DNA of 64,000 nt. Origin: Trebonia kvetii. GTDB taxonomy: Bacteria > Actinomycetota > Actinomycetes > Streptosporangiales > Streptosporangiaceae. Where the stretch lies: NCBI RefSeq assembly GCF_007827045.1, contig NZ_RPFW01000003.1:372001-436000 (forward strand), written 5' to 3'. The notes below the pieces were generated by a model, which was given only the letters and a program-made list of their open reading frames with translations, searched no databases and was not told the DNA's origin. Positions within the stretch are counted from its first letter, which is position 1. Every line of letters starts with the position of its first letter. A program made the translations under genes and the position numbers. This document shows positions 1 through 64,000 of the stretch, piece after piece.

Positions 1-287
1 TGACCCGCAGTGCCCCGAACTCGGCACCCGCAGGGTGGGCTGGGCCGGTCCGGGATCCGTATCAGCCAGCGACCTGCCGGGTCCTGGTATCCCGCGGTCA
101 TGGTCTGGTGCCCGGCCGCCCGGACCTGGGCGTCCAGTCCGAGTGCCGCCAGCCACAACAGCCTTCAGCCGGCCAGCCTGCATGACCTCTACCCGCCAAT
201 CGGTCGCCGCCGCCTTAGGCGAATCTGAGCAGGTATTACTATGCTACGTAGTAGATCGTTGGCTGCAACAATGGCTACCAAACAAAA
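1..287. other. No recognisable gene
   Basis: The stretch left of the tRNA terminator holds only short open frames with no recognisable domain, good start or ribosome binding site. Bases 225-285 are noticeably more AT-rich than the rest. A gene reading in from the left edge cannot be excluded, but nothing supports one. Confidence 0.5.
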
Positions 288-313
288 CAGCGGCGACTCG
301 AAAGTCGCCGCTG
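288..313 (-). terminator. Intrinsic terminator of tRNA-Ala
   Basis: A perfect 11-bp inverted repeat (CAGCGGCGACT / AGTCGCCGCTG, 4-base loop CGAA) lies 14 bases past the tRNA 3' end. Read on the minus strand it is followed by TTTTGTTTGG, giving a GC-rich stem plus a T-rich tail. This is the clearest U-tailed terminator in the window. Confidence 0.85.
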
Positions 314-327
314 AGCTGGTCCTTGGG

Positions 328-401
328 TGGAGCTAAGGGGATTTGAACCCCTGACCCCCTCGATGCGAACGAGGTGCGCTACCGGACTGCGCTATAGCCC
401 C
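328..401 (-). tRNA. tRNA-Ala (anticodon CGC)
   Basis: The minus strand folds as a tRNA. The acceptor stem is GGGGCTA pairing with TAGCTCC and includes the G3:U70 pair that identifies alanine tRNAs. The anticodon arm is CCTCG-TTCGCAT-CGAGG with anticodon CGC (reads GCG), and the T arm has the usual GGTTCAAATCC. The discriminator is A and the 3' CCA is not encoded (next bases are CCC). The T-tailed hairpin at 288-313 follows directly. Confidence 0.95.
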
Positions 402-447
402 TTGAACCTCAGCTAGCGTAGCAAACTTTCCAGCCTGCTCGCGCCAT

Positions 448-1173
448 CTAGTCGCCCACGGCGCGCAGGCGCGGTAGCTCGTAGCTGTCGTAGTAGTCCT
501 CGTCGGCCAGGTCCGCGTCGGCGTTCGACGTGGTGTACTTGCCGGCCAGGCCGGGTGCGAAGTCGCGGCCCCCGTCTTCGTAGTCGGCGGGAACCGGGGC
601 GGCGGCGAGTTTCGCGGCGAGCGCCTCGCCCGCGGCTGCCGCTCCCACGGTGGACATGCCGTCGGCCGCAATGACGCGGCGTGCCGTGCGCGCCCGTGCG
701 CTTGCCCGCTCGCGGGCGTGTGCGGCCGCCTCTGCCTCGTGCTGCGCCCGTTCCGCGTCGGCCTTGGCCGCCTCGCGCAGCAGCAGCAGGTAGCCGGCGA
801 GCATGACGGTCGGCGGGATGGCGACCCAGACGGCCGCCAGGCTGGTCAGCGCGAGCGCGGTCGCGGCGATCTCCAGACCCGTGAGCATCATCAGGAGCCG
901 GCGGCGGGCGGTGAGCATGCGCCGCCGTGATTCCTCGGCGGAAATCGGCTCGGCGCGAACCCGTTCGGTGGACACTGGCTCTGCCGCGGGCGTCTCGTCT
1001 GCGTCGTCGGCGGAAGACTCAGCGATGTCCGGTGTGGCGGCCTGCTCCGTGGCGGAGGCCGTGGCGGGGGCCGGCGCCGCGACCGGAGCGATGGCACCGC
1101 GCTTCAGCCACCGGGGGATGAGCACGCACGCCCAGATCGCGATGATCGCCAGGTAAAGAATGGCGCTGCTCAT
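448..1173 (-). CDS. Two-segment membrane protein, GLPR/SepX-like
   Basis: A 241-residue protein starting MSSAILYLAI. ATG 1173 is chosen because GAGGAGG lies just upstream; an upstream in-frame start has no ribosome site. Residues 3-20 form a first membrane segment followed by a basic turn (RWLKR). An Ala/Pro/Glu-rich linker comes next, then a long hydrophobic stretch around residues 94-130 and a coiled-coil-like Ala/Arg/Glu region, ending in an acidic Asp/Tyr-rich tail. Family knowledge: actinobacteria keep such a gene downstream of moeA/glp, galU and rimJ, and in Corynebacterium (GLPR) and Streptomyces (SepX) it is a division-site membrane partner. The assignment here rests on topology and synteny, so it is an inference. 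Confidence 0.75.
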   Translation of the reverse strand: MSSAILYLAIIAIWACVLIPRWLKRGAIAPVAAPAPATASATEQAATPDIAESSADDADETPAAEPVSTERVRAEPISAEESRRRMLTARRRLLMMLTGLEIAATALALTSLAAVWVAIPPTVMLAGYLLLLREAAKADAERAQHEAEAAAHARERASARARTARRVIAADGMSTVGAAAAGEALAAKLAAAPVPADYEDGGRDFAPGLAGKYTTSNADADLADEDYYDSYELPRLRAVGD

Positions 1174-1300
1174 CGGGCTCGTGCCTCCTCTCGGTTTTCG
1201 CGGCACCGGGCACACCGGACATGTAACGCAGCGTAAAGGGAGCAACTGCCGATAACGAGGACCTGAGCGGCGTGTCGCCGTGATCAAAATGAAAGAAACA

Positions 1301-1942
1301 CTAGGCGCCGGAACGCGATGCGGCGAGCGAACTGCGCCACCTGGGGAGCATTCCCGCGGGCACTTCCTCGGCCGTGATCGCGTAGCAGATATGGTCGCGC
1401 CAGCTGCCGTTGATGTGCAACTGACGCACCCTGATGCCCTCGTCCCTGAACCCGAGCTTCTCCACGACCCGGCGGGACGCGATGTTCTCCGGCCTGATGG
1501 ACGCCTCGAGCCGGTGCATGCCCATCATGCGGAAGCAGTGGTCGACCGCCATGGCGAGGGCGGTAGGCACGATCCCGCGCCCGGCGTACGTCTCATCGAT
1601 CCAGTACCCGATCTGCCCGGAGCGGGATGAGCCCCACGTGATGGAGCCGATGGTGAGCTGCCCGGCGAAACGCCCGCCGTACAGGATCACCCAGGGCAGC
1701 GCCACGCCCTGCCTGGCCTCACGGCGCATGGTGCGGACCATGGACACGTACGGCCCGATCGGTGACCTGACGAGCGGCGTCTCTGGGTTGGATGGCTCCC
1801 AGGGGCGCAGCCAGGAGGCGTTCCGCACCCGGATCTCGCGCCATGCGCGCGCATCGGCGACACGCACCGGGCGCAGGACGACCGGGGCGTCGAGCAGATC
1901 TGGCTCGGTGAGGGTGGCTGGCCATCCGTTGATGCGTCCCAC
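1301..1942 (-). CDS. rimJ: RimJ/RimL-type GNAT N-acetyltransferase
   Basis: A 213-residue GNAT protein of RimJ size. The N-terminal part carries the family feature VVLRPVRVADARAWREIR. The acetyl-CoA loop region reads QIGYWIDETYAGRGIVPTA (Q/RxxGxG/A-like YAGRGI), and EASIRPENIASRRVVEKLGF near the end is the typical RimJ C-terminal motif. GTG 1942 is chosen because the conserved part begins right after it. A longer frame runs up to 2104 but would overlap the end of the mog gene. The protein probably acetylates a protein N-terminus; the substrate is unknown. It sits in the conserved galU-moeA-rimJ-receptor block. Confidence 0.85.
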   Translation of the reverse strand: MGRINGWPATLTEPDLLDAPVVLRPVRVADARAWREIRVRNASWLRPWEPSNPETPLVRSPIGPYVSMVRTMRREARQGVALPWVILYGGRFAGQLTIGSITWGSSRSGQIGYWIDETYAGRGIVPTALAMAVDHCFRMMGMHRLEASIRPENIASRRVVEKLGFRDEGIRVRQLHINGSWRDHICYAITAEEVPAGMLPRWRSSLAASRSGA

Positions 1943-1997
1943 GGCTGTCGATCGTTCCCCTGAGTGGCGGCTGATTCCGTCTAGCGTAGGAGCAACG

Positions 1998-2540
1998 CTA
2001 TGCGATTCCGGACACATGACTCGTGTCCGTGCCGGACGAAATTTCCGTGCCAGAATCGGCCCGCACGTGATCGCCGCCGCGAATCTGGTCGACCGCATGC
2101 ACAAGGATGGGCCGAAGCACGTTCATGCCGTCCCTGACCCCGCCGGATGACCCAGGCAGGTTGACGATGAGAGTCCGCGAGGCGGTTCCCGCGAGCCCGC
2201 GGGAGAGGATGGCGGACGGCACGCCGGCGGCGGCACCCGCGGATCGCAGTGCCTCGCCGATCCCCGGGATCTCCCTGTCGATCACCCGGCGGGTCATCTC
2301 GGGCGTCAGGTCGGCCGGAGTCAGCCCGGTGCCTCCGGTGGTGACGGCCACGTCGTAGCCGGCTGCCACGGAGTCGCGCAGCACCTGCTCGACGGGGTCG
2401 CCGTCCGGTATCACCAGCGGCCCGTCGACGACGTCACAGCCGGCGGAACGGAGCAGTTCAACGAGCACTGGTCCGGAGCGGTCCTCGTAGACGCCGGCCG
2501 CGGCCCGGTTCGACACGGTGATGGCGAGCGCGCGGATCAT
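1998..2540 (-). CDS. Molybdopterin adenylyltransferase (Mog/MoaB family)
   Basis: A 180-residue MoCF-domain protein. Visible motifs are [18 protein letters not shown] near the start, [16 protein letters not shown] (the molybdopterin-binding TTGGTG loop) and [12 protein letters not shown]. Family members adenylate molybdopterin before molybdate insertion by MoeA. ATG 2540 overlaps the moaC stop as ATGA, showing translational coupling. The C-terminal tail of about 20 residues after [10 protein letters not shown] looks unstructured. Mog and MoaB cannot be separated from sequence alone. Confidence 0.9.
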
Positions 2541-3022
2541 CCGCGCCGCCAGGAGCCCGACTTGCCGCCGTCCTTGGCCTCGAGCCGGACGTCGGTGATC
2601 ACCGCGCCCTTGTCGACGGCCTTGATCATGTCGATCAGCGTGAGCGCCGCGACGCTGACCGAGGTGAGCGCCTCCATCTCGACCCCGGTACGGTCGGCGG
2701 TCCGCACCGAGGCGGTGATCGCCACGCCGGCGTCCTCGACGGCCAGGTCTACGGTCACGGCGTGGATGGCGAGCGGGTGGCACAACGGGATCAGGTCGGG
2801 CGTCCGCTTGGCGCCGGCGATGCCGGCGATCCTGGCGACCGCGAGTGCGTCGCCCTTGGGCACGGTCCCGTCCCGCAGCGCGGCGACGGCCGCTGCCGAC
2901 AGCAGCACCCGCCCGGATGCCGTGGCCGTTCGTACCGTGACGTCCTTGGCTGACACGTCCACCATCCGCGCGCGGCCCGCCTCGTCCAGGTGGGTCAGCC
3001 GCGCCGGAGCAGCATCGCTCAT
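2537..3022 (-). CDS. moaC: Cyclic pyranopterin monophosphate synthase MoaC
   Basis: A 161-residue MoaC. The N-terminal [18 protein letters not shown], central [15 protein letters not shown] (the LCHP active-site motif), [16 protein letters not shown] and the late DMIKAVDKG are all present. It converts the GTP-derived 3',8-cyclo intermediate to cyclic pyranopterin monophosphate. No moaA, moaD or moaE lies in the window, so the rest of the pathway must be elsewhere. It sits between moeA and mog in one leftward operon. Confidence 0.95.
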
Positions 3023-3097
3023 GAGGAAAGCCTACGCCGCAACCGGGTGGCCCCAAGTCAAAGGCGACATCAACACCAGATGATCCCGCTGACTCCG

Positions 3098-4381
3098 TCA
3101 CGGAAGGATGAGAACGTCCACGGTGTCGCCCGCGGGGAGTTGTGTCTCCCATTCGGGAATGACGATCAGCGCGTTCGCGCGGCCCAGCGAGGCGATCTGG
3201 TGCGACTGCTGCCCGGACAGCGGGGTGACCTTGCTGCCGTCGAGGACGCCGCGCAGGTAGGAGCGTCGCCCGGCGGGCGACCTGGCCGGACCGGTGAGCG
3301 TCGCCTGCACCGAGGGCAGCGACAGGTCATCGGCGCCCTGCAGCGCCGCGAGCGCCGGCCGCACGAACAGCTGGAACGACACGTAGGCGCTGACCGGGTT
3401 GCCCGGCAGCGTGAAGATCGGCACCCGTCTTTCCGCGCCCAGACCGCCCGCCCCACCCTCGCCGATCACGCCGAAGCCCTGCGGCATCCCTGGCTGCATG
3501 GCCACCTTGCGGAAGGTCACCGTGCCGAGTTCGCGCAGCGCCGCCTTGACGACGTCGTGCTCGCCGCCCATGGATACCCCGCCGGTGGTGATCAGCAGGT
3601 CGGCGCGGATCAGCTGCTCCTCGAGCGCGGGCAGCACGCCTGCCGGGTCGTCGGGCACGACAGAGCGCCGGTAGGCGACCGCGCCGGTCTCGCGCACCGC
3701 CGCCGCGATCATGTAGCTGTTGGAGTCCCAGATCCGGCCGGGCACGAGCGGGGTGCCGGGCTCGGTCAGCTCGTTCCCGGTGGACAGCACGACCACCCGG
3801 GGCCGCGGGCGGACGGATACCGCCTTGCGCCCGGCGGACGCCGCGACGGCGACCTGCATGGCGCGCAGCCGCGTTCCCGCGCTGAGCAGTGTCTCGCCCT
3901 CGGCGGCGTCCCCGCCTGCGTACCTGACCGCGTTGCCTGGCTCGGCGGACTGGTAGACCCGGACCTGGGCGATGCCGTCGTCTGTCCACTCGACGGGCAC
4001 CACGGCGTCCGCGCCGGCCGGCAGCTGCGCGCCGGTCATGATCTTGATCGCGGTGCCGGGGACCAGCCGGTAGATGCCGGTGTCGCCTGCGGCGATCTCG
4101 CCGGTGACCCGGAGGGTCGCGGGCGACTCCTGGGAGGCGCCCGCCACGTCGGCGGCGAGGACGGCGTAGCCGTCCATGCTCGAGTTGTCGAACGAGGGGA
4201 GGGCCACGGCCGCCGTCACGTCCTCGGCGAGCACGCAGCCCTCGGCCGCCGCGAGTTCCAGGCTGGCGGGAGCGAGTGGTGCTATCGCGGCGAGGATCGC
4301 CGACTGGTACTCCTCGACCGAGCTGAGCGAGCCGTCCGCGGTGCTTGCGGCACCGGGCCCGTGCGTGCCGCCGTGCGTCAC
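3098..4381 (-). CDS. moeA: MoeA/gephyrin-like protein (possible Glp)
   Basis: A 427-residue MoeA-family protein. GTG 4381 overlaps the galU stop as GTGA. The fold motifs are clear: SFDNSSMDGYAV, IMTGAQLPAGADAVV, TTGGVSMGG and FTLPGNPVSAYVSFQLFVRP. Two motif positions deviate from molybdenum insertases. The usual TGDE loop reads TGNE (Asn at about residue 203), and the usual KPG motif reads AMQPGMP (Gln 296, Met 299). In corynebacteria the gene at this syntenic position encodes Glp, a gephyrin-like FtsZ partner working with the membrane receptor GLPR, a candidate for which lies at 448-1173. Moco genes in the same operon leave a dual or classical role open. Confidence 0.88.
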   Translation of the reverse strand: MTHGGTHGPGAASTADGSLSSVEEYQSAILAAIAPLAPASLELAAAEGCVLAEDVTAAVALPSFDNSSMDGYAVLAADVAGASQESPATLRVTGEIAAGDTGIYRLVPGTAIKIMTGAQLPAGADAVVPVEWTDDGIAQVRVYQSAEPGNAVRYAGGDAAEGETLLSAGTRLRAMQVAVAASAGRKAVSVRPRPRVVVLSTGNELTEPGTPLVPGRIWDSNSYMIAAAVRETGAVAYRRSVVPDDPAGVLPALEEQLIRADLLITTGGVSMGGEHDVVKAALRELGTVTFRKVAMQPGMPQGFGVIGEGGAGGLGAERRVPIFTLPGNPVSAYVSFQLFVRPALAALQGADDLSLPSVQATLTGPARSPAGRRSYLRGVLDGSKVTPLSGQQSHQIASLGRANALIVIPEWETQLPAGDTVDVLILP

Positions 4382-5280
4382 CGCTGCTCTTCGAGGAACT
4401 TGCGCAGCCAGGGGAGGAACTCGGGGGCCAGGTCGGGCCGCTCGGCGGCGAACATCACCATCGTCCGGAGGTAATCCAGCTTGTTGCCGGTGTCGAAGCG
4501 CCGCCCGCGGAACAGCACGCCGCGCAGCTCGCCCTTGGTGGCCTGCACCTTGAGCGCGTCGGTGAGCTGGATCTCGCCGCCGCGTCCCGGCGGGGTCTCG
4601 CGGAGGATGTCGAAGACCTCGGGGTCGCAGACGTAGCGTCCGATCACGATCCACCGGCTCGGCGCGGTGCCAGGCGCGGGCTTCTCGACCATGTCGGTGA
4701 TCATCACCACATCGTTCTCGGCGGTCATCTCGACGGCGGCGCAGCCGTACAGCGAGACCTCCTCCGGGTCGACCTCCATCAGCGCTACGACGCTGCCGCC
4801 GTACTGCTGCCGCACGTCGATCATCCGGGTGAGCAGCGGCTCCTTCGGGTCGATGAGGTCGTCGCCGAGCAGGACAGCGAACGGCTCGTGGCCCACGTGC
4901 TGCGCGGCGCACAGGACCGCGTGGCCGAGCCCCCGCGGGTCGCCCTGGCGCACGTAGTGCATGGTGGCGAGTTCGCTCGACTCACGGACCAGGCTGAGTT
5001 TGTCCCAGTCCTCCTTGGCGGTCAGCGCCTCTTCGAGTTCGTAGTTCCGGTCGAAGTGATCTTCGATGGAACGCTTGCTCCGGCCCGTGATAAGCAGGAC
5101 ATCGTTGAGGCCAGACGTGACGGCCTCTTCCACGACATACTGGATGGCGGGCTTGTCGACGACAGGCAGCATTTCCTTGGGCGTCGCTTTCGTCGCGGGC
5201 AGGAACCGTGTTCCCAGCCCGGCAGCGGGCACCACAGCCTTGGTAACTGCTGACGTCCTCGTATTGCCGTTATCGACCAT
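4378..5280 (-). CDS. galU: UTP-glucose-1-phosphate uridylyltransferase
   Basis: A 300-residue GalU. The nucleotide-binding start is AGLGTRFLPATKATPKEM, followed by PAIQYVVEEAV, the LGDD metal motif and GRYVCDPEVFDIL. It makes UDP-glucose for cell-wall and exopolysaccharide precursors in the cytoplasm. It is the first gene of the leftward block and overlaps the moeA/glp start by four bases. Its ATG is only 32 bases from the divergent folate gene, so the two promoters must overlap. Confidence 0.96.
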   Translation of the reverse strand: MVDNGNTRTSAVTKAVVPAAGLGTRFLPATKATPKEMLPVVDKPAIQYVVEEAVTSGLNDVLLITGRSKRSIEDHFDRNYELEEALTAKEDWDKLSLVRESSELATMHYVRQGDPRGLGHAVLCAAQHVGHEPFAVLLGDDLIDPKEPLLTRMIDVRQQYGGSVVALMEVDPEEVSLYGCAAVEMTAENDVVMITDMVEKPAPGTAPSRWIVIGRYVCDPEVFDILRETPPGRGGEIQLTDALKVQATKGELRGVLFRGRRFDTGNKLDYLRTMVMFAAERPDLAPEFLPWLRKFLEEQR

Positions 5281-5312
5281 GGGTTAAGCGTAGTGACTTT
5301 CTGGGGAGCAAA

Positions 5313-5948
5313 GTGCACGGCATGCCTGGCAGTGATACGCCACGTGACCAGCCACACACGGGCCAGGACGGCGGAGCTCTGCCCGGCAAGGCCGGCCTGC
5401 GGCAGCGCGTGCTCGCGGCCCGTGCGGCAATGCCAGAATCCGCGCGTACCGACGCCAGCCGCCTCATCAGGGATCATGTGCTCGAAATGCCGGAGGTGGC
5501 CGCCGCTGGCACGATAGCGGCGTATTACTCGGTCGGCACCGAGCCGGGCACGCACAGCCTCGTCTTCGCGCTGTGGAAGCGCGGCAGTTATGTAATTCTT
5601 CCCGTTCTGCTCCCCGACGGCGACCTTGACTGGGCGTCCTACGAGGGGCCGGATGCGCTCGCACCAGGGCCCCGGGACATGCTCCAGCCGACGGAGCCGG
5701 TTCGCGGCCCGGGGACGGTGGCCCGCGCCGATATCGTCCTGGTCCCGGCGCTCGCGGTCGACGCCGCGGGCAACCGGCTCGGCAGGGGCGGCGGCTCCTA
5801 TGACCGGGCGCTCGCCAGGGTCGGCGGCCAGGTGCCCACGATCGCGCTGCTCTACGACGGCGAACTGCTGCCCGGCGTGCCCGCCGAGCCGCACGACAGG
5901 CCCGTCCGCGCGGTCGCCCGTCCCGGTGACGGCATCACCTGGCTGTAG
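5313..5948 (+). CDS. 5-formyltetrahydrofolate cyclo-ligase
   Basis: A 211-residue protein of the 5-FTHF cyclo-ligase (MTHFS) family. It has the basic N-terminal helix KAGLRQRVLAARAAM, the substrate region GTEPGTHSLVFALWKRG, the DIVLVPALAVDAAGNRLG segment and the ATP-phosphate loop GRGGGSYDRAL. The enzyme recycles 5-formyl-THF to methenyl-THF. GTG 5313 is chosen because CTGGGGAGC lies 3-9 bases upstream; ATG 5322 is an alternative. Its position divergent from galU is conserved in actinobacteria. Confidence 0.92.
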   Translation: MHGMPGSDTPRDQPHTGQDGGALPGKAGLRQRVLAARAAMPESARTDASRLIRDHVLEMPEVAAAGTIAAYYSVGTEPGTHSLVFALWKRGSYVILPVLLPDGDLDWASYEGPDALAPGPRDMLQPTEPVRGPGTVARADIVLVPALAVDAAGNRLGRGGGSYDRALARVGGQVPTIALLYDGELLPGVPAEPHDRPVRAVARPGDGITWL

Positions 5949-5963
5949 CCGGGCGAGGACCTT

Positions 5964-5992
5964 GGGGGGTACGGGGGTCGTCCCCCCGGGGG
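5964..5992. repeat. G-rich palindromic element, copy 1
   Basis: The sequence is GGGGGGT-ACGGGGGTCGTCCCCCC-GGGGG. It can fold into a G/C stem around TCGT and lies between the folate gene stop and the FmdB gene. Related copies occur at 46390-46415, 52302-52328 and (inverted) 61020-61044. Confidence 0.7.
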
Positions 5993-6031
5993 ATGCAGCG
6001 CGGAATGCGAGGGTGGCCTGCGCGGTTATCC

Positions 6032-6058
6032 TTAGCAGTCTGCTACTGAGACTGCTAA
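6032..6058. promoter_or_regulatory. CIRCE-like palindrome upstream of fmdB
   Basis: TTAGCAGTC-N9-GACTGCTAA is a perfect inverted repeat, extending to 10 bp with a 7-base loop. Its length and 9-base spacing equal those of CIRCE, the HrcA operator (TTAGCACTC-N9-GAGTGCTAA). It differs by one symmetrical base change in each arm. It ends 38 bases before the FmdB start. It could be an operator or a plain hairpin at the end of the folate transcript. Confidence 0.5.
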
Positions 6059-6096
6059 TCTAGCGAACTGAATTTGGTTCCGCCTGGGAGGAATTC

Positions 6097-6459
6097 GTGC
6101 CCACATACCAGTACGCCTGCACCGAGTGCGGTGGCCAGCTCGAAGCGGTGCAGAAGTTCACCGACGAGCCGCTCACCGTGCATGAGGACTGCGGCGGCCG
6201 GCTGCGCAAGGTCTTCTCGCCCGTGGGCATCGTGTTCAAGGGGTCCGGCTTCTACCGGACCGACAGCCGCGGCAGCGGCTCATCCAGCGGCACGTCGTCT
6301 TCGGCCGCCGCCGCGGCCAAGGACAGCGGATCGTCGTCCGCGGGCTCCGCGGACTCGTCCTCGTCGAGCTCCTCGTCCGCCTCAGGCGGCGAGAAGGCCA
6401 CGGCGTCGGCGAGCTCGACCGCGAGCAGTGGTAGTTCCTCGGGCGAAAAGGTCGCCTGA
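6097..6459 (+). CDS. FmdB-family zinc-ribbon protein
   Basis: A 120-residue small regulator-like protein. The first 50 residues are an FmdB zinc ribbon: PTYQYACTECGG with Cys8 and Cys11, then HEDCGGRLRKVFSP with His29 and Cys32 as probable partners, and GIVFKGSGFYRTDS. The last 60 residues are almost pure Ser/Ala/Gly and look disordered. GTG 6097 follows TGGGAGGAATTC. The family's function is not known beyond a proposed regulatory role. The downstream MTA phosphorylase starts four bases after its stop. Confidence 0.85.
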   Translation: MPTYQYACTECGGQLEAVQKFTDEPLTVHEDCGGRLRKVFSPVGIVFKGSGFYRTDSRGSGSSSGTSSSAAAAAKDSGSSSAGSADSSSSSSSSASGGEKATASASSTASSGSSSGEKVA

Positions 6460-6463
6460 GCCC

Positions 6464-7270
6464 GTGGCCGCGGTGGCGGACATCGGGGTCATCGGCGGGT
6501 CAGGGTTCTACGAGTTCCTGACCGGCGCCGAGGAAGTCCGGGTGGACACCCCGTTCGGTGAGCCGAGCGAGACGCTGCTCGTCGGTGAGGCCGGTGGCAA
6601 GCGGGTGGCCTTCCTCCCGCGGCACGGCAAGGACCACCGGTTCCCGCCGCACAAGATCCCGTACCGCGCCAACCTGTGGGCGATGCGTGCGCTCGGCGTG
6701 CGGCGCATCCTGGCGCCAAGCGCGGTGGGCTCGCTCACCACGTCCTATGGCCCTGGCACGCTGATCGTTCCCGACCAGCTCGTGGACCGGACCACCAGCC
6801 GGGTGCAGACCTTCTACGACGAGTACGCGGTGCACGTGCCGTTCGCCGACCCGTACTGCCCGTCGGGCCGTGGGCACGCCATCGGCACCGCCAGGCGGGC
6901 GGGCTGGGTGCCCGCCGGTTCCGGCACGCTCGTCGTCATCGACGGCCCGCGGTTCTCCACTCGCGCCGAGTCGCAGTGGTATGCCGCCCAGGGCTGGACG
7001 CTGATCGGGATGACCGCGCACCCCGAGGCGGTGCTCGCTCGCGAACTTGCCCTCTGCTACACGAATCTCGCCCTGGTCACCGACACCGACGCTGGCGTCG
7101 AGGAGGGCGAGGGGGTCACCCAGGCGGAGGTGTTCGAGGTCTTCGCCAAGAACATCACCCGGCTCCGTGAACTGGTGGCGAAGATCATCGAGGCGTTTCC
7201 CGACGAACGTGAGGATGACCTGTGCGCCCACGCGCTCGACGGCATCCGGTTGCCGATCGACCTGCCTTAG
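6464..7270 (+). CDS. S-methyl-5'-thioadenosine phosphorylase
   Basis: A protein of about 268 residues of the MTAP/PNP family. It has the phosphate loop DIGVIGGSGFYEFL, FLPRHGKDHRFPPHKIPYR, GSLTTSYGPGTLIVPDQ, the catalytic-site GPRFSTRAESQW, GMTAHPEAVLAREL and TDTDAGVEEGEG. Two Asp residues in TDTD fit 6-aminopurine recognition, so methylthioadenosine is the likely substrate (methionine salvage). The start is not certain: GTG 6464 and GTG 6473 both precede the conserved DIGVIGG. The gene is almost fused to fmdB and probably co-transcribed. Confidence 0.9.
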   Translation: MAAVADIGVIGGSGFYEFLTGAEEVRVDTPFGEPSETLLVGEAGGKRVAFLPRHGKDHRFPPHKIPYRANLWAMRALGVRRILAPSAVGSLTTSYGPGTLIVPDQLVDRTTSRVQTFYDEYAVHVPFADPYCPSGRGHAIGTARRAGWVPAGSGTLVVIDGPRFSTRAESQWYAAQGWTLIGMTAHPEAVLARELALCYTNLALVTDTDAGVEEGEGVTQAEVFEVFAKNITRLRELVAKIIEAFPDEREDDLCAHALDGIRLPIDLP

Positions 7271-7370
7271 CCCGCGCGGTCCCGCTGGGCGGAAAGTCCG
7301 ACCAGTCCGAAATGTGACACTTCGTAGGTCCGACATTTCATGACCGGTCAACCGGGGTAATGTCATTGGC

Positions 7371-7967
7371 GTGACTGACTTGGAGATCCCGGCCACCGGC
7401 TCGGCCACACTGCACGTGCTGCACGAAGGCTACGTCGGGCTCAACGGCGACGACGCCCGGGTGAGCGGGACGGTGACGCTGATCATGGACGGCGATGCGG
7501 TCATCGTCGTCGATCCGGGCATGGTGGCCGACAGGGACGCGCTGCTCGCGGCCCTGGCCGCACAGGGCCCCGGCCCCGGTGACGTGACCGACGTGGTGTT
7601 CAGCCACCACCATCCGGACCACACGGTGAACGCCGCGCTGTTCCGCAACGCGCGCATCCACGACCACTGGGCCATCTACCAGGGAGACCGCTGGACGGAC
7701 CGGGATGCGCACGGGGCACTGCTTGCCCCGTCGGTGCGATTGCTGCGCACGCCGGGCCACACTGGCGAGGACATCTCCACCATCGCATCGACGGCCGACG
7801 GCGTATACGCGTGCACGCACGCCTGGTGGTTCGCCGACGGCCCGGAGGAGGACCCACTCGGCACCGACGCCGCGGCGCTCAAGGCGAGCAGGGACCTGCT
7901 GCTGTCGTTCGCCACGGTGCTGGTCCCCGGTCACGGGGCGCCATTCCGTCCTGACGCGCACGCGTAA
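7371..7967 (+). CDS. MBL-fold metallo-hydrolase
   Basis: A 198-residue metallo-beta-lactamase-fold protein, close in layout to the MBLAC1 group. The metal site SHHHPDH spans residues 78-84; further ligands are in LRTPGHTGEDIS and VLVPGHGAPF. The substrate is not identifiable. GTG 7371 begins the protein after the AT-richer segment 7300-7365. That leader holds two related GTCCGA-AATGT / GTCCGA-CATTT repeats, which may bear on its regulation. Confidence 0.85.
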   Translation: MTDLEIPATGSATLHVLHEGYVGLNGDDARVSGTVTLIMDGDAVIVVDPGMVADRDALLAALAAQGPGPGDVTDVVFSHHHPDHTVNAALFRNARIHDHWAIYQGDRWTDRDAHGALLAPSVRLLRTPGHTGEDISTIASTADGVYACTHAWWFADGPEEDPLGTDAAALKASRDLLLSFATVLVPGHGAPFRPDAHA

Positions 7968-8053
7968 CACCGGGGTGGGCATCGGCGTTCTGCCAGATAT
8001 GGGGGACTCTGCGCTCAGATGCGCTCCCCGCGGACCGAAGTGGCGAGTCTCCG

Positions 8054-8497
8054 GTGGCTGACTGGCCGCTCATCTCGGAACTTGGCCCCGTCGGTGCCCT
8101 GCCGACCGCCCCGCGGCTCGCTCGCGGTTTCGTCACGGTCACGCTCAGCAACTGGGGGCTCGACGACCTGACCGACACCACGGAACTGGTGGTCAGCGAG
8201 CTGAGCGCGAACGTGGTCCGCGCGTCGGCGAACCCCGATGGCAGCCCGCGATACGACGCGGAAGGCAAGCTGCCGCTGCTGTGGATCCGCCTGCTCAGCG
8301 ACCGCGTACGACTGCTTATCGAGGTCTGGGACACGGTGCCGCCGACACTCGGCGCGCCGGTGCCGAGGCATCCGGAGCCAGACGAGGAGTCCGGCAGGGG
8401 CCTGGAGATCATCGAGACCCTGGCGGTGGACTGGGGCTGGGAAACGGTCCTCGGCTGGGCCGGCAAGAAGGTCTGGGCGATACTTAAGATCGTTTAG
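8054..8497 (+). CDS. RsbW-like serine kinase / anti-sigma ATPase
   Basis: A 147-residue GHKL ATPase of the kind common in actinobacteria (HATPase_c_2). The N-box is SELSANVVRAS (residues 48-58), followed by VRLLIEVWDTVP and the G-box region EESGRGLEIIETLAVDWGW. There is no sensor domain. No anti-sigma antagonist or sigma gene is adjacent, so the partner is unknown. GTG 8054 is the only reasonable start (TCTCCGGTGGCTGACTGG). It stands alone between the MBL gene and the convergent arabinose operon. Confidence 0.82.
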   Translation: MADWPLISELGPVGALPTAPRLARGFVTVTLSNWGLDDLTDTTELVVSELSANVVRASANPDGSPRYDAEGKLPLLWIRLLSDRVRLLIEVWDTVPPTLGAPVPRHPEPDEESGRGLEIIETLAVDWGWETVLGWAGKKVWAILKIV

Positions 8498-8568
8498 GGG
8501 TGTGGGGGAGCCGCGCACTCGTTCGGGACTGATCGTTCCGGGCAGCCACCCGCTCCGCGGACATGACG

Positions 8569-8601
8569 CCGGGCGGGTGCGATCGTGACCGCCCCGCCCG
8601 G
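8569..8601 (-). terminator. Hairpin after arabinose ABC permease
   Basis: Perfect 9-bp arms CCGGGCGGG / CCCGCCCGG with a 15-base loop lie about 20 bases past the permease stop, between convergent genes. There is no T-tail, as is usual in high-GC actinobacteria. Confidence 0.6.
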
Positions 8602-8622
8602 AGTGCCTTCCCCATGCCGTCG

Positions 8623-9651
8623 CTAACGGCGTCCCCTGCCGAAGTAGCTGGCCCGCACCCGGTCGAGGAGGATCGCGATGCCGAGCACCGCGCCCTGGAC
8701 GACCTGCTGGTAGTACGGCGAGACATGCAGCGCGAGCAGGCCGTTGGCGATGAACTCGAGCAGGATCGCGCCGGCTGCGACGCCGACGATCCGGCCTTCG
8801 CCGCCGAACAGCGAGACGCCGCCGACGACCGCCGCTGCGATCGCGATGAGTTCCCAGCCGGGGCCGACGGACGGGTCGGCGACGTTCATCCGGCCGATCT
8901 CCACCATGCCGACGAGCCCGGCGAGCAGCGCGCTCGCGACGTAGGTGCCGACGATCCTGCGACGGATCGGGATGCCGGCCAGCCTGGCGGCCTCCTTGTT
9001 GCCGCCGACCGCGTAGACCTGCCGGCCGATGTAGGTGCGCTCGAGGACGAACCAGGCGATCAGCGCGACGCCCACGAAGAACAGCGCGGGTATCGGAATC
9101 TGCCAGAGATAACCCGTTGAGACGTTGGCGAACAGCGCGGAGATCCCGTTGATCGGGGTCCCGCTGGTGATCGCGAGCGACAGGCCCTGCGCGGTGGTGT
9201 AGGTGACAAGCGTGATGACGAACGGCGGCACGTTGAGCCGGGTGACCATCGAGCCGTGCCAGAAGCCGACGGCGCCGCAGATGATCAGGGTGATCAGGAT
9301 CGCGGGTACGGCGGGGATGCCCTGGTTGACGTTGAACCAGGCGGCGAGGATGCCGGCTAGGCCGGCCAGCGCGCCAACCGACAGGTCGATGCCGCCGGTC
9401 AGGATGACAAGCGACTCGCCGATGGCCAAGATGCCCGTCTGCGACAGGTCGCGGCCCATCACCTGGAGGTTCCCGACGCTCTTGTACGTGGGCGCGTTGA
9501 TCGCGATGACGATGAAAACCACCACGCAGGCGAGGACCACGCCCGCCTCTGGTGATTCGGCGAGCCGCCGCAGCACCCGGCCCGCCGCCCCGCGGGCGGA
9601 AGCCTGCGATGTCGGTGGAGTCGTCTGCGGCACGGTGCTCTGGGCGGTCAT
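8623..9651 (-). CDS. Sugar ABC transporter permease (RbsC/AraH type)
   Basis: A 342-residue integral membrane permease of the carbohydrate-uptake-2 family, with about eight to ten hydrophobic segments starting at residues 30-50. Typical family features are GILAIGESLVILTGGIDLSVG in the first third (here ILTGGIDLSVGALAGLAG) and GGNKEAARLAGI, the coupling-helix region contacting the ATPase. Two bases separate it from the ATPase gene. As last gene of the arabinose operon it most likely forms the pentose import channel. Confidence 0.92.
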   Translation of the reverse strand: MTAQSTVPQTTPPTSQASARGAAGRVLRRLAESPEAGVVLACVVVFIVIAINAPTYKSVGNLQVMGRDLSQTGILAIGESLVILTGGIDLSVGALAGLAGILAAWFNVNQGIPAVPAILITLIICGAVGFWHGSMVTRLNVPPFVITLVTYTTAQGLSLAITSGTPINGISALFANVSTGYLWQIPIPALFFVGVALIAWFVLERTYIGRQVYAVGGNKEAARLAGIPIRRRIVGTYVASALLAGLVGMVEIGRMNVADPSVGPGWELIAIAAAVVGGVSLFGGEGRIVGVAAGAILLEFIANGLLALHVSPYYQQVVQGAVLGIAILLDRVRASYFGRGRR

Positions 9652-9653
9652 TC

Positions 9654-11240
9654 TCAGGCTCCGTTCATGGGGGCTGGGGTCGGCACGGCTTCTGCGGCTT
9701 CGGCACTGACCTGTGCCGTGCCGGCGGCGGCCGACATGATGCGTTCCTTGGTGGCGTCCTGGTGCGGCAGCATGGCGGCGATCTTGCCGTGATTCATGAC
9801 CGCGATCCGGTGACAGATGAGCTGCAGCTCCTCGAGTTCCGACGAGGCGACGAGCACCGCCATGCCGTCCGCCGCGGCCTTCTCGATCAGCCCGTAGATC
9901 TCGGCCTTCGCGCCCACGTCGACACCCCGGGTGGGCTCGTCGAGCAGCAGCAGCCGCGGCTTGGTCGCGAAGGCGCGGCCGAAGATGGCCCGCTGCTGGT
10001 TACCGCCGGATAGCGAGCCGATGGGCTGGTCCACCGACTGCATGCGGACCCGTACATTGGCGGCGGCCGCCTGGGCTGCCTCCCGCTGCCGCCTGGGGGT
10101 GAGCAAGGTCCTGTTGGACAGGGCACGCAGGATCGAGACGGTGATATTGTCCTTGATCGGGGCGAACAGGACGAGCGACTGCTCCTTGCGGTCTTCAGGG
10201 ATCATCACAATGCCGGCTGCCGTGCCGTCGCCCGGGTTGCGCGGCGCGTACGGCTTGCCGCTGACGGTCATACTGCCGCCGGTGGCAGGCTGAGCGCCGG
10301 CCACCGTGTGGATGAGCCGGCTCCGGCCCGAACCCATCAGCCCGGCGATGCCGACGATCTCGCCCACGCGGACGTCAAGGTCGACGGGACCGAGGCCGTC
10401 CGCGGTCAGCCTGGTCACCGTCAGCACGACCGGCGCGTCCTCCGCGTGCGGCGGCGGCTCCGTCCTGCTGATCTCACCGCCGACCATGTCCCTGATCAGC
10501 CGCTCCTCGGTGGCCTCCGCCGGGGTCAGGTCGGCGACAAGCTTGCCGTTGCGCAGCACGATAATCCGGTCGCTGACCGCGCGCACCTCGTCGAGCCGGT
10601 GGCCGATGAACAGCACAGTGCCGTTCCGCTCGGCCACCTGCCGGGCGAGGCCGAGGACCATTTCCGCCTCGACAGGGCCGAGCGCGGAGGTCGGCTCGTC
10701 CAGGATGAGCAGCTTCGGTGACCGGCCCCAGGCCTTGGCGATCTCGATGAGCTGCCTAGTCGGGACGGGGAGCGCGCGCACCTCGCGGTTGACGCCGCCG
10801 ATGGACCGCGGGTCAAGGCCGATGTCACGGAGCATCGCCTCAGCCTCGGCGCGAGTGGCGGCGCGGTCCACAAGACCGCCGCGCCGCGCCTGCTTGGGCC
10901 TGCGGCCGAGCAGCAGGTTCTCGGCCACCGAGAGCTGCCCGACCAGCGGGAACTCCTGGGAGACCATGGCGATGCCGACCCGGGCCGCCGCCTCGGTGGA
11001 GCCGGCCGACAGGTGCACGCCGTCGATCTCGATGTCGCCGCCGTCGCGGTGCACCGAGCCGGCCAGCGCGCCCATCAGCGTTGACTTGCCGGCCCCGTTC
11101 TCGCCCACCACGCCGACCACCTGGCCGGCGTACAGGTCGAGCTCGGGAAGGTCGAGCACTCGGACCGGCCCGTAAGACTTGTGGACGCCCCGCAGCCGCG
11201 CGGTGACCGCGCGGCTGGGGGCTTCGGTTTCCTGCGTCAC
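9654..11240 (-). CDS. Sugar ABC transporter ATP-binding protein
   Basis: A 528-residue ATPase with two fused nucleotide-binding domains (RbsA/XylG/AraG family). Domain 1 has Walker A GENGAGKST and Walker B LLILDEPTSAL; its signature is degenerate (ALPVPTRQLIEIAKAW). Domain 2 has a degenerate Walker A (GLMGSGRSRL) but a good signature LSGGNQQRAIFGR and LLLLDEPTRGVDVG. This asymmetry is normal for the family. The gene lies three bases from the binding-protein gene and two bases from the permease gene. Confidence 0.94.
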   Translation of the reverse strand: MTQETEAPSRAVTARLRGVHKSYGPVRVLDLPELDLYAGQVVGVVGENGAGKSTLMGALAGSVHRDGGDIEIDGVHLSAGSTEAAARVGIAMVSQEFPLVGQLSVAENLLLGRRPKQARRGGLVDRAATRAEAEAMLRDIGLDPRSIGGVNREVRALPVPTRQLIEIAKAWGRSPKLLILDEPTSALGPVEAEMVLGLARQVAERNGTVLFIGHRLDEVRAVSDRIIVLRNGKLVADLTPAEATEERLIRDMVGGEISRTEPPPHAEDAPVVLTVTRLTADGLGPVDLDVRVGEIVGIAGLMGSGRSRLIHTVAGAQPATGGSMTVSGKPYAPRNPGDGTAAGIVMIPEDRKEQSLVLFAPIKDNITVSILRALSNRTLLTPRRQREAAQAAAANVRVRMQSVDQPIGSLSGGNQQRAIFGRAFATKPRLLLLDEPTRGVDVGAKAEIYGLIEKAAADGMAVLVASSELEELQLICHRIAVMNHGKIAAMLPHQDATKERIMSAAAGTAQVSAEAAEAVPTPAPMNGA

Positions 11241-11243
11241 GCG

Positions 11244-12440
11244 TCAGCCGATGCCGAGCGACGACAGGAGGGAGTTGTAGGAGGACAGGTCCGACTTGGT
11301 GACGAGGCCGACACCGGAGGACAGGGTGTAGCCGTCCGAGGACAGGTACGGCTTGATGATCGCCGTCGTGGCCGCGCTGCCCAGGACCTTCTCCGCCGCC
11401 AGGATGTAGGCGCCGGTGAAGCCCTGCTGGTAAGGCATCTGGACCACGGTGCCGCCGATGACGCCGGAGCTGATGAAGCCGAGGGTCTGCGTGTCGGAGT
11501 CGTCGGACACGATGGAGACCGAGCCGACCTTGTGCGCCGACTGCACGGCCGTGGCGAGCGCCGGGCCGTCGTAGGAGTAGACGCCGTACAGGCCGTTGAC
11601 GTCAGGGTTGTTGGCCAGGATGGTCTCCGCGTCCGACTGCGCGGTCGACGGCGACAGGTTGTCGTTGACCTTCTGGACGACGGTGATGTTGCTGCCCGCG
11701 ATCGCCTGCTCGAAGCCGGCGATCCGCTGCGTGGCGTTGGCGGCGGTCAGCGAGCCGACGAGGATCGCGACCTTGCCCGTGCCGTGCAGCAGCTGCTTCA
11801 TCGCCAGGCCTGCCTGGTAACCCGCCGTAGTGTTCGGCGTGCCCAGGTACAGTCCCTGCGCGGCGGTGCCGGGCAGCGGCGAGTCGATGGGCAGGACGAA
11901 AAGGCCCTTGCTCATGTCCGTGGCGATGGTGCCCTTCGCGGACGCCGGGTCGATCGCGGAAATCGAGTAGCCGGTGATGCCCTGCGAGCGCAGCGTCTCG
12001 AGCTCGGAGTTCTGCTCGGTCAGCTTGCCGGTCGGCGGCGCGAAGTAGGTGCACTTGCTTGACGAGAGGCCCAGGGCCTTGCAGCCGGCGAGGAAGCCGA
12101 CCTGGCCGGCCTTCCAGTAGTCAGCCGCGACGTTGACGACCATCGCGATGTTGACCGCCGACAGGCTCTTGCCCTTGAGGGCGGCCGCCAGGGCGGCGTC
12201 GAGCTTGGCGAGGCTGCTCTGGTTGAACCCGAGCGAGCCGCTCAGCGCGACCGCCGAAGCCGAGCTGCTCGCGCTGCTCGAGGCGGGCGCGCTGCTCGAC
12301 GCGGGCGCGCTGCTTGCGGCGGGCGCGCTGCTTGATGCGGCGGGCGCTGACGTCGTGGAGCTTGAGCTTGAACAGGCAGCTGCGAGCGACAGTGCCGCGA
12401 CCGCGGGGATGGCGGCGAGCGCTCTGCGGTTGATCCTCAT
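11244..12440 (-). CDS. Sugar-binding lipoprotein of the ABC transporter
   Basis: A 398-residue periplasmic-binding-protein-like (type 1) lipoprotein. The signal peptide MRINRRALAAIPAVAALS leads to a lipobox with Cys23, followed by a Ser/Ala-rich spacer of about 40 residues. The mature domain has NIAMVVNVAADYWKAGQVGF, ISAIDPASAKGTI and GVYSYDGPALATAVQ, typical of pentose or ribose binders. ATG 12440 is chosen because AAGGGC precedes it and the signal peptide starts there. Position next to araA suggests L-arabinose as ligand (inference). Confidence 0.92.
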   Translation of the reverse strand: MRINRRALAAIPAVAALSLAAACSSSSSTTSAPAASSSAPAASSAPASSSAPASSSASSSASAVALSGSLGFNQSSLAKLDAALAAALKGKSLSAVNIAMVVNVAADYWKAGQVGFLAGCKALGLSSSKCTYFAPPTGKLTEQNSELETLRSQGITGYSISAIDPASAKGTIATDMSKGLFVLPIDSPLPGTAAQGLYLGTPNTTAGYQAGLAMKQLLHGTGKVAILVGSLTAANATQRIAGFEQAIAGSNITVVQKVNDNLSPSTAQSDAETILANNPDVNGLYGVYSYDGPALATAVQSAHKVGSVSIVSDDSDTQTLGFISSGVIGGTVVQMPYQQGFTGAYILAAEKVLGSAATTAIIKPYLSSDGYTLSSGVGLVTKSDLSSYNSLLSSLGIG

Positions 12441-12607
12441 TGATGTGTGCCCTTCTTGCCGGTTTGGAGGCGATTTTCTGTGCTGCATTGCCCTCACGGA
12501 CGACCGCCGGCAGGGCCCGAGCCGCCGGTGTCCGTGAAGTCGAGAAATCTTCACTGTTGAGGCTCTAGTGACTTACGGGATGTATTTGAAGGCTGGGGTG
12601 CGGGGAA

Positions 12608-14113
12608 TTACAGCCCCTGCGCCAGCCGGTAGTACGCCTGGTTCCAGCGCATTTCCTTGGTGAACTGGCTTGTTGTGGTGTCCGCGTCGATGACCAGCAG
12701 CTCCACGCCGAGCATCTCGGCGAGGTCTGTCAGGTGCTCCCTGGTAAGGGAGCTGGTCATCGCGGTGTGGTGCGGTCCGCCGGCGGTCAGCCAGCTTTCC
12801 GCGGAAGTGGACAGGCTTGGCTGGGGCCGCCAGACGGCGCGGGCCACCGGCAGTTTCGGTAGCGGCTCGGGGGGAGCGATCACGTCGATCTCGTTGGCGA
12901 CGAGACGGAAGCGGTCGCCGAGGTCGGCGAGGCCGACGACGGTGGCAGGGCCGGGAGCGGCGTCGAAGACGAGCCGCACCGGGTCTTCCCTGCCGCCGAT
13001 GGACAGCGGATGGATTTCACAGGAGGGGGTCTCGGCCGAGATCGACGGGCAGACCTCGAGCATGTGCGCGCCGAGGATGAGCTGGCGGTCCGGCAGCAGG
13101 TCGTAGGTGTAGTCCTCCATGAAGCTGGTGCCGCCAGGCAGGCCGGCCGAGGCCGCCTTCAGGGTGCGAACGAGCACGCTTGTCTTCCAGTCGCCCTCCC
13201 CGCCGAACCCGTATCCGTCGGCCATCAGCCGCTGGACCGCGAGGCCCGGGAGCTGGCGAAGTCCGCCAAGGTCCTCGAAGTTGGTGGTGAAGGCGCCGAA
13301 CTCGCCGCTGCCGAGGAACTCGCGCAGCGCGATCTCCTGCCTGGCCGCGTAGCGCAGCGATTCATGCCGGTCGCCGCCCGGGCGAAGCTCGGGCGCGAGC
13401 ACGTAGGCATCCTCGTATTCGGCGACCAGCTTGCTGACCTGGCTGTCCTCGACCTGATCGACCACGGCAACCAGGTCGTTGACCCCGTAGGTGTTGACCG
13501 AAACACCGAAGGTGAGCTGGGCGGCCACCTTGTCGCCTTCGGTCACCGCCACGTCGCGCATGTTGTCGCCGAAGCGGGCGAGCCGCAGCGAGCGGATCTC
13601 CGCGCAGCCGATCGCCGCCCGGGTCCAGGCCGCGATCCGGCCGGTCACCCGGGGATCGGAGACGTGTCCGGCGACCGTCTTGCGCGGGACGCCGAGCCGG
13701 GTCTGGATGTACCCGAACTCGCGGTCACCGTGCGCCGCCTGGTTCAGGTTCATGAAGTCCATGTCGATGGTGGACCACGGCAGCGCCACGTTCGCCTGCG
13801 TGTGCAGGTGGAGCAGCGGCTTGCCGAGCGCGTCAAGGCCGGCGATCCACATCTTCGCCGGCGAGAAGGTGTGCATCCACACGATGAGCCCGATGCAGGA
13901 GTCGTCGGCGGTGGCGTCCAGGCACAGTCGCCTGATCGCCGCCGCGTCCTTGAGCACCGGCTTCCACTGCACCTTGACCGCAATGCCCGGGGCCGCGGCG
14001 AGGGCGGCCGCGATGGCCTGGGACTGCTCGGCCACCTGGCGCAGGGTCTCCTCGCCGTAGAGATTCTGGCTGCCGGTGACGAACCAGACCTCGCGGGCGG
14101 TAGGGGTGCTCAT
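12608..14113 (-). CDS. araA: L-arabinose isomerase
   Basis: A 501-residue AraA, full family length (E. coli 500). Motifs include [19 protein letters not shown] at the start, [57 protein letters not shown] and [12 protein letters not shown]. The GGEGDW and EDYTYD segments carry the acidic metal-site residues. It converts L-arabinose to L-ribulose in the cytoplasm. A 167-base gap downstream separates it from the binding-protein gene, so an internal promoter there is possible. Confidence 0.97.
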
Positions 14114-14151
14114 GGTGCGGTGTGCTCCTTTAGCTAAGGGTCTTCTCGGGG

Positions 14152-14820
14152 TCAGCGTTGGCCGTAGACGTTCTGGTAGCGGTCATACAAGCGGTCGACG
14201 TCGGCCGGCGCTATCGGCAGCGGCTCCCCGAGTTGCCGTGAGATGTGCACGCTGCGGGCGACGTCCTCGCACATGACTGCCGCCTTGACCGCCGCGCGCG
14301 CGTCGTTGCCGATCGTGAACACGCCGTGGTTGCGCATCAGGACGGCCGGCGAGCGGTGGCCGGCCAGGGTCTCGACGATGCCCTGGCCGATGGAGTCGTC
14401 GCCGATCAGCGCGAACGGCCCGATGGGGATGTCGGCGCCGAACTCGTCGGCCATCGCGGTGAGCACGCACGGCACCGGCTCGCCGCGCGCCGCCCACGCG
14501 CACGCGTAGGTGGAGTGCGTGTGCGCCACGCCGCCGACGTGCGGCATGTGCCGGTACACGTAGGCGTGGGCGGCGGTGTCGCTCGACGGGGACAGGTCCC
14601 CCTCGACCACGGTGCCGTCCAGGTCGCAGACGATCATGGACTCCGGCGTCAGCTCGTCGTAGGAGACGCCGCTCGGCTTGATCACCATCAGCTCATGGCC
14701 GGGTACGCGGCCCGAGACATTGCCCGCCGTCCACACGACGAGCCCGTACCTGACAAGTTCCGCGTGGAGGGCGCTCACCTGTTCGCGCAGCGCCTGGATC
14801 TCCTTGGTGAGTTCGCTCAT
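14152..14820 (-). CDS. araD: L-ribulose-5-phosphate 4-epimerase
   Basis: A 222-residue class II aldolase-fold epimerase. It shows [33 protein letters not shown], the zinc motif [12 protein letters not shown] and the third histidine in RNHGVFTIG. It links ribulose-5-phosphate to xylulose-5-phosphate and the pentose phosphate pathway. ATG 14820 overlaps the araB stop as ATGA. Residue Tyr near the C-terminus ([11 protein letters not shown]) fits the catalytic Tyr region of AraD. Confidence 0.95.
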
Positions 14821-16505
14821 GCGGTGGTCGCTCCGTTCCTGCGCGCGCGAAGCCGGTGCAGCACGTCGTTGCCTGCCCATTCCGGCCGGCCGGAGAAGTA
14901 GTCGTGCAGCGTCCGGTACTCGGCGAAGAGTTCGTCGTAGGCGTCCGCCCGGGCTGGGTCGGGCACGTAGGCGGCGTGCTCGCACTGCCCCATCGCCGCG
15001 GCGGCGGCGGTCACGTCGGCGTGCAGCCCGGCGGCGACCGCGGCGTGCAGCGCGGACCCGACCGCGGGCGCCTGGTCAGAGCCGGCGACCGAGACCGGGC
15101 GGCGCAGCACGTCGGCGTAGATCTGCATCAGCAGCCGGTTGCGCTTGAGGCCGCCGGCCACGATGAACTCGGTGACGGGGACGCCTGCGGCGTCGAAGGC
15201 TTCCACGATGACCCTGGTGCCGTAGGCCGTGGCCTCGAGCAGGGCGAGGTAGACGTCCTCCGGCGTGCTTGCCAGGGTCAGGCCGGCGATGACGCCCGAC
15301 AGATGGTGGTCGACGAGGATGGACCGGTTGCCGCCCATCCAGTCGAGCGCAATCAGCCCGTGCGCGCCAACCGGCCGTCCCTCGACCCGGCTCGACAGGT
15401 ACTCGTGCAGGCTCTGGCCGCGCACCGCGGCCTCGGCGAGGTAGTCCTCGGGGACGCCGAGGCCGGTCCACCAGGCGAAGATGTCGCCGACCGCGCTCTG
15501 CCCCGCCTCGTAGCCGTACTTGCCCGCGATGATCCCGCCGTCCACCACGCCGCAGATGCCAGGCACGTCGGCGAGCAGGTCGCCGTTCATCACGTGGCAG
15601 GTGGATGTGCCCATGATGGCGAGCATCTGGCCGGGCGCGATCGCCTGCGCGGCGGGCGCCGTGACGTGCGCATCGACGTTGCCGATGGCGACGGCGATGC
15701 CCTCGGGCAGCCCGGTGAGCCTGGCGCCCTCGGCAGTCAGCGACCCGGCCCTGCTGCCGAGCGCGGAAAGCGGCACGCCGGCGAGCCGGGTCTGCGCGAA
15801 GTCGGCGAAGTCGGGGTTGAGCACCTTCAAGTAGTCCGCGGACGGGTAGTGGCCGTCCTGGTAGATCCCCTTGTAGCCGGCGGTGCAGGTGTTGCGCGTT
15901 TCCTTGCCGCACAGCTGCCAGATGATCCAGTCGGCCGCCTCGATCCACCGTTCGGTGCGCCGGTAGGTGTCCGGGTCCTCCTCGAGCAGCTGCAGCGCCT
16001 TGGCGAACTGCCACTCCGAGGAGATGCGCCCGCCGTACCTGCCGATCCAGTCCTCGTGGCGCGTGTGGGCGAGGTCGTTGATCCGGTCCGCCTGCGGCTG
16101 AGCGGCGTGGTGTTTCCACAGCTTCGGCCAGGCGTGCGGGCGGTCGCGCAGTTCGGGGATCTCGCAAAGCGGCGTGCCGTCGCGCAGCACTGGCAGCACG
16201 GTGCAAGCCGTGAAGTCGGTGCCGATGCCGGCTACGTCGGCGGGGTCGACGCCGGCGTCGCGCATCGCCTCCCTGACCGCGGTGCCAAGCGCGGAGCGCC
16301 AGTCCGCCGGGTCCTGCAGCGCCCAGTCCGGTGGCAGGGGGCGTCTGGTGGACGGCAGCGCGCGCTCGATCGAGCCGTGTACGTACTCGCCGACCCCGGT
16401 GCCCAGCTCGGCGCCGTCGCTGGCCCGCACCACCACGGCTCGCGCCGAGAGGGTGCCGAAGTCCACGCCGACTACCAGCTGGCCCGCGGTGCTGTCCGCT
16501 GTCAC
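14817..16505 (-). CDS. araB: Ribulokinase
   Basis: A 562-residue FGGY-family kinase. The N-terminal phosphate loop reads VGVDFGTLSARAVVV, the substrate region includes GIGTDFTACTVLP, ATP-side motifs are IMGTSTCHVMN and FIVAGGLKRNRLLMQIYADV, and ALDWMGGNRSILVD is typical of AraB. It phosphorylates L-ribulose. It is the first gene of the leftward operon, about 106 bases downstream of the LacI-type operator at 16611-16628. Confidence 0.96.
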   Translation of the reverse strand: MTADSTAGQLVVGVDFGTLSARAVVVRASDGAELGTGVGEYVHGSIERALPSTRRPLPPDWALQDPADWRSALGTAVREAMRDAGVDPADVAGIGTDFTACTVLPVLRDGTPLCEIPELRDRPHAWPKLWKHHAAQPQADRINDLAHTRHEDWIGRYGGRISSEWQFAKALQLLEEDPDTYRRTERWIEAADWIIWQLCGKETRNTCTAGYKGIYQDGHYPSADYLKVLNPDFADFAQTRLAGVPLSALGSRAGSLTAEGARLTGLPEGIAVAIGNVDAHVTAPAAQAIAPGQMLAIMGTSTCHVMNGDLLADVPGICGVVDGGIIAGKYGYEAGQSAVGDIFAWWTGLGVPEDYLAEAAVRGQSLHEYLSSRVEGRPVGAHGLIALDWMGGNRSILVDHHLSGVIAGLTLASTPEDVYLALLEATAYGTRVIVEAFDAAGVPVTEFIVAGGLKRNRLLMQIYADVLRRPVSVAGSDQAPAVGSALHAAVAAGLHADVTAAAAAMGQCEHAAYVPDPARADAYDELFAEYRTLHDYFSGRPEWAGNDVLHRLRARRNGATTA

Positions 16506-16610
16506 GTCGCCTCGTCTCCCTTGACTGCCAGGCCGCCGCGGTTTCCCGCCGGAACGACTCGGCGGGATGCCCCGTTGGCCCGGGTTGTGCCAACTGCTCG
16601 TTGGCTCAGA

Positions 16611-16628
16611 TTGTTAACGTGCTCAATC
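16611..16628. promoter_or_regulatory. LacI-type operator upstream of araB
   Basis: The 18-mer ATTGTTAACGTGCTCAAT is a palindrome of form ATTG-N3-ACGT-N3-CAAT with the central CG typical of LacI-family operators. It lies between araB and the divergent regulator, next to AT-rich sequence. The regulator at 16908 is the likely binder (inference). Confidence 0.65.
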
Positions 16629-16759
16629 TGGGGTGTCAATACCCCGATGTCATCTCGTTACCATGGCTCCTGCCGGCGCGCATCCCATAGCGCGTCGGGC
16701 TCCGGTCGGTGCTGAGCTGTGCTTATGCAAAAGAGTGACAAGATGAACCGGCTGGTGCG

Positions 16760-16789
16760 TTGACAGGTGAATCTGTTAGCGTTCACAAT
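16760..16789 (+). promoter_or_regulatory. Regulator promoter with embedded LacI operator
   Basis: TTGACA at 16760-16765 and CACAAT at 16784-16789 are 18 bases apart, a plausible housekeeping promoter reading toward the LacI-type gene. The spacer and -10 carry TGTTAGCGTTCACA (16774-16787), a near-palindrome with central CG, related to the site at 16611. This arrangement predicts autorepression. Confidence 0.6.
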
Positions 16790-16907
16790 CGAGCTGCTGA
16801 GAAGCCGTCGCGACGCGAGTCACGACGACCCGGACATGCACTGACGTCGGGGGGTAGTCTTTTGACGCAGCGAGATGCACAGACACGACAATCAAGTGGG
16901 GAACTAC

Positions 16908-17921
16908 GTGGTCAGACCCGCCAGAGAGCCGGCGATGACCGACGTCGCCAAGTTGGCAGGCGTCTCGCATCAGACCGTTTCCCGGGTACTGAACGAGCAC
17001 CCGAACGTCCGCGAGCAGACCCGCCTACGGGTGCAGGCCGCCATCAACGAGCTCGGCTACCGGCCCAATAAGGCAGCGCGGCTGCTCGTCACCGGGACGT
17101 CCCAGGTCATCGGAGTGGTGTCCCGGTCCTCTACGCTGTTCGGCCCGGCCGCGACGCTCAGCTCCCTGGCCGAGGAGGCCGTCCGCCGCGGCTTCACCGT
17201 CAACGTGGAGAGCGTCCGCACGCTGGACAGGCAGCCGATCGCCGACGCGATCGGCCGGCACCTGGACCAGCGGGTCGCGGGCCTGGTCATCATCGCGCCG
17301 GTGGAGTCGGCCAACGACGCACTCGACGACCTCCCCGAGGACATCCCGCTCGTCACCATCGACGGCGACCCCGCCAGGCCGACCGAGCTGGTGACCGTGG
17401 ATCAGGAGGCCGGCGCCTACGCCGCGACGAAGCACCTGCTCGAGGCCGGGCACGCCACCGTTTGGCACGTGTCAGGCCCCGACGACTGGTTCGACGCCCG
17501 CGGCCGCGTCGCCGGCTGGCGCCGCGCGCTGACCGAGGCCGGCGCCGAGATCCCGCCGCTCATGTCCGCGGACTGGCTCGCCGCCTCCGGCTACCGCAAC
17601 GGCCAGATACTCGCCAGGATGTCCGACGTCACCGCGGTCTTCGCCGCCAACGACCACCTGGCACTCGGCATCCTGCGCGCCCTGCACGAGCGCGGCCGCC
17701 GGGTCCCGGAGGACGTCAGCGTGGTCGGCTTCGACGACGTGCCTGAGGCCGCCTACTACATCCCCCCGCTGACCACGGTACGCCCCGACTTCGACGCGGT
17801 GGCCGACGCCAGCCTGGACCTCCTACTGGCCCAGATCACCAGCGGCCACCGACTGGGCGACCGCCGAGTCCTAACCCCCACCCTCGTCACCCGCGAAAGC
17901 GTCGCCCCGCCCCGCTCCTAG
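16908..17921 (+). CDS. LacI-family regulator of arabinose genes (AraR-like)
   Basis: A 337-residue LacI-family repressor. The N-terminal helix-turn-helix is DVAKLAGVSHQTVSRVLN, followed by the hinge RPNKAARLLVTG and a PBP-like effector domain (VIGVVSRSSTLFGP, VFAANDHLALGILRAL, SVVGFDDVPEAAYYIPPLTTV). GTG 16908 is preferred because AGTGGGGAAC precedes it. ATG 16875 and ATG 16935 are in-frame alternatives. Divergent from araB with operators between them, it very likely controls arabinose catabolism; the inducer is inferred from context. Confidence 0.88.
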   Translation: MVRPAREPAMTDVAKLAGVSHQTVSRVLNEHPNVREQTRLRVQAAINELGYRPNKAARLLVTGTSQVIGVVSRSSTLFGPAATLSSLAEEAVRRGFTVNVESVRTLDRQPIADAIGRHLDQRVAGLVIIAPVESANDALDDLPEDIPLVTIDGDPARPTELVTVDQEAGAYAATKHLLEAGHATVWHVSGPDDWFDARGRVAGWRRALTEAGAEIPPLMSADWLAASGYRNGQILARMSDVTAVFAANDHLALGILRALHERGRRVPEDVSVVGFDDVPEAAYYIPPLTTVRPDFDAVADASLDLLLAQITSGHRLGDRRVLTPTLVTRESVAPPRS

Positions 17922-18517
17922 CCAAGGCGGCCAGTAGCGTTCCGGATCATGAAACGCGCCATCGGTAAGCGTCGCGTCGCCGGTCAGCGACACCGCTCCG
18001 ATATCAAGCCTCAGTAGCCACTTCACCGCTGGGCTCACGGATCCCGATAGCCCCGTCCGCCTCGCCGCAAGGTCGATGATCACGGAACTTTGTATTTCAA
18101 CGGAACTTCGCTACCCGATTCGGGTAGCGAAGTTCCGCGAGGATCCGAAGTTCCGTGATCACGCCTGCACACCCCGCCGCGACCACGCCACCAGAGTTCC
18201 CTCGGGTGCTAGAGACCGCCCGGATCCGCGACAGCCCATAAGCAAACAGCAGCGCCGTGCGCCCAACGGACCGCCGTCACCGGGCCTTTGCGTCAGCCAT
18301 CTGACGTGACTGCGTGCGCTGCCCTTCCCCCGGTGACCGGAGGAGCGGGGGCGCCGGCGGTTTGGCCGCGCGCCTTCGGGCCCCGGTCTTGGGCCCAGAC
18401 GAGCGCGCGGACGAACCGCCAAGCCCCAGCCCTCAACTCACAGCCCAAGGAGTCATGGCGAAGCCGAATCAAGGCGATAGCCACGAACCCGTTCGGGAGT
18501 ACATAGAACGAAAGCCG
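17922..18517. other. Intergenic region with dyads, no gene
   Basis: About 600 bases between the LacI-type regulator and the PEP carboxykinase terminator. Open frames here lack domains, good starts and family resemblance. Its one striking content is the nested inverted repeat at 18077-18161. Confidence 0.55.
18077..18161. repeat. Nested inverted repeat
   Basis: Outer arms TGATCACGGAACTT (18077-18090) and AAGTTCCGTGATCA (18148-18161) are perfect. Inside them, CGGAACTTCGCTACCCG (18101-18117) and its exact complement (18121-18137) form a 17-bp stem with a 3-base loop. The core GGAACTT thus occurs four times, two in each orientation. No gene overlaps it. Confidence 0.85.
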
Positions 18518-18556
18518 CCGCGGGCTGGTGCGATCTCCACTCGCACCAGCCCGCGG
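18518..18556 (-). terminator. Terminator of pckG
   Basis: Perfect 16-bp arms CCGCGGGCTGGTGCGA / TCGCACCAGCCCGCGG with a 7-base loop sit 25 bases past the pckG stop. Minus-strand sequence after the stem is GGCTTTCGTTC, only weakly T-rich. Confidence 0.8.
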
Positions 18557-18581
18557 CTTCCTGCTTTTGACTTGAGAGAAC

Positions 18582-20414
18582 CTACTCGCCGAGAGCCTCG
18601 GCCACCCGGCGGTGCGCCTCCCAGATCTCCTCGGGGAGGTTCGGGAACTGCTCGAGGTGCGCCTTGCGGAAGCCGATCTCCTGCTTCCACCGGTCGGTGT
18701 CGATGGTGAGCAGCTTGTCGAGGTCGGCCGGTTCGATGTCCAGGCCGTCAAGCACCAGCTCCTCCTTGGCCGGCAGGATGCCGACCGGAGACTCAATGCC
18801 GGTCACCTCGCCGTCCCGCAGCTGCATCAGCCACAGCAGTGCGCGCAGGTTGTCCCGGTAGCCGGGCCACAGGAAGTGGCCGTCTTCGGCGTCCCGCTGG
18901 AACCAGTTGACGTGCGCGAAGATCGGCTTGTCGGTGCACTGGCCGATGATGGATAGCCAGTGCGCGGCGTAGGGGCCCTCCGGGTAGGACATGAACGGCC
19001 GCATCGACATCGGGTCGTAGCGCAGCTGACCATCCAGCCCGTCGGCGGCGAAGGTGGCCTCGGCGCCAAGGGTGAGACCGTCGTAGACGCCCTCGGCCAC
19101 GTCCCTGATCGCGCGGATCAGCGGCTCGCGGTCCCTGGTCCGGCCGCCGAAGATGATGCCGTCGATCGGCACGCCCACCGGGTTCTCGTAGTCGTCGGCG
19201 ACGTTCGGGACGTTGGCCAGCGTGGTGGTGAACCGGGAGTTCGGGTGCGCCCACGGGTCGTTCGCCTCGGCGGGCAACCGGTCGGCGATGAGGCCGCCCT
19301 TCCAGTCCGTCCAGCCGTCCAGGTCCGCGGGCGGCGCGGACGTGCGGCCCTCGAACCAGACCTCCTGGGTCTTGGCGTTGTAGGCGACGTTGGTGAAGAT
19401 CGACTTGGAGCCCGGTGCGATCGCCTCGATCGCGGTCGGGTTGGTCTTCTCGTTGGTGTCCTTGGCCACGCCGAACACGCCGAACTCGGGGTTCATGCCG
19501 TACAGGCGGCCATCGGAGCCGACCCACATCCAGGCGATGTCGTCGCCGTAGAACTCGACGTAGTAGCGGTCGCCGAGGGCGTCGGGTGACAGCGTCATCG
19601 CGAGGTTGGTCTTGCCGGAGGCAGACGGGAAACCGCCGGCGATGTGCCACTTCTTGCCGGTCACCTTGTCGGTGATGCCGAGCAGCATGAACTGCTCGGC
19701 GAGGAACTTCTTCGACGCCCAGCCGTCGTAGGCGGCCTGGCGCAGGCCGTGCGCGATCTTGCCGAGCAGCGCGTTGCCGCCGTAGGAGGAGCCGAAGTGC
19801 AGGATGGTCCGCTCGTCGGCCACCGTCACGAAGTACCGCTTGTCCTCTGGCGTGCCCTGTCCGAGGTTCTCCAGGTCGCCGGTGACGTGCACGGCGCGGA
19901 CGAAGCTGTCCGGGTCTGCCAGGTTGTTGATGTACTCGGCGCCGACCCGGGCCATCCGGTTGATGTGCAGCACGACGGCGCGGTTGTCGGTGAGCTGCAC
20001 GCCCGCGGCGTACTTCTCGACGGGGGAGCCGGGCGGCGACATCAGGTACGGGATCACGTACATGGTCTTGCCCTTGGAGGCTCCGGTCATCAGGCCGGTG
20101 AGCTTGGCCTTCATCTCGGCCGCTGGGTACCAGTTGTTGTAGACGCCCTTGTCGGACGGGTTGCTCGTGGCGACGATCGTCCGCTCCTCGGAGCGCGCGG
20201 TGTCCTTGTAGTAGCTGCGGGAATAGTAGAGGCCGTTGCCTGCGGGCAGGATCTCGCCGGCCGCCAGGGCCTCCTCGATCAGCCGCGTGTCGTCCTCGAC
20301 GCTGACGACCTCGATGTTGTCAGCGCCAGTGACACCGGCCCAGTAGCGCACGTACTCACGCACGCTGTCGTTTTTCAGGTGGGCGGCTTCCAGGATGGCA
20401 TCAACATCGACCAC
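18582..20414 (-). CDS. pckG: Phosphoenolpyruvate carboxykinase (GTP)
   Basis: A 610-residue GTP-type PEPCK. Family motifs are MYVIPYLMSPPGSP, HFGSSYGGNALLGKIA, the kinase-1a loop GGFPSASGKTNLAM, FYGDDIAWMWV and AHVNWFQRDAEDGHFLWPG. It converts oxaloacetate to PEP. The usual loop is FPSACGKTN with a reactive Cys; here Ser266 takes that place. GTG 20414 is preceded by GAGAGGACC. The gene has its own terminator and a CRP-like dyad about 100 bases upstream. Sequence is divergent from mammalian PEPCK but the class is clear. Confidence 0.94.
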   Translation of the reverse strand: MVDVDAILEAAHLKNDSVREYVRYWAGVTGADNIEVVSVEDDTRLIEEALAAGEILPAGNGLYYSRSYYKDTARSEERTIVATSNPSDKGVYNNWYPAAEMKAKLTGLMTGASKGKTMYVIPYLMSPPGSPVEKYAAGVQLTDNRAVVLHINRMARVGAEYINNLADPDSFVRAVHVTGDLENLGQGTPEDKRYFVTVADERTILHFGSSYGGNALLGKIAHGLRQAAYDGWASKKFLAEQFMLLGITDKVTGKKWHIAGGFPSASGKTNLAMTLSPDALGDRYYVEFYGDDIAWMWVGSDGRLYGMNPEFGVFGVAKDTNEKTNPTAIEAIAPGSKSIFTNVAYNAKTQEVWFEGRTSAPPADLDGWTDWKGGLIADRLPAEANDPWAHPNSRFTTTLANVPNVADDYENPVGVPIDGIIFGGRTRDREPLIRAIRDVAEGVYDGLTLGAEATFAADGLDGQLRYDPMSMRPFMSYPEGPYAAHWLSIIGQCTDKPIFAHVNWFQRDAEDGHFLWPGYRDNLRALLWLMQLRDGEVTGIESPVGILPAKEELVLDGLDIEPADLDKLLTIDTDRWKQEIGFRKAHLEQFPNLPEEIWEAHRRVAEALGE

Positions 20415-20509
20415 GTACTCGGTCCTCTCGTCTCGTCAAGCACATCGCTTGAGAAGTTGGCGATTTATTCATCTTGACAGGAGAACGGCCGCTCTTGCAG
20501 TAAGGGATC

Positions 20510-20525
20510 TGTCACGCTCATCACA
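20510..20525. promoter_or_regulatory. CRP-like dyad upstream of pckG
   Basis: TGTCA-CGCTCA-TCACA matches the TGTGA-N6-TCACA form of CRP boxes except for one base in the left half. It lies about 100 bases upstream of the pckG start. Binding is not shown by sequence alone. Confidence 0.35.
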
Positions 20526-20663
20526 TCATGCACTACGGAGAGTAATCGTGACATGCCCGGCGGGAGTAGGCCAAGGTGGCGACGGCTGATCTGCACTTTG
20601 GTCTAGGCCTGTGGCCCTGGCCAGCGGGAACGTGATTTCCGCGACACCAGGAAACGCTCGGTA

Positions 20664-20785
20664 AAGACTTGTGCAAGTCTTCACAAGGCTTGGTCAAGGC
20701 CGGAGCCGACGCGGGGGCCGAAGCGGGGGTCAACGCCGGGGCCGACGCGGGGGTCAGCGCCGGAAGTCAGCGGCGGAAGTCAGCG
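20664..20785. repeat. Small hairpin and GC-rich near-tandem repeats
   Basis: AAGACTT-GTGC-AAGTCTT (20664-20681) is a perfect 7-bp stem and may end the leftward acyltransferase transcript. From about 20700 the unit GCCGACGCGGGGG recurs with variants such as GCCGAAGCGGGGG, and GGAAGTCAGCG occurs twice (20762-20784). These look like slippage-type repeats between the gene end and the hairpin. Confidence 0.55.
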
Positions 20786-22900
20786 CTTCTTCGCGAGGGT
20801 CTTGCTGACCCGCAGCAGGCGCCGCTCCAGGTACGGCGCCGTGGTGAGCGCGTAGGTGCTCGTGAGGTGATGGCTGTCTTGATAGACGAGGACGTTCCCG
20901 ACCACGGGCTCACACTCGAGCGGCCCGCAGATCAGCGGGTTCATGTCGATGAGCGGTACCTTGCCCTTCGACGCCCGCGCGGCGAAGACCGTCGGGAGGT
21001 TCCGCCTGATCGCCTTCGACCTGGGCACGTCGCAGACGGACGGGTCATCGGGGTTCCGCGACACGCACTCGGGGATGTTCCGCCCCACGATCGGGGATTC
21101 CTTGATGGCCACCACGGAGATGCCGTGAAGCTGGAGCTGCCGCCAGTACTTGGCCATTCCCATGCCGATTTCCACCGCTGAGGGCCTGCCGACCGCCGGG
21201 TGCTTGACCGTGGCTTGGAGCGGGTACTCGCTGGTGATCACGACGTCCGGCTTGATGCGCGTGACCAGGTCGTGCACGACAGCCTTGCCCCAGGCGTGGC
21301 AGGGCGTGTACGGGCCGCCGGTCGCCGGGGTGAGCAGCATCGCCGCGCTCAGCGGGCAGACCGCGTGCAGTTCGGTGACCAGCCGCCAGTGCCGCTTCTG
21401 CGCAATGGCCTGCAGCGGGCTGAACCAGTCGCCCGCCATCGAGTCACCGACCAGGGCGACGGTCAGCACGGGGTGCGCCAGGTCGCCGTAGTCGCATTCC
21501 TTCGGTGTGGGCGAGGCGGCGGGGACGAGGCAGCCCTGCTGCCAGTACGCGGGGAGCTGCAGGGCGGCGGGCGGCGGCAGCACCGGGGCGGGCGTCACCG
21601 CGATGATCTTGTCCGCGAGCATGGCGGCGCCCGGGTACCCGGGCCCGAGCTTGCCGTCCCACGGTGACGGCTGGGTGGCGATGAAGAGCGAGACGAGCAG
21701 GACGGGCACGGCGGCGATGAACGCGGTCGAGACGGACCGCCAGTTGTGCCCGGACAGCAGGGACGCGGTCCGCACCCTGTCCTCGACCCAGACCTTGGTC
21801 AGCCAGGACAGCACCACCGCGAGCACCACGATGCCCGCCGCCGAGGCCAGGTTGATCGAGCGGCCGTTCCACGACATCCACAGCACGATCAGCGGCCAGT
21901 GCCACAGGTAAAGGGAGTAGGAGATGCCTCCGGTGAACACCATCGGCCGCGTTGACGTCAGCCGGTGCGGGCCGAAGCGCCCCTCCGGCGAGCCGCCGAG
22001 TATCAGCAGTGCCGCGCCCCCGGCGGGCAGCAGCGCGAGCAGCCCTGGGAAGGCGGTCGTGCCGTTCAGCACGAAGGCGGACGCGATCACCAGGCCGAGC
22101 CCGGCCCAGCCGAGCGCACCGAGCCGGCCGGCCCGCCTGGTCACCGCTGCCGGCAGCAGCGCGAGCAGTCCGCCGAGCCCGAGTTCCCAGATCCGGGTCG
22201 TGGTGACGAAGTAGGCGTCCGCCGGGTTGGCGTTCGTGTCATAGACCGAGTACCACAGCGAGCCCGCGACCACGGCGAGCGCGAGCGCCATGGCCGCGTA
22301 GTGCCCGCGGACCCGCCGCGACTCCCGCTGTGCCGTCAGTCCCACGGCCGCGGCGAGGAGGAACAGCAGCGGCCAGCCCAGGTAGAACTGCTCCTCCACG
22401 GACAGTGACCAGAAGTGCTGCACCGGGCTCGCTGCGTCGGCCGACTTGAGGTAGTCGACGGCATTCCAGGCGAGCTGCCAGTTCTGGTAGTACAGCGCGC
22501 TCGCCCGGATCTGCGCGGCGGTGTCGGCGAGCCGGGTGGCCGGCAGCACAAGCCACGAGAGAAGCCACGTCACGGTCAGCACCAGGGCCGCCGCGGGGAC
22601 CAGTCGCTTCGCCCGCCGCCCCCAGAACGCGAGGAGGTGCACCCGCCGCGTCTTCTGGTACTCGCGCAGCAGGTGGCCGGTGATCAGGAAGCCGGAGATG
22701 ACGAAGAAGACGTCCACCCCGGCGAACCCGCCGGGCAGCCACGACGGCTGCAGGTGGTAGATGACCACCATGACGACGGCGATCGCCCGCATCCCCTGGA
22801 TGTCCGGCCGGAACCCGCGCCCCTTGGCGATCTCTTTCGGCTGCTCCTCGGCCTCGCCGGTCACTTCGCTGGCGGGCAGCGGCCTCTCCTGCACGCTCAC
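20780..22900 (-). CDS. Membrane O-acyltransferase with SGNH domain (OafA type)
   Basis: A 706-residue two-part protein. Residues from about 25 to 400 are an acyltransferase-3 domain with roughly ten membrane segments and the motifs RPDIQGMRAIAVVMVVIYH, FAGVDVFFVISGFLITG and HFWSLSVEEQFYLGWP. The last 260 residues are an extracytoplasmic SGNH hydrolase-like domain starting at VALVGDSMAGDWFSPL. Such fusions O-acetylate cell-surface polysaccharides. No glycan cluster is adjacent, so the acceptor is unknown. An acidic 20-residue N-tail precedes the first segment. Confidence 0.9.
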   Translation of the reverse strand: MSVQERPLPASEVTGEAEEQPKEIAKGRGFRPDIQGMRAIAVVMVVIYHLQPSWLPGGFAGVDVFFVISGFLITGHLLREYQKTRRVHLLAFWGRRAKRLVPAAALVLTVTWLLSWLVLPATRLADTAAQIRASALYYQNWQLAWNAVDYLKSADAASPVQHFWSLSVEEQFYLGWPLLFLLAAAVGLTAQRESRRVRGHYAAMALALAVVAGSLWYSVYDTNANPADAYFVTTTRIWELGLGGLLALLPAAVTRRAGRLGALGWAGLGLVIASAFVLNGTTAFPGLLALLPAGGAALLILGGSPEGRFGPHRLTSTRPMVFTGGISYSLYLWHWPLIVLWMSWNGRSINLASAAGIVVLAVVLSWLTKVWVEDRVRTASLLSGHNWRSVSTAFIAAVPVLLVSLFIATQPSPWDGKLGPGYPGAAMLADKIIAVTPAPVLPPPAALQLPAYWQQGCLVPAASPTPKECDYGDLAHPVLTVALVGDSMAGDWFSPLQAIAQKRHWRLVTELHAVCPLSAAMLLTPATGGPYTPCHAWGKAVVHDLVTRIKPDVVITSEYPLQATVKHPAVGRPSAVEIGMGMAKYWRQLQLHGISVVAIKESPIVGRNIPECVSRNPDDPSVCDVPRSKAIRRNLPTVFAARASKGKVPLIDMNPLICGPLECEPVVGNVLVYQDSHHLTSTYALTTAPYLERRLLRVSKTLAKKR

Positions 22901-23394
22901 GACTACCGAAAGCCTCCGATTGGCTTCAAGCCCGCCGATGATCGGCTCAAAGGGCGATTTATGGCGAAAGCCTACAGAAAATCCGATGGCTGAGCAGCTC
23001 GAACCCCGGCGCTCTGTTTTTTTCGTGACACCGCCAGGCAGCGAATGCCTGGTGGCGCCACGTTTTGCGGCACGCGTGTGCCGCTGTTGTTCCCGCTCTG
23101 TTACCCGCGTTGGTGGCTTCCCCCGCCCTCGCGGGCGAAACCTGCTCCCGGCCGCGAGCGAGGACTGAGGATATAAGAAGAGTGATCCGCGGCCGGGGTG
23201 TCCCCCGGCTGTCCGTCCCAGCCGTCTTCTGAGGCCGCATACCGAACGGGTTCGTGGCTGCGCCCCACCGCCCCCGCCTTCCCCGTCTTCCCGGTCTTCC
23301 CCGGCGGCCCGCGAGCGCAGTGGAGAGAAACTCGCCTGTGATTATCCGGCCTCCCGGTGGATTACCTGATGACGGACTCACGGAAGGAGGCACT
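22901..23394. other. Intergenic region upstream of ECF sigma gene
   Basis: This gap separates the divergent acyltransferase and sigma gene. It holds a short GC dyad GCGGCAC-GCGT-GTGCCGC (23067-23084) and no convincing gene. The sigma factor's own promoter is probably within the last 150 bases but I cannot name its elements. Confidence 0.5.
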
Positions 23395-23984
23395 TTGAGT
23401 GATCCCACCCAGCGGTTCACCGGTCTGTACGACGAGTACTACCGAAGGGTCTTGCGGTACGCACTCCAGCACGCCGACCCGGGCGGTGCGGAGGACGTGG
23501 CGAACGAGACCTTCCTGATCTCGTGGCGCGGCTCGCCGAGATCCCGCAGCCGCCGCTGCCCTGGCTGCTCGGCGTGGCCCGCAACCTGCTGCGCCAGCAG
23601 TTCGGCAGGGCCCGCAGGCAGCAGCGGCTCGCGGACCGCATCGCGGCGCTCACCAGCGACGCCGACCTGCAGGCATGGGACGCGGGCGAGCACGTAGTTG
23701 AGCGTGCCGCGGCACTCGACGCCCTCGGCTCGCTGAACGAAGGCGACGTCGAGGCGCTGACCCTGGTCACCTGGCACGGCCTGTCCACCGTGGAAGCGGC
23801 GGAGGTCGTCGGCTGCTCGCCGCGCGCCTTCACGGTCCGGCTGCACCGCGCCCGCGGCCGGCTGGCGGACGCGCTGCGGCGCTTCGATGACCAGTCTCCC
23901 GCGCACTCGAGGGCGGCACGCGCCGCCGCCGGCCAGGACGGCCGGGCTCCCCTTCTTCGACTATCTGAGGGAAACGGGCGATGA
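23395..23984 (+). pseudogene. ECF RNA polymerase sigma factor split by a frameshift
   Basis: TTG 23395, preceded by GGAAGGAGG, begins SDPTQRFTGLYDEYYRRV and runs through the sigma-2 helix GGAEDVANETFLISW. The frame then breaks. The continuation RLAEIPQPPLPWLLGVARN and the sigma-4 part (VEAAEVVGCSPRAFTVRLHR) lie one frame over, from about 23529. The bases TGGCGCGGCTC fit the family if one C is restored, giving W-R-R-L. The 3' end overlaps the next gene as ATGA, so the pair was once a normal sigma/anti-sigma operon. A sequencing error is an equally good explanation. Confidence 0.8.
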
Positions 23985-25225
23985 ATCTGATGGATGATCC
24001 GCTGAACGTGGTCAGCGACCTGCGCCCGGCCGGGCTCGACCGGCTTGCCGAGGACACCTACGCGCGGCGCCGGGCCGGCGACCTGGCCCGCATGCTCGGC
24101 GAGCCCGCATCCGGGGGGTTGCTCACGGCGTCCGGGCAGCCCGCGGCGTCCGGGCTGCCGGCGGCGTCCGGGCTACCGGCGCCGGCCGGCGGTCTTCGCT
24201 CCCGTGTGCTGGCAAGCCGTGCGATCGGGCCGCGCGTCCTCGTGGCCGCCGGTGCCGCACTTACCGCCGCCGCGGTGGTGGCGGCGGTACTGATCGCTTC
24301 GCCGGTGCACGGGCACCCGGCCCAGAGGCCTGCCCAGTCCAGCGGCGGGCCGGCCGGCGGCGTGCCCGCCGGCGGGACGCACAGCACCCAAGCCGTCCTG
24401 CTCACCGCCGCGCACGTCGCTGCGGCCCAGCCTGCCGGGGTCGGCTCGTTCTGGTACGTCAAGGAGCGCGACTTCCAGCCGACCGCCCCCGTGTACGGGG
24501 GCAAGGGCAGGCCTACTAAGGGCGTCAAGGTCGCCAGGGAGTACGGCGCGTCATTCGCGGCCACCGAGGAGAGCTGGACCGGCGCCTCGCGGACGCGGAC
24601 GATCGTCAACGAGAACCTGGTGTTCGGCTTCGCGTCGGCGGCGGCGAAGAAGAGGTGGGAGGCGGCGGGCTCTCCGAAGCTGGCCGGCCAGGCGGGCATC
24701 GGTCGCACCGGACCGGTAACCAGCGACTACCCGTTCGGCGGCTACTCCTACAACATCGGCGCGATCAAGGTCAGCATCGCGAAAGCGGGGAAGCTGCCGA
24801 CGACCCCTGGCAGGCTTGCGCTGCTGCTGCACCGGGCGTGGAAGGGGCTGACCCCGCAGCAGCGGGCGGCGACCGTCGGGGTGGCCAATCCGTCCTACGC
24901 GCAGTACCACTTCCAGGTGGCCGGCGCGCTGCTCACCGGTCCGGTCACGCCCGGCACCAGGTCGGCGGTCTACGGCCTGCTCGCCAAGGAGTCCGGTCTC
25001 ACGGTCGCGACGAACGTCACGGACCCGCTCGGCCGGACAGGCACCGCCATCGGTGACGGCGGCACCGGCGACTTCCTGATCATCAGCCCGGCCACCGCCC
25101 AGGTGCTTGACCTGACCACCTACCCGGTGCGCACGGGCAGCACGATTTCCGGGAGGCTCGACGGCACCGAGGCCTACCTGTCGATGGGGTGGACCGACAG
25201 GCTCGGTACTCCGGCCGCCTCCTAA
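23981..25225 (+). CDS. Single-pass membrane protein, candidate anti-sigma partner (CU044_5270-like)
   Basis: A 414-residue protein starting in a 4-base overlap with the sigma gene. Residues 1-85 are cytoplasmic and contain a short repeat SG(Q/L)PAA. A membrane helix follows at about 88-108 (VLVAAGAALTAAAVVAAVLI). The rest is an extracytoplasmic domain with GSFWYVKERDFQP and WTGASRTRTIVNENL. I recognise the general layout of actinobacterial proteins paired with ECF sigma factors, but no zinc anti-sigma motif is visible. Its function as sensor or anti-sigma factor is inferred from coupling only. Confidence 0.75.
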   Translation: MNLMDDPLNVVSDLRPAGLDRLAEDTYARRRAGDLARMLGEPASGGLLTASGQPAASGLPAASGLPAPAGGLRSRVLASRAIGPRVLVAAGAALTAAAVVAAVLIASPVHGHPAQRPAQSSGGPAGGVPAGGTHSTQAVLLTAAHVAAAQPAGVGSFWYVKERDFQPTAPVYGGKGRPTKGVKVAREYGASFAATEESWTGASRTRTIVNENLVFGFASAAAKKRWEAAGSPKLAGQAGIGRTGPVTSDYPFGGYSYNIGAIKVSIAKAGKLPTTPGRLALLLHRAWKGLTPQQRAATVGVANPSYAQYHFQVAGALLTGPVTPGTRSAVYGLLAKESGLTVATNVTDPLGRTGTAIGDGGTGDFLIISPATAQVLDLTTYPVRTGSTISGRLDGTEAYLSMGWTDRLGTPAAS

Positions 25226-25243
25226 GCTCGCTCCCTGGACAGT

Positions 25244-25287
25244 GATGCTCGCCCCGCGGCCGTAGCAACGGCCGCGGGGCGAGCATC
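25244..25287. terminator. Bidirectional terminator hairpin
   Basis: Perfect 20-bp arms (GATGCTCGCC...GCGGCCGT and complement) with a 4-base loop AGCA stand between the rightward sensor gene and the leftward small hydrophobic gene. It can serve both directions; there is no T-tail. Confidence 0.85.
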
Positions 25288-25325
25288 GTGATTGACGGGC
25301 TGCGTCGCAGGCAGCTAGCACCTCG

Positions 25326-25493
25326 TCACCATCGGTACCAGCGGCTGCGCGTGCCGCCTTCGCCGACGCGGACCAGGAAGCCGATCAGCCAGATGACGAG
25401 GATCGCCAGCGCGATCCACCACAGGACGTGGATGGCGAAGCCGAGCCCGCCGAGGATAATCGCGAGCAGTAGAACGAGCAGGATGATTCCCAT
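25326..25493 (-). CDS. Small hydrophobic membrane protein
   Basis: A 55-residue peptide made of two membrane helices (IILLVLLLAIILGGLGFAI and WWIALAILVIWLIGFLV) ending in a basic tail GEGGTRSRWYRW. ATG 25493 has GGAAGGAATAACCC upstream. Streptomyces and relatives carry similar short 'hydrophobic protein' genes, often stress-linked; its role is not known. Confidence 0.8.
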   Translation of the reverse strand: MGIILLVLLLAIILGGLGFAIHVLWWIALAILVIWLIGFLVRVGEGGTRSRWYRW

Positions 25494-25782
25494 TGGGTTA
25501 TTCCTTCCGGTGACGGATGCGCGGGTCATCCGTTCGTTGGTCTGCTCTCGGTTACCCCGAACACGGGTGGCTATTCCGCGCTCTTTCGCTGACCGCCATG
25601 ACGTTCCCCATCTGGTCCCGCGCCGTTCGGCGTTTTGGGCCGCGGTGGTGGCCCGGTGGCCAATGAGCAGGGCGATCCCTGGTGTGAACGGGCAGGCCAC
25701 GGGTAGCCGTGCTGGCCTGTTCGCCGTTTCGATCCCGGGGGAGCCGTATGGGGCGTGCTGGCAATTCAGGCCGCGGGACCGC

Positions 25783-26532
25783 ATGGTGAGCGCATGGGCG
25801 GGACGCCGCGATCCCATCGACGCGCCGGGGACCGACGAGCGGCTGTGGGCCGCGTGGCCCTGGCTGAGCACGCTTCCGGGTGCCGGGCTGGCTGGCCTGT
25901 CGAGCCTGAGCAGCGCGGTCATCGTGGCCGCGCATCCCGACGACGAGGTGCTCGGCGTCGGCGGCTTGATCTCGATGCTCGCCGCGTCGCGTGCGCGGCT
26001 GCGGCTGGTGGCGGTCACCGACGGCGAAAGGTCGCACCGCGGTCATGCCACCCCGGCCTCGCTCGCCCGCCGGCGGTCCGCGGAGACGGCCGCCGCGCTG
26101 CGCGCGCTCGGCGCCGGTTCGGCCGAGGTCATCAGGCTCAAGCTGCCCGACAGGCGGCTGGCGGCCCGTGAGGACGAACTGACCGAGGCGCTTGTGCCGC
26201 TGCTCGAGGGCTTCGACCTGTGCCTTGCCCCGTGGGAACACGACATGCACCCCGATCACGAGGCCGCGGGCCGCGCCGCGCGCAGGGCGGGACCGCAGAG
26301 CCTGTACTTCTATCCGGTCTGGATGTGGCACTGGGCAGTACCTGGCGATCCTCGCGTCCCCTGGGACCTGGCACTCCGCCTGCCGCTGCCGCCGCGCGCC
26401 ACCGCCCGGAAGCGGGCGGCCATCACGTGCTTCACGAGCCAGCTCACGGACCGGGGCCACGGGCTCGGCCCGGTGCTTCCCCCTGGGGTGATCGCTCATT
26501 TCACCCGCGCGATGGAGGTGCTGCTGCGCTGA
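25783..26532 (+). CDS. PIG-L/LmbE-family deacetylase
   Basis: A protein of about 249 residues of the LmbE/MshB superfamily. Zinc ligands are in VIVAAHPDDEVLGVGG and HDMHPDHEAAGRAA. Family members remove acetyl from N-acetylglucosamine-type groups; the substrate here is unknown. It is not clearly MshB or Mca, since no mycothiol genes are adjacent. The start is uncertain: ATG 25783 (VSAWAGRRDP follows) lies before the first domain residue, but the frame is open further upstream. Confidence 0.85.
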   Translation: MVSAWAGRRDPIDAPGTDERLWAAWPWLSTLPGAGLAGLSSLSSAVIVAAHPDDEVLGVGGLISMLAASRARLRLVAVTDGERSHRGHATPASLARRRSAETAAALRALGAGSAEVIRLKLPDRRLAAREDELTEALVPLLEGFDLCLAPWEHDMHPDHEAAGRAARRAGPQSLYFYPVWMWHWAVPGDPRVPWDLALRLPLPPRATARKRAAITCFTSQLTDRGHGLGPVLPPGVIAHFTRAMEVLLR

Positions 26533-26565
26533 CCGGCCCGCGTCCGGCGGGCCTACAGTAGCCGC

Positions 26566-26863
26566 ATGCTGTCGCTGCGCCCGATGACCGAGCATGACCT
26601 GCCGCTGGTAGCGGACTGGCTCAGGCAGCCGCACGTGGCACCGTGGTGGATTCCCGACACGACGGTGGAGGCATCGCCGCCCTGGTGGCCGGGGTCCGCC
26701 GCCATCATCCCGGCGCCGGCATCCTCGTCGACCCCACGCCCGCAACGTCGCCTCCAGGCGAGTAATCGAGAAGAACGGCTTCGGCCTGGTGGCGGTCCGC
26801 CCGGTGGCCAGCGAGCCCACCGGCGATCCGATGGCTATCTACCGCCTGCCGGGCGGCACGTGA
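26566..26863 (+). pseudogene. Degraded AAC(6')-like GNAT acetyltransferase
   Basis: The start MLSLRPMTEHDLPLVADWL is a good match to AAC(6')-type aminoglycoside acetyltransferases and their relatives. The middle is missing. Two shifted frames hold the remains: GGIAALVAGVRRHHPGAG then ILVDPTP in one, and RNVASRRVIEKNGFGLVAV to IYRLPGGT and stop in another. At least two frameshifts and an internal deletion of very roughly 80 codons are needed to explain this. No full protein can be made. Confidence 0.8.
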
Positions 26864-26938
26864 CCGGCACTCGGGCTCCGGCTGGCGCGCACGGCGCGAC
26901 GAGCGCCCTGGATCCCAGGTAGGCTAGGGTTTCCGTAG

Positions 26939-27011
26939 GCCCCGATAGCTCAGTGGATAGAGCGACCGCCTCCTAAGCGGTAGGTCCCGGGTTCGAGTCC
27001 CGGTTGGGGCG
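26939..27011 (+). tRNA. tRNA-Arg (anticodon CCU)
   Basis: The sequence folds as a tRNA: acceptor GCCCCGA with TTGGGGC, D arm GCTC-AGTGGATA-GAGC, anticodon arm ACCGC-CTCCTAA-GCGGT with anticodon CCT (reads AGG), and T arm GGTTCGAGTCC. The discriminator is G; CCA is not encoded. An integrase remnant ends 18 bases downstream, so the 3' half is a likely phage or island attachment site. Confidence 0.96.
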
Positions 27012-27028
27012 CTGGTCATTCAGCGTCT

Positions 27029-27622
27029 TCAGCAGCTGCGCGCCCGTTTCGTGCCCGATCGCTCAGAAGCCTTACACGCCTTCGACTTGGCGAGTTCAGC
27101 GCCTCCATTTGCGATCAGCTGATTCCCGGTGTGCCGCAGGTCGTGAACGTGGACGCCCTCCAGGCCGACAGCAGCGAGAGCCGGGAGCCAGACGCGGCGG
27201 CGGAAGTTCGAGTGCGCCAACGGCGTGCCTGTCGAGGTAGCGAAGACGAGCGAAGCCGACGAGGGAAGCCAGTTCAGGTGCTCGCGGATATCAGGCACGA
27301 TCAGCTCGGGAATGTCCACGTCCCGCACACCAGCGCGCGACTTGGGCGGCCCGAACGAGTGGCCAGCACCGTGGTAGTGAAGCTGCCGGGTGACCTTCAC
27401 CGTGCGGGCGTCCAGGTTGGCGCGGAGGCAAAGACGGGGCCGCGGAACCCAAGGCAATCTCGGAGCCGCGGCGGATTTGACACGGGGACCCCTCGCGGCG
27501 GCTCCATCGGGCTTATGCGATCGATCTGGGAAGGCCGCCTGATCGCGGGCAAGCGTACAGCCGCGCCCCCGTGTCAAATCCGCCGTTCTGCGGGCGCGTA
27601 GCGTGCAGGTAACCGCAACCAT
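27029..27622 (-). pseudogene. Tyrosine recombinase (integrase) remnant
   Basis: Recognisable sequence runs from about 27450 down to 27095: NLDARTVKVTRQLHYHG, GPPKSRAGVRDVDIPEL, SLVFATSTGTPLAHSNFRRR and the catalytic HDLRHTGNQLIANGGA. The N-terminal domain is absent, an inverted-repeat element occupies 27469-27585, and the C-terminal box with the last His and the nucleophilic Tyr is lost after NGGA. The remnant points toward tRNA-Arg, the usual arrangement for integrated actinobacterial elements. It is not functional. Confidence 0.85.
27469..27585. mobile_element. MITE-like element with 19-bp perfect inverted ends
   Basis: CGGCGGATTTGACACGGGG at 27469-27487 and its exact complement at 27567-27585 flank 79 bases with no gene. 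The unit lies inside the integrase remnant. No clear target duplication is visible at its borders. A large stable hairpin is the alternative. Confidence 0.55.
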
Positions 27623-27868
27623 AGGAGTATATTTCCCCCTGAAACCTTACTGTTTACTGTCAAGCGTGGGTTGACGGTAAAACGACGGATGGCATGCCAT
27701 GGCACATCCCGGCGTGTGACTCCGGCCTATAGGGCGAGTCACGGCTTCTTCGCTGCCACTGTCTCACTCACCTGCCGGGCACTCCGGCAGGTCATCGGCT
27801 GGATAGTATTGTTTAACCTCGATTAGCATCAATAGCTTAATCAGTTTCTTAAAGTTCGCGGACCTGTT

Positions 27869-28369
27869 ATGATGGGCTTCATGAAATCGCAAGCTACCGT
27901 TTATCTAATTTGCGGGTTTATCGGAGCCGGTAAGACGACTTTTGCAAAGAAGCTAGAAGAAAGAACCGGAGCAGTGAGGATCACGAAAGACGAGTGGTCA
28001 ATTCGTCTAATCGGAAACAATCCTGCAATCGACGGATATGCGGAGTGGGATGCAAAGATCATCGGACTCTCGCGAGATTTTGCATTCTACCTTGCAGGAA
28101 GAGGGATTGACGTTATTATGGACGAAGGGTTCTGGGGAAGAGAAGAGCGAGAGCAGCTGAAGCGGCGAATACGCGCAATAGGCGCCAAGGTGACAATGTA
28201 CTACGTTGAAACTCCAATAGAAGAAATACGAGAACGAGTTATTGAAAGAAACAATAATCTCACGGAAGAATCTTTTGAGATTAGCCGAGAAATGTTGGAT
28301 GGTTATCTGGTGGGTTGGCAGCCTCCCGGTGAAGATGAACATTACCTTCTAGCCAGTGATTTGAAATAG
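27869..28369 (+). CDS. P-loop kinase-like ATP-binding protein, foreign
   Basis: A 166-residue AAA_33/zeta-toxin-like P-loop protein. Walker A is GFIGAGKTTFAKKL near residue 17; a second region reads GIDVIMDEGFWGREEREQ and the lid region is PIEEIRERVIERNNN. The family covers small-molecule kinases and toxin-like kinases; the substrate is unknown. The start may be ATG 27869, 27872 or 27881. Codon use is strikingly AT-rich (many AAA, ATT, GAA, AGA) against the high-GC surroundings, so recent transfer is very likely. It sits on the tRNA-Arg island. Confidence 0.85.
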   Translation: MMGFMKSQATVYLICGFIGAGKTTFAKKLEERTGAVRITKDEWSIRLIGNNPAIDGYAEWDAKIIGLSRDFAFYLAGRGIDVIMDEGFWGREEREQLKRRIRAIGAKVTMYYVETPIEEIRERVIERNNNLTEESFEISREMLDGYLVGWQPPGEDEHYLLASDLK

Positions 28370-28378
28370 TCCAAGCAG

Positions 28379-28393
28379 CCCCTCTACGAGGGG
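28379..28393 (+). terminator. Short hairpin after the P-loop gene
   Basis: CCCCTC-TAC-GAGGGG begins 10 bases after the stop of the AT-rich gene. Short stem and no T-tail make this a modest call. Confidence 0.45.
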
Positions 28394-28547
28394 GACGGCC
28401 GCGGGGTTGGTCGTCGTTAGGCATGAGACGACCTCGCTGGGGCACATCGAGGGCACATTAGCGCGAGATCTGCCGAGATCTCAGCAGGTCAGGCGGCGTG
28501 TCAAGTACATCGACCCAGGTCACGGCTGCCAGGCTCACGGTCCTGTC

Positions 28548-28567
28548 TGTGGGACTAAAGGCCCTAC
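28548..28567. promoter_or_regulatory. DosR/DevR-box-like palindrome
   Basis: TGTGGGACTAAAGGCCCTAC matches the GGGNCTNNAGNCCC core of the mycobacterial DosR box. It lies about 55 bases upstream of the small gene at 28623, a normal activator position. No dosR/devS gene is in the window. Confidence 0.45.
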
Positions 28568-28622
28568 CGGGTACAGTCCCGGCGGCCTGTACTCCACACA
28601 TAGAACAGGGTTGGAGGCAGAC

Positions 28623-28946
28623 ATGGCAGTGGACCGTGACCCGGCGGAGATCGTCGCCAATCTGCGGGGATCGATCGAGGCCAGTCAGCGTGGATCGCGG
28701 AAATTGAGGGCGCACCGTTTCAGGGACCTGTTCGGCTTCCAGCCGTGGTCGCCAGTTCGCCGGAAGATGGTTAGCAAGCTCCTGGCCGACGAGGGCATTG
28801 TGGTCCAGCCGCCGCTCGACGAGGCCGGGCGCGAGAAACTGAACCCAGGGTCGGAGCTCGAGGTCGAGATGCACTTCGCCGCCCGGTTGTTCCAGGCGCT
28901 GGGCCATGCCGAGGAGCAGGAAGCCGCCGGATCCGGCGCGCGGTAG
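28623..28946 (+). CDS. Hypothetical protein
   Basis: A 107-residue soluble protein; ATG 28623 follows TTGGAGGCAGAC. It has a basic middle (RGSRKLRAHRFRDLFGF) and a C-terminal helix-rich part (LEVEMHFAARLFQALGHAEEQE). I recognise no domain. Codon use is ordinary high-GC actinobacterial, unlike the foreign gene before it. A DosR-box-like site lies upstream. Its stop is 38 bases before the start of the repeat protein. Confidence 0.65.
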   Translation: MAVDRDPAEIVANLRGSIEASQRGSRKLRAHRFRDLFGFQPWSPVRRKMVSKLLADEGIVVQPPLDEAGREKLNPGSELEVEMHFAARLFQALGHAEEQEAAGSGAR

Positions 28947-28983
28947 AAACTACCTAGCATTATCACGGGTGTACGGAGGGCTC

Positions 28984-30084
28984 ATGAAGGTGCTGGATTC
29001 ACGGGCGGCACGGCTGTGGCTGGCCTTCGCCGTGGCCGCCGCGCTGGCCCTTACTGGCGGAGCGGCGGCGCCGGCGGCGAGCGCGGCAACCGCTCCGGCC
29101 GTCTTGACGTCGCTTGACTGCCGGTCGGCGACCCAGTGCGTGGCCGTCGGCGACAACAACCCCGACCACCCGACCCAGCTCGAGGGCGACAACTGGAACG
29201 GCACCGCCTGGGTCCGGGTTACGGTGCCCAACCCACCCGGGAGCGTCCGCGTGCGGATGAACGGCGTCGCCTGCCCGGCCAGCCACCCGTGCGTCGCGGT
29301 GGGCAAGGCGCAGCCGAAGTCCGGCGGCTCCTACGCCATCGGCGCGCTCTGGAACGGCAAGAGCTGGTCGGTCGCCCGGGCCGCGGCCCCAGGGGCTGGT
29401 TCTCAGCTGACGGCGGTCGCCTGTCCCGCGGTACACAGCTGCTACGCGGCCGGGAGTTACCTGCCCAAAGGCAGCGGCCGGACGGTGCTGATCGAGCACT
29501 GGAACGGCACGGCGTGGGCGCAGCAGCCCGCCGCGGCTCCGCCCGGCAGCCGCGGCGGCATTCTCTATGCCATCTCATGCGCGACCACGAGCATGTGCGT
29601 CGCCATCGGCGACGACGGTTCCGGGCCGCTGATCGAGCGGTGGAACGGCAAGGCATGGGCCGCCACCCGGCCGCCGAGCACCACGTCCGAGTCGATCTGG
29701 GCGGTGTCCTGCCCAACCACGACCAGGTGCTTCGCGGTCGGTGAGGACAACCTCGGACTGGGGGTCCTGGTCGACCAGTGGAACGGCTAGACCTGGACCC
29801 GGTCCTTCCCTGTCGTAGCGGCCGACTTCGGCCCGATGCTCAAGTCGGTCTCCTGCTCCTCCGCCAGCGCCTGCATCGTGGTCGGCAACGACGCCACCGT
29901 GGCGCTCGCCGACCACTGGGACGGACAGGACTGGCTGCCGCTCCAGATGACGTTCACCGGCGGCACACCGCGGTCGTTCGGCCAGATCCGCTGCCTGTCC
30001 GCCACCAGCTGCGTCGCCCTGGCGGGGGGGTCGGGGTCAGAGTTCTGGAACGGCAGCACCTGGCGCACCGTGCCCACCACGTAG
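28984..30084 (+). pseudogene. Secreted seven-repeat WNG protein with in-frame amber codon
   Basis: ATG 28984 (after GGAGGGCTC) opens a signal peptide ending near ASAATA, then seven repeats of the pattern CxxxxxCxAVG...WNGxxW. The reading frame is open to 30084 except for one TAG at 29788-29790, inside repeat 5: CAGTGGAACGGC-TAG-ACCTGG. An AAG or other sense codon would restore WNGKTW. Seven repeats of 45-55 residues with paired cysteines suggest a seven-bladed propeller. As it stands, translation makes a 268-residue, four-and-a-half-repeat product. Whether this is decay, readthrough or error cannot be told from sequence. Confidence 0.78.
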
Positions 30085-30148
30085 CCCCCGGGCACCCGTC
30101 GAGTAAATGTGATTCTGGCGCGCGAGAGCTGCGTGCGGGTCGGCGCGC

Positions 30149-31354
30149 TCAGAGCCTGGTGAGGACGCGCGACGCGATGTGCCTGCCGATGACGATGGAC
30201 GCGGTCGCGGCGGGCGATGGCGCGTTCAGCACGTGGACGACGCCGTCGTCCTCCTGGATGAGGAAGTCGTCGACGAGCGTGCCCGACCTGCTCAGGCACT
30301 GCGCCCGGATGCCGGAAGGACCGAACCTCATGTCGCCGTGCCTGAGGTGGGGAATGTACCTGCGCATCTCGGCCAGGTAGGCGGTCTTGACCAGGTCGCG
30401 CCAGATCTCCAGGGCCCCGGTCTTGGCGTACTCACGGGCCAGCCGCCGCAGCCCGGGGAACCGCAGGCTGTCCAGCAGGTCCCTGCCGTTCACCGAGAGC
30501 CGCCCGTATCCTTCCCTGGCCAGCGCAGGCACCGCGTTCGGCCCGGCGTGCAGTGTCCCGTCCACACCCCTGGTGAAGTGCACGCCGAGGAACGGGAAGG
30601 CCGGGTCAGGTACGGGATATACCAGCCCGCGCACCAGGCCGGCCTTGTCGGGCCGGAACGTGTAGTAGTCACCGCGGAACGGGACGATGCGGTAATCGCG
30701 GATGCCGTGACCGGTCATCGCGGCGATCCGGTCCGCCTGCAGCCCGGCGCAGGCCACCACGATCCGGGCTTGCAACGGGCCGCCATCGGTATCGGCCAGC
30801 CAGCCGCTCCCGGTTCTGGTGAGCCGTCTGACTCCGTGACCGCACAGGACCTGACCGCCGCGGTGGGCTACGGTCTGCCCGTAGGCGGCGGCGACGAGCC
30901 GGTAGTCGATGACGCCGCTTTCCGGTATGTGCAGTGCGCGGATTCCGCGGACCTCCGGCTCGATCTCGGCGATCTCGCCAGCCGCGACTTCCCTGACCGC
31001 GAGCCCGTTCGCCCGACCCCGCTCGGCCAGGCCGGCGAGCCGCGGCAGCTCGCTGCCCTTGGTGGCGACCACCAGCTTGCCGGTCAGCCGGTACGGGATC
31101 TGGTGCTCGGCGGCAAACTCCGCCATGGCGTGGCGTCCCTCGGTGCAGAACCTCGCCTTCAGGCTGCCCGGCTGGTAGTACAGCCCGGCGTGGATGACAC
31201 CCGAGTTATGGCCGCTCTGGTGAGTGCCGACCTGCTGTTCCTTTTCCAGGACGGCGAGGCGCAGCCCCGGACGTTCCGCGAGCAGCGCCATCGCGGTACC
31301 GAGCCCGACAAGCCCGGCGCCGATGACCGCGACGTCGAAGGTCTCTCCGGTCAT
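30149..31354 (-). CDS. lhgO: L-2-hydroxyglutarate oxidase-like FAD enzyme
   Basis: A 401-residue DAO-family flavoprotein. The FAD-binding start is VAVIGAGLVGLGTAMALL, followed by GTHQSGHNSGVIHAGLYY and PGSLKARFC, hallmarks of LhgO/YgaF. Later motifs are FRGDYYTF and FPFLGVHFTRGVDGT. It oxidises L-2-hydroxyglutarate to 2-oxoglutarate, passing electrons to the membrane quinone pool in E. coli. ATG 31354 is chosen over an upstream frame because CGGGAGCC precedes it. Just over 100 bases upstream is an aminotransferase gene in the same direction. Confidence 0.88.
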   Translation of the reverse strand: MTGETFDVAVIGAGLVGLGTAMALLAERPGLRLAVLEKEQQVGTHQSGHNSGVIHAGLYYQPGSLKARFCTEGRHAMAEFAAEHQIPYRLTGKLVVATKGSELPRLAGLAERGRANGLAVREVAAGEIAEIEPEVRGIRALHIPESGVIDYRLVAAAYGQTVAHRGGQVLCGHGVRRLTRTGSGWLADTDGGPLQARIVVACAGLQADRIAAMTGHGIRDYRIVPFRGDYYTFRPDKAGLVRGLVYPVPDPAFPFLGVHFTRGVDGTLHAGPNAVPALAREGYGRLSVNGRDLLDSLRFPGLRRLAREYAKTGALEIWRDLVKTAYLAEMRRYIPHLRHGDMRFGPSGIRAQCLSRSGTLVDDFLIQEDDGVVHVLNAPSPAATASIVIGRHIASRVLTRL

Positions 31355-31460
31355 CGCGGGCTCCCGATCCTGTAGCGGCTTGCCTGAGCGATGATCTCCT
31401 GCCATGAGTAATGCAGGCCGGCCTTGAACATGCTCAGTCGCATGAGAACTCCATGGTCCC

Positions 31461-32834
31461 TCACTCGCCAAGCAGTTCCGACACGGCTTCGGTGAAGACG
31501 GCGGTATGCGCGTCCACGTCCGACTTCGTGGTCATCGGCGACATGAGGGCCATGTTGTGGAACGGGGTCATCAGGATGCCCCGGTTCAGCGTGTACAGGT
31601 GCATGTACTCGTCAAGATCCACGTCCGCGGCGGCGGCCGACTCGCCGCCGGTGACGGGCGGCTCCGGGGTGAAGCGGTATTCCGCCCGGGCGCCGAGCTG
31701 ACTGATCGACCAGGGGACGGACTTCGCGGCGAGGACCGCGCGGACCGATTCCGTGTAGCCGGCGGCCACCTCTGTCATGCCCGCGAAGGCGGCATCGGTG
31801 AGTACCGATCCCAGGCAGGCGCGCATCGCGGCGACGGACAGCGCGTTACCCGCCAGGGTGCCGCCCACCCCGCCGACGTCCTCGATGTCGGCGCTGTCAT
31901 CGCTCAGGATCCGCTCGGCCAGGCCCGCGTCAAGCCCGTACGCGCCGCAGGGCACGCCGCCGCCGATCGACTTGCCGATGGTCACCATGTCGGGGTCCAG
32001 GCCCCACGCCCTGGTGCAGCCGCCGGGACCGGCGCTGAACGTGTGCGTCTCGTCGTTGATGAGCAGCGTCCCGGCGGCGCGGGTCAGCTCGCGCACCTGG
32101 GCGAGGTAGCCGTCGCGCGGCAGCACGATGCCGATGTTGGTCAGCGCCGGCTCCATCAGCACCGCCGCGACGTCGCCGTGCGCCAGCTCCCGCTCCAGTG
32201 CCGCGGGGTCGTTGAACTCCACCACCCGGGTGGTGGTTACCGGGTCCACCGGCGCGCCGACGTTTCCCGCGCGGGACACTGGCCGGCCGTCGGGGCCGAC
32301 GACGATGAAGGTCTCGTCGACCGAGCCGTGGTAGCAGTAGCTGAAGACGAGGATCTTGGTCCGCCTCGTCAGCTGGCGCGCGACCCGGATCGCCCACCGA
32401 TTGGCGTCGGTCGCCGACAGCGTGAACGACCAGTGCGACACCCCGAACCTGCGGGCAAGCTCGGCCGCCACCCATGCGGCGTCCTCGGTGGGCAGCATGG
32501 TGGTCGCCCCGCCCAGTTCGGTATAGCGCCGGGCGACAGCCTCCGTCACCGGAGCGGGCGAGTGCCCGGCCATCGCGCCGGTGTCACCCAGGCAGAAGTC
32601 GATCAGCTCATGACCGTCGATGTCGCTGAGCCTGGCGCCGCGTGCCGCCGCCTGGTACACAGGGAACCCGCCGGGCCACATTCGCATCCAGGTCATCGGC
32701 ACGCCGCCGAGCAGATGCTCGCCCGCGCCGTCGAAGGCGGCCCTGGACCTGGGGAAGTTCGCTGCGTAGGAGTCTTGCTCGCGCTTGACCAGCGCGGCGA
32801 GCCGGTCCCTGTTGATGGCAGTCACAAGAGACAT
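31461..32834 (-). CDS. Class III PLP aminotransferase (GSAM-like)
   Basis: A 457-residue fold-type I aminotransferase resembling glutamate-1-semialdehyde aminomutase. Key segments are GHELIDFCLGDTGAMAGHSP, SYCYHGSVDETF, the PLP aspartate in LLINDETHTFSAGPGG and the PLP lysine in MVTIGKSIGGGVPCGAYG. True HemL would sit among haem genes; none is here. A role with the following LhgO-like oxidase in amino-acid or glutarate-type catabolism is possible. ATG 32834 (MSLVTAINRD) is chosen; a longer frame adds an unlikely basic leader. Confidence 0.87.
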   Translation of the reverse strand: MSLVTAINRDRLAALVKREQDSYAANFPRSRAAFDGAGEHLLGGVPMTWMRMWPGGFPVYQAAARGARLSDIDGHELIDFCLGDTGAMAGHSPAPVTEAVARRYTELGGATTMLPTEDAAWVAAELARRFGVSHWSFTLSATDANRWAIRVARQLTRRTKILVFSYCYHGSVDETFIVVGPDGRPVSRAGNVGAPVDPVTTTRVVEFNDPAALERELAHGDVAAVLMEPALTNIGIVLPRDGYLAQVRELTRAAGTLLINDETHTFSAGPGGCTRAWGLDPDMVTIGKSIGGGVPCGAYGLDAGLAERILSDDSADIEDVGGVGGTLAGNALSVAAMRACLGSVLTDAAFAGMTEVAAGYTESVRAVLAAKSVPWSISQLGARAEYRFTPEPPVTGGESAAAADVDLDEYMHLYTLNRGILMTPFHNMALMSPMTTKSDVDAHTAVFTEAVSELLGE

Positions 32835-32969
32835 CTTCAGAAACCTCAGCCCTATTGGCAACCACCGGCCCCGGAGTCGCGCACGCGTCGGGCCCGCCCG
32901 CCCCGATGCGCGGACTGGGCGCTGGAATGGCGAGTTGCCGACTGGGGCTGGCACGGAAATACTCGACGC

Positions 32970-33785
32970 ATGCGGCTAATGGTGCTGTCGGATCACGTGG
33001 CCGACATGCGAGCCGAGCGTCAGTCGCCCGGCCGCCGGACCGCGGGCGAGTACCAGCGGGAACTTGCCGCGCACCGCAAGTGGGTCGCGGAGGCTGTTGA
33101 GCGACGCGACCTGGCCCGCAGGCGGCGCCGCCCGTTTTCCTGGCTGTGGTGGACGCTTGAGTCGCGCAGGCGGCGGCGTGCCGCCACCCCCGTTGCGCCG
33201 ACCGCGGCGCGCAGGCAGGCCGATGCGGCGCTTGGCGCGCTCGACGGCGGTGCCGAGGGCGAGCGGGAGGTCGCCGCCGTGCTGAACCGCGCGCTCGGCA
33301 AGGACTGGACCCTGTTCAAGGGCTACCGCAACGCGCGCGGCGAGATCGACTACCTGATCCTCGGGCCGGCCGGCCTGTTCGCCGTCGAGGTCAAGTACGT
33401 GAACGGAACGTTCAGCATCAAGCCGGAGCGGTGGACCTACGTGAAGATCGACCGGTACGGCATCGCGCACGAGGAACACGTGCTCGCGGACGCCGGCGAC
33501 CGCCCGCCGCACCGGCAGCTCGGCGAGCCCGCCAGGCAGCTCGAGGATTTCCTTGCCCGGCGCGGCCGCCCGGTGCGGGTGCAGCCGGTGGTCCTGCTCA
33601 ACCACCCCCGGGCCAAGATCGGCTACCTCGACGAGAACGTGGGCATCCCCGTGCTGACCGCCACCAGGCAGCTGGCCGGCCTGGTGCTCGCGGCAGGCGG
33701 GAACCTCAGTGCCAGCGAGCGAACGGAGATCGCCGGCCTCATCGAGCGGGACCACCGCTTCCACGACCGGCGTGGCCGGGGCTGA
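32970..33785 (+). CDS. NERD-domain protein
   Basis: A protein of about 271 residues. A basic N-terminal third (RRDLARRRRRPFSWLWW) is followed by a NERD nuclease-related domain: EREVAAVLNRALGKDWTLFK, GEIDYLILGPAGLFAVEVK with the D...E-x-K nuclease-like residues, and PVVLLNHPRAKIGY. The family is thought to process DNA; activity is unproven. The start is uncertain (ATG 32970 or 32979), with no good ribosome site for either. It diverges from the aminotransferase gene. Confidence 0.82.
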   Translation: MRLMVLSDHVADMRAERQSPGRRTAGEYQRELAAHRKWVAEAVERRDLARRRRRPFSWLWWTLESRRRRRAATPVAPTAARRQADAALGALDGGAEGEREVAAVLNRALGKDWTLFKGYRNARGEIDYLILGPAGLFAVEVKYVNGTFSIKPERWTYVKIDRYGIAHEEHVLADAGDRPPHRQLGEPARQLEDFLARRGRPVRVQPVVLLNHPRAKIGYLDENVGIPVLTATRQLAGLVLAAGGNLSASERTEIAGLIERDHRFHDRRGRG

Positions 33786-33886
33786 CCGGCAGCCGGCGCC
33801 GAGGTGCCCGAGCCGGGGAGCGCGGAAGACCACTCGCGCGGGTAGTGGACAATCAGAGGGAACGAGTTCCTACCGAGGAGTAACAA

Positions 33887-35044
33887 ATGCGTCGTACCGT
33901 GTTCAACGAGGACCACGAGGCCTTCAGGCAGGTCCTGCGTGACTTCATCGAGGCCGAGGTCGTGCCGAACTATCAGGCGTGGTACGACGCGGGCATCGTG
34001 CCGCGCGACTTCTACTACAAGCTCGCCGAGCTTGGCGTGTTCGGCATCGAGGTGCCCGAGGAGTACGGCGGCGCGGGTCTCACGTCCTTCAAGTACTCCG
34101 CGATCGAGACCGAGGAGCTGGCACGGGCCGCGGTGAGCTTCGGCGGCTCCGCCGTGCACGTCGCGCTCTGCCTGCCGTACCTGCTCAAGCTCGGCACCGA
34201 GGATCAGAAGAAGCGCTGGATGCCCAAGTTCATCTCCGGCGAGATGCTGTTCGCGATCGCGATGACCGAGCCGGGCACGGGCTCCGACCTGGCCGGTATG
34301 CGCACCACGGCGAAGCTGTCGGAAGACGGCACCCACTACGTGCTCAACGGCGCGAAGACGTTCATCACCGGTGGCGTGCACGCCGACCGGATGATCGTCT
34401 GCGCGCGCACCGCGCCAGCCAAGGAGGACGACCGCAGGTTCGGCATCTCTCTCTTGGTCGTCGACACCAAGCTCGAGGGCTACGCGGTCGGCCGCAAGCT
34501 GGACAAGATCGGCCTGAAGGTGTCGGACACCGCCGAGCTGTCCTTCCACGATGTAAAGGTCCCGGTGGAGGACCTGCTCGGCGAGGAGAACAAGGGCTTC
34601 TCCTACCTTGGCCAGAACCTGCCGCAGGAACGGCTGAGCATCGCCTTCGGCGCCTACGCGCAGGCCGCCGCCGCGGTGGAGTTCGCGAAGAAGTACACCC
34701 AGGAGCGGCTCATCTTCGGCAAGACCGTCGCGTCCTTCCAGAACACGAAGTTCGAGCTCGCCGCCTGCAAGGCCGAGGTGGACGCCGCGCAGGCGGTCGT
34801 CGACCGGGCACTCGAGGCGCACGACAGGGGCGAGCTGACCGCCGCTGAGGCGGCCTCCGCCAAGCTCTTCTGCACCGAGGTGGCGAGCCGCGTCATCGAC
34901 CGCTGCCTGCAGCTGCACGGCGGCTACGGGTTCATCAACGAGTACCCGATCGCCAAGCTGTACGCCGACAACCGGGTGAACAGGATCTACGGCGGAACGT
35001 CTGAGGTGATGAAGACGATCATCGCCAAGGACATGGGTCTTTAG
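33887..35044 (+). CDS. Acyl-CoA dehydrogenase
   Basis: A 385-residue full-length ACAD. Motifs: VPEEYGGAGLTSFKYSAI, the flavin region AMTEPGTGSDLAGMRTTA, GAKTFITGG, FGKTVASFQNTKFELA, LHGGYGFINEYPIAKLYAD and the end IYGGTSEVMKTIIAKDMGL. The catalytic Glu of short/medium-chain enzymes is not obvious from motif position, so chain length cannot be assigned. ATG 33887 is preceded by CCGAGGAGTAACAA, one of the best ribosome sites in the window. It stands alone; no ETF genes nearby. Confidence 0.92.
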   Translation: MRRTVFNEDHEAFRQVLRDFIEAEVVPNYQAWYDAGIVPRDFYYKLAELGVFGIEVPEEYGGAGLTSFKYSAIETEELARAAVSFGGSAVHVALCLPYLLKLGTEDQKKRWMPKFISGEMLFAIAMTEPGTGSDLAGMRTTAKLSEDGTHYVLNGAKTFITGGVHADRMIVCARTAPAKEDDRRFGISLLVVDTKLEGYAVGRKLDKIGLKVSDTAELSFHDVKVPVEDLLGEENKGFSYLGQNLPQERLSIAFGAYAQAAAAVEFAKKYTQERLIFGKTVASFQNTKFELAACKAEVDAAQAVVDRALEAHDRGELTAAEAASAKLFCTEVASRVIDRCLQLHGGYGFINEYPIAKLYADNRVNRIYGGTSEVMKTIIAKDMGL

Positions 35045-35140
35045 CGGTTTATTGGAGGATCGTCCAAGCACTGGCAAAGTCCGTCACGAGCGACTGACTT
35101 CGCTCGATTTCTATGCAATTGCGAGTTACTGTCATGCTCC

Positions 35141-35938
35141 GTGTACGACGGACCCATCATCGATGCGCACACGCATCCGATGCTCGACCCCGAGGCCCAG
35201 ATCGTGGCGGATCCGCATCCGCCCGAGGCATACCTGGCGCTTGTTCGCGGGTCCCGGATCGCGCGCGCCGCCGCGCTCACAATTGCGCGGGGCGGTGAGC
35301 TGAAGCGCACGATGGCGGGCAACGATGCCGTCTTGCGGCTGGCCCGTGACTCGGGCGGATTCTTCTATCCGGTCTGTTCAGTGCATCCGGCGGACGGCGG
35401 GGCGGCGGCCGCGGAGATCGACCGGGTCGCCGCCGCGGGCGCGGCATGGCTCAAGCTGCACCCGAATACGCAGCGGTTTGACGTGGCCGATCCCGCCGTC
35501 GAGGCGGTCGTGCGGCGCGCCGCCGAGCGTGAGCTGCCCGTCCTGTTTGACGCCTATTCCCCGTGGGACGCCAATCAGCCGGGCAAGTTCGTGAACCTGG
35601 CGACGGCCGTTCCCGAGGCCAGGCTCATCCTCGCCCACGCGCACGGCCCTGGCTTCCCGCAGCTGCTCCTCTACGACATCCTGGCGCGTTACCCGTGGTG
35701 GCGGCGGAACGTATGGACCGACATCTCGGCGACAAGCCCGATGCTCGCGGGCGGCCCGTTCGCCGAGCAGTTCACCTGGGTGCTGCGGAAGTTCGGCATC
35801 GACCGGGTGATCTTCGGCAGCGACTACCCGATTGACGACCCGCTCGCCGCCGTGGCCGCCGTCGCGAGGCTGGGCTTCACCGACGAGGAGCAGGCCGCCA
35901 TCCTGCACGACAACGCCGCGGCCCTGCTCGTCAGGTGA
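35141..35938 (+). CDS. Amidohydrolase_2 family metal hydrolase
   Basis: A 265-residue TIM-barrel amidohydrolase. The N-terminal metal motif is IIDAHTHPML; later residues are AWLKLHPNTQRFD, LILAHAHGPGFPQLL and FGSDYPIDDP, typical of the ACMSD-like/amidohydrolase_2 group. Substrate is unknown. GTG 35141 lies directly before the first barrel strand, and no strong ribosome site precedes it. The next gene begins 37 bases after its stop. Confidence 0.85.
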   Translation: MYDGPIIDAHTHPMLDPEAQIVADPHPPEAYLALVRGSRIARAAALTIARGGELKRTMAGNDAVLRLARDSGGFFYPVCSVHPADGGAAAAEIDRVAAAGAAWLKLHPNTQRFDVADPAVEAVVRRAAERELPVLFDAYSPWDANQPGKFVNLATAVPEARLILAHAHGPGFPQLLLYDILARYPWWRRNVWTDISATSPMLAGGPFAEQFTWVLRKFGIDRVIFGSDYPIDDPLAAVAAVARLGFTDEEQAAILHDNAAALLVR

Positions 35939-35975
35939 ACCGGCTCGCCAGGTGAATCCGGCGTACGGTTGACCG

Positions 35976-36368
35976 GTGCAGACCTACGATGACGTGGCCG
36001 CGATCGCCGCCGGGCTGCCGGAGGTGACCGAGGGTGTGGAGAAGCACCGCGGCAGCCGCACCTGGGACGTCGCGGGCAAGGCGTTCGCCTGGGAACGCCC
36101 GTTCAGCAAGGCGGACCTGAAGCGCTACGGCGACGAGCAGCCCCCGCAGGGCCCGATCCTCGCCGTCCGCACCGTCGACCGGGCGGAGAAGGAGGCGATC
36201 CTGGCCGCGGGCAAGAACGGCTTCTTCACCATTCAGCATTTCAACGGCTACAACGGCTATCTGATCCAGCTGGACAACGTCAGCCCGCAGGACCTGCGGG
36301 AAGCGCTGGTCGACGGCTGGCTGGCGGTCGCGCCGCCGCAGGTCGCCGAGGGATATCTCAGGCATTAG
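35976..36368 (+). CDS. MmcQ/YjbR-family protein
   Basis: A 130-residue protein of the MmcQ/YjbR family (CyaY-like fold). It starts [20 protein letters not shown], has [19 protein letters not shown] and ends with [19 protein letters not shown]. The family was proposed to bind DNA, but its role is unknown. GTG 35976 is likely (CCGGTGCAG). Probably co-transcribed with the amidohydrolase. Confidence 0.83.
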
Positions 36369-36443
36369 CCCGAACGGGATCGGCTGACTCTCCCGCGCCA
36401 CCCGTCTCCCCAGTGCCGTCCAGCCCGGGGGCGCATCGCGGAC

Positions 36444-36472
36444 TTGGCTGTCCAAATAATGAGACATATTAG
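36444..36472 (+). promoter_or_regulatory. Promoter for methyltransferase gene
   Basis: TTGGCT (36444-36449) and TATTAG (36467-36472) are separated by 17 bases in a distinctly AT-rich patch. The predicted start of transcription would be about 18 bases before ATG 36497, giving a very short leader. Confidence 0.5.
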
Positions 36473-36496
36473 TCCATCCAGTAAGACTCGTCTAGC

Positions 36497-37303
36497 ATGA
36501 GAGTCATGCCTGAGGTCTACACGCACGGTCACCATGAGTCGGTACTGCGCTCGCACAAGTGGCGCACCGCGGCGAATTCCGCCGCCTACCTGCTGCCGCA
36601 TCTCGCGCCGGACGCCCGGATCCTCGACGTCGGCTGCGGCCCAGGCACGATCACCGCGGATCTCGCCGACTTGGTACCGCAGGGCCGGGTCACCGGGATC
36701 GACTCAGCGGCGGAGATCATCGCGCAGGCCGCCGCTGCCGCCGGCGGCAGGCAGAACCTGGACTTCGCGGCCGGCGACGTGTACGCGCTCGACTTCCCCG
36801 ACGCCAGCTTCGACGTGGTCCACGCCCATCAGGTGCTGCAGCACCTGAGCGACCCCGTGCGGGCGCTGCGCGAAATGCACCGGGTCACCAGGCCGGGCGG
36901 CCTCGTCGCGGCCCGCGACGGCGACTACGCCGCGATGGCCTGGTACCCGGAGTCGCCGGCCCTCGATGAGTGGCAGGCGTTCTACCGCGCGGTCGCCAGG
37001 AGCAACGGCGGCGAGCCGGATGCAGGCCGGCGGCTGTACGCATGGGCCAGGCGGGCGGACTTCACCGACATCATCAGCTCGTCCTCCAACTGGACGTTCG
37101 CCACGCAGGCAGAGCGCGACTGGTGGGGCGGCCTGTGGGCGGACCGCTCGGTCAAGTCCGCGATCGCTCAGGCCGCGAAGGAACGCGGCATCGCCACCCC
37201 CGAGGCCCTGGAACGCATCGCCGCGGGCTGGCACGCCTGGGCGGCGGACGAAGACGGCTGGTTCCTCTGCCCGCACGGCGAGATCCTCTGCCGCGTCGGC
37301 TAA
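36497..37303 (+). CDS. SAM-dependent methyltransferase (class I)
   Basis: A 268-residue class I methyltransferase. SAM-binding motif I is ARILDVGCGPGTITADLA, followed by GIDSAAEIIAQA (acidic end of strand 2), FDVVHAHQVLQHLSDPV and LREMHRVTRPGGLVAARDG, the UbiE/Methyltransf_11 layout. Substrate unknown. ATG 36497 or ATG 36506 both precede EVYTHGHHESVL. Its stop is 24 bases from the convergent HspR-like gene's stop. Confidence 0.88.
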   Translation: MRVMPEVYTHGHHESVLRSHKWRTAANSAAYLLPHLAPDARILDVGCGPGTITADLADLVPQGRVTGIDSAAEIIAQAAAAAGGRQNLDFAAGDVYALDFPDASFDVVHAHQVLQHLSDPVRALREMHRVTRPGGLVAARDGDYAAMAWYPESPALDEWQAFYRAVARSNGGEPDAGRRLYAWARRADFTDIISSSSNWTFATQAERDWWGGLWADRSVKSAIAQAAKERGIATPEALERIAAGWHAWAADEDGWFLCPHGEILCRVG

Positions 37304-37327
37304 CCGCGCCCGTAACCCCCGCCTGAG

Positions 37328-37720
37328 TCAGACCTCGTCCCCGGCGGAGTATGCCCGGTCCCCGTCATCACGCCGCAGCAGGCTGCGAAGCTGCTGAGTA
37401 AGCCGAATCCGTTCGGCAGAGACCTCGGACAGCCGTGCCGCGAGCTCGTCACGCTGCCGGACGACCTCGGCCAGCTGCTGCTCGAGCTCGATGATCCGCC
37501 GGATGGCGGTCATCGTCATGCCCTCGTCGGCCATCGTCGCGACCTGCTGGATGATGCGGATCTCCACCCGGGTGTAGCGGCGCTGGCGGCCCGCGGAGCG
37601 CTGCGGCGAGACGACCTGAAGATCGTCGATGCGGCGCAGGAACGCCTGCTTCAGCGAGAGCATGTCCGCCACCTGGCCCACGGTGAAGAGCGGTACGTTC
37701 TCGTCGTCGAACGGCTCCAC
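37328..37720 (-). CDS. MerR-family HspR-like regulator
   Basis: A 130-residue regulator. The winged helix-turn-helix spans about residues 10-75 (FTVGQVADMLSLKQAFLRRI, SAGRQRRYTRVEI, MTMTAIRRIIELEQQ), followed by a coiled coil to residue 115. The pattern is that of HspR. GTG 37720 is chosen for the upstream AAGGGAGGCGGAC; a longer frame to 37765 lacks support. It follows the Hsp20 gene in the same direction with a hairpin between them, and is a likely controller of that gene. Confidence 0.83.
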   Translation of the reverse strand: MEPFDDENVPLFTVGQVADMLSLKQAFLRRIDDLQVVSPQRSAGRQRRYTRVEIRIIQQVATMADEGMTMTAIRRIIELEQQLAEVVRQRDELAARLSEVSAERIRLTQQLRSLLRRDDGDRAYSAGDEV

Positions 37721-37772
37721 TGTCCGCCTCCCTTCGCCGCAGTGTCCGGTATTCCTCGCAGTCATGATGCTA

Positions 37773-37809
37773 AAGCGGGAGCCGGACGCTGAACGCCCGG
37801 CTCCCGCTT
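37773..37809 (-). terminator. Hairpin between hsp20 and hspR-like gene
   Basis: Perfect 13-bp arms AAGCGGGAGCCGG / CCGGCTCCCGCTT with an 11-base loop, 59 bases past the Hsp20 stop. It may terminate or attenuate transcription before the regulator gene. Confidence 0.7.
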
Positions 37810-37867
37810 CGCTGTGCCCGGCCGGCCGCCTTCGCGGCGGCGCGGCGATTGCCTGCCCGTGACGGGC

Positions 37868-38329
37868 TTACTCGGCCGGGAGCTCCCTGGCGCCCGCCGC
37901 GGTGCCGATCTCGATCTTGCGCGGCTTCGCCTCCTCGCGAACCGGGATGCGCAGCTCAAGCACGCCGTCGGCGTGGCTGGCCTCGATCGCGTCCGCGTTC
38001 AGGTTGTCCGAGAGCCGGACCCGGCGCGTGAAGCTGCCGAACAGCCGCTCGCGGACGACCGGGTTCTCGCCCTCGGCGCGCTCCTCATCGCGGGTGGCGC
38101 TCACGCTGAGCACGCCCTTGTCAACGGTCACGTCGATCTTCTCCGCGTCCACGCCTGGGACGTCGAAGCGGAGCACGAGCTCGCCGTCGCGCTTGATGGT
38201 GTCCATCGGCAGGGCCGGCGCGTAGCCGGCGCTGCCGAGCGCCCGGCTGGTGAACGTGGGACCGCCGAAGGCGCGGCGCACGATCCGGTCGAAGTCACGG
38301 CTGATCGGGTCGAGAGTCGTCAGGTACAT
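37868..38329 (-). CDS. Small heat-shock protein (Hsp20)
   Basis: A 153-residue alpha-crystallin-domain chaperone. The N-terminal arm has DFDRIVRRAFGG; the domain runs from about residue 40 (MDTIKRDGELVLRFDVPGV) through FTRRVRLSDNLNADAIEASH to the hallmark DGVLELRIPVREEAKPRKI. ATG 38329 has CAGGAGGTAGCG upstream. It prevents aggregation of unfolded proteins. A strong promoter with a palindrome lies directly upstream and an HspR-like gene directly downstream. Confidence 0.94.
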   Translation of the reverse strand: MYLTTLDPISRDFDRIVRRAFGGPTFTSRALGSAGYAPALPMDTIKRDGELVLRFDVPGVDAEKIDVTVDKGVLSVSATRDEERAEGENPVVRERLFGSFTRRVRLSDNLNADAIEASHADGVLELRIPVREEAKPRKIEIGTAAGARELPAE

Positions 38330-38389
38330 CGCTACCTCCTGAGAGGGCTGCCACCCTGTGTGGTCTCGCCCTACGTTCGCAGAGAACTT

Positions 38390-38428
38390 ACAACTCAAGT
38401 TGTATATTCCCTCAACCATAATTGTCAA
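38390..38428 (-). promoter_or_regulatory. hsp20 promoter with overlapping palindrome
   Basis: On the minus strand TTGACA (38428-38423) and TATACA (38406-38401) are 16 bases apart, close to the vegetative consensus. ACAACT-TG-AGTTGT (38390-38403) overlaps the -10 and contains CTTGAGT, one exact half of the HspR HAIR site. This suggests a repressor site over the transcription start. Confidence 0.6.
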
Positions 38429-38501
38429 ATAAGTTGCATCTTCACCTGCCGCCAGGCCGAGGGTCCGCTGCGGTGCGGCCGTCGGCGGCTACCCTCGAGA
38501 C

Positions 38502-39038
38502 ATGGCAATCCGCGACATCCGGCTGTTCGGCGACCCGATCCTGCGCACTGCCGCCGATCCCGTCACCGACTTCGACAAGCAGCTGCGCTCACTGGTGAAA
38601 GACCTCACCCAGACCCTCGACGACGCGCAGGGCGCGGGACTGGCCGCGCCGCAGATAGGCGTCGGGCTACGCGTGTTCGCCTACGCGGTCGGTGCGGAGC
38701 GCGGCCACCTGGTCAACCCGGTTCTCGACTTCCCCGATGAACAGGAGCAAGACGGGGAGGAGGGATGCCTGTCCTTCCCCGGCGTCTACTACGACGTGAA
38801 GCGGCGGCTGAACACGGTGGCCCGCGGCTTTACCGACCGGGGCGACCCGGTCCAGATCGTCGGCACGGAGGTCCTGGCCCGCTGCATGCAGCACGAGACC
38901 GACCACCTGGACGGGGTGCTGTTCATCGACAGGCTGGACGTGGCCACCAGAAAGCTCGCCATGCGGGAGATCAGGGAGGCCAATTGGGACGCTACGGTCA
39001 AGTTTAGCCCGCACCAGATGACCGACCGCATATTCTGA
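38502..39038 (+). CDS. def: Peptide deformylase
   Basis: A 178-residue deformylase. The three active-site motifs are present: GAGLAAPQIG (44-53), EEGCLSFP (86-93, metal Cys89) and HETDH (131-135). It removes the N-formyl group from new proteins. ATG 38502 follows CTCGAGAC. No fmt gene is adjacent. The C-terminal helix REIREANWDATVKFSPHQ extends a little beyond the core, as in other actinobacterial type I enzymes. Confidence 0.95.
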   Translation: MAIRDIRLFGDPILRTAADPVTDFDKQLRSLVKDLTQTLDDAQGAGLAAPQIGVGLRVFAYAVGAERGHLVNPVLDFPDEQEQDGEEGCLSFPGVYYDVKRRLNTVARGFTDRGDPVQIVGTEVLARCMQHETDHLDGVLFIDRLDVATRKLAMREIREANWDATVKFSPHQMTDRIF

Positions 39039-39187
39039 CACTTAGCGCGCGCGGAGGCACGCGCTCCCGCATAGAGCACAGGAAGCCGCTCGTTTTACAG
39101 CCGGGGTGGGGTCGGGCCTGTAACGATTCCTTCATCCACGGCGGGTAGCTTCACTGCGGGATTGAGCTACGCGGGAGGTAAGCCGAC

Positions 39188-41083
39188 ATGTCGAGAAGGG
39201 TGCCCAGCAGCGGGCATCACCCCGAATGGCCAGGCGATCCAGAACGCGGCCAGGAATACAGCGACGGCTACGGCTACGGCGGCAGCCCGGGCGGCGGTTA
39301 CGACCAGGGGCAGTACGGCCAGAATCAGTACGGTCACGGACAGAACGGCCAGAACGGCCAGAACGCGGCCCCCAACGGTCACCAGGGTTACGCCAGCCAG
39401 TACGGGCAGGACCGGTACGGGCAGGACCAGTACGGGCAGGACCAGTACGGGCAGGACCAGTACGGTCAGGCCGCCGGGTACGGCCAGCAGCAGCCACAGG
39501 GCGCCCAGGACTGGGGATACGACGGCCAGCCCACCCAGTCGATGGGCTACCAGGGCAACGGCTACCAGGCCAGCGGTTACCCGGGCCACGCGTACCCGGA
39601 GAACAATGGGTGGCAGGACGGGCGCCCGCAGGGAAACATGCGCCGGTATGAGGACTCACAGGGGTACGCGGACACCCAGCGCTTCGACGGCACGCAGCGC
39701 TTCGACGACACACAGCGGCTTAACGACTCGCAGCCCTTTGACGACCCGCGGCGTCTCAATGGCATGCAGCGTATCGACGACCCGCAGCGCTTCGATGACC
39801 GGCAGGGATACGCGCGGCCCGGGCAGAACGGCGTTCCGGGACGACCCGGCCAGGGCCGCCCTGGCCAGGGACGCCCCGGCCAGTCGCCCGGGGCCCGTCC
39901 AGGGCGGGATCTGCCGCCCGGGCGCAAGGTACGCTTCCGGCGCACGCGCAGGTTCTTCCGCCGTCGCGTCGTCCGCGTGATCAGCGCGGTGCTCGCGCTC
40001 TTCCTTGCCCTGGTCATGTTCTCCGCGGGGCAGGCGGCGTTCAAGAACAACGGCCAGGGCCTGACGGCAAACCTCGCCGAGTGGGCGCGCGACCATTACC
40101 TCGGCCCGGTGGTGACGTTCGGCGAGTGGCTGTCCTACAACCCGCCGCCCAAGGGCGGCAAGCCGTCGTTCTCGCTCGCCGTGCCGAGCGGCGAGGCGGT
40201 CACCTCGGCCAAGCCGCAAAAGGGCGGTAAGACCAAGGGCAAGACGTTCGTGCCGGACATCCCCGCCACGCTGAAGTCGCTCGCGCCGTCGCCGATCGCC
40301 GGCGAGGGCCAGTGGCGGCTGGCGGAGAAGGTGAAGGGCTACCCCGCCATCCTGACCACGTTCCTCCGCGATGCCACTTATACCTCCCAGGTCAACGGCG
40401 TGGCGTCGATCGATCAGCGGCTGGTCAAGTTCCAGCTGCGCCCGGGTACCGAGGATCCCGGGTCGAGCCCCTGGGGCTACAGCGACACCTACATCCCCGC
40501 GGGCAAGCGCACGGGCCTGCTCGCGACGTTCAACGGCGGGTTCAAGCTCGACTCCGCGGGCGGCGGTTTCTACCTGAACGGCTCGTACCACGGCTCGCTT
40601 GTGACGGGCGCCGCGTCGGTCGTCTACTACAAGAACGGCACCATCAAGATCGGCAAGTGGAGTCGCGACTTCTCGATGACCTCTAAGATCGCGGGCGTGC
40701 GGCAGAACCTCAAGCTGATCATCGACCACGGCAAGATCTCGCCGAACCTCAACCAGGACATCATGACCAAGTTCGGCGCCACGCTCGGCGGCGGGTATTA
40801 CGTGTGGCGGTCCGGTCTCGGCATCACCAAGGACGGCCGGATCGTCTACGTGTACGGCCCCGCGCTGAACGTGCAGGATCTGGCCGAGCTGCTGCACCGG
40901 GCAGGCGCGGTCGAGGGCCTGCAGATGGACATCAACCCCGCCTGGATGAAGTTCGACACCTACCAGGCGAAGGGCAACCCCGCCAACCCGACCCCGGTGA
41001 CGCTGCTGCCGACGCAGCAGCCGAGCGCCTACTCGTACTACACCGCCTCCACCCGTGACTTCACGGCGGTTTTCGCACGGTGA
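39188..41083 (+). CDS. Membrane-anchored phosphodiester glycosidase with QYG-rich tail
   Basis: A 631-residue protein in three parts. Residues 1-240 are low-complexity, rich in Gln, Tyr, Gly and Asp, with repeated GQDQYGQDQYG and later (Q)RFDD/T units. A membrane helix follows near residues 262-280 (VISAVLALFLALVMFSAG) after an Arg-rich stop (FRRTRRFFRRRVVR). The outer domain is a NAGPA-type phosphodiester glycosidase: LLATFNGGFKLDSAGGGFY, GYYVWRSGLGITKDGRIVYV and LQMDINPAWMKF. Its stop overlaps the UbiA start as GTGA, tying it to arabinose-lipid synthesis. The natural substrate is unknown; a glycosyl-phosphate linkage in the envelope is plausible. Confidence 0.86.
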   Translation: MSRRVPSSGHHPEWPGDPERGQEYSDGYGYGGSPGGGYDQGQYGQNQYGHGQNGQNGQNAAPNGHQGYASQYGQDRYGQDQYGQDQYGQDQYGQAAGYGQQQPQGAQDWGYDGQPTQSMGYQGNGYQASGYPGHAYPENNGWQDGRPQGNMRRYEDSQGYADTQRFDGTQRFDDTQRLNDSQPFDDPRRLNGMQRIDDPQRFDDRQGYARPGQNGVPGRPGQGRPGQGRPGQSPGARPGRDLPPGRKVRFRRTRRFFRRRVVRVISAVLALFLALVMFSAGQAAFKNNGQGLTANLAEWARDHYLGPVVTFGEWLSYNPPPKGGKPSFSLAVPSGEAVTSAKPQKGGKTKGKTFVPDIPATLKSLAPSPIAGEGQWRLAEKVKGYPAILTTFLRDATYTSQVNGVASIDQRLVKFQLRPGTEDPGSSPWGYSDTYIPAGKRTGLLATFNGGFKLDSAGGGFYLNGSYHGSLVTGAASVVYYKNGTIKIGKWSRDFSMTSKIAGVRQNLKLIIDHGKISPNLNQDIMTKFGATLGGGYYVWRSGLGITKDGRIVYVYGPALNVQDLAELLHRAGAVEGLQMDINPAWMKFDTYQAKGNPANPTPVTLLPTQQPSAYSYYTASTRDFTAVFAR

Positions 41084-42036
41084 CCAACAACACGCTGACC
41101 TCTGGCGAGGACACGGAGGGCCCGCAGGCGCCCGTGCCCGCCGTCGCTGTCGCCGGACTCTCGCCTGCCCGCTGGGTGCGCGCCGCCGTCCGGACCACGC
41201 GGCCACGGCAGTGGCCGAAGAACCTGCTGGTGTTTGCGGCGCCGCTGGCGGCCGCGAACCTCGGACGCAACAACGGCTTCGGCTACGCGCTGCTCGCCAT
41301 GTTCGCCTTCGGCTGCGCCTCGGCGGCGGTCTACTTCGTCAACGATGTCGCCGACGTGGAGCGCGACAGGCGCCATCCGGTGAAGCGGAACCGGCCGATC
41401 GCCTCGGGCGCGCTGCCCGAGCAGCACGCGATGGTGCTCGCCGTGCTGGCCGCGGTGTTCGCGGTCGGCGCGGGTGTGGTCATCAGGGAGCCGCTGCTCG
41501 TTGTCACGGTCTCGGCGTACCTGTGCCTGTCGTTCCTGTACTCGTTCAAGCTCAAGCACATTCCGTTCGTCGAGATGCTGATCGTGGCGTCCGGGTTCCT
41601 GCTGCGGGTGCTCGGCGGCGCGGCCGCCACCCACGTGGTGCTGTCCATCTGGTTCCTGCTCGTGTGCAGCCTCGGCGCGCTCGGCGTGGCCGTGGCCAAG
41701 CGGTACACCGAGCTGACCAGCCTTGGCGACGAGGCCGTCAAGCACCGGCCGGTGATGCGCAATTACCGCCCGGACATCCTGCGGATCGCGCAGGTGCTCA
41801 TCGGTGTCGGCATGCTCGCCACCTACCTGATGTGGGCGCTGAGCGGAAAGCACGGCGCCCGGCCCTGGCAGGTGGCGTCCGTGCTGCCGCTTGCCGCCGC
41901 GGTCGTCAGGTTCGGCGTCCTCACCGCGCGCCGGACCGTCCGCCCGGTGGAAGACCTGATCACCAGGGACGCGGTCATGCTGTGCTGCGAGGTCGCATGG
42001 CTGATCCTGTTCTGCGTCGGCCTGTACGTGGCCTAG
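41080..42036 (+). CDS. Decaprenyl-phosphate phosphoribosyltransferase (UbiA, DPPR synthase-like)
   Basis: A 318-residue UbiA-superfamily membrane enzyme with about eight or nine helices. The first catalytic motif NDVADVERDRRHPVKRNRP is that of DPPR synthases (Rv3806c type); other family features are RTTRPRQWPKNLLVFAAPLA and AKRYTELTSLGDEAVKHRP. It moves phosphoribose from PRPP to decaprenyl phosphate, the first committed step to the arabinan donor DPA. It overlaps the glycosidase gene and precedes a DprE2-like reductase by 12 bases. Confidence 0.93.
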   Translation: MTNNTLTSGEDTEGPQAPVPAVAVAGLSPARWVRAAVRTTRPRQWPKNLLVFAAPLAAANLGRNNGFGYALLAMFAFGCASAAVYFVNDVADVERDRRHPVKRNRPIASGALPEQHAMVLAVLAAVFAVGAGVVIREPLLVVTVSAYLCLSFLYSFKLKHIPFVEMLIVASGFLLRVLGGAAATHVVLSIWFLLVCSLGALGVAVAKRYTELTSLGDEAVKHRPVMRNYRPDILRIAQVLIGVGMLATYLMWALSGKHGARPWQVASVLPLAAAVVRFGVLTARRTVRPVEDLITRDAVMLCCEVAWLILFCVGLYVA

Positions 42037-42048
42037 GAGAAGTCAGAC

Positions 42049-42786
42049 ATGAGAGTTGTTCTGCTCGGCGGTACCAGCGAGATCGGCCTTGCGATCCTGT
42101 CCGCGCTGCGGCTGGGGGCCGACGCCGAGGTGATCCTGGCCGGCCGCGATCCGCAGCGGCTCGAGGGCGCGGGAAAGTCGCTGAACCGCCCGGTCACGGT
42201 GGTCAGGTACGACGCCGTGGACACGGACGCGCACCAGGCGTTCGTCGATGAGATCTGCGCCGGCGGAGTGCCGGACCTGATCATCGCCGCGACCGGCATC
42301 CTGATCCCGCAGGAGCGGGCCGAGCAGGACGTGCGGCTCGCGGCCACCATGATCGAGACCAACTTCACCGGGCATGTCACCGCGCTGCTCGCGTTCGGCG
42401 AGGCGATGCGCCGCCGTGGCAGCGGCACCATCGTCGTCCTGTCGTCGATCGCCGCGGTGCGGCCGCGCAAGTTCAACTCGGTCTACGGTGCGACCAAGGC
42501 CGCCCTCGACGCGTTCGCACGCGGTTACGCCGACTCCCTGCATGGCACCGGGGTCCGGGTGCTGCTGGTCAGGCCTGGGTTCGTGAAGGGCCGGATGACC
42601 GAGGGGATGCAGGCGGCGCCGCTCGCGACCACGCCGGAGAAGGTTGGCGCGGCGGTGGCGGGCGCGCTGCGCGGCCAGGGCCGCGGCGACGGCAAGTCGG
42701 TGATCTGGGTGCCGTCTTCGCTTGTCGGCCTCGCCACGGTGATGAAGCTGATCCCGCGCCCGGTCTGGCGGACCCTTAAGAACTAG
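42049..42786 (+). CDS. dprE2: DprE2-like decaprenylphosphoryl ketoribose reductase
   Basis: A 245-residue short-chain dehydrogenase. It starts VVLLGGTSEIGLAILSAL, has the catalytic Ser in VVLSSIAAVRPRK and YGATKAALDAFARGYADSL with Tyr and Lys, then VRVLLVRPGFVKGRMTEGM; the overall pattern follows mycobacterial DprE2 (Rv3791). With DPPR synthase directly upstream, the assignment is strong. The oxidase partner DprE1 and a phosphatase are not in the window. ATG 42049 follows AGGAGAAGTCAGAC. Confidence 0.9.
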   Translation: MRVVLLGGTSEIGLAILSALRLGADAEVILAGRDPQRLEGAGKSLNRPVTVVRYDAVDTDAHQAFVDEICAGGVPDLIIAATGILIPQERAEQDVRLAATMIETNFTGHVTALLAFGEAMRRRGSGTIVVLSSIAAVRPRKFNSVYGATKAALDAFARGYADSLHGTGVRVLLVRPGFVKGRMTEGMQAAPLATTPEKVGAAVAGALRGQGRGDGKSVIWVPSSLVGLATVMKLIPRPVWRTLKN

Positions 42787-42817
42787 ATAAGGGAAGCGGA
42801 AGCTTCCTCTGAAAAAT

Positions 42818-42839
42818 CGGGCGATCGGTGCCGATCCCG
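42818..42839 (+). terminator. Hairpin after dprE2
   Basis: CGGGCGATCGG-TG-CCGATCCCG is a near-perfect stem about 30 bases after the dprE2 stop, preceded by GGAAGCTTCC. No T-tail is present. Confidence 0.45.
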
Positions 42840-42915
42840 CCGAAGTCTCGCTCAGTTCACTCTGAAGGCTGCCTGCACACGTCTAAAGGCCGCTGGCCGG
42901 GTTACATTCCCGTCT

Positions 42916-43584
42916 ATGCGAGTGCTGGTTGCGACAGCTGACGACACCCTCGGCTGCCTGGTCGCCGAGCGGCTGACCAGCGGCGGGTATGTGACCGACC
43001 TCGTCGCGGACGGCCGGCGGGCGCTGAGCTACGGCCGCTGCTACGACTACGCGGCCGCGGTGCTCGACTGGCTGCTGCCGACGGTGTCAGGCATCGACGT
43101 GGTCCGGCTGCTGCGCCGCCGTGGCGTGTCCGCCCCGGTGCTGATGATCAGCGGCAAGGACACGCCGGAGGACCGGGTGGCCGGGCTCGACGCGGGTGCG
43201 GACGACTTCCTCGTCGTGCCGTTCGATATTCAGGAACTGCTCGCGCGGCTGCGCGCGCTGCAGCGCCGTCCGGCGCAGCTGCTCCCGGCTCGCCTGGTGG
43301 TCGGCGATCTGGAGTGCGACCCGGCCTCCCGCCAGGTCAGCTTCGGCGGCTGCCGTCCGTCGCTGACGTCGACCGAGCTTGGCATCCTCGAGACGCTGAT
43401 GCGCTTTTCCCCGGCGGTCGCGGACCGCCGGCAGATCGCGCAGCACGTCTGGGTCAACGACACGGAGCCGTTCGGGTCCAACACCATCGACGTGCACCTG
43501 GCGCGGCTGCGCGCGAAGCTGTCCGGCTCGCGGGTCCGCATCGAGACCATCCGGGGCGTCGGCTATCGCATCGTGGCGGTGTGA
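42916..43584 (+). CDS. Orphan OmpR-type response regulator, atypical receiver
   Basis: A 222-residue regulator: receiver domain 1-115 and OmpR winged helix 130-222 (LTSTELGILETLMRF, NTIDVHLARLRAKLSG, ETIRGVGYRIVAV). The acidic pair (Asp9-Asp10), phospho-acceptor (Asp51 in VLDWLLP) and Ser79 are kept. The invariant Lys of the KPF motif is replaced: DDFLVVPF puts Val at residue 101. No histidine kinase is adjacent. Signalling may therefore be non-canonical. ATG 42916 is the evident start. Confidence 0.9.
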   Translation: MRVLVATADDTLGCLVAERLTSGGYVTDLVADGRRALSYGRCYDYAAAVLDWLLPTVSGIDVVRLLRRRGVSAPVLMISGKDTPEDRVAGLDAGADDFLVVPFDIQELLARLRALQRRPAQLLPARLVVGDLECDPASRQVSFGGCRPSLTSTELGILETLMRFSPAVADRRQIAQHVWVNDTEPFGSNTIDVHLARLRAKLSGSRVRIETIRGVGYRIVAV

Positions 43585-43601
43585 TTCCGGGGCAGGGCAC
43601 G

Positions 43602-43620
43602 CCCGGGCGGGGCGCCCGGG
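43602..43620. terminator. Bidirectional terminator between convergent genes
   Basis: CCCGGGCG-GGG-CGCCCGGG, perfect 8-bp GC arms, fills the 36-base gap between the response regulator and UMP kinase stops. Confidence 0.65.
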
Positions 43621-44364
43621 TCACTCGGGTGCTGCGTCCCGCTTCGCGGTGATCACGGTGCCGAGCTCGGCGCCCTCGCAGATCTTGCGCATCACGCCGG
43701 CCGCGGCGACGTCGAAGACGTGCATGGTCAGCGCCTGCTCGTTGGCGAGCACGAAGGCGCTGGTGTCCATCACCCGGATATCCGCGGCGATGGCCTCCTC
43801 GTAGGTGAGGGTGGCGAACCGGCGCGCGTCGGGGTTGACCTTGGGATCGGAGTCGTACACGCCGTCCACGCCGTTCTTGGCGACGAGGAGCGCGTCCGCG
43901 TCGAGTTCGAGCGCGCGCTGCACGGCCGGGTAGTCCGTGGTCACGTAGGGCTGCCCGATGCCTCCCGCGAGGACGACGATCATGCCCCGCTCCAGGTGGT
44001 GCACCGCGCGCAGCCGGATGAACGGTTCCGCGACGCTATGGATCGGCACGGCGGTCATCACCCGGATGTCCGCGTCGGTCCGTGCGGTGAGTGCGCCGCG
44101 CAGCATAAGCGCGTTCATGACCGTGCCGAGCATGCCGATGTTGTCAGCCTCGGCGCGGCTGATGCCCCAGCCGTCGGCCATCCGGCCGCGGAAGTAGTTG
44201 CCGCCGCCGACGACAACGGCGACCTGGACGCCGAGGTTGTGCAGGGAAAGAACCTCGTCGGCGACGCGGGCGAGGCTCGCGGGATCGGCTCCGGTCGCTG
44301 CCGGCCCGGCCAGGGCCTCGCCGCTGAGCTTGACTACTACCCTGCGGTATCGCGGCAACGTCAC
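43621..44364 (-). CDS. pyrH: UMP kinase (PyrH)
   Basis: A 247-residue amino-acid-kinase-fold UMP kinase. Motifs: VVVKLSGEALAG, VVVGGGNYFRG, DNIGMLGTVMNALML, VLAGGIGQPYVTTDYPAV, AKNGVDGVYDSDPK and NEQALTMHVFD. Length is normal. The usual neighbours rpsB, tsf and frr are absent, so this is either a relocated or a second copy. The Gly-Gly-Thr-Gly usually seen in PyrH (AGGTGNPYFTTD) reads AGGIGQPYVTTD here. Confidence 0.92.
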   Translation of the reverse strand: MTLPRYRRVVVKLSGEALAGPAATGADPASLARVADEVLSLHNLGVQVAVVVGGGNYFRGRMADGWGISRAEADNIGMLGTVMNALMLRGALTARTDADIRVMTAVPIHSVAEPFIRLRAVHHLERGMIVVLAGGIGQPYVTTDYPAVQRALELDADALLVAKNGVDGVYDSDPKVNPDARRFATLTYEEAIAADIRVMDTSAFVLANEQALTMHVFDVAAAGVMRKICEGAELGTVITAKRDAAPE

Positions 44365-44463
44365 CCCTCCGTCCCGAGTTTTCTGCTGGCCACGGTATCA
44401 GCCAGCATCCCGTTCGCGCTCACCGGCCCGCGGACGGGAAAAGTCCGGTATGCCGCGGTCGGC

Positions 44464-46068
44464 TCACGACTTCGCGTCGGCCCAGCTGCGGACGGTCGTG
44501 ATGTCGGCGATGAACCGCACCTGGCCGGCAGGCGCCCAGCGCCCCGCGGCCTCCGCGAGGCAGGCGCCGACCTGCTCCGCCGTCCGCTCCGCGTTGCCCG
44601 CAAGGACGTGCAGCAGCAGCTCGTCGTGCAGGCAGAGCACGATCCGCGCGTCGAGTTGCGCAGTCCTGGCGCGGACGGTGACCGCCCACATCTTGAACAG
44701 CTCGGCCGCCGCGCCCTGGATGACCGCGTTGCGCCCGTACCTGCCGCGCGCCCCGTCGTTGCCGCCGCCGGACATCCGGATCAGCCGCCCGCCGTAGGTG
44801 CGCAGGTCCCGGTGGGATCTGCCGGACCGGTCGGCGGCGTCCAGGTAGCCCATCGCCACCGGGTAGGCGGACCGCATCCGGCGGGCGGCCTCCCCGCCGT
44901 GCCCGGTGGTCTGCCCGTACATCGCGGCGATCATCGCGACCTTGGCGGTCGGCCGGTCGACGCCGAGCTCGGCCGCCACCGGCAGGTACATGTCGTCGGC
45001 GCGGGTGGCGGCGGCGAGCGCTTTGTCCCCGGAGACGGCGGCGAGCACCCGGGGCTCGATCTGCCCGAGGTCGGCGCGGACCAGCAGGTGCCCTTCCTCC
45101 GCGAGCACCGCCCGGCGCAGCACCGCGGGCATGTTGTGCAGCCCGCTCGATGCGGTCATCCGCCCGGCGGCACCGTCGCAGCCGGTCCACGCGCCGCGCA
45201 GCCGCCCGTCTGGCCCGAGGCACTCGTCGAGCCATCCGTAGCCGTACGTGGTGGCGATCCGCTCCGCCTTGCGCCACTCGAGCAGCGCCGCCACGAGCGG
45301 CGAGCGGTCCTTGAACTCCTCGAGCCGGTGCGCCCGCGTGTCGGGCACGTCGATGCCCTCCATCGCGAGCAAGGCCTTCACCTGGGCGGGACTGCGCAGG
45401 TCAGTCACCGTGGTGGAGAGCGAGTGCCGCAGCACGCGCTCGTCGCGTGCTGCCCGGATCGCCGCCGCGTCGGCCGGGCCGCGCGGCCGCGGCCCGATGA
45501 GCTCGGTGAGCATGTCTTCCGCTACGGCCCTGTCGACAGGCAGTCCGTCCGCCGCGAGCTCGGCGCACAGCAGTTCCGCCGTCGATTCGGAGCGGGCGGT
45601 GCTAACCCGGTTCCCGCCCCCGTCTCCTTCGAGGCTGGCCAGCTGCATCCGCGCCGCCGTGAGCGCCTCCGCCGCCCCCAGCGTTGGGGTGCCTGGACCT
45701 TCATCGGCCGCGCTGAACAGGTCGGGTTCTCCCGCGGATAGCTCGGGTGGCGGCTCGCCGTGCAGGCTGGCCCACACGAACGCCGGCTCCGCCCGCCACC
45801 CGCCGGACAGCAGCCGGTGCACCGCCGCGACATCCCAGCATGTCGCGAGCCGCACCCCGTGCCCGGTCAGCACCCGCGCGGTATCCTGCGACCACAGCAC
45901 CCAGCGCGGCCTGACCTCCCGGTCGGTGTCTCCCACCTCCGCTGCCGAGGCCGCCCGCTCGCCGGCCGTGGCGGCGACACTCAGCGCCCCGTCCGCGCCC
46001 AAGGCCAGCCCGACAAGATCCCCCGGCCGTACTCCCGCCGCCGTAAGAACCTCGCTCAGGTCCGCCAC
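44464..46068 (-). CDS. Family-A DNA polymerase (bifunctional 3'-5' exonuclease/polymerase type)
   Basis: A protein of about 534 residues. The C-terminal 330 residues are a PolA polymerase domain: motif A RADLGQIEPRVLA, motif B RPTAKVAMIAAMYG, motif C LCLHDELLLHV. There is no 5' nuclease domain, and the N-terminal part shows no exonuclease DxE motif I can see. In motif B the usual Phe at Lys+4 is Ile and the following Gly is Ala. The start is uncertain: GTG 46068 is chosen, but the frame is open to 46185 and TTG or GTG starts between exist. Actinobacteria often carry this second PolA-like gene; its role is unclear. Confidence 0.85.
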   Translation of the reverse strand: MADLSEVLTAAGVRPGDLVGLALGADGALSVAATAGERAASAAEVGDTDREVRPRWVLWSQDTARVLTGHGVRLATCWDVAAVHRLLSGGWRAEPAFVWASLHGEPPPELSAGEPDLFSAADEGPGTPTLGAAEALTAARMQLASLEGDGGGNRVSTARSESTAELLCAELAADGLPVDRAVAEDMLTELIGPRPRGPADAAAIRAARDERVLRHSLSTTVTDLRSPAQVKALLAMEGIDVPDTRAHRLEEFKDRSPLVAALLEWRKAERIATTYGYGWLDECLGPDGRLRGAWTGCDGAAGRMTASSGLHNMPAVLRRAVLAEEGHLLVRADLGQIEPRVLAAVSGDKALAAATRADDMYLPVAAELGVDRPTAKVAMIAAMYGQTTGHGGEAARRMRSAYPVAMGYLDAADRSGRSHRDLRTYGGRLIRMSGGGNDGARGRYGRNAVIQGAAAELFKMWAVTVRARTAQLDARIVLCLHDELLLHVLAGNAERTAEQVGACLAEAAGRWAPAGQVRFIADITTVRSWADAKS

Positions 46069-46134
46069 GCCCTCATTATCGCCCACCAGTTCGACCAATG
46101 CCCCACCCTGCAGGGCAAGGGTGCCTTCACGTTT

Positions 46135-46194
46135 GCATAGCTGGTGACGAGACAAATGCCGTAATCCGGACGCAAAAGTGGTCACCAGCTATGC
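46135..46194. repeat. 14-bp inverted repeat upstream of the polymerase gene
   Basis: GCATAGCTGGTGAC (46135-46148) and its exact complement GTCACCAGCTATGC (46181-46194) flank 32 bases. Diverged versions of the GGTCACCA core follow at about 46209-46240 (GGTCAGCAGCATGC, GGTCACCAAG). Confidence 0.7.
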
Positions 46195-46782
46195 GGAGAC
46201 GGGACAATGTGGTCAGCAGCATGCAAGAGCGGTCACCAAGTCTGAAGAGTGGCTCGACGGGGAGAGCGGGTGGCCGGGGTGGCTTCACCACCCTGGTTTG
46301 CTGCAAAGCCGCTGCGGGGGATGCGGGAGGTTCATCCCCCGCAGCGAACACCCGACGCTGACCCCCGGCTCGCGGCCGAAGGCCGCATCGGGGGGTGTGG
46401 GGGGTCGTCCCCCCCACAGTGGACCACCCCACGGGAAGGCGGTCCGCAGGACCGCCGAACAGGAGGAGGCGCGCCCGCAGGACCGCCGAACAAGGGGGGT
46501 CGAGCGACGCCTGGCCCGGTTAGGACGGGGGAATATGCCGGGCCAGGCGCCGCAGCGCCCGGGTGGCCGGGGAAACCAGCCGGGCGCGGGCCGGGCGGTT
46601 AGAGCGGGAACTCACCGCCTGGCGGCCTGCTGCGGGGCGCGCGGCCCCGCGAGATCGATTGTCACCAGCATCGTCGTGAGGGTCCCAACTGACCGGACAG
46701 TACTCGACGTTGCGGCCGAAATGGTTCTCTATCAGGGTAGCGCGCCGACGGCTCCCCTGGCGCCTGCCTCGCCAGCGGAAAA
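46195..46782. other. Gene-free region dense in hairpins
   Basis: About 590 bases upstream of the polymerase gene and downstream of hisN. It holds GCTGCGGGGGATG (46311-46323) with its exact complement at 46333-46345, G-rich element copy 2 (46390-46415), a direct repeat CGCAGGACCGCCGAACA at 46445 and 46476, and a 12-bp dyad CGCCTGGCCCGG / CCGGGCCAGGCG (46508-46519, 46538-46549). I find no gene with a credible start or domain. Confidence 0.6.
46390..46415. repeat. G-rich palindromic element, copy 2
   Basis: GGGGGG-TGT-GGGGGG-TCGT-CCCCCCC, the same pattern as copy 1 at 5964 in the same orientation. It lies in the hairpin-rich gap between hisN and the polymerase gene. Confidence 0.7.
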
Positions 46783-47577
46783 TTACGGCGCGGTGCCGGC
46801 CGTCAAGTGGGCGAGCACCTCGTCGTGCAGGTGGCCATTTGTGCAGACCACGCTGCCGCCGTCGGGCGTTGCCACCCCGGCGAGGTTGGTGAACCGGCCG
46901 CCCGCCTCCTCGACGATCACCTGGAGCGCTGCCATGTCCCAAAGCGATACGTCGGGCTCGGCGGACACATCGACCGCTCCCTCGGCGACGAGCATGTGCG
47001 ACCAGAAGTCGCCGAAGCCGCGCGTCCGCCACACCGCCTTGCTGAGCGACATGAAGCCGTCGAGCCGGCCGGCTTCCGCCCACCCGCCGATTCCTGAGTA
47101 GGAGAACGAGGCGTCGGACAACTGCGTGACCTGCGAGACCTGGCAGCGGGAGGCCTTGGTGAGCGACCTCCCCGTCCACGCGCCGCCGCCGGCCGCGGCC
47201 CACCAGCGCCTGCCGAGCGCCGGGGCGGTGACCACGCCGACCACGACGTCATCGCCGTCCATCAGCCCGATGAGCGTGGCCCAGACGGGTACGCCGCGGA
47301 CGTAGTTCTTCGTCGCGTCGATCGGATCGAGCACCCACCGCCGCGGGCCGATGCCCGTCTGCCCCGACTCCTCGCCGAGCACGGCGTCCCTGGGCCGCGA
47401 CCTGCGCAGGATGTTGCGCAGCGAGTCCTCGGTCGCCCGGTCGGCGTCCGAGACGGGCGTCAGGTCGGGCTTGGTCTCGACACGCAGGTCAAGCGCGCGG
47501 AACCGCCGCGTCGTGATGTCATCGGCTGCGTCTGCCAGGACATGCGCGAACCGCAGGTCGTCGTCGTAGCTTGCCAC
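46783..47577 (-). CDS. hisN: Histidinol-phosphatase (IMPase family)
   Basis: A 264-residue inositol-monophosphatase-fold enzyme of the actinobacterial HisN type. Metal motifs are GEESG (here VLGEESGQ), WVLDPIDATKNYVRG and SLWDMAALQVIVEEAGG; KPDLTPVSDADRATE near the start is typical of HisN. It makes histidinol from histidinol phosphate. Nearness to rsgA and aroA matches its place in other actinobacteria. An inositol-type substrate is the alternative. Confidence 0.88.
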   Translation of the reverse strand: MASYDDDLRFAHVLADAADDITTRRFRALDLRVETKPDLTPVSDADRATEDSLRNILRRSRPRDAVLGEESGQTGIGPRRWVLDPIDATKNYVRGVPVWATLIGLMDGDDVVVGVVTAPALGRRWWAAAGGGAWTGRSLTKASRCQVSQVTQLSDASFSYSGIGGWAEAGRLDGFMSLSKAVWRTRGFGDFWSHMLVAEGAVDVSAEPDVSLWDMAALQVIVEEAGGRFTNLAGVATPDGGSVVCTNGHLHDEVLAHLTAGTAP

Positions 47578-47666
47578 TCGCGAAACGGTACCGGTACACG
47601 TGTGCCGCTGACCAGCTAAGAGCCTATTGCGCGCGATCTGACGCGCCGGACGGGCATAATCACCCG

Positions 47667-47942
47667 GTGGACCTCCGCAGTGACCTGCCAGGCCAGCTCC
47701 GCCGCTACGTACGAGACGGCCGGATCTCGGTCATGCGAGGGGCCCGGCTGCTCCTGCTCGACCATGTCGCGCAGGCCTTCGAGCCTGGCCGTCGCTACCC
47801 GGAGACCGCGGTGAACGAGATTCTCAAGGGCATTTACGACGACCACGCGGCGCTGCGCCGCTACCTGGCGGACGAGGACCTGCTGTCCCGCACGCCCGAC
47901 GGCACGTACTGGCGCTCGGGCGGTACCGTTCCGCTCGGTTAG
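47667..47942 (+). CDS. DUF2087-domain protein
   Basis: A 91-residue basic-acidic small protein with the DUF2087 pattern: YVRDGRISVMRGARLLLLDH, QAFEPGRRYPETAVNEIL and RRYLADEDLLSRTPDGTYW. The family occurs alone or fused to regulators and is thought to bind nucleic acid; its role is unknown. GTG 47667 is in front of the conserved part. It is convergent with rsgA, whose stop is 22 bases away. Confidence 0.82.
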   Translation: MDLRSDLPGQLRRYVRDGRISVMRGARLLLLDHVAQAFEPGRRYPETAVNEILKGIYDDHAALRRYLADEDLLSRTPDGTYWRSGGTVPLG

Positions 47943-47964
47943 CCGTCCCGGTCAGTCAGCGCCG

Positions 47965-48987
47965 TCAGTCAGCGCCGTCAGTCGGCGGCGACGACTCGCG
48001 GCTGCCGAGCAGGCGGCGCAGCGACTCCAGCCGGGCGACGGCGTCATGCGACGCTGCCCATTCGTCGAGGGCGCAGCCGGGCGAGAGATGGTCACAGCCC
48101 GGCGGGCAGGCGGCGGTCCCCTCGGCCAGGTCGCCGAACGCCTCGACGACCCGCTCCACCGTCACGTGGCCGAGTCCGAAGCCGCGGATGCCCGGAGTGT
48201 CGATGAGCCAGCCGGAGTCGCCGGGCAGCGCGAGCGCGATCGCGGACGAGGAGGTGTGCCGCCCCTTGCCTGTCACCGCGTTCACCCGGCCGACCGCCCG
48301 GCCTGCGTCCGGCACCAGCGCGTTGACAAGCGATGACTTCCCGACTCCCGACTGGCCGATGCAGACGCTGATCCGGCCGTCGAGCGCCTTGCGGAGCCGG
48401 CCGAATGTCTGCGCGGGCAGGGGCTGCCTGGTGGTCAGCATGGGGATGTCGAGCGGCCGGTAGAACGCGCGCAGCTTGCGCGGCGGTGCCAGGTCGGACT
48501 TGGTCATGACGAGCAGCGGGTCGAGCCCCGAGTCGTAGGCGGCGGCCAGGCACCGGTCGATGAACCGGGTCTTGGGCTCGGGGTCGGCGAGCGCGCACAC
48601 GATCACCATCTGGTCCGCGTTGGCGACGACGACCCGTTCGAGCGGGTCGGTGTCGTCAGGGGAGCGGCGCAGCACGCTGGTCCGCTCCTCGACCCGGACG
48701 ATCCTGGCCAGCGACCCGGTGGCACCCGACACGTCGCCGGCCAGGGCGACCCGGTCGCCGACCACCACGGAGCCCTTGCCGAGTTCGCGTGCCTTCATGG
48801 CGGTGATAAGCCGCCCTGCCGCCTCCGGGTCTTCGAGTACGCATCCGTAGCGGCCCCGATCGACGCTGACGACGAAGCCCCCGGGCGCCGACTCGTGCGC
48901 CGGGCGCCGCCGGGTGCGCGGCTTGGAGCCGCGTCCCGCGCGGACCCGGACGTCGTCCTCGTCCCGATAGCCCTGCCGCTGCTTCAG
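47965..48987 (-). CDS. rsgA: Ribosome small-subunit GTPase RsgA
   Basis: A 340-residue circularly permuted GTPase if translation begins at CTG 48987. Motifs: N-terminal OB part DEDDVRVRAGRGSKPRTRRR and FVVSVDRGRYGCVL, then MTKSDLAPP (G4), GQSGVGKSSLVNAL (G1), DTPGIRGFGL (G3) and a C-terminal zinc part CPPGCDHLSPGCALDEW. ATG 48798 would remove the OB-fold start, which family comparison says belongs to the protein. No ATG, GTG or TTG exists in the needed region; CTG overlaps the aroA stop as CTGA after GGGGGGA. RsgA helps 30S maturation. Confidence 0.88.
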   Translation of the reverse strand: MKQRQGYRDEDDVRVRAGRGSKPRTRRRPAHESAPGGFVVSVDRGRYGCVLEDPEAAGRLITAMKARELGKGSVVVGDRVALAGDVSGATGSLARIVRVEERTSVLRRSPDDTDPLERVVVANADQMVIVCALADPEPKTRFIDRCLAAAYDSGLDPLLVMTKSDLAPPRKLRAFYRPLDIPMLTTRQPLPAQTFGRLRKALDGRISVCIGQSGVGKSSLVNALVPDAGRAVGRVNAVTGKGRHTSSSAIALALPGDSGWLIDTPGIRGFGLGHVTVERVVEAFGDLAEGTAACPPGCDHLSPGCALDEWAASHDAVARLESLRRLLGSRESSPPTDGAD

Positions 48988-50294
48988 GAGTCATCCCCCC
49001 GGACGAGCGACTCCCATGCCTCGGTGAAACCGGGGAAGGTCTTGCCGACCGTGGCGACGTTGAGCACCTCGATGCCTGGGACGCCGAGTCCGAGTACGGC
49101 CGCGGCCATGACCATCCGGTGGTCGTCGTAGGTCTCGAAGGCGTGTCCGGCCGGTGCGTGCAGCGGCCGCGGCCGGATCGACAGCCCGTCGGGCAGTTCG
49201 CTGACCTCACCGCCCATCGCGTTGATCTCCTTGACGATCGCGGCGAGCCGGTCGGTTTCCTGCGCGCGGGTATGCCCGACGCCGGTGAACGCCGACGGTC
49301 CGGCGGCGAGCGCCGCGGCCGAAGTGAGCGGCAGGCACATCTCCGGTATGTCCCGCAGGTCCGCCTCGACCCCGTTGACCGTGCCTGAGCCGGTCACGGT
49401 CAGCCCGGTCGCCGACCGTGTCACGGTGGCGCCCATCCGGGTAAGCACGTCGAGGATGGCGTCGGCGGCCTGCAGCGAGTTCTCTGGCCAGTCGCGGATG
49501 GTAACGGAGCCGCCGGTGACCAGGGCGGCCGCGAGGAACGGCCCGGCGTTGGACAGGTCAGGCTCGACGGTGAATTCCCCGAGGTTGACCGGCCCGGGCG
49601 CGACCCGCCAGAAGTCGGGCCTGTCGCCGTCAGATGAGCCGGCCTCGACCGACGCGCCGGCGTCGCGGAGCATCCGCACGGTCATCTCGATGTGCGGCAG
49701 CGAGGGCACCGGCGGTCCTGAGTGCCTGACCTCGACGCCGTTGGTGAACCGCGGCGCGGCGAGCAGCAGCCCGGAAACGAGCTGGGAGGACCCGGAGGCG
49801 TCGAGCGTCACCGGACCGCCGGGCACCGAGCCGGTGCCGTGCACGGTGAACGGCAGCGCGCCGCGGCCGTCGTCGTCGATTGACACGCCGAGCGTGCGCA
49901 GTGCGGAAAGCAGCGCGCCGACCGGCCGTTCTCGCGCTCTCGGGTCGCCGTCGAACGCGACTGCCGCGGGGGTGAGCGCCGCGACCGCGGGCAGGAATCG
50001 CATGACCGTACCCGAGTTGCCGACATCGACGCTGACCGCCGAGCCAAGTGGGAGCGCGCCGGGAGTGATGGCCGCGTCCGCGCCGTTCTCTTCGACGGTG
50101 CAACCGAGTGCACGAAGCGCCGCGATGGCGAGGGACGAGTCGCGCGCCTTCAGCACCCCGTGCACCAGCGACGGCGAGTCGCTGAGCGCGGCCAGGATGA
50201 GGGCACGATTGGTAATCGACTTCGAACCGGGCAGCCGCAACGTGGCGCGCACCGGTCCTAGCGCCGATGGGGCGAGCCAGCGTCCGGAGTCCAT
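48984..50294 (-). CDS. aroA: 3-phosphoshikimate 1-carboxyvinyltransferase (EPSP synthase)
   Basis: A 436-residue EPSP synthase, full length. It starts LPGSKSITNRALILAAL, has DVGNSGTVMRFLPAVAAL, ASGSSQLVSGLLLAAPRF, EPDLSNAGPFLAAALVTGG and YDDHRMVMAAAVLGLGVPG. It catalyses the sixth step of the shikimate pathway. Only the CTGA junction separates it from rsgA, a conserved actinobacterial pair. ATG 50294 lies 108 bases from the divergent SRAP gene. Confidence 0.96.
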   Translation of the reverse strand: MDSGRWLAPSALGPVRATLRLPGSKSITNRALILAALSDSPSLVHGVLKARDSSLAIAALRALGCTVEENGADAAITPGALPLGSAVSVDVGNSGTVMRFLPAVAALTPAAVAFDGDPRARERPVGALLSALRTLGVSIDDDGRGALPFTVHGTGSVPGGPVTLDASGSSQLVSGLLLAAPRFTNGVEVRHSGPPVPSLPHIEMTVRMLRDAGASVEAGSSDGDRPDFWRVAPGPVNLGEFTVEPDLSNAGPFLAAALVTGGSVTIRDWPENSLQAADAILDVLTRMGATVTRSATGLTVTGSGTVNGVEADLRDIPEMCLPLTSAAALAAGPSAFTGVGHTRAQETDRLAAIVKEINAMGGEVSELPDGLSIRPRPLHAPAGHAFETYDDHRMVMAAAVLGLGVPGIEVLNVATVGKTFPGFTEAWESLVRGDDS

Positions 50295-50402
50295 AACCTT
50301 GAGGGTATCGGCTGACCCGTGGGCACTGTCGACGGGTTTGCCGGTGACGGTTTCCGGTTAAGTAGCACTAATCCGGCTTGTACCCCCATAAGGGAAGGTC
50401 AC

Positions 50403-51134
50403 ATGTGCGGTCGGTTCGTCTCAGCCAGAAAGCGGCTGGAGCTCCTCGAGGAGTTCGCCGCCACGCGTGACGCCGTGCCCGCCGATCGCGACGCCGACTA
50501 TAACGTCGCGCCGACCAAGCGGATATACACGGTCCTCACCCATAAGGACGAGCGAGAGCTCCGGCTGGTTCGATGGGGCCTGGTGCCAAGCTGGGCCAAG
50601 GACACCAAGGTCGGTGCTCGCATGATCAACGCGCGGGCGGAGACGGTCGCGGTCAAGCCCTCGTTCCGCGCCGCGTTCGCGCGGCGCCGCTGCCTCATAC
50701 CGGCGGACGGCTATTACGAGTGGATGACCGAGGACAAGGTCAAGCAGCCCTATTACATTTACCGGACCGACGGAGGGATCCTCGCCTTCGCCGGGATTTA
50801 CGAGCTGTGGCGGGACTCGCAGGTTCCAGAAGACGACGAGAACGCCTGGTACTGGTCGGCGTCGATCATCACGACGCAGGCCGAGGACGAGATCGGCCGG
50901 ATCCACGACCGGACGCCGATGACCATCGCGCCCGACGACTGGACAGACTGGCTCGATCCGGCTAACAACGAGAAGGAAATGCTACTCACGGTCATGCGCC
51001 CGGCGACATCCTCGGGGTCGCGGGGCCTGACCTCATACAAGGTTTCGACGGAGGTCAACTCCGTGCGGAACAACGGGGCGTCGCTTATCGAACCGCTCGG
51101 TGACCCCGAGTCGCCCGGTTCGTCCCTTTTCTAA
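50403..51134 (+). CDS. SRAP/YedK-type abasic-site shield protein
   Basis: A 243-residue SOS-response-associated peptidase (HMCES/YedK family). The N-terminal MCGRF gives the catalytic Cys2 after Met removal. Other motifs are DYNVAPTKRIY, RLVRWGLVPSWAKD, INARAET, RRCLIPADGYYEW and IHDRTPMTI. Family members cross-link to abasic sites in single-stranded DNA. ATG 50403 follows AGGGAAGGTCAC; starting anywhere else would hide Cys2. Stands alone. Confidence 0.93.
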   Translation: MCGRFVSARKRLELLEEFAATRDAVPADRDADYNVAPTKRIYTVLTHKDERELRLVRWGLVPSWAKDTKVGARMINARAETVAVKPSFRAAFARRRCLIPADGYYEWMTEDKVKQPYYIYRTDGGILAFAGIYELWRDSQVPEDDENAWYWSASIITTQAEDEIGRIHDRTPMTIAPDDWTDWLDPANNEKEMLLTVMRPATSSGSRGLTSYKVSTEVNSVRNNGASLIEPLGDPESPGSSLF

Positions 51135-51163
51135 ACCCTCCTTTTCATTCCCGAGGATCGCCG

Positions 51164-51505
51164 ATGGAGATCAGCATTGCCAGATCGCGTCTTGAGGAAA
51201 TGCGCGCCGACCTGGACCGGACGGTTTCGGTACTCATGGGTGAACACCACCTCGTCCGGGGTGGCGGAGCGGACCCAGGTGACGCGGGCTCGAACCTGAC
51301 GGAGGCGGACAGGAACGCGGCGTCGGTGCAGACGGCACTGACCCAGCGGGCCGAGGTTCTCGCGGCGCTCGCCAGGATCGACGACGGCAGCTACGGGCGC
51401 TGTGTCGACTGCTCGAGCCCGGTGCCTGAGCCGCGCCTCGAGGCCAGGCCGGCCACCGCGCGCTGCGTGCCCTGCCAGGCGAAGCGGGACCGGCGGCGGT
51501 ACTAG
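51164..51505 (+). CDS. DksA/TraR-type zinc-finger protein
   Basis: A 113-residue protein. An N-terminal helical pair (ARSRLEEMRADLDRTVSVLM; TEADRNAASVQTALTQRAEV) is followed by a C4 zinc finger YGRCVDCSSPVPEPRLEARP with second pair CVPCQ. The layout is that of DksA/TraR, which act in the RNA polymerase secondary channel. It lacks the DxxDxA coiled-coil tip of DksA, so ppGpp partnership is doubtful. ATG 51164 is likely. It converges with the next gene with overlapping stop codons. Confidence 0.85.
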   Translation: MEISIARSRLEEMRADLDRTVSVLMGEHHLVRGGGADPGDAGSNLTEADRNAASVQTALTQRAEVLAALARIDDGSYGRCVDCSSPVPEPRLEARPATARCVPCQAKRDRRRY

Positions 51506-52272
51506 CTAATAGGGCGCTTGACGCAACTGGCGATCAGCTGGGCTCCCACCGAATCATCGGAACGGGCCCGCAGCTCCGCGCTGACCAGCTTGCCGAAGCT
51601 CGACGGGTCGCGGGCGAGCAGGTAGCTGACCGTCCGCGGTGACAGCACGGTGCGCGGCCTGATCCAGCTCACCTCGAGGCCGCCCCCGGTGAACAGCTCG
51701 CGCAGCTGCTCGGCGCCGTAGCAGCGGGTGATGGTCCCGTCCGGCCACGGGATAAGCACCACGTCGGCGTTGGGCACGTCGACCAGGTGCGGCCAGCGGT
51801 GCTGCTCCGCGAGCAGGGCCATGCCGAAGGTCAGCGAGTCGACGCAGGCGAGCACCCGGCCGCCGGGGCGGAGCACCCGGGCGATCTCGGTGACGACTTC
51901 CTCGGCGGCCAGCCGCCGCGACAGGGTGCGGTTCTCGGCGATCACGCCGTCGGCGCAGCCGTCAGGCAGGAACTCGAGGCCGGTTCCGTCGGCTGTCACG
52001 GTGGTTAGCCGGCCGGTCGTCTCGTAGCCGGCGACGGGGGAGGGGACGCTCGCGTCCGGGTCGATGACCCGCAGCACGCTGTGCCCCGCGCAGGCGGCCA
52101 CCTCGGCGGCGCAGGTGCCCGCGCCAGAGATGTCGATGAGCAGGCCAGGGCGCGCGGGCAGCCAGCGTGTCAGCTGCGCGAGGGCGACGGCGGCGTGGAA
52201 ACGCGGATAGACGAGATCGCCGCTGCCGTCCTGTTCCAGGTGTTCAAGGTCGGGTGGAGACGACTGTGCCAT
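51502..52272 (-). CDS. SAM-dependent methyltransferase-like protein
   Basis: A 256-residue class I methyltransferase-like protein. Features are [20 protein letters not shown] (a degenerate motif I lacking GxGxG), [33 protein letters not shown] and [19 protein letters not shown]. Substrate unknown. ATG 52272 (MAQSSPPD) is preferred over 52278 because GGGA lies at a better distance. Divergent from the sigR operon; a G-rich element lies between. Confidence 0.75.
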
Positions 52273-52301
52273 CTCCATTCCCGTCAATTGGGCATGCCCG
52301 C

Positions 52302-52328
52302 GGGGGCTTCGGGGGGTCGCCCCCCCGG
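52302..52328. repeat. G-rich palindromic element, copy 3
   Basis: GGGGGCTTCGGGGGGTCGC followed by CCCCCCGGG, same orientation as copies 1 and 2. It is in the divergent gap between the methyltransferase-like gene and sigR. Confidence 0.7.
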
Positions 52329-52429
52329 GAGATATCGGCTGCACGGGGTTTACTCCTGGCTGGGCGCCGATCCGCTGCGCCTTACGGATGTTACCCTTCC
52401 CCGCTCCGGGCGTTCCATCCACGGAAACC

Positions 52430-52455
52430 GGAATTGCGCGGGGCATGACGGTGTT
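52430..52455 (+). promoter_or_regulatory. SigR-type autoregulatory promoter
   Basis: GGAAT (52430-52434), 18 bases, GTT (52453-52455) is exactly the SigR-family pattern GGAAT-N18-GTT. It lies about 110 bases upstream of GTG 52564 and just upstream of the in-frame ATG 52465, as in the self-activating second sigR promoter of Streptomyces. Confidence 0.75.
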
Positions 52456-52563
52456 GAACGCGTCATGGCACTTGCCTCTACAACGCTGACCCGGCCACGC
52501 CGGTCCATCTCCCCACAGCAGGGGAAGGTATCCTCTTACGGTTACCGAGAGGGGGTGGGTCCC

Positions 52564-53172
52564 GTGCCAGAGACGCCCGTGCCTGAGAGACTTGCCGAGC
52601 GGAGCGAGCGCTTCGAGGCAGATGTAATGCCATACCTGGATCAGCTGTACTCCGCCGCCCTCCGGATGACCCGGAACCCGGCGGACGCTGAGGACCTGGT
52701 GCAGGAGACTTTCGCCAAGGCGTATGCGTCCTTCCACCAGTTCCAGGAGGGCACCAACCTGAAGGCGTGGCTCTTCAGGATCCTTACCAATACTTTCATC
52801 AACACCTACCGCAAGCGGCAGCGTGAACCGCAGCGGTCCGGCTCGGACGAGGTGGAGGACTGGCAGCTCGCGCGCGCGGCCTCGCACAGTTCCGGCGGCC
52901 TCAAGTCGGCAGAGGCCGAGGCGCTGGACAGGCTACCCGACTCCGATATCAAGACGGCGCTGCAGACGCTGCCAGAGGAGTTCAGGATCGCGGTCTACCT
53001 CGCTGACGTCGAGGGTTTCGCGTACAAGGAAATCGCCGACATTATGGGCACTCCGATCGGCACCGTGATGTCGCGGCTTCACCGCGGCCGACGCCAGCTT
53101 CGGGAACTGCTCGCTGACTACGCGGCCGACCTTGGCCTCGTCCGGGCGAACGCCGAGGAGAGTGGGCAATGA
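52564..53172 (+). CDS. sigR: ECF sigma factor SigR (thiol-oxidative stress)
   Basis: A 202-residue ECF sigma factor from GTG 52564 (GAGAGGGGGTGGGTCCC upstream). Sigma-2 reads [20 protein letters not shown] and [20 protein letters not shown]; sigma-4 reads [19 protein letters not shown] and [18 protein letters not shown]. This is the SigR/SigH family. The frame is open upstream to ATG 52465, allowing a longer isoform with 33 more residues, as reported for Streptomyces. Stop overlaps rsrA as ATGA. Confidence 0.93.
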
Positions 53173-53441
53173 GCTGCGGGAACCCACACGAGACGCCGTG
53201 CAGCGAGGTACTCGACCGGGTTTACTGGTACCTGGACGGCGAGGTCTCCGAAGAGGACTGCGACCACATCAGGCAGCACCTCGACGAGTGCGGTCCGTGC
53301 CTGCGGGAGTACGGCCTCGAGGAAGCGGTAAAGCGCGTCGTTGCTAAGCATTGCGGATGCGATCCGGCGCCGAGCGAACTGCGCGACAAGATCCTGGTGC
53401 GCATCCGGCAAGTCCAGGCCGAGATCGAAGTATTCGAATAA
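53169..53441 (+). CDS. rsrA: Zinc-binding redox anti-sigma factor RsrA
   Basis: A 90-residue ZAS-family anti-sigma factor. Cys3, Cys11, Cys31, His37, Cys41 and Cys44 match the S. coelicolor RsrA positions, including the H-x3-C-x2-C zinc motif HLDECGPC; the C-terminal pair is Cys62 and Cys64. Under thiol oxidation a disulfide forms, zinc is lost and SigR is freed. It starts [16 protein letters not shown] and is translationally coupled to sigR. Confidence 0.95.
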
Positions 53442-53457
53442 GTTAGCAAAACATAAT

Positions 53458-53549
53458 CGACCGCTTACGGGTCGTTGATCGGGTTTTAGGTCTGCGCTAA
53501 TCAGCGTGACCACGTTATCCTGTCATCGACGGCACGCCGTAAGCGGTCG
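53458..53549. repeat. Distant 13-bp inverted repeat after rsrA
   Basis: CGACCGCTTACGG (53458-53470) and its exact complement CCGTAAGCGGTCG (53537-53549) are 66 bases apart in the gap before the HD-GYP gene. The left arm also forms a small local hairpin CGACC...GGTCG ending near TTGATCGGGTTTT, which may terminate the sigR operon. Confidence 0.7.
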
Positions 53550-53663
53550 TTGCCATTTCCGCGCGAGGGAGGATGTCCCGATGAGGGCTTCCGGGGTCTC
53601 CTGGGGGTAGCGACGGCGATCAGTGCGATTGGGGTCAACGGCGGCGGGCTGCGAGGGAGAAGC

Positions 53664-54953
53664 GTGGGACGACTCTCGCGCATGGCGTGGCTGTACATAG
53701 CGGCGGTCATTATCGCCGCCGTCATCGTGGTCACCGCGGGTCCGTTCACCATGGTCGACTGGAGTCAGATCGGCGCCCTTGGCCTGCTGCTCGTCGCCTG
53801 CGAGACTTCCGCCACCCTGGTGAGCCCGCGCGGCCTTACCTGGTCCGCCAATACCATGGCGTCGCTCGCCGCGGTGGTCCTGTGCGGCCCGGTCGGCGGC
53901 GCGCTTGTCAGCTGCTTCACCCTGCTCTCGCTGCGCCGTAGTCCGTCGTTCGCGCAGCGGCTGTTCAACACCGCCATGTACGCGGTGAGCGCCTACCTGG
54001 GGGGCCGGGCCTACCTGGCGTTCGGCGGTCACGTGGGCACGCCGGGACCGAGTTCCTTTCCCGGACTCATCGGGCCGTTCGCGGCGGCCGCGGTGGTGCA
54101 CGTGGCGGTCAACTTCATGCTCGTGCACACCGTGTTCTGGCTGACCAGAGACGAAGGCACCGCGGGCGGCCGGATCGGCCTCGACTTCAAGCTCTGGCTG
54201 ACAGACCTCGGCTACGGCGCGTTCGGCGTGCTCATCGCGGCGCTGTGGTCGGTACTCGGGCCGTTCACCCCGGTCCTCGTGCTCGTCCCGGTCTTCGTGG
54301 CCCGCTGGGCGGTGGCGCAGTTCGCCGCGCAGCAGCGGGCTTATGAGGCGACGGTCAGCGCGCTTTGCCAGGCGGTGGAGACCAAGGACTTCTACACCAG
54401 GGGCCACAGCGAGCGGGTGTCGCGCGGTTCGGTGATGATCGCCACCGAGATCGGCATGCGCCCGGAGCGGATCGGGGCGATCAGGTACGCGGGGATGCTG
54501 CACGACGTGGGCAAGCTCGGCGTCCCCACGTCCGTGCTGCAGAAGCGCACCTCGCTGACCGACGATGAGTACGCGGCCATCCAGCTGCACCCGATGCGCG
54601 GCCTTGACATCGTCAGGGAGATCGGCTTCCTCGACGAGGCCTTGGCGGGGATCATGCACCACCACGAGCGAATCGACGGCCGGGGGTACCCGATGGGCTT
54701 GGCCGGCGACGAGATCCCGGAGTTCGCTCGCGTGCTCGCGGTGGCGGACGCCTTCGACGCGATGACCTCCGACCGGTCCTACCGCGGCGCGCGGCCGGTC
54801 CCGGAGGCCGTCGCCGAGCTGCGGAAGTGGACGGGGAAGCAGTTCGACCCAGCATTCGTCGACGCCTTCGTCACAGCCATCGAGCGGGACGGCTGGACGG
54901 CGCCCGAGACGATGTCCGCGGAAGAGCCGCTGCGAACCATCGAGAGCCTGTAG
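53664..54953 (+). CDS. Membrane HD-GYP phosphodiesterase
   Basis: A 429-residue protein. Residues 1-225 hold about six or seven membrane helices (a MASE-like sensory part); the rest is an HD-GYP domain with HSERV at about 248, LHDVGKLGVP with His280-Asp281, HPMRGLDIV, HHERIDGRGYPMGL with the GYP motif near 338-343, and FARVLAVADAFDAMTSDRSY. It likely degrades cyclic di-GMP. GTG 53664 follows CGAGGGAGAAGC. The next gene, of the same build, starts 4 bases after its stop. Confidence 0.92.
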   Translation: MGRLSRMAWLYIAAVIIAAVIVVTAGPFTMVDWSQIGALGLLLVACETSATLVSPRGLTWSANTMASLAAVVLCGPVGGALVSCFTLLSLRRSPSFAQRLFNTAMYAVSAYLGGRAYLAFGGHVGTPGPSSFPGLIGPFAAAAVVHVAVNFMLVHTVFWLTRDEGTAGGRIGLDFKLWLTDLGYGAFGVLIAALWSVLGPFTPVLVLVPVFVARWAVAQFAAQQRAYEATVSALCQAVETKDFYTRGHSERVSRGSVMIATEIGMRPERIGAIRYAGMLHDVGKLGVPTSVLQKRTSLTDDEYAAIQLHPMRGLDIVREIGFLDEALAGIMHHHERIDGRGYPMGLAGDEIPEFARVLAVADAFDAMTSDRSYRGARPVPEAVAELRKWTGKQFDPAFVDAFVTAIERDGWTAPETMSAEEPLRTIESL

Positions 54954-54957
54954 CGCG

Positions 54958-56235
54958 ATGGCCAGCCCTCGGTACGAGCTGCGCGGGCTGCCGCGGCACG
55001 CCCTGGATTCCGGGCACTGGCTGCTCGCCGCGTTCGCCGGCCTGCTGCTCATCTGGTCGGTGGCGCAGACCGCCGTCAGCGGCGTGCTCGACGTGCACGC
55101 CGCGCTCGCCTTCGGCGCGCTGATCGCGTTCGGCGAGCTGCTGCGGCTGAACCTGCCGGGCGACAGAGAGGCGGCGCCCATCGCCACCGCGGGCGCGATG
55201 GCGTACGCGCTCGTGCTGCAGATCGGCAACAGCCCGCTGCGGCTTGGTGCCGCGCAGGTCATCGCGGTTACCGCGCTCGCGATGATCGTCGGCGCGCTGC
55301 CGCACCTCGCGGTCGGGCGGCCGGCCAGGATCACCGCCATGTCCGCCCGGCTGCTCGCGGTGGCGTGCGTCGCGGCGACGTTCCGGCCGCTCGCGAATGC
55401 CGGCCTTATCGGCAGCCGGTGGTGGTCCCAGCTGCCCGTCATGCTGGCTCTTTTCGTGCTCGCCTGGCTCCTCGAGTCGGTGGTGAGCGCGCTCATCAGG
55501 ACCGACGCGCTGCGCACCAGGTTCGGCGTGGCGCTCGGCGACGAGCTGCGGGTTCAGTTCCCGATCGCCGCCGCGACCGGCGCGTCGGCGCTGCTCATCG
55601 CGTTCGCCGCGGAGGTCATGGGGCTCGCCGCGGTCGCGGTGTTCGCCGCGCCGCTGCTCGTCACCCAGGTGGCGCTGCGCAGGTACGCCGGGATCAGGGC
55701 CACCTACCTGCAGACGGTGCGGGCACTGGCGCGGGTCACCGAGATCGGCGGCTACGTGGAGACCGGTCACTCGGCGCGGGTGAGCAGCCTGGCGGTCGCG
55801 ATAGGGCGGGAGCTCGGCCTGGCCGAGGCGGCGCTGCTCGAGCTCGAGTACGCGGCGCTGATGCACGACATCGGTCAGCTGTCGCTGCGCGACCCGGTGC
55901 CGGGCGGTGCCACCGTCCTGGTGGCCAGGGAGGAGCAGCGGCGCATCGCCGAGTACGGCGCCGAGGTGATACAGCAGGCGAAGGTGCTCGACACGGTGGC
56001 CGACATCGTGCGGCGGCAGTCCGACCCGTGCCGTCCCGTCGACAGGTCCCTGCCGCCGCCGCTGTCCAGCAGGATCATCCGCGCCGCCAACGCGTACGAC
56101 GACCTGGTGGGCAGCTCGGCAGACCCCGTCCGCTCGAAGGAGGCGGTGGAGCGGCTCCGCCTGGACACCGCCTCCGAGTACGACCCGCGGGTCGTCGAGG
56201 CACTCAGCCGCCTCGTGCTCAGGACCGCCGCCTAG
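54958..56235 (+). CDS. Membrane HD-domain protein, degenerate GYP
   Basis: A 425-residue protein built like its upstream neighbour: about eight helices, then an HD domain with HSARVSSLAVAIGREL and LMHDIGQLSLRDPV (His303-Asp304). The HHE...DGxGYP segment is replaced by VRRQSDPCRPVDRSLPPP, so the GYP motif and neighbouring metal histidines are absent. It may bind rather than cut cyclic di-GMP, or act on another nucleotide. ATG 54958. Coupling to the upstream HD-GYP gene suggests a joint function. Confidence 0.85.
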   Translation: MASPRYELRGLPRHALDSGHWLLAAFAGLLLIWSVAQTAVSGVLDVHAALAFGALIAFGELLRLNLPGDREAAPIATAGAMAYALVLQIGNSPLRLGAAQVIAVTALAMIVGALPHLAVGRPARITAMSARLLAVACVAATFRPLANAGLIGSRWWSQLPVMLALFVLAWLLESVVSALIRTDALRTRFGVALGDELRVQFPIAAATGASALLIAFAAEVMGLAAVAVFAAPLLVTQVALRRYAGIRATYLQTVRALARVTEIGGYVETGHSARVSSLAVAIGRELGLAEAALLELEYAALMHDIGQLSLRDPVPGGATVLVAREEQRRIAEYGAEVIQQAKVLDTVADIVRRQSDPCRPVDRSLPPPLSSRIIRAANAYDDLVGSSADPVRSKEAVERLRLDTASEYDPRVVEALSRLVLRTAA

Positions 56236-56307
56236 CGCCCGCGGAACCAGCCGGAGCTCCCGGCCAGGGCCGGGCCGCATCCCCCGGGCTAGCCGCGCTC
56301 GCCGCCG

Positions 56308-57948
56308 CTACACGCCCGTGGTGGCGCGCGGGTACTCCGCCCGCACGTCGGTGATCACGTTGATCAGGTACGGGACCGAGGCGTCGAAGGCGCGCCGCAG
56401 CGCGGCGGCGATGTCGCCGGGCCTGGTTACCATTTCGCCCGCGCCGCCGAGCGCGCGGACCACCTCGTCGTACCTGGTTTCCTGTCGCAGGTCCGCCGCC
56501 ACGTCGTAGCCGTACAGGGCCTGCATCGGCGCCTTCTCCAGGCCCCAGGCCGAGTTATTGCCGACGATCATGACCACCGGCAGGTCGTGCCGCACTAGGG
56601 TGTCCACATCCATCAGGGACAGGCCCGCCGCGCCGTCGCCGAGCATCAGCACCACCTGGGACGCCGGATGCGCCAGCCTGGCCGCCGTCGCGTAGCCGAG
56701 GCCGGTGCCCAGGCAGCCGTAGGGCCCCGGGTCCAGCCACCGTCCGGGGAACGCCGGCTCGATGAGGCGGCCCGCGAAGGAGACGAAGTCCCCGCCATCG
56801 CCGACCACCACCGCGTCGTCGTCGAGCTGGCGCAGCAGCTCGCCGTAGACGCGCATCGGGTGGACCGGCGTGGCCTCGCTCTCCAGCAGCGGGGTGTCGG
56901 CCGCGATCGCGGCGCGGGCCGTGCCGCGCAGTTGCGCCAGCCACTCCATGTCGCCCGCCGGGCGGGCGCCGCATGCCTCGATGAGGGCGATGAAGAACAG
57001 CGACAGGTCACCGGACGCGGAGGCCGCGAGCTGGCAGTGCGTCGCGATGCCGCCGGGAGAGTCCGCCACGTGGACCACGGAGGCGGGTGCCTCCTTCGGG
57101 CCGAACGAGCCGTAGCGCAGCCGGAAGTCCAGCGGGACACCGGCCACGATCACCAGGTCGGCCTCGGCGAACGCCAGCGACCGGGCCCGGCTGGCAAGCA
57201 GCGAGTGACCGCCGGGTAGCACGCCGCGGGCCTGGCCGTTCGCGATCACCGGGAGCCGCAGGGTCTCCGCGCAGGTCCGCGCGGCCACCTCCGCGCCGCC
57301 TAGCCAGACGTCGGAGCCGAGCACGAGCAGGGGGCGGCGCGCCGTGGCGAGCAGTGCGGCGATCCTGGCCACGTCGTCGCCGTCGGGCTGCGCCGGCACG
57401 TACCAGGCGTTGTCGGGGAAGTCGACGGTGGCTTCACCGTAGATCGCTTCGAGCGGGAAGTCGCAGAACACCGGGCCCCGGTGCGGGCTTGTCGCCAGCC
57501 GGAACGCCTCGTCGACCGACGCGGCGACAGCGGCGGTGGCGTGCTCGGTCCAGGAGCGCTTAGTGACCGGGGCGAGCAGCGGCACGTGGTCCATCTCCTG
57601 GAGCGCGCCCCTGCCCCACTGGTGGTCGGGGGCGCGGCCGCCGAGCACCACCACCGGCGCGCCGTTGAACCAGGCCGACGTCACGGCGCTCACGCTGTTG
57701 GTGACGCCGGGCCCCGCGGTGACAACGGCGAGCCCGGGCGTGCGGGTGAGCCGGGCGGTGCCCTCCGCCGCGAAGACGGCCGTCTGCTCGTGCCGCACGT
57801 CGACCAGGCGCAGCGGCGGATCCGCCTTGACCGCGCCGTCGTACAGCGGGAACACATGCCCGCCGGACAGGGTGAACATGGCCGTCACGCCGTACCGCTG
57901 CGCGACGGCGACGGCGTGCGCGCCCGCGTGTCCAGATAGAGAACTCAC
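56308..57948 (-). CDS. Thiamine-pyrophosphate enzyme (acetolactate-synthase-like)
   Basis: A 546-residue ThDP enzyme with the three usual domains. The catalytic Glu54 is in VRHEQTAVFAAEG; TAGPGVTNSVSAVTSAW and VFCDFPLEAIYGE follow. The ThDP/Mg site is GDGAAGLSLMDVDTLVRHDL with NN at IVGNNSAWGLEKAPM. It resembles large-subunit acetolactate synthase and oxalyl-CoA decarboxylase-like enzymes. The absence of an ilvN-type small subunit argues for a catabolic role. Substrate unknown. ATG 57948 starts MSSLSGHAGAHAVAVAQRYG. Confidence 0.86.
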   Translation of the reverse strand: MSSLSGHAGAHAVAVAQRYGVTAMFTLSGGHVFPLYDGAVKADPPLRLVDVRHEQTAVFAAEGTARLTRTPGLAVVTAGPGVTNSVSAVTSAWFNGAPVVVLGGRAPDHQWGRGALQEMDHVPLLAPVTKRSWTEHATAAVAASVDEAFRLATSPHRGPVFCDFPLEAIYGEATVDFPDNAWYVPAQPDGDDVARIAALLATARRPLLVLGSDVWLGGAEVAARTCAETLRLPVIANGQARGVLPGGHSLLASRARSLAFAEADLVIVAGVPLDFRLRYGSFGPKEAPASVVHVADSPGGIATHCQLAASASGDLSLFFIALIEACGARPAGDMEWLAQLRGTARAAIAADTPLLESEATPVHPMRVYGELLRQLDDDAVVVGDGGDFVSFAGRLIEPAFPGRWLDPGPYGCLGTGLGYATAARLAHPASQVVLMLGDGAAGLSLMDVDTLVRHDLPVVMIVGNNSAWGLEKAPMQALYGYDVAADLRQETRYDEVVRALGGAGEMVTRPGDIAAALRRAFDASVPYLINVITDVRAEYPRATTGV

Positions 57949-58003
57949 CGAGGTGACGTTACCCGTGCGTCAAGGGTTTGTGGAGAGCCAGCTGGGTCAA
58001 GCC

Positions 58004-59647
58004 TTATCCGTCCACGCCCGCACCGACGCTGGCCGGCGTCGGGGCTGGGGCCTGTTCCGGGTCTGCGGTGTAGTGGTGCGGGAGGGTCTCGTCGGTGCCT
58101 TCTGGCGCCTTGGCGGCCCTGAGGACGAGCGTCAGTATCACCGCGATCACGGCGTTGATGATGACCGCGGTGAATCCGATGTAGACGGTGTGCCCGAACA
58201 CGATGTCGGACGACGACGCCCAGTGCGAGGTGGTCGCGTTCTTGACGTTGTACGCGGCGAGCGTGCCGTAGATCATGCCGGCGAGCCAGCCGGCAAGCAG
58301 CGCCCAGCGGTGGAACCACCGCGTGTACAGGCCGCCGACCAGCATCGGGGCGACTTGCAGTATCCAGACGCCGCCGAGCAGCTGCAGGTTGATGGAGAAC
58401 GTGTGCGGCAGTTCGACCGCGAACACCAGTGCGCCGAACTTGATCACCAGCGACGCCCACTGCGACATCCTGGTCTCAAGCGCCGGACTCGCGTCCGGCT
58501 TGAAGAACTCCTTGAAGATGTTGCGGGTGAACAGGTTCGCGGCCGCGATCGCCATGATCGCGGCGGGCACCAGGGCGCCGATGATGATGCCGGCGAAGGC
58601 GATGCCGGTGAACCAGCTCGGGAACATGTGCTGGAACAGGTACGGGACCGCGAGCTGTGCGTTGCCCGCCTTCTTGACGTTCGCCGCCGTGACCGGGTCG
58701 GCGACCGCCATGTAACCGAACAGCGCGATCAGGCCGAGCAAGACCGAGTAGGCGGGAAGCAGCGACATGTTCCGCTTGATCATGCTGCGCCGCTTCGAGG
58801 CCAGCGTGCCCGTGATGATGTGCGGGTACAAGAACAGCGCGATGGCGGAGCCGAGCGCCAGTGTCGCGAAATCGAACTGGGTGCTGCCGGTGGACTTGGT
58901 GGTGGGGATGAACGTGCCGAGTGGCTTCTTCGTCGCCGGGCTGATCGACGCGAAGTGCGTCTGCGCGTTACCGAAGATGTGCCCCCAGCCGCCCAGCCTG
59001 GTCGGGATGTAGAACACGGCCACGAGGACGAACACGTAGATGAGCGTGTCCTTGATGAACGCGATCGCGGCAGGCGCGCGCAGCCCGGAGACCATCGTGT
59101 AGATCGCCAGCACCACGAACGCGACGAACAGCGGCAGGTCCTTCACGTAGGTGTTGGTCGAGCTGGCGTTGACCCCCATGACGGTGAGGACCGACTGGAT
59201 GCCAACGAGCTGCAGCGCGATATACGGCATCAGCGCGAGAATGCCGGTGAAGGCCATGGCAAGCGCCAGCCCGCGTGAGCCGTACCTGCCCCGGATGAAG
59301 TCGCCGGGCGTGACCCAGTTGTGCACCCGGCAAACCGACCACAGCCTGGGCAGGAAGATGAACGCGATCGGGTACGCCATGATCGTGTAGGAGACCGCGA
59401 AGAAGCCGATCGAACCCGAGCCGAACACCAGCGCGGGAACCGCGATGAACGTGTAGGCGGTGTAGAGGTCGCCGCCGAGCAGGAACCACGTGATGAACGT
59501 GCCGAAGCCCCGGCCCGCCAGCCCCCACTCGTTCAGGTGCAGCATGTTCTCCGCGCGCCGCCAGCGGCCGGCGGTGAAGCCGACCACGGTGACGATGGCG
59601 AAGAGGACGAGGACGATCGTGAACACGACGGTGTTGACGTTGCTCAT
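58004..59647 (-). CDS. Sodium/solute symporter (SSS family)
   Basis: A 547-residue transporter with about thirteen membrane helices. SSS features are GFTAGRWRRAENMLHLNEWG, TPGDFIRGRYGSRGLALAM and LVPAAIMAIAAANLFTRNIF, typical of the monocarboxylate (MctP-like) branch. It sits after a DUF3311 gene with an ATGA overlap, a pairing common in actinobacterial organic-acid or amino-acid symporters. Ligand unknown. A GntR regulator lies upstream of the pair. Confidence 0.92.
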   Translation of the reverse strand: MSNVNTVVFTIVLVLFAIVTVVGFTAGRWRRAENMLHLNEWGLAGRGFGTFITWFLLGGDLYTAYTFIAVPALVFGSGSIGFFAVSYTIMAYPIAFIFLPRLWSVCRVHNWVTPGDFIRGRYGSRGLALAMAFTGILALMPYIALQLVGIQSVLTVMGVNASSTNTYVKDLPLFVAFVVLAIYTMVSGLRAPAAIAFIKDTLIYVFVLVAVFYIPTRLGGWGHIFGNAQTHFASISPATKKPLGTFIPTTKSTGSTQFDFATLALGSAIALFLYPHIITGTLASKRRSMIKRNMSLLPAYSVLLGLIALFGYMAVADPVTAANVKKAGNAQLAVPYLFQHMFPSWFTGIAFAGIIIGALVPAAIMAIAAANLFTRNIFKEFFKPDASPALETRMSQWASLVIKFGALVFAVELPHTFSINLQLLGGVWILQVAPMLVGGLYTRWFHRWALLAGWLAGMIYGTLAAYNVKNATTSHWASSSDIVFGHTVYIGFTAVIINAVIAVILTLVLRAAKAPEGTDETLPHHYTADPEQAPAPTPASVGAGVDG

Positions 59648-59964
59648 AGCGCGACCTCCGCATCGCTGCCGCTGCTGCCGGCCGGCGTTGCCAGCCTGCG
59701 CTGCAGCAGGCTGGCGAGCCAGAGCGCGATCGCCACGACCGGCATGTAGGCGAGGAGGTAGAAGTAGAAGAAGGGGAAGTCACCGATCTTCGGCGTGACA
59801 TGGGCGTAGATCGGGACGATCAGCGTGCCGCAGATCGCCCCGGCCACCAAGACGAAGATGGCGGCTGAGGTGATTGGGTGGGCGGCTACCGGATTCTTCG
59901 CCTGATTGAGCGCGGGATCGTGCGGGCCTCTTGGTGCGCTGGGGGTTGCACTCGGCTGATTCAT
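59644..59964 (-). CDS. DUF3311-type small membrane subunit
   Basis: A 106-residue protein with two helices (AAIFVLVAGAICGTLIVPIY and FFYFYLLAYMPVVAIALWL) after a polar 35-residue N-tail. Genes of this type usually precede SSS symporters and may be an accessory subunit. ATG 59964 (MNQPSATPSAPRG) is chosen because GAGAGGACC lies upstream. Its end overlaps the symporter start. Confidence 0.85.
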   Translation of the reverse strand: MNQPSATPSAPRGPHDPALNQAKNPVAAHPITSAAIFVLVAGAICGTLIVPIYAHVTPKIGDFPFFYFYLLAYMPVVAIALWLASLLQRRLATPAGSSGSDAEVAL

Positions 59965-60015
59965 CAGGTCCTCTCGGCGTCCTCGCACGGGTGGATGTGA
60001 TGGAGATCACGGGAA

Positions 60016-60060
60016 TGCAATCATGTTGCGCCTATAAGGCTAATTATGCAATGGTTTGCA
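60016..60060. promoter_or_regulatory. Candidate GntR operators upstream of symporter operon
   Basis: Two TGCAA-type dyads occur close together: TGCAATCATGTTGCG (60016-60030) and TGCAA-TGGT-TTGCA (60047-60060, perfect). A further ATTGCA is at about 60069. They lie in the AT-rich gap between the GntR gene and the DUF3311/symporter genes and could bind that regulator. Confidence 0.5.
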
Positions 60061-60164
60061 CCCAATAGATTGCAGACGCTCTGAGTGGGATAAGAGCGCC
60101 TTCAGCGCCTGCCGCGAGTGCCACCAAGAGACGGGACCAATATGGCGTGACGGTCCCTGCTGGC

Positions 60165-60965
60165 TCAGAACTCCGGGTTGCGACGGAGCCTGGTGATGAA
60201 CTTGTACCGATCGCCGCGGTACCAGGACTGTGCCCATTCAACGGGCTCACCGGTGGTGTCGATCGCGTGCCTGGACAGCAGCAGCAGCGGGATGCCCGGG
60301 TCCACGTCGAGCAGGCGCGCGTCGTGCGGGTCGGCGAGCACGGTCTCGATCGTCTCCTCAGCCTCGGCGAGCTGTATGCCGTACCCGGTGCGGAGTGTCT
60401 CGTACAGCGACGCGTGCCGCTCGAGCTGCCGCCGCAGGCCGGGAAACCGGCGTGCGGGCAGGTGCGAGGTGTCGATGGACATCGGCTCGCCGTCGGCGAG
60501 CCGCAGCCGGTGGATGCGCAGCAGCCGCCCGCCGGGGCGCACGTCGAGCAGCTCGGCGAGCTCCTCGTCCGCGGTGACGTAGCCGATGTCGAGGATCTTG
60601 GTCTGCGGGTGCAGGCCGTGCTGCCGCATCCCCTCGGTGTAGCTGGCAAGCTCGAGCGGCTGTGCGACCTTGGGCTTGGCGACGAAGGTGCCCTTGCCCT
60701 GCATCCGCAGCAGGCGCCCCTCGATGACAAGCTCGGCGAGCGCCTGCCTGACGGTGGTGCGGGAAGTTCCGTATAGCCGGGCGAGCTCCCGTTCCGGCGG
60801 GACCGGGCTGCCGGGCGACATGGCCGCGGTGAAGTCAAGCAGCTGCTTTTTTACCTGGTAGTACTTGGGCAGCCGCAGCAGGGCGGCCGGCGAAGCGGAC
60901 GCGACATCGCCGAGCGCACTCGGCATGGCATCGTTGTCCTCGGCCGGCATCGGGAACGCGGTCAT
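60165..60965 (-). CDS. GntR-family regulator, HutC/UTRA type
   Basis: A 266-residue regulator. The winged helix spans about residues 30-100 ([38 protein letters not shown]), followed by a UTRA effector domain ([54 protein letters not shown]). Such proteins often sense sugar phosphates or organic acids. It lies directly upstream of the symporter pair on the same strand and is its likely local regulator. ATG 60965 is taken; internal ATGs exist. Confidence 0.9.
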
Positions 60966-61019
60966 GTGCTATACCTCCCCGCTGTTGCGGTATTCCGGCC
61001 ATGATGACAGTTTTTCTCC

Positions 61020-61044
61020 GGGGGAGCGACCCCCCGAACCCCCC
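61020..61044. repeat. G-rich palindromic element, copy 4 (inverted)
   Basis: The plus strand reads GGGGGAGCGACCCCCCGA then ACCCCCC. On the minus strand this is GGGGGGT-TCGGGGGGTCGCTCCCC, the same pattern as copies 1-3. It lies between the divergent GntR gene and the histidine kinase gene. Confidence 0.7.
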
Positions 61045-61285
61045 GATGTTCGCGCCCGTCCGCCCGGTCGCAAAAAATGCGATTTTGTCGGGCCGCCGTG
61101 CGCAAACCGAAAGCGGGTCCGTCATTATCGCACCGGACCTGCGGTGCTATGCCACATATGTCCCGGTAGGCGGAACGTGTGCCGTATGCCGCCTCGGTCT
61201 GGGGAAGGACTGCGCATCTGCGCATATGCCAGGTCATGCCCGGAGGCGGAAAATCTACCCGGGCGCGTCATGGCATCATGGGGAG

Positions 61286-62812
61286 GTGCCGACGCTCACC
61301 GACCTCGCAAGGAACCTGACCGGCCTGTCCGGCGCCGAGCTGGAGTGGCTCCACTCCCTCGTCTCGGACTGGCAGCTGCTCGCCGACCTGTCGTTCGCCG
61401 ACCTCATTCTCTGGGTGCCGCTGCGCGCGCCCGAGGGCGAGCAGGACCCGGGCTGGGTGGCGGTGGCGCAGATGCGGCCGACCACCGGGCCGACCTCGTT
61501 CCCCGACGACGTGGTGGGCACCCAGGTGGCGCCGGGAGAGCGGCCGGTGCTTGACACCGCGCGGGCCGAGCGGCGCATCCACCGGGAGAGCGACCCCGAC
61601 TGGACATCGGGCGTCCCGGTGCGGGCCGAGGCCATCCCGGTGACGAGGGACGAGCGGGTGATCGCGGTCATCGAGCGGTCGACCAACCTGAACGGCGCGC
61701 GCACGCCGAGCCGCCTCGAGCTGACCTACCTGGCGGGCGCCGACGACCTGGCACGCATGGTGGCGGAGGGAACGTTTCCCTACCCGGGCTACGACACCAC
61801 GCTTGTCCGTTCGCCGCGCGTCGGCGACGGCCTGCTCCGGCTCGACGCGGCCGGGCGGGTGACGTTCGCCAGCCCCAACGCGCAGTCCGCGTACCGCAGG
61901 CTCGGGCTGTCCGCAGACCTGATGGGCATCGAGCTCGGCAACGCCACGGCGCAGCTCGCGGCGTCAGCCGCGCCGGTGGACGAGTCCCTGATGCCGGTGG
62001 CGCGCGGCAAGGCGCCGCGGGAGACCGAGATCGACGTGAACGGCACCGTGGTGCAGCTCCGCGGGATCCCGCTCGTTGTGGGGGGTCAGCGCACCGGCGC
62101 GCTCGTCCTTGTCAGGGACGTGACAGAGCTGCGCCGCCGGGAGCGCGAGCTGCTGACCAAGGAGGCGACGATCAGGGAGATCCATCACCGGGTGAAGAAC
62201 AACCTGCAGACCGTCGCCGCGCTGCTCCGCCTGCAGGCCAGGAGGCTCCAGGCACCCGAGGCTCGTGCCGCGCTCCAGGAGGCGGTGCGCCGGGTCGGGT
62301 CGATCGCAATCGTGCACGAAACCCTGTCCCACGCGCCCGAGGAGATCGTGGACTTCGACGACATCGCGGACCGGGTGGCGATGATGGCCGGCGAGGTGTC
62401 CTCGCCCGAGGTGCGGGTGACGCCGAAGATCACCGGTCAGTTCGGCATGCTGCCCGCGACGGTCGCGACGCCACTCGCCCTGGTGCTCACCGAGCTGCTG
62501 CAGAACGCCCTGCAGCACGGGTTCGGCCCGGCGCACCGCCCGCCAGGCGGTGACGCGGGGATCATCGAGGTGCTCGCGGCCCGTGCGCCGGAGCTGCTCA
62601 CGGTCACGGTAACCGACAGCGGAGCCGGGCTGCCACCGGGATTCAACCTGGAGAACACCACGAGCCTCGGCCTCCAGATCGTCAGAACGCTCGTGGAGGG
62701 GGAGCTTGGCGGCCAGATCAGCCTGCGGCCGCGCCCGGGAGGCGGCACGATCGCGGTTGTCGACCTGCCCGTCAGGTACGAGTCAAGCGAACCGGTGACA
62801 GGGTTGCGCTGA
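61286..62812 (+). CDS. pdtaS: Sensor histidine kinase, PdtaS type
   Basis: A 508-residue soluble kinase. The N-terminal GAF-like part contains LVSDWQLLADLSFADLILWV, a PAS-like part covers about 180-290, then a HisKA_2 domain with IHHRVKNNLQTVAALLRLQA (His300/301 region) and a HATPase domain (LVLTELLQNALQHGF, LTVTVTDSGAGLPPGF). This is the PdtaS family, which signals to the ANTAR antiterminator PdtaR. GTG 61286 begins PTLTDLARNLTGL, as in homologs; its SD (GGGGAG) is unusually close. whiB1 lies just downstream, as in mycobacteria. No pdtaR is visible. Confidence 0.9.
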   Translation: MPTLTDLARNLTGLSGAELEWLHSLVSDWQLLADLSFADLILWVPLRAPEGEQDPGWVAVAQMRPTTGPTSFPDDVVGTQVAPGERPVLDTARAERRIHRESDPDWTSGVPVRAEAIPVTRDERVIAVIERSTNLNGARTPSRLELTYLAGADDLARMVAEGTFPYPGYDTTLVRSPRVGDGLLRLDAAGRVTFASPNAQSAYRRLGLSADLMGIELGNATAQLAASAAPVDESLMPVARGKAPRETEIDVNGTVVQLRGIPLVVGGQRTGALVLVRDVTELRRRERELLTKEATIREIHHRVKNNLQTVAALLRLQARRLQAPEARAALQEAVRRVGSIAIVHETLSHAPEEIVDFDDIADRVAMMAGEVSSPEVRVTPKITGQFGMLPATVATPLALVLTELLQNALQHGFGPAHRPPGGDAGIIEVLAARAPELLTVTVTDSGAGLPPGFNLENTTSLGLQIVRTLVEGELGGQISLRPRPGGGTIAVVDLPVRYESSEPVTGLR

Positions 62813-62820
62813 CTGCGCCG

Positions 62821-62840
62821 ATTGCCCGGGGGCGGGCAAT
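62821..62840. terminator. Hairpin after pdtaS
   Basis: ATTGCCCG-GGGG-CGGGCAAT, perfect 8-bp arms, starts 8 bases after the pdtaS stop, between convergent genes. A T-tail is absent. Confidence 0.65.
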
Positions 62841-62906
62841 CCCCGTCCCCGGCCGCGGCAAGCCGCGTTGCCCTGTTTGTTGAGGACCGGGCGGCTTGAG
62901 GACCGG

Positions 62907-63161
62907 CTAGACGCCAGCCCTGGCGCGCAGGCGCAGCGTCCGGCGCTTGAGCGCCCGCCGCTCGTCCTCGCTCATGCCACCCCAGACGCCGGCATCCTGG
63001 CCGGAGTCGATGGCCCAGCGGAGGCACTCGTCGATGACGGTGCACCGTCGGCAGACCTGCTTGGCTTCTTCAATCTGGAAGATCGCAGGCCCGCTTGTTC
63101 CAATGGGAAAGAACAGTTCTGGATCTACCTCACGACAGGCGGCGATGTGGCGCCAGTCCAT
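62907..63161 (-). CDS. whiB1: WhiB1-type iron-sulfur regulator
   Basis: An 84-residue Wbl protein. Cys9, Cys37, Cys40 and Cys46 are the cluster ligands (C-x27-C-x2-C-x5-C); the Gly turn GVWGG is at 58-62 and the basic C-terminus ends RALKRRTLRLRARAGV. The sequence follows M. tuberculosis WhiB1 closely, starting MDWRH. WhiB1 binds the housekeeping sigma factor and reacts with nitric oxide. ATG 63161 has AAGGAG upstream. Two CRP-type boxes lie upstream. Confidence 0.95.
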   Translation of the reverse strand: MDWRHIAACREVDPELFFPIGTSGPAIFQIEEAKQVCRRCTVIDECLRWAIDSGQDAGVWGGMSEDERRALKRRTLRLRARAGV

Positions 63162-63198
63162 GGTGTCCAACTCCTTCTCGGCGTAGCGGCGGGTCATC

Positions 63199-63214
63199 TG
63201 TGAGGTCCGCCACA
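63199..63214. promoter_or_regulatory. CRP-type box 1 upstream of whiB1
   Basis: TGTGA-GGTCCG-CCACA differs from the symmetric TGTGA-N6-TCACA pattern by one base. It lies about 38-53 bases before the whiB1 start codon. Confidence 0.55.
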
Positions 63215-63228
63215 CGCCACCTTGTGCT

Positions 63229-63244
63229 TGTGAAGTAATTCACG
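63229..63244. promoter_or_regulatory. CRP-type box 2 upstream of whiB1
   Basis: TGTGA-AGTAAT-TCACG matches the CRP pattern in nine of ten symmetric positions. Its centre is 30 bases from that of box 1. M. tuberculosis whiB1 is known to have two Crp sites in its promoter. Confidence 0.65.
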
Positions 63245-63494
63245 AGCTAAGCGATATATCAGGAACACCGTGGTATTCCCGAACTTGTAGTGCCAGCACG
63301 AACCCTGGCCGGCTGTGCGGCCCGGCCACGATCCGGAGGCTGGCGTTCCCGCGTCAGCCGTGTACGGACACGCGGGAAAGTGCCGCCCCAGGCACGTGCA
63401 CTAGCCTCTCAACAGCTCCGTGCCAAGCGCAAGAGGGCGCGGCCAACCGGTAGCCGGAAATCGATGTCAGATCCGTCACAAGACGAGAGTTACG

Positions 63495-64000
63495 TCACGC
63501 TACAACACACAGCGCGTCAGGTACAAACCGGAACGCCACCGATTCGGTCTCACCGAGGTACTCGCCGTCGATGTGGTACGCGATCGGGCGGTCTGCCTCG
63601 AACGCGAGCTCGTCGAGCGCGGACGCGCTGACCACGTCCCGCCCCGAGGGGAGCTCGTCGTGGTTTGACTGCATCATGTGCGAGAGCGCCGCCAGCGTGG
63701 TCAGCGTCCGCAGCCGGCGCAGCGCGAACAGGTCGAGCCCTGAGCTGAAGTCCGAATGAGCCGGGCGCACCGGGTGGCGGCCCAGGTAGGTCCACGGCGA
63801 GCTGTTGGTGACGACGCCCATGAACAGGCCGTCGAGCGGCGGCTGGCCGGGGACGCGCAGCGTCAGCGCGGGACGGCGCCGGTCGGTGCTGTAGTAGTGG
63901 CGCACGGCGGTCCGCAGGTACGTGCCGACCGAGGCGCGCCGCCCGCGGGCCCGCTGGCGCTCGATGTCGCCCATGACCTCCGCGTCGATACCAAGGCCGG
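63495..64000 (-). CDS. Diacylglycerol/lipid kinase family protein, partial
   Basis: Only the C-terminal part is in the window; the gene runs past base 64000 and the visible frame is open to the edge (GLGIDAEVMGDIERQRARG). Features of the DAGK/LCB5 family are the glycine-rich GLGIDAEV, LDGLFMGVVTNSSPWTYLG and AYHIDGEYLGETESVAFRFV, where HIDGE is the common D-G-E motif near the end. The catalytic N-terminal half lies outside. In mycobacteria a similar gene neighbours whiB1. Confidence 0.85.
   Translation of the reverse strand, partial: GLGIDAEVMGDIERQRARGRRASVGTYLRTAVRHYYSTDRRRPALTLRVPGQPPLDGLFMGVVTNSSPWTYLGRHPVRPAHSDFSSGLDLFALRRLRTLTTLAALSHMMQSNHDELPSGRDVVSASALDELAFEADRPIAYHIDGEYLGETESVAFRFVPDALCVVA

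Follow-up and report, generated by a model that had tools for sequence, protein, structure and literature searches.

A CIRCE-type palindrome with one base exchanged in each arm, very probably an HrcA operator, at the SigR/SigH-type promoter of fmdB in Trebonia kvetii

The palindrome before fmdB is, judging from its sequence and setting, very probably an ordinary HrcA binding site at the stress promoter of a chaperone-like gene. We give a probability of about 0.88 to the reading that HrcA binds it as an operator and thereby represses fmdB, probably together with the phosphorylase gene behind it, over the start region of a SigR/SigH-type promoter, and that the exchange in its left arm is old and the one in its right arm later. 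This kind of operator is known, and the gene is a known HrcA target in one relative; to this it joins a class-wide asymmetry enriched at fmdB and a second exchange private to this genome.

Results

The palindrome TTAGCAGTC-TGCTACTGA-GACTGCTAA can be read directly at positions 6032-6058 of the window, by which we mean the whole stretch of 64,000 nucleotides analysed here (Table 1). It is a 9-bp inverted repeat around a 9-nt spacer, as CIRCE elements are, and it agrees with the canonical CIRCE arms, TTAGCACTC and GAGTGCTAA, at 16 of the 18 arm bases. The two departures are C to G at position 7, in the left arm, and G to C at position 21, in the right arm, which is position 6052 of the window; all other arm bases are perfect. 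A preliminary description of this DNA had noted the length and spacing of the HrcA operator and a C/G exchange in both arms, exactly as found here, and a scan of the 64 kb for the pattern that it put forward, TTAGCASTC-N9-GASTGCTAA, returned this site alone when up to three mismatches were allowed (at 0 mismatches, against a mean of 0.02 matches in shuffled windows). Upstream of the site the 5-formyl-THF cyclo-ligase gene ends (stop at 5948), and 38 nt downstream of it fmdB begins (GTG at 6097).

Table 1. Features at the fmdB locus and at the sigma factor locus of the same window.
Feature	Position	Strand	Basis or remark
5-Formyltetrahydrofolate cyclo-ligase gene	5313..5948	+	upstream of operator
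SigR/SigH-type promoter GGAATG-N17-GTT (= GGAAT-N18-GTT)	6002..6027	+	motif scan; ends 4 nt before operator
Probable HrcA operator (CIRCE-type)	arms 6032-6040 and 6050-6058, spacer 6041-6049	.	position 7 exchanged, both arms
Probable ribosome-binding site GGGAGGA	6086..6092	+	read in sequence, inferred
fmdB, FmdB-family zinc-ribbon protein (CxxC_CxxC_SSSS), relative of Ruc	6097..6459	+	PF09723; TIGR02605
S-methyl-5'-thioadenosine phosphorylase gene	6464..7270	+	NF005876; 4 nt after fmdB; start codon inferred
Second SigR-type promoter, before sigR	52430..52455	+	motif scan
sigR/sigH-type sigma factor gene	52564..53172	+	TIGR02947; start codon inferred
Probable anti-sigma factor, RsrA-like, motif HLDECGPC	53169..53441	+	named from position and motif

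The element before the palindrome has the GGAAY(R)-N17/18-GTT form of SigR/SigH promoters and a SigR-type sigma factor gene is present in the genome. Its -35 and -10 elements and their spacing are exact when set beside the SigH consensus GGAAYR-N17-18-GTT and the C. glutamicum consensus GGAAT-N18-19-GTT, as given in the available text of PMC4803200 and PMC10012870, respectively. Unlike those promoters, this one has a probable HrcA operator 4 nt downstream, so that the operator adjoins the promoter of its target gene at the predicted start region. The motif matches three times in the window, versus 0.47 expected by chance. Among the matches listed, a SigR-type element also precedes fmdB in 62 of the 177 operator-bearing homologues, versus 0.6 in shuffles, and in these 62 it overlaps, abuts or slightly precedes the operator at fixed offsets. 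The sigma factor encoded in the window, recognised by TIGR02947 at 52582-53148 (346 bits, cut-off 251.55), is likely the activator of fmdB. Besides fmdB with its SigR-type promoter, the window contains, at 52430-53441, a sigR-rsrA-type gene pair that has a SigR-type promoter of its own.

The fmdB product scores 62 bits against TIGR02605 (cut-off 31.3), is also above the cut-off of PF09723, and shows the features of the FmdB/Ruc family, namely an N-terminal CxxC-CxxC zinc ribbon and a Ser-rich tail visible in the translation. The thioadenosine phosphorylase gene is the probable second gene of the fmdB transcript. It is the same-strand neighbour within 700 nt behind fmdB in 30 of the 56 loci examined, and methionine salvage may thus come under heat or thiol-stress regulation together with fmdB. 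We do not think that the 5-formyltetrahydrofolate cyclo-ligase gene is under the control of the operator. Behind that gene, at 5960-5995, lies a G-/C-rich hairpin that lacks a T-run and is not exceptional (z -1.9).

For relatives, we defined the operator as a match with at most three mismatches to TTAGCANTC-N9-GANTGCTAA within 300 nt upstream of fmdB. Matches to fmdB were found in 54 of a set of 60 genomes and gave 55 homologues, three weak second matches being excluded and one genome having two good ones; the operator precedes 54 of these 55, the exception being a 1.4-Mb genome. A class-wide sample (fmdB match in 292 of 295 genomes) added 137 homologues, namely the matches listed, which were the better-scoring ones, and across both sets the operator precedes 177 of 192 homologues among the matches listed, compared with 1 of 3840 shuffled upstream regions. 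The conservation upstream of fmdB on which the preliminary description had made its case depend is therefore present. Since 15 of the 192 homologues among the matches listed have no operator, HrcA control of fmdB is not universal; 10 of these 15 belong to a single family, f25. In that family (for example L361, L345 and L316), 10 of 24 fmdB homologues among the matches listed are without an HrcA operator and 14 retain it.

The two exchanges have very different distributions. At position 7, on the promoter side, 101 of the 177 fmdB sites among the matches listed have G, 71 have C and 5 have A; at position 21, on the gene side, 175 have the canonical G and 2 have C. The position 7/21 pairs are G/G in 100, C/G in 70, A/G in 5, G/C in one (this genome) and C/C in one. 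A purine at position 7 is present in 106 of the 177 fmdB sites among the matches listed; in the main control set (control loci: 30 groES and 30 hrcA, among the matches listed) none of 28 hrcA and none of 35 groES sites has one, and the right-arm position is canonical in 28/28 hrcA and 34/35 groES sites. Within the 60-genome set, 44 of 54 fmdB sites have G7, whereas of 63 groES and hrcA sites a single one departs from the canonical base at position 7 or 21 (Fisher 3e-21, a value that does not count independent events, as the sequences are related). Five further hrcA loci from close relatives were added, and because two of them (G002 and G004) carry the left exchange, we rejected strict specificity of the half-swap for fmdB: the left-arm exchange is a strong but not exclusive signature of fmdB operators. 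Single-arm swaps also occur at a few other sites away from fmdB (G025:C3, G042:C15). Among the matches listed, 12 families have only a purine at position 7, 14 only C and 3 are mixed, a distribution from which the left exchange appears to be old or recurrent.

Both exchanges together are private to this genome, which provides 1 of the 54 sites in the 60-genome set and is alone in this respect among the 8 genomes of its genus. The preliminary description had seen in the symmetric double change a sign of selection for the dyad. A coordinated change is not supported: the left exchange is present in 44 of the 54 sites of the 60-genome set and the right joined to it in only one of the 54, and the change is better read as two separate events. 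A base error at position 21 may also account for the second exchange, given an assembly of 93 contigs with an estimated contamination of 8.2%.

Several ideas about why the left arm deviates were tried. One was that position 7 is the initiating base of the transcript, where a purine would be favoured. Among the matches listed, position 7 is C in 44 of the 45 fmdB sites whose SigR-type GTT lies at offset -2 or 0 and in the one site where it lies at offset 11, and G in all 16 sites where it lies at offset 4 or 8; G021, with GTC in place of GTT and C7, falls outside this pattern. Of 28 hrcA operators, however, 26 have a TAnnnT box whose last T is also the base that opens the left arm, and all 28 have C7, although many G7 fmdB sites share this register. 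The purine at fmdB therefore cannot be put down to register alone, and the transcription-start idea was dropped as the main explanation. The breaking of an RNA hairpin was likewise rejected as a general reason: most fmdB stems are broken, yet this genome restores the stem. Simple indifference of HrcA to the base at positions 7 and 21 is unlikely, since the gene-side arm is almost never changed. It is possible that a putatively lowered HrcA affinity, tuning the expression of fmdB, explains the deviation of the left arm.

Discussion

The fmdB palindrome resembles a CIRCE/HrcA operator, whose consensus is TTAGCACTC-N9-GAGTGCTAA in the available text of PMC545781, in its 9-9-9 layout, its TTAGCA/TGCTAA and TC/GA core and its place between promoter and start codon in a genome with hrcA; it differs in the exchange at position 7 of both arms and in having fmdB, rather than groE or dnaK, as its target. 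The genome has one HrcA gene, intact (PF01628), and at up to three mismatches four further CIRCE-like palindromes, all at heat-shock genes: one before groES (C32:513748), one before hrcA, and two in tandem upstream of an open frame that can be aligned with GroEL proteins.

The preliminary description regarded FmdB as not being a known HrcA target, and here it is contradicted by work on Mycobacterium tuberculosis. According to the available text of PMC7448276, ruc (Rv0991c) is one of four genes under direct HrcA repression, is induced by SigH and has overlapping HrcA and SigH sites; the portion available of PMC8557902 also names it as an HrcA target, both describe Ruc as a redox-regulated chaperone, and a 40.3-fold SigH-dependent expression in heat is given in that of PMC4803200. 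The locus studied here is like that of ruc, as far as those texts describe it, in having an orthologous FmdB-type gene and a SigH/SigR-type promoter overlapping or near the HrcA site. It differs in the next gene, a thioadenosine phosphorylase gene here versus rv0990c in the rv0991c-rv0990c operon (PMC8557902, available text). It also differs from the g35 genomes of family f6 (candidate Mycobacterium-like), which have the left arm CTAGCACTT or CTGGCACTT, with C7 and the GTT at offset 0.

By analogy with the M. tuberculosis orthologue, we propose that in unstressed cells HrcA would occupy 6032-6058 and, by masking the region where transcription from the SigR-type promoter begins, prevent initiation. 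Under heat or thiol stress, HrcA would be released and SigR freed from its anti-sigma factor; SigR would then recognise GGAATG-N17-GTT, and fmdB, probably with the phosphorylase gene, would be transcribed. The product would probably act as a redox-regulated holdase-type chaperone, like Ruc. The C-to-G change in the left arm would be an old trait common to fmdB operators of the class, and the change in the right arm a later substitution in this lineage that restored perfect dyad symmetry, yielding a variant on which HrcA evidently acts at the heat-shock genes of other phyla.

The principal alternative is that the site derives from an HrcA operator and was made weak or non-functional by the second exchange, with fmdB leaving the HrcA regulon for control by SigR alone. 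The near-invariance of the right arm (175 of 177 fmdB sites among the matches listed, and the hrcA and groES counts given above) speaks for it, and HrcA may indeed favour the canonical base there, in which case the double swap would be a weakened site. The privacy of the double swap among the 8 genomes of the genus points the same way, as does the lack of a compensating change in HrcA: residues 4-75, the DNA-binding region, do not differ from those of relatives G002, G004 and G009, where the right arm of the fmdB site is canonical, and for this reason we rejected a coupled change in the repressor. However, the remaining arm bases are perfect and the change restores symmetry, unlike a random mismatch. 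Moreover, a scan of genome contigs for exact TTAGCAGTC-N9-GACTGCTAA gave at least 117 stretches, whereas chance alone, with equal base frequencies over 257 Gb, would give about 4, and among the matches listed 110 of the 117 stand beside heat-shock or protein-quality genes. These genes are groES/groEL (57), hrcA (19), rpoH (16), htpG (6), hsp20 (5), fmdB (3), AAA+ genes (3) and dnaK (1), again among the matches listed; 7 of the 117 have no gene assignment, 3 of them lacking an open frame. The groES, groEL, hrcA and fmdB neighbours were assigned by tblastn, one of the 57 groES/groEL cases by eye, and the rpoH, htpG, hsp20, AAA+ and dnaK groups by clustering, with one representative of each checked by profile (the AAA+ representative is of Clp type). 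Because 110 of 117 such sites adjoin these genes, HrcA evidently accepts the double-exchanged form in those other lineages, and we consider a weakened site at fmdB improbable.

That the palindrome is the operator of a different dimeric regulator, with CIRCE geometry by coincidence, is more improbable still. The exchanged position is otherwise nearly constant in the groES and hrcA operators of the class, which speaks for such a regulator, but fmdB sites form a continuum of C, G or A at that one position with the other core bases constant, the double-swap sites of other bacteria adjoin HrcA-regulon genes (among the matches listed), and HrcA represses the M. tuberculosis orthologue (PMC7448276, available text). 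Least credible is that the palindrome serves the folate gene as a transcription terminator or RNA hairpin; the preliminary description had named action solely as a terminator among the findings that would refute its reading. Although a 9-pair hairpin is possible (-13.7 kcal/mol, z -4.3), the T-run that follows the G+C-rich stem of an intrinsic terminator is not found behind the palindrome (TCTAGCGAAC follows the stem), 5500-6600 contains 0 terminator-like sites, G-G or A-G oppositions break the stem in 105 of 177 sites among the matches listed while the DNA half-sites are kept, and the palindrome sits just downstream of a promoter element, close before fmdB.

Taking the palindrome as an HrcA operator, we raise as a tentative suggestion, about which we are more doubtful than confident, that the fmdB operators of many actinobacterial families are a distinct asymmetric class of HrcA site, in which the half-site next to the promoter has a purine at position 7, the gene side is canonical and the derepression threshold differs from that of groE in the same cell, and that this genome has re-symmetrised its copy. 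In the literature covered on FmdB, SigR and HrcA/CIRCE half-sites this base exchange is not reported, although many subscription papers lie outside that coverage and its absence is unproven; the swapped arm strings are absent from the available text of PMC545781. The HrcA-SigR/SigH-FmdB/Ruc link known from M. tuberculosis is extended here to other actinobacteria, which suggests that dual control of fmdB by HrcA and SigR/SigH is old. The fmdB sites also offer a natural set of operators that deviate at one half-site base where the groES and most hrcA sites of the class do not, which can serve to study operator recognition by HrcA and the ranking of targets by a repressor. A CIRCE search that insists on a rigid consensus will overlook such sites.

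Two observations concern other bacteria. In at least 16 stretches, mostly from Stenotrophomonas, Lysobacter and their relatives (L106:1106-1132; for example L068, L085 and L154), an exact double-exchanged CIRCE precedes rpoH by 1-35 nt, a placement that suggests that HrcA controls sigma-32 in those bacteria; a CIRCE before rpoH in Geobacter sulfurreducens is described in the available text of PMC545781. Some groES loci of other families (L216, L220, L221 and L226) carry two CIRCE-like sites, several of them with TTGAC or GTCAA in the spacer.

Follow-up and report, generated by a model that had tools for sequence, protein, structure and literature searches.

Background

Among the closest described systems are the three-component lipid-linked pentofuranose systems (GT136), in which a GT-C enzyme performs the last step and a MATE flippase is co-encoded (Kelly et al. 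2024, PMC11127046). These systems combine a UbiA-family polyprenyl-phosphoribose synthase with optional epimerases, and the sugar is added outside the membrane (PMC11127046). We examined a locus of Trebonia kvetii in which a UbiA-family gene lies downstream of a gene for a phosphodiester glycosidase-like (NAGPA) protein. The locus belongs to a 64,000-nucleotide stretch of contig C32, referred to here as the window, from an assembly of 9.25 Mb in 93 contigs (97% complete, 8% contamination).

Enzymes with the NAGPA fold are known as hydrolases that cleave sugar-1-phosphodiesters, and to our knowledge no transferase has this fold. Polyprenyl-phospho-arabinofuranose, the lipid that carries arabinose in the synthesis of the tuberculosis cell wall, is a sugar-1-phosphodiester and is presented outside the membrane. 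A search of the literature available without subscription found no work linking NAGPA to the DprE pathway.

Organization of the locus

The original prediction placed at this locus a phosphodiester glycosidase "fused" into an arabinose-donor operon, its gene overlapping that of a DPPR synthase-like protein and followed by DprE2. An open reading frame check resolved positions 39188-42786 into three separate, co-directional frames, NAGPA-like, UbiA-family and DprE2-like, which ruled out a gene fusion; the overlap and the order of the genes were as described. The features are as follows.

39188..41083, + strand: NAGPA-fold (phosphodiester glycosidase-like) membrane-anchored ectoenzyme, 631 aa, called from the open reading frame, its ribosome-binding site, a sub-threshold PF09992 match and the AlphaFold2 fold
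39188..39922, + strand: low-complexity, predicted cytoplasmic tail of the same protein, residues 1-245, called from composition and repeat units
39968..40024, + strand: predicted single transmembrane segment, residues 261-279, with a hydropathy peak of 2.5 and a long model helix at 263-284
40526..40936, + strand: putative active-site region, residues 447-583, with FNGGF (N449), VRQNL (R505, Q506), RSG (R541) and DIN (D581, N583), invariant in 89 homologues
41080..42036, + strand: UbiA-family decaprenyl-phosphate phosphoribosyltransferase (DPPR synthase-like), 318 aa, called from NF008978 and PF01040
42049..42786, + strand: DprE2-like short-chain reductase, 245 aa, with NF053786 as best model
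42916..43584, + strand: OmpR-type response regulator, called from PF00072 and PF00486

A Shine-Dalgarno sequence (GGGAGG, 39173-39178) lies upstream of the NAGPA-like gene. The UbiA-family gene begins with a GTG start within the NAGPA stop codon, giving a 4-base GTGA overlap, and AGGAG precedes the DprE2-like gene. No kinase gene follows the response regulator in the window; in relatives such a regulator often belongs to the neighbourhood along with a histidine kinase, both lying downstream at seven other loci (L076, L079, L081, L082, L089, L099 and L101).

The UbiA-family protein passed the NCBIfam equivalog model NF008978 (254.8 bits, cut-off 207), and the Asp-rich motif NDVADVERD can be read in its sequence. 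The DprE2-like protein matched NF053786 best, at 229.2 bits against a cut-off of 250, and relatives encoded in the same module exceed that cut-off (259.9 in L101 and 323.6 in L119). DprE1 was located elsewhere in the genome, at C32:830036-831466, and passes its model (NF053785, 571.9 against a cut-off of 500). It stands back to back with a second NAGPA gene, a lipoprotein-like paralogue, and the same kind of DprE1-NAGPA pair was found in another genome (G074).

Fold and putative active site of the ectodomain

The NAGPA protein of the window scored 21-22 bits against PF09992, under the 25-bit gathering cut-off, although 83 of its 89 homologues matched that family at E <= 0.01 (best 3.1e-10). 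As the score fell below the cut-off, the assignment was tested by fold. An AlphaFold2 model of the ectodomain, built from the 89-sequence alignment, reached a pLDDT of 92.6 and a pTM of 0.91. When this model was compared with the PDB by Foldseek, the 11 best matches were all DUF2233/NAGPA structures (E 3.6e-12 to 3.7e-9), headed by BACOVA_00430 (3ohg, E 3.6e-12) and followed by vertebrate uncovering enzymes; confident structural matches were of the NAGPA/DUF2233 type only. The modelled ectodomain thus has the NAGPA/DUF2233 fold. The single sequence found no match among solved structures, and profile searches gave weak matches to NAGPA and Slr0280; profile matches to designed repeat proteins were rejected as spurious.

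In the profile alignments (6pku, 6pky, 5h3k), the N of FNGGF, the R of RSG and the D of DINP align with their counterparts in NAGPA or Slr0280, at the family's NGGF Asn, RTA/RSG Arg and Asp positions. These Asn, Arg and Asp residues are invariant across the 89 sequences, as are residues of VRQNL and DINPxW that are particular to the subfamily.

Topology and N-terminal tail

The protein is predicted to have a cytoplasmic tail, one transmembrane helix and a catalytic domain outside the membrane, because the tail precedes the hydrophobic segment at residues 261-279. The original prediction had drawn attention to the tail as a QYG/QRFDD-rich cytoplasmic segment of 240 residues, likely to phase-separate or bind partners. 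Its composition and repeats were borne out: residues 1-245 are rich in G, Q, P, D, R and Y and contain seven QYG/RYG and seven QRFDD-like units. A special role was not. Close relatives also carry low-complexity tails, but different ones, and most others have short, R/P-rich tails; these lengths were taken from the longest open frame, and some are overestimates. The DNA encoding the tail is partly made of minisatellite-like 15- and 18-bp tandem repeats. Given the wide variation among relatives and the minisatellite DNA, the tail was rejected as a conserved functional element. Judged from the sequences, it is an extension built from repeats, variable and missing from most relatives, and nothing was found in favour of phase separation.

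Conservation of NAGPA with the donor genes

From a scan of 84,980 species, the 80 best loci were taken and 20 loci from a phylum sample were added, giving 100. Among named relatives, those nearest to the NAGPA gene come from actinobacterial metagenome-assembled genomes, including a Trebonia and several Streptosporangiaceae, and the best 80 loci take in Streptacidiphilus, Kitasatospora, Frankiales, Propionibacteriaceae and Acidimicrobiia. Carriers of the module include the culturable soil actinomycete Kitasatospora mediocidica (L107), and NAGPA also occurs in small genomes of 1.5-2.2 Mb (family f54). NAGPA was accompanied by UbiA, DprE1 and/or DprE2 in 67/100 fetched loci, a figure that is no unbiased rate, as the loci were selected for NAGPA and include overlapping species. 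These loci fell into 18 distinct arrangements, in which NAGPA is upstream, downstream, divergent or convergent and DprE1 is present or absent. Such repeated rearrangement with linkage retained is the strongest evidence of a functional tie. In several genomes of the home family DprE1 has UbiA on one side and DprE2 on the other, or comes straight after UbiA (L049 and L051; G083 and G017). Beyond the donor genes, only a response regulator/kinase pair recurred in the neighbourhood, chiefly within the home group, and the remaining clusters tracked taxonomy.

In the phylum sample of 396 genomes, NAGPA was present in 26, DprE1 in 63 and both in 22, against 4.1 expected (P ~7e-16); counted by genus, co-occurrence was 17/20 (P ~7e-13), and both P-values are only partly corrected for shared ancestry. 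The two genes were no more than ~3 kb apart in 14 of the 22 genomes, mostly at 0.8-1.2 kb, or about one gene length. The association of NAGPA with the donor genes is therefore conserved far above chance, and in many actinobacterial families.

The same pattern was seen in the home family, where 19 of 151 genomes carry this NAGPA and all 19 have DprE1. UbiA copies more than 50% identical to that of the window directly adjoin NAGPA, except for the extra copy or copies in one genome (G117), and NAGPA is absent where the only UbiA is a distant one (about 31-44%). Some Streptacidiphilus have two modules. In Streptacidiphilus jiangxiensis each of the two UbiA genes has its own NAGPA, one module being without nearby DprE genes (L090) and the other having DprE1 (L097), an arrangement consistent with each donor having a terminal enzyme of its own. 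An arabinose-donor (DPR/DPA) operon with a phosphodiester glycosidase-like ectoenzyme, as originally proposed, is supported, as is a conserved gene association, and DprE1 is present in the genome.

Proposed use of the lipid-linked donor

By family membership, the UbiA enzyme would transfer the ribose-5-phosphate of PRPP to polyprenyl phosphate and, once the 5-phosphate had been removed, DprE2 and the separately encoded DprE1 would convert the ribofuranose to arabinofuranose. A flippase would turn the lipid-linked pentofuranose outward, where the membrane-anchored NAGPA-fold domain could act directly on polyprenyl-phosphate-pentofuranose. We infer this substrate because the fold cleaves sugar-1-phosphodiesters and the protein is the sole conserved outside component of the module. 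Transfer appears somewhat likelier than hydrolysis, because the pathway would serve little purpose if the pentose were never transferred, and the acceptor would most likely be a wall or surface glycan. We accordingly hold, at a little short of even confidence, that the operon belongs to a lipid-linked pentofuranose pathway whose NAGPA ectoenzyme acts on the lipid donor, most likely as a transferase. More tentatively, the protein may represent a new class of polyprenyl-phosphate-dependent pentosyltransferase, in which a single-TM NAGPA-fold ectodomain moves arabinofuranose or ribofuranose to a surface glycan and takes the place that GT-C transferases occupy in mycobacterial arabinan synthesis and in the three-component systems.

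Arabinosyltransferases of the Emb and AftA types were sought by profile search. Neither EmbA/B/C (PF04602) nor AftA (PF12250) was detected in the Trebonia genome, with a positive Corynebacterium glutamicum control, and no Emb was found among the 151 family genomes. Neither a DPPR 5-phosphatase nor a flippase was found. Emb scored above cut-off in 15 genomes of the phylum sample, 0/15 of which have NAGPA; this exclusion is only suggestive, as 14 of the 15 belong to one family. Both NAGPA and Emb are lacking from many genomes that carry DprE1, indicating that NAGPA is no general substitute. Across the 67 linked loci, a large polytopic membrane protein was encoded within 4 kb in 6; these appeared transporter-like by eye and were not recognised as GT-C, and no recognised GT-C recurred beside the module.

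The one exception was a GT87 gene upstream of and beside NAGPA-UbiA in L114, and seven GT87 (GT-C) genes are present in the Trebonia genome, all away from the module, so that an unlinked GT-C could use the donor. In that case NAGPA would trim or release the finished polymer at a sugar-1-phosphodiester or another pentose-glycan bond. The hydrolytic chemistry known for the fold agrees with such a role, as do the tandem or multiple NAGPA copies of several genomes, which fit processing enzymes, and, at L041 and L162, an upstream gene of the LCP family, which suggests a wall polymer. NAGPA is, however, linked to genes of donor synthesis and not to polymerases or other hydrolases, and we regard glycan processing as unlikely.

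A direct reading of phosphodiester glycosidase chemistry would have NAGPA cleave surplus polyprenyl-phospho-pentose outside the cell, recycling polyprenyl phosphate and controlling the donor level. The nearly one-to-one pairing of NAGPA with the donor synthase is in keeping with this. Against it, genomes of the Mycobacteriaceae type have the same donor pathway without such a NAGPA, and with hydrolysis only, nothing in the module would use the product of the pathway; we consider this role improbable. Least probable of all is a non-catalytic role, with the NAGPA-like domain inactive and acting to anchor or scaffold the membrane enzymes or to bind glycans: in this subfamily DINPxW stands in place of the canonical Asp-Gly-Gly of NAGPA, which would make for a modified active site, but the invariance of the superfamily Asn, Arg and Asp in 89 sequences would be unusual for a dead enzyme.

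Implications and comparison with known systems

Should NAGPA prove to transfer pentose from the lipid donor, the module would be a second solution to the use of polyprenyl-phospho-arabinose, widespread in actinobacteria and built on a small ectodomain of glycosidase fold. It would also suggest that Streptacidiphilus, Kitasatospora and uncultured actinobacteria make pentofuranose glycans yet to be characterised, and would offer a largely soluble enzyme for chemistry relevant to the tuberculosis drug targets DprE1 and DprE2.

With the three-component systems, the proposed pathway would share a UbiA-family donor synthase and the addition of sugar outside the cytoplasm. Their last step belongs to a GT-C transferase, with a MATE flippase encoded nearby; here neither of these recurs beside the module, and the recurrent partner is a NAGPA-fold protein with a single TM. 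The likeness to the mycobacterial and corynebacterial decaprenyl-phospho-arabinose pathway lies in the UbiA, DprE1 and DprE2 homologues, which pass or approach the equivalog models; in contrast to that pathway, EmbA/B/C and AftA are absent from this genome, a NAGPA-fold ectoenzyme is encoded in the operon, and the host lies outside the mycolate group. Compared with the NAGPA/DUF2233 family, represented by the vertebrate mannose-6-phosphate uncovering enzyme and BACOVA_00430, the window protein has in common the modelled fold, the aligned Asn, Arg and Asp residues and a predicted extracytoplasmic location, but it is only ~15% identical in sequence and is set apart by its DINPxW and VRQNL signatures, one N-terminal transmembrane segment and its tie to a lipid-pentose pathway.

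Further NAGPA copies in the Trebonia kvetii genome

Other NAGPA proteins are encoded in the same genome:
L055, positions 7846-10470 (contig C32, about 828.8-831.5 kb): DprE1 and a lipoprotein-like NAGPA paralogue, back to back
L034 (contig C61, 646000-665000): a near-identical NAGPA copy

The lipoprotein-like paralogue is 33% identical to the window NAGPA, and a DprE1/NAGPA pair of the same kind lies on contig C279 of genome G074. These pairs are a second tie of NAGPA proteins to the DprE pathway. The L034 copy matches the window protein at 92% over the transmembrane segment and ectodomain, with unlike tails; UbiA and DprE2 do not adjoin it, and a response regulator/kinase pair comes next. It may stem from recent duplication or from strain mixture; assembly contamination stands at 8%.

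Neighboring genes

The following genes lie near the module, here or at another locus, or elsewhere in the window:
window 42916-43584: response regulator that follows DprE2
window 12608-16505: L-arabinose isomerase-like and sugar kinase-like genes, with sugar-transporter genes close by
locus L041, 10881-12203, minus strand: LCP-type (wall-polymer ligase-like) gene, upstream of the NAGPA-UbiA module

No histidine kinase adjoins the window regulator, while in relatives a regulator/kinase pair occupies this position. The window regulator may be an orphan, or its partner may lie at a distance. The 12608-16505 genes probably serve in the catabolism of L-arabinose and have no tie to the D-arabinose lipid pathway. 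An LCP-type gene likewise precedes the module at L162, and this placement across two distant lineages hints that the module's product is wall-attached.

Transport and use of the lipid donor

Upstream of NAGPA and DprE1 at L111, L112 and L115 lies a transporter-like protein with 8-9 predicted transmembrane segments, labeled MFS-like by eye; it is a candidate lipid flippase. Since 27 of the 63 DprE1-bearing genomes in the phylum sample (family f3 and others) carry neither Emb nor this NAGPA, the lipid donor probably has further users.
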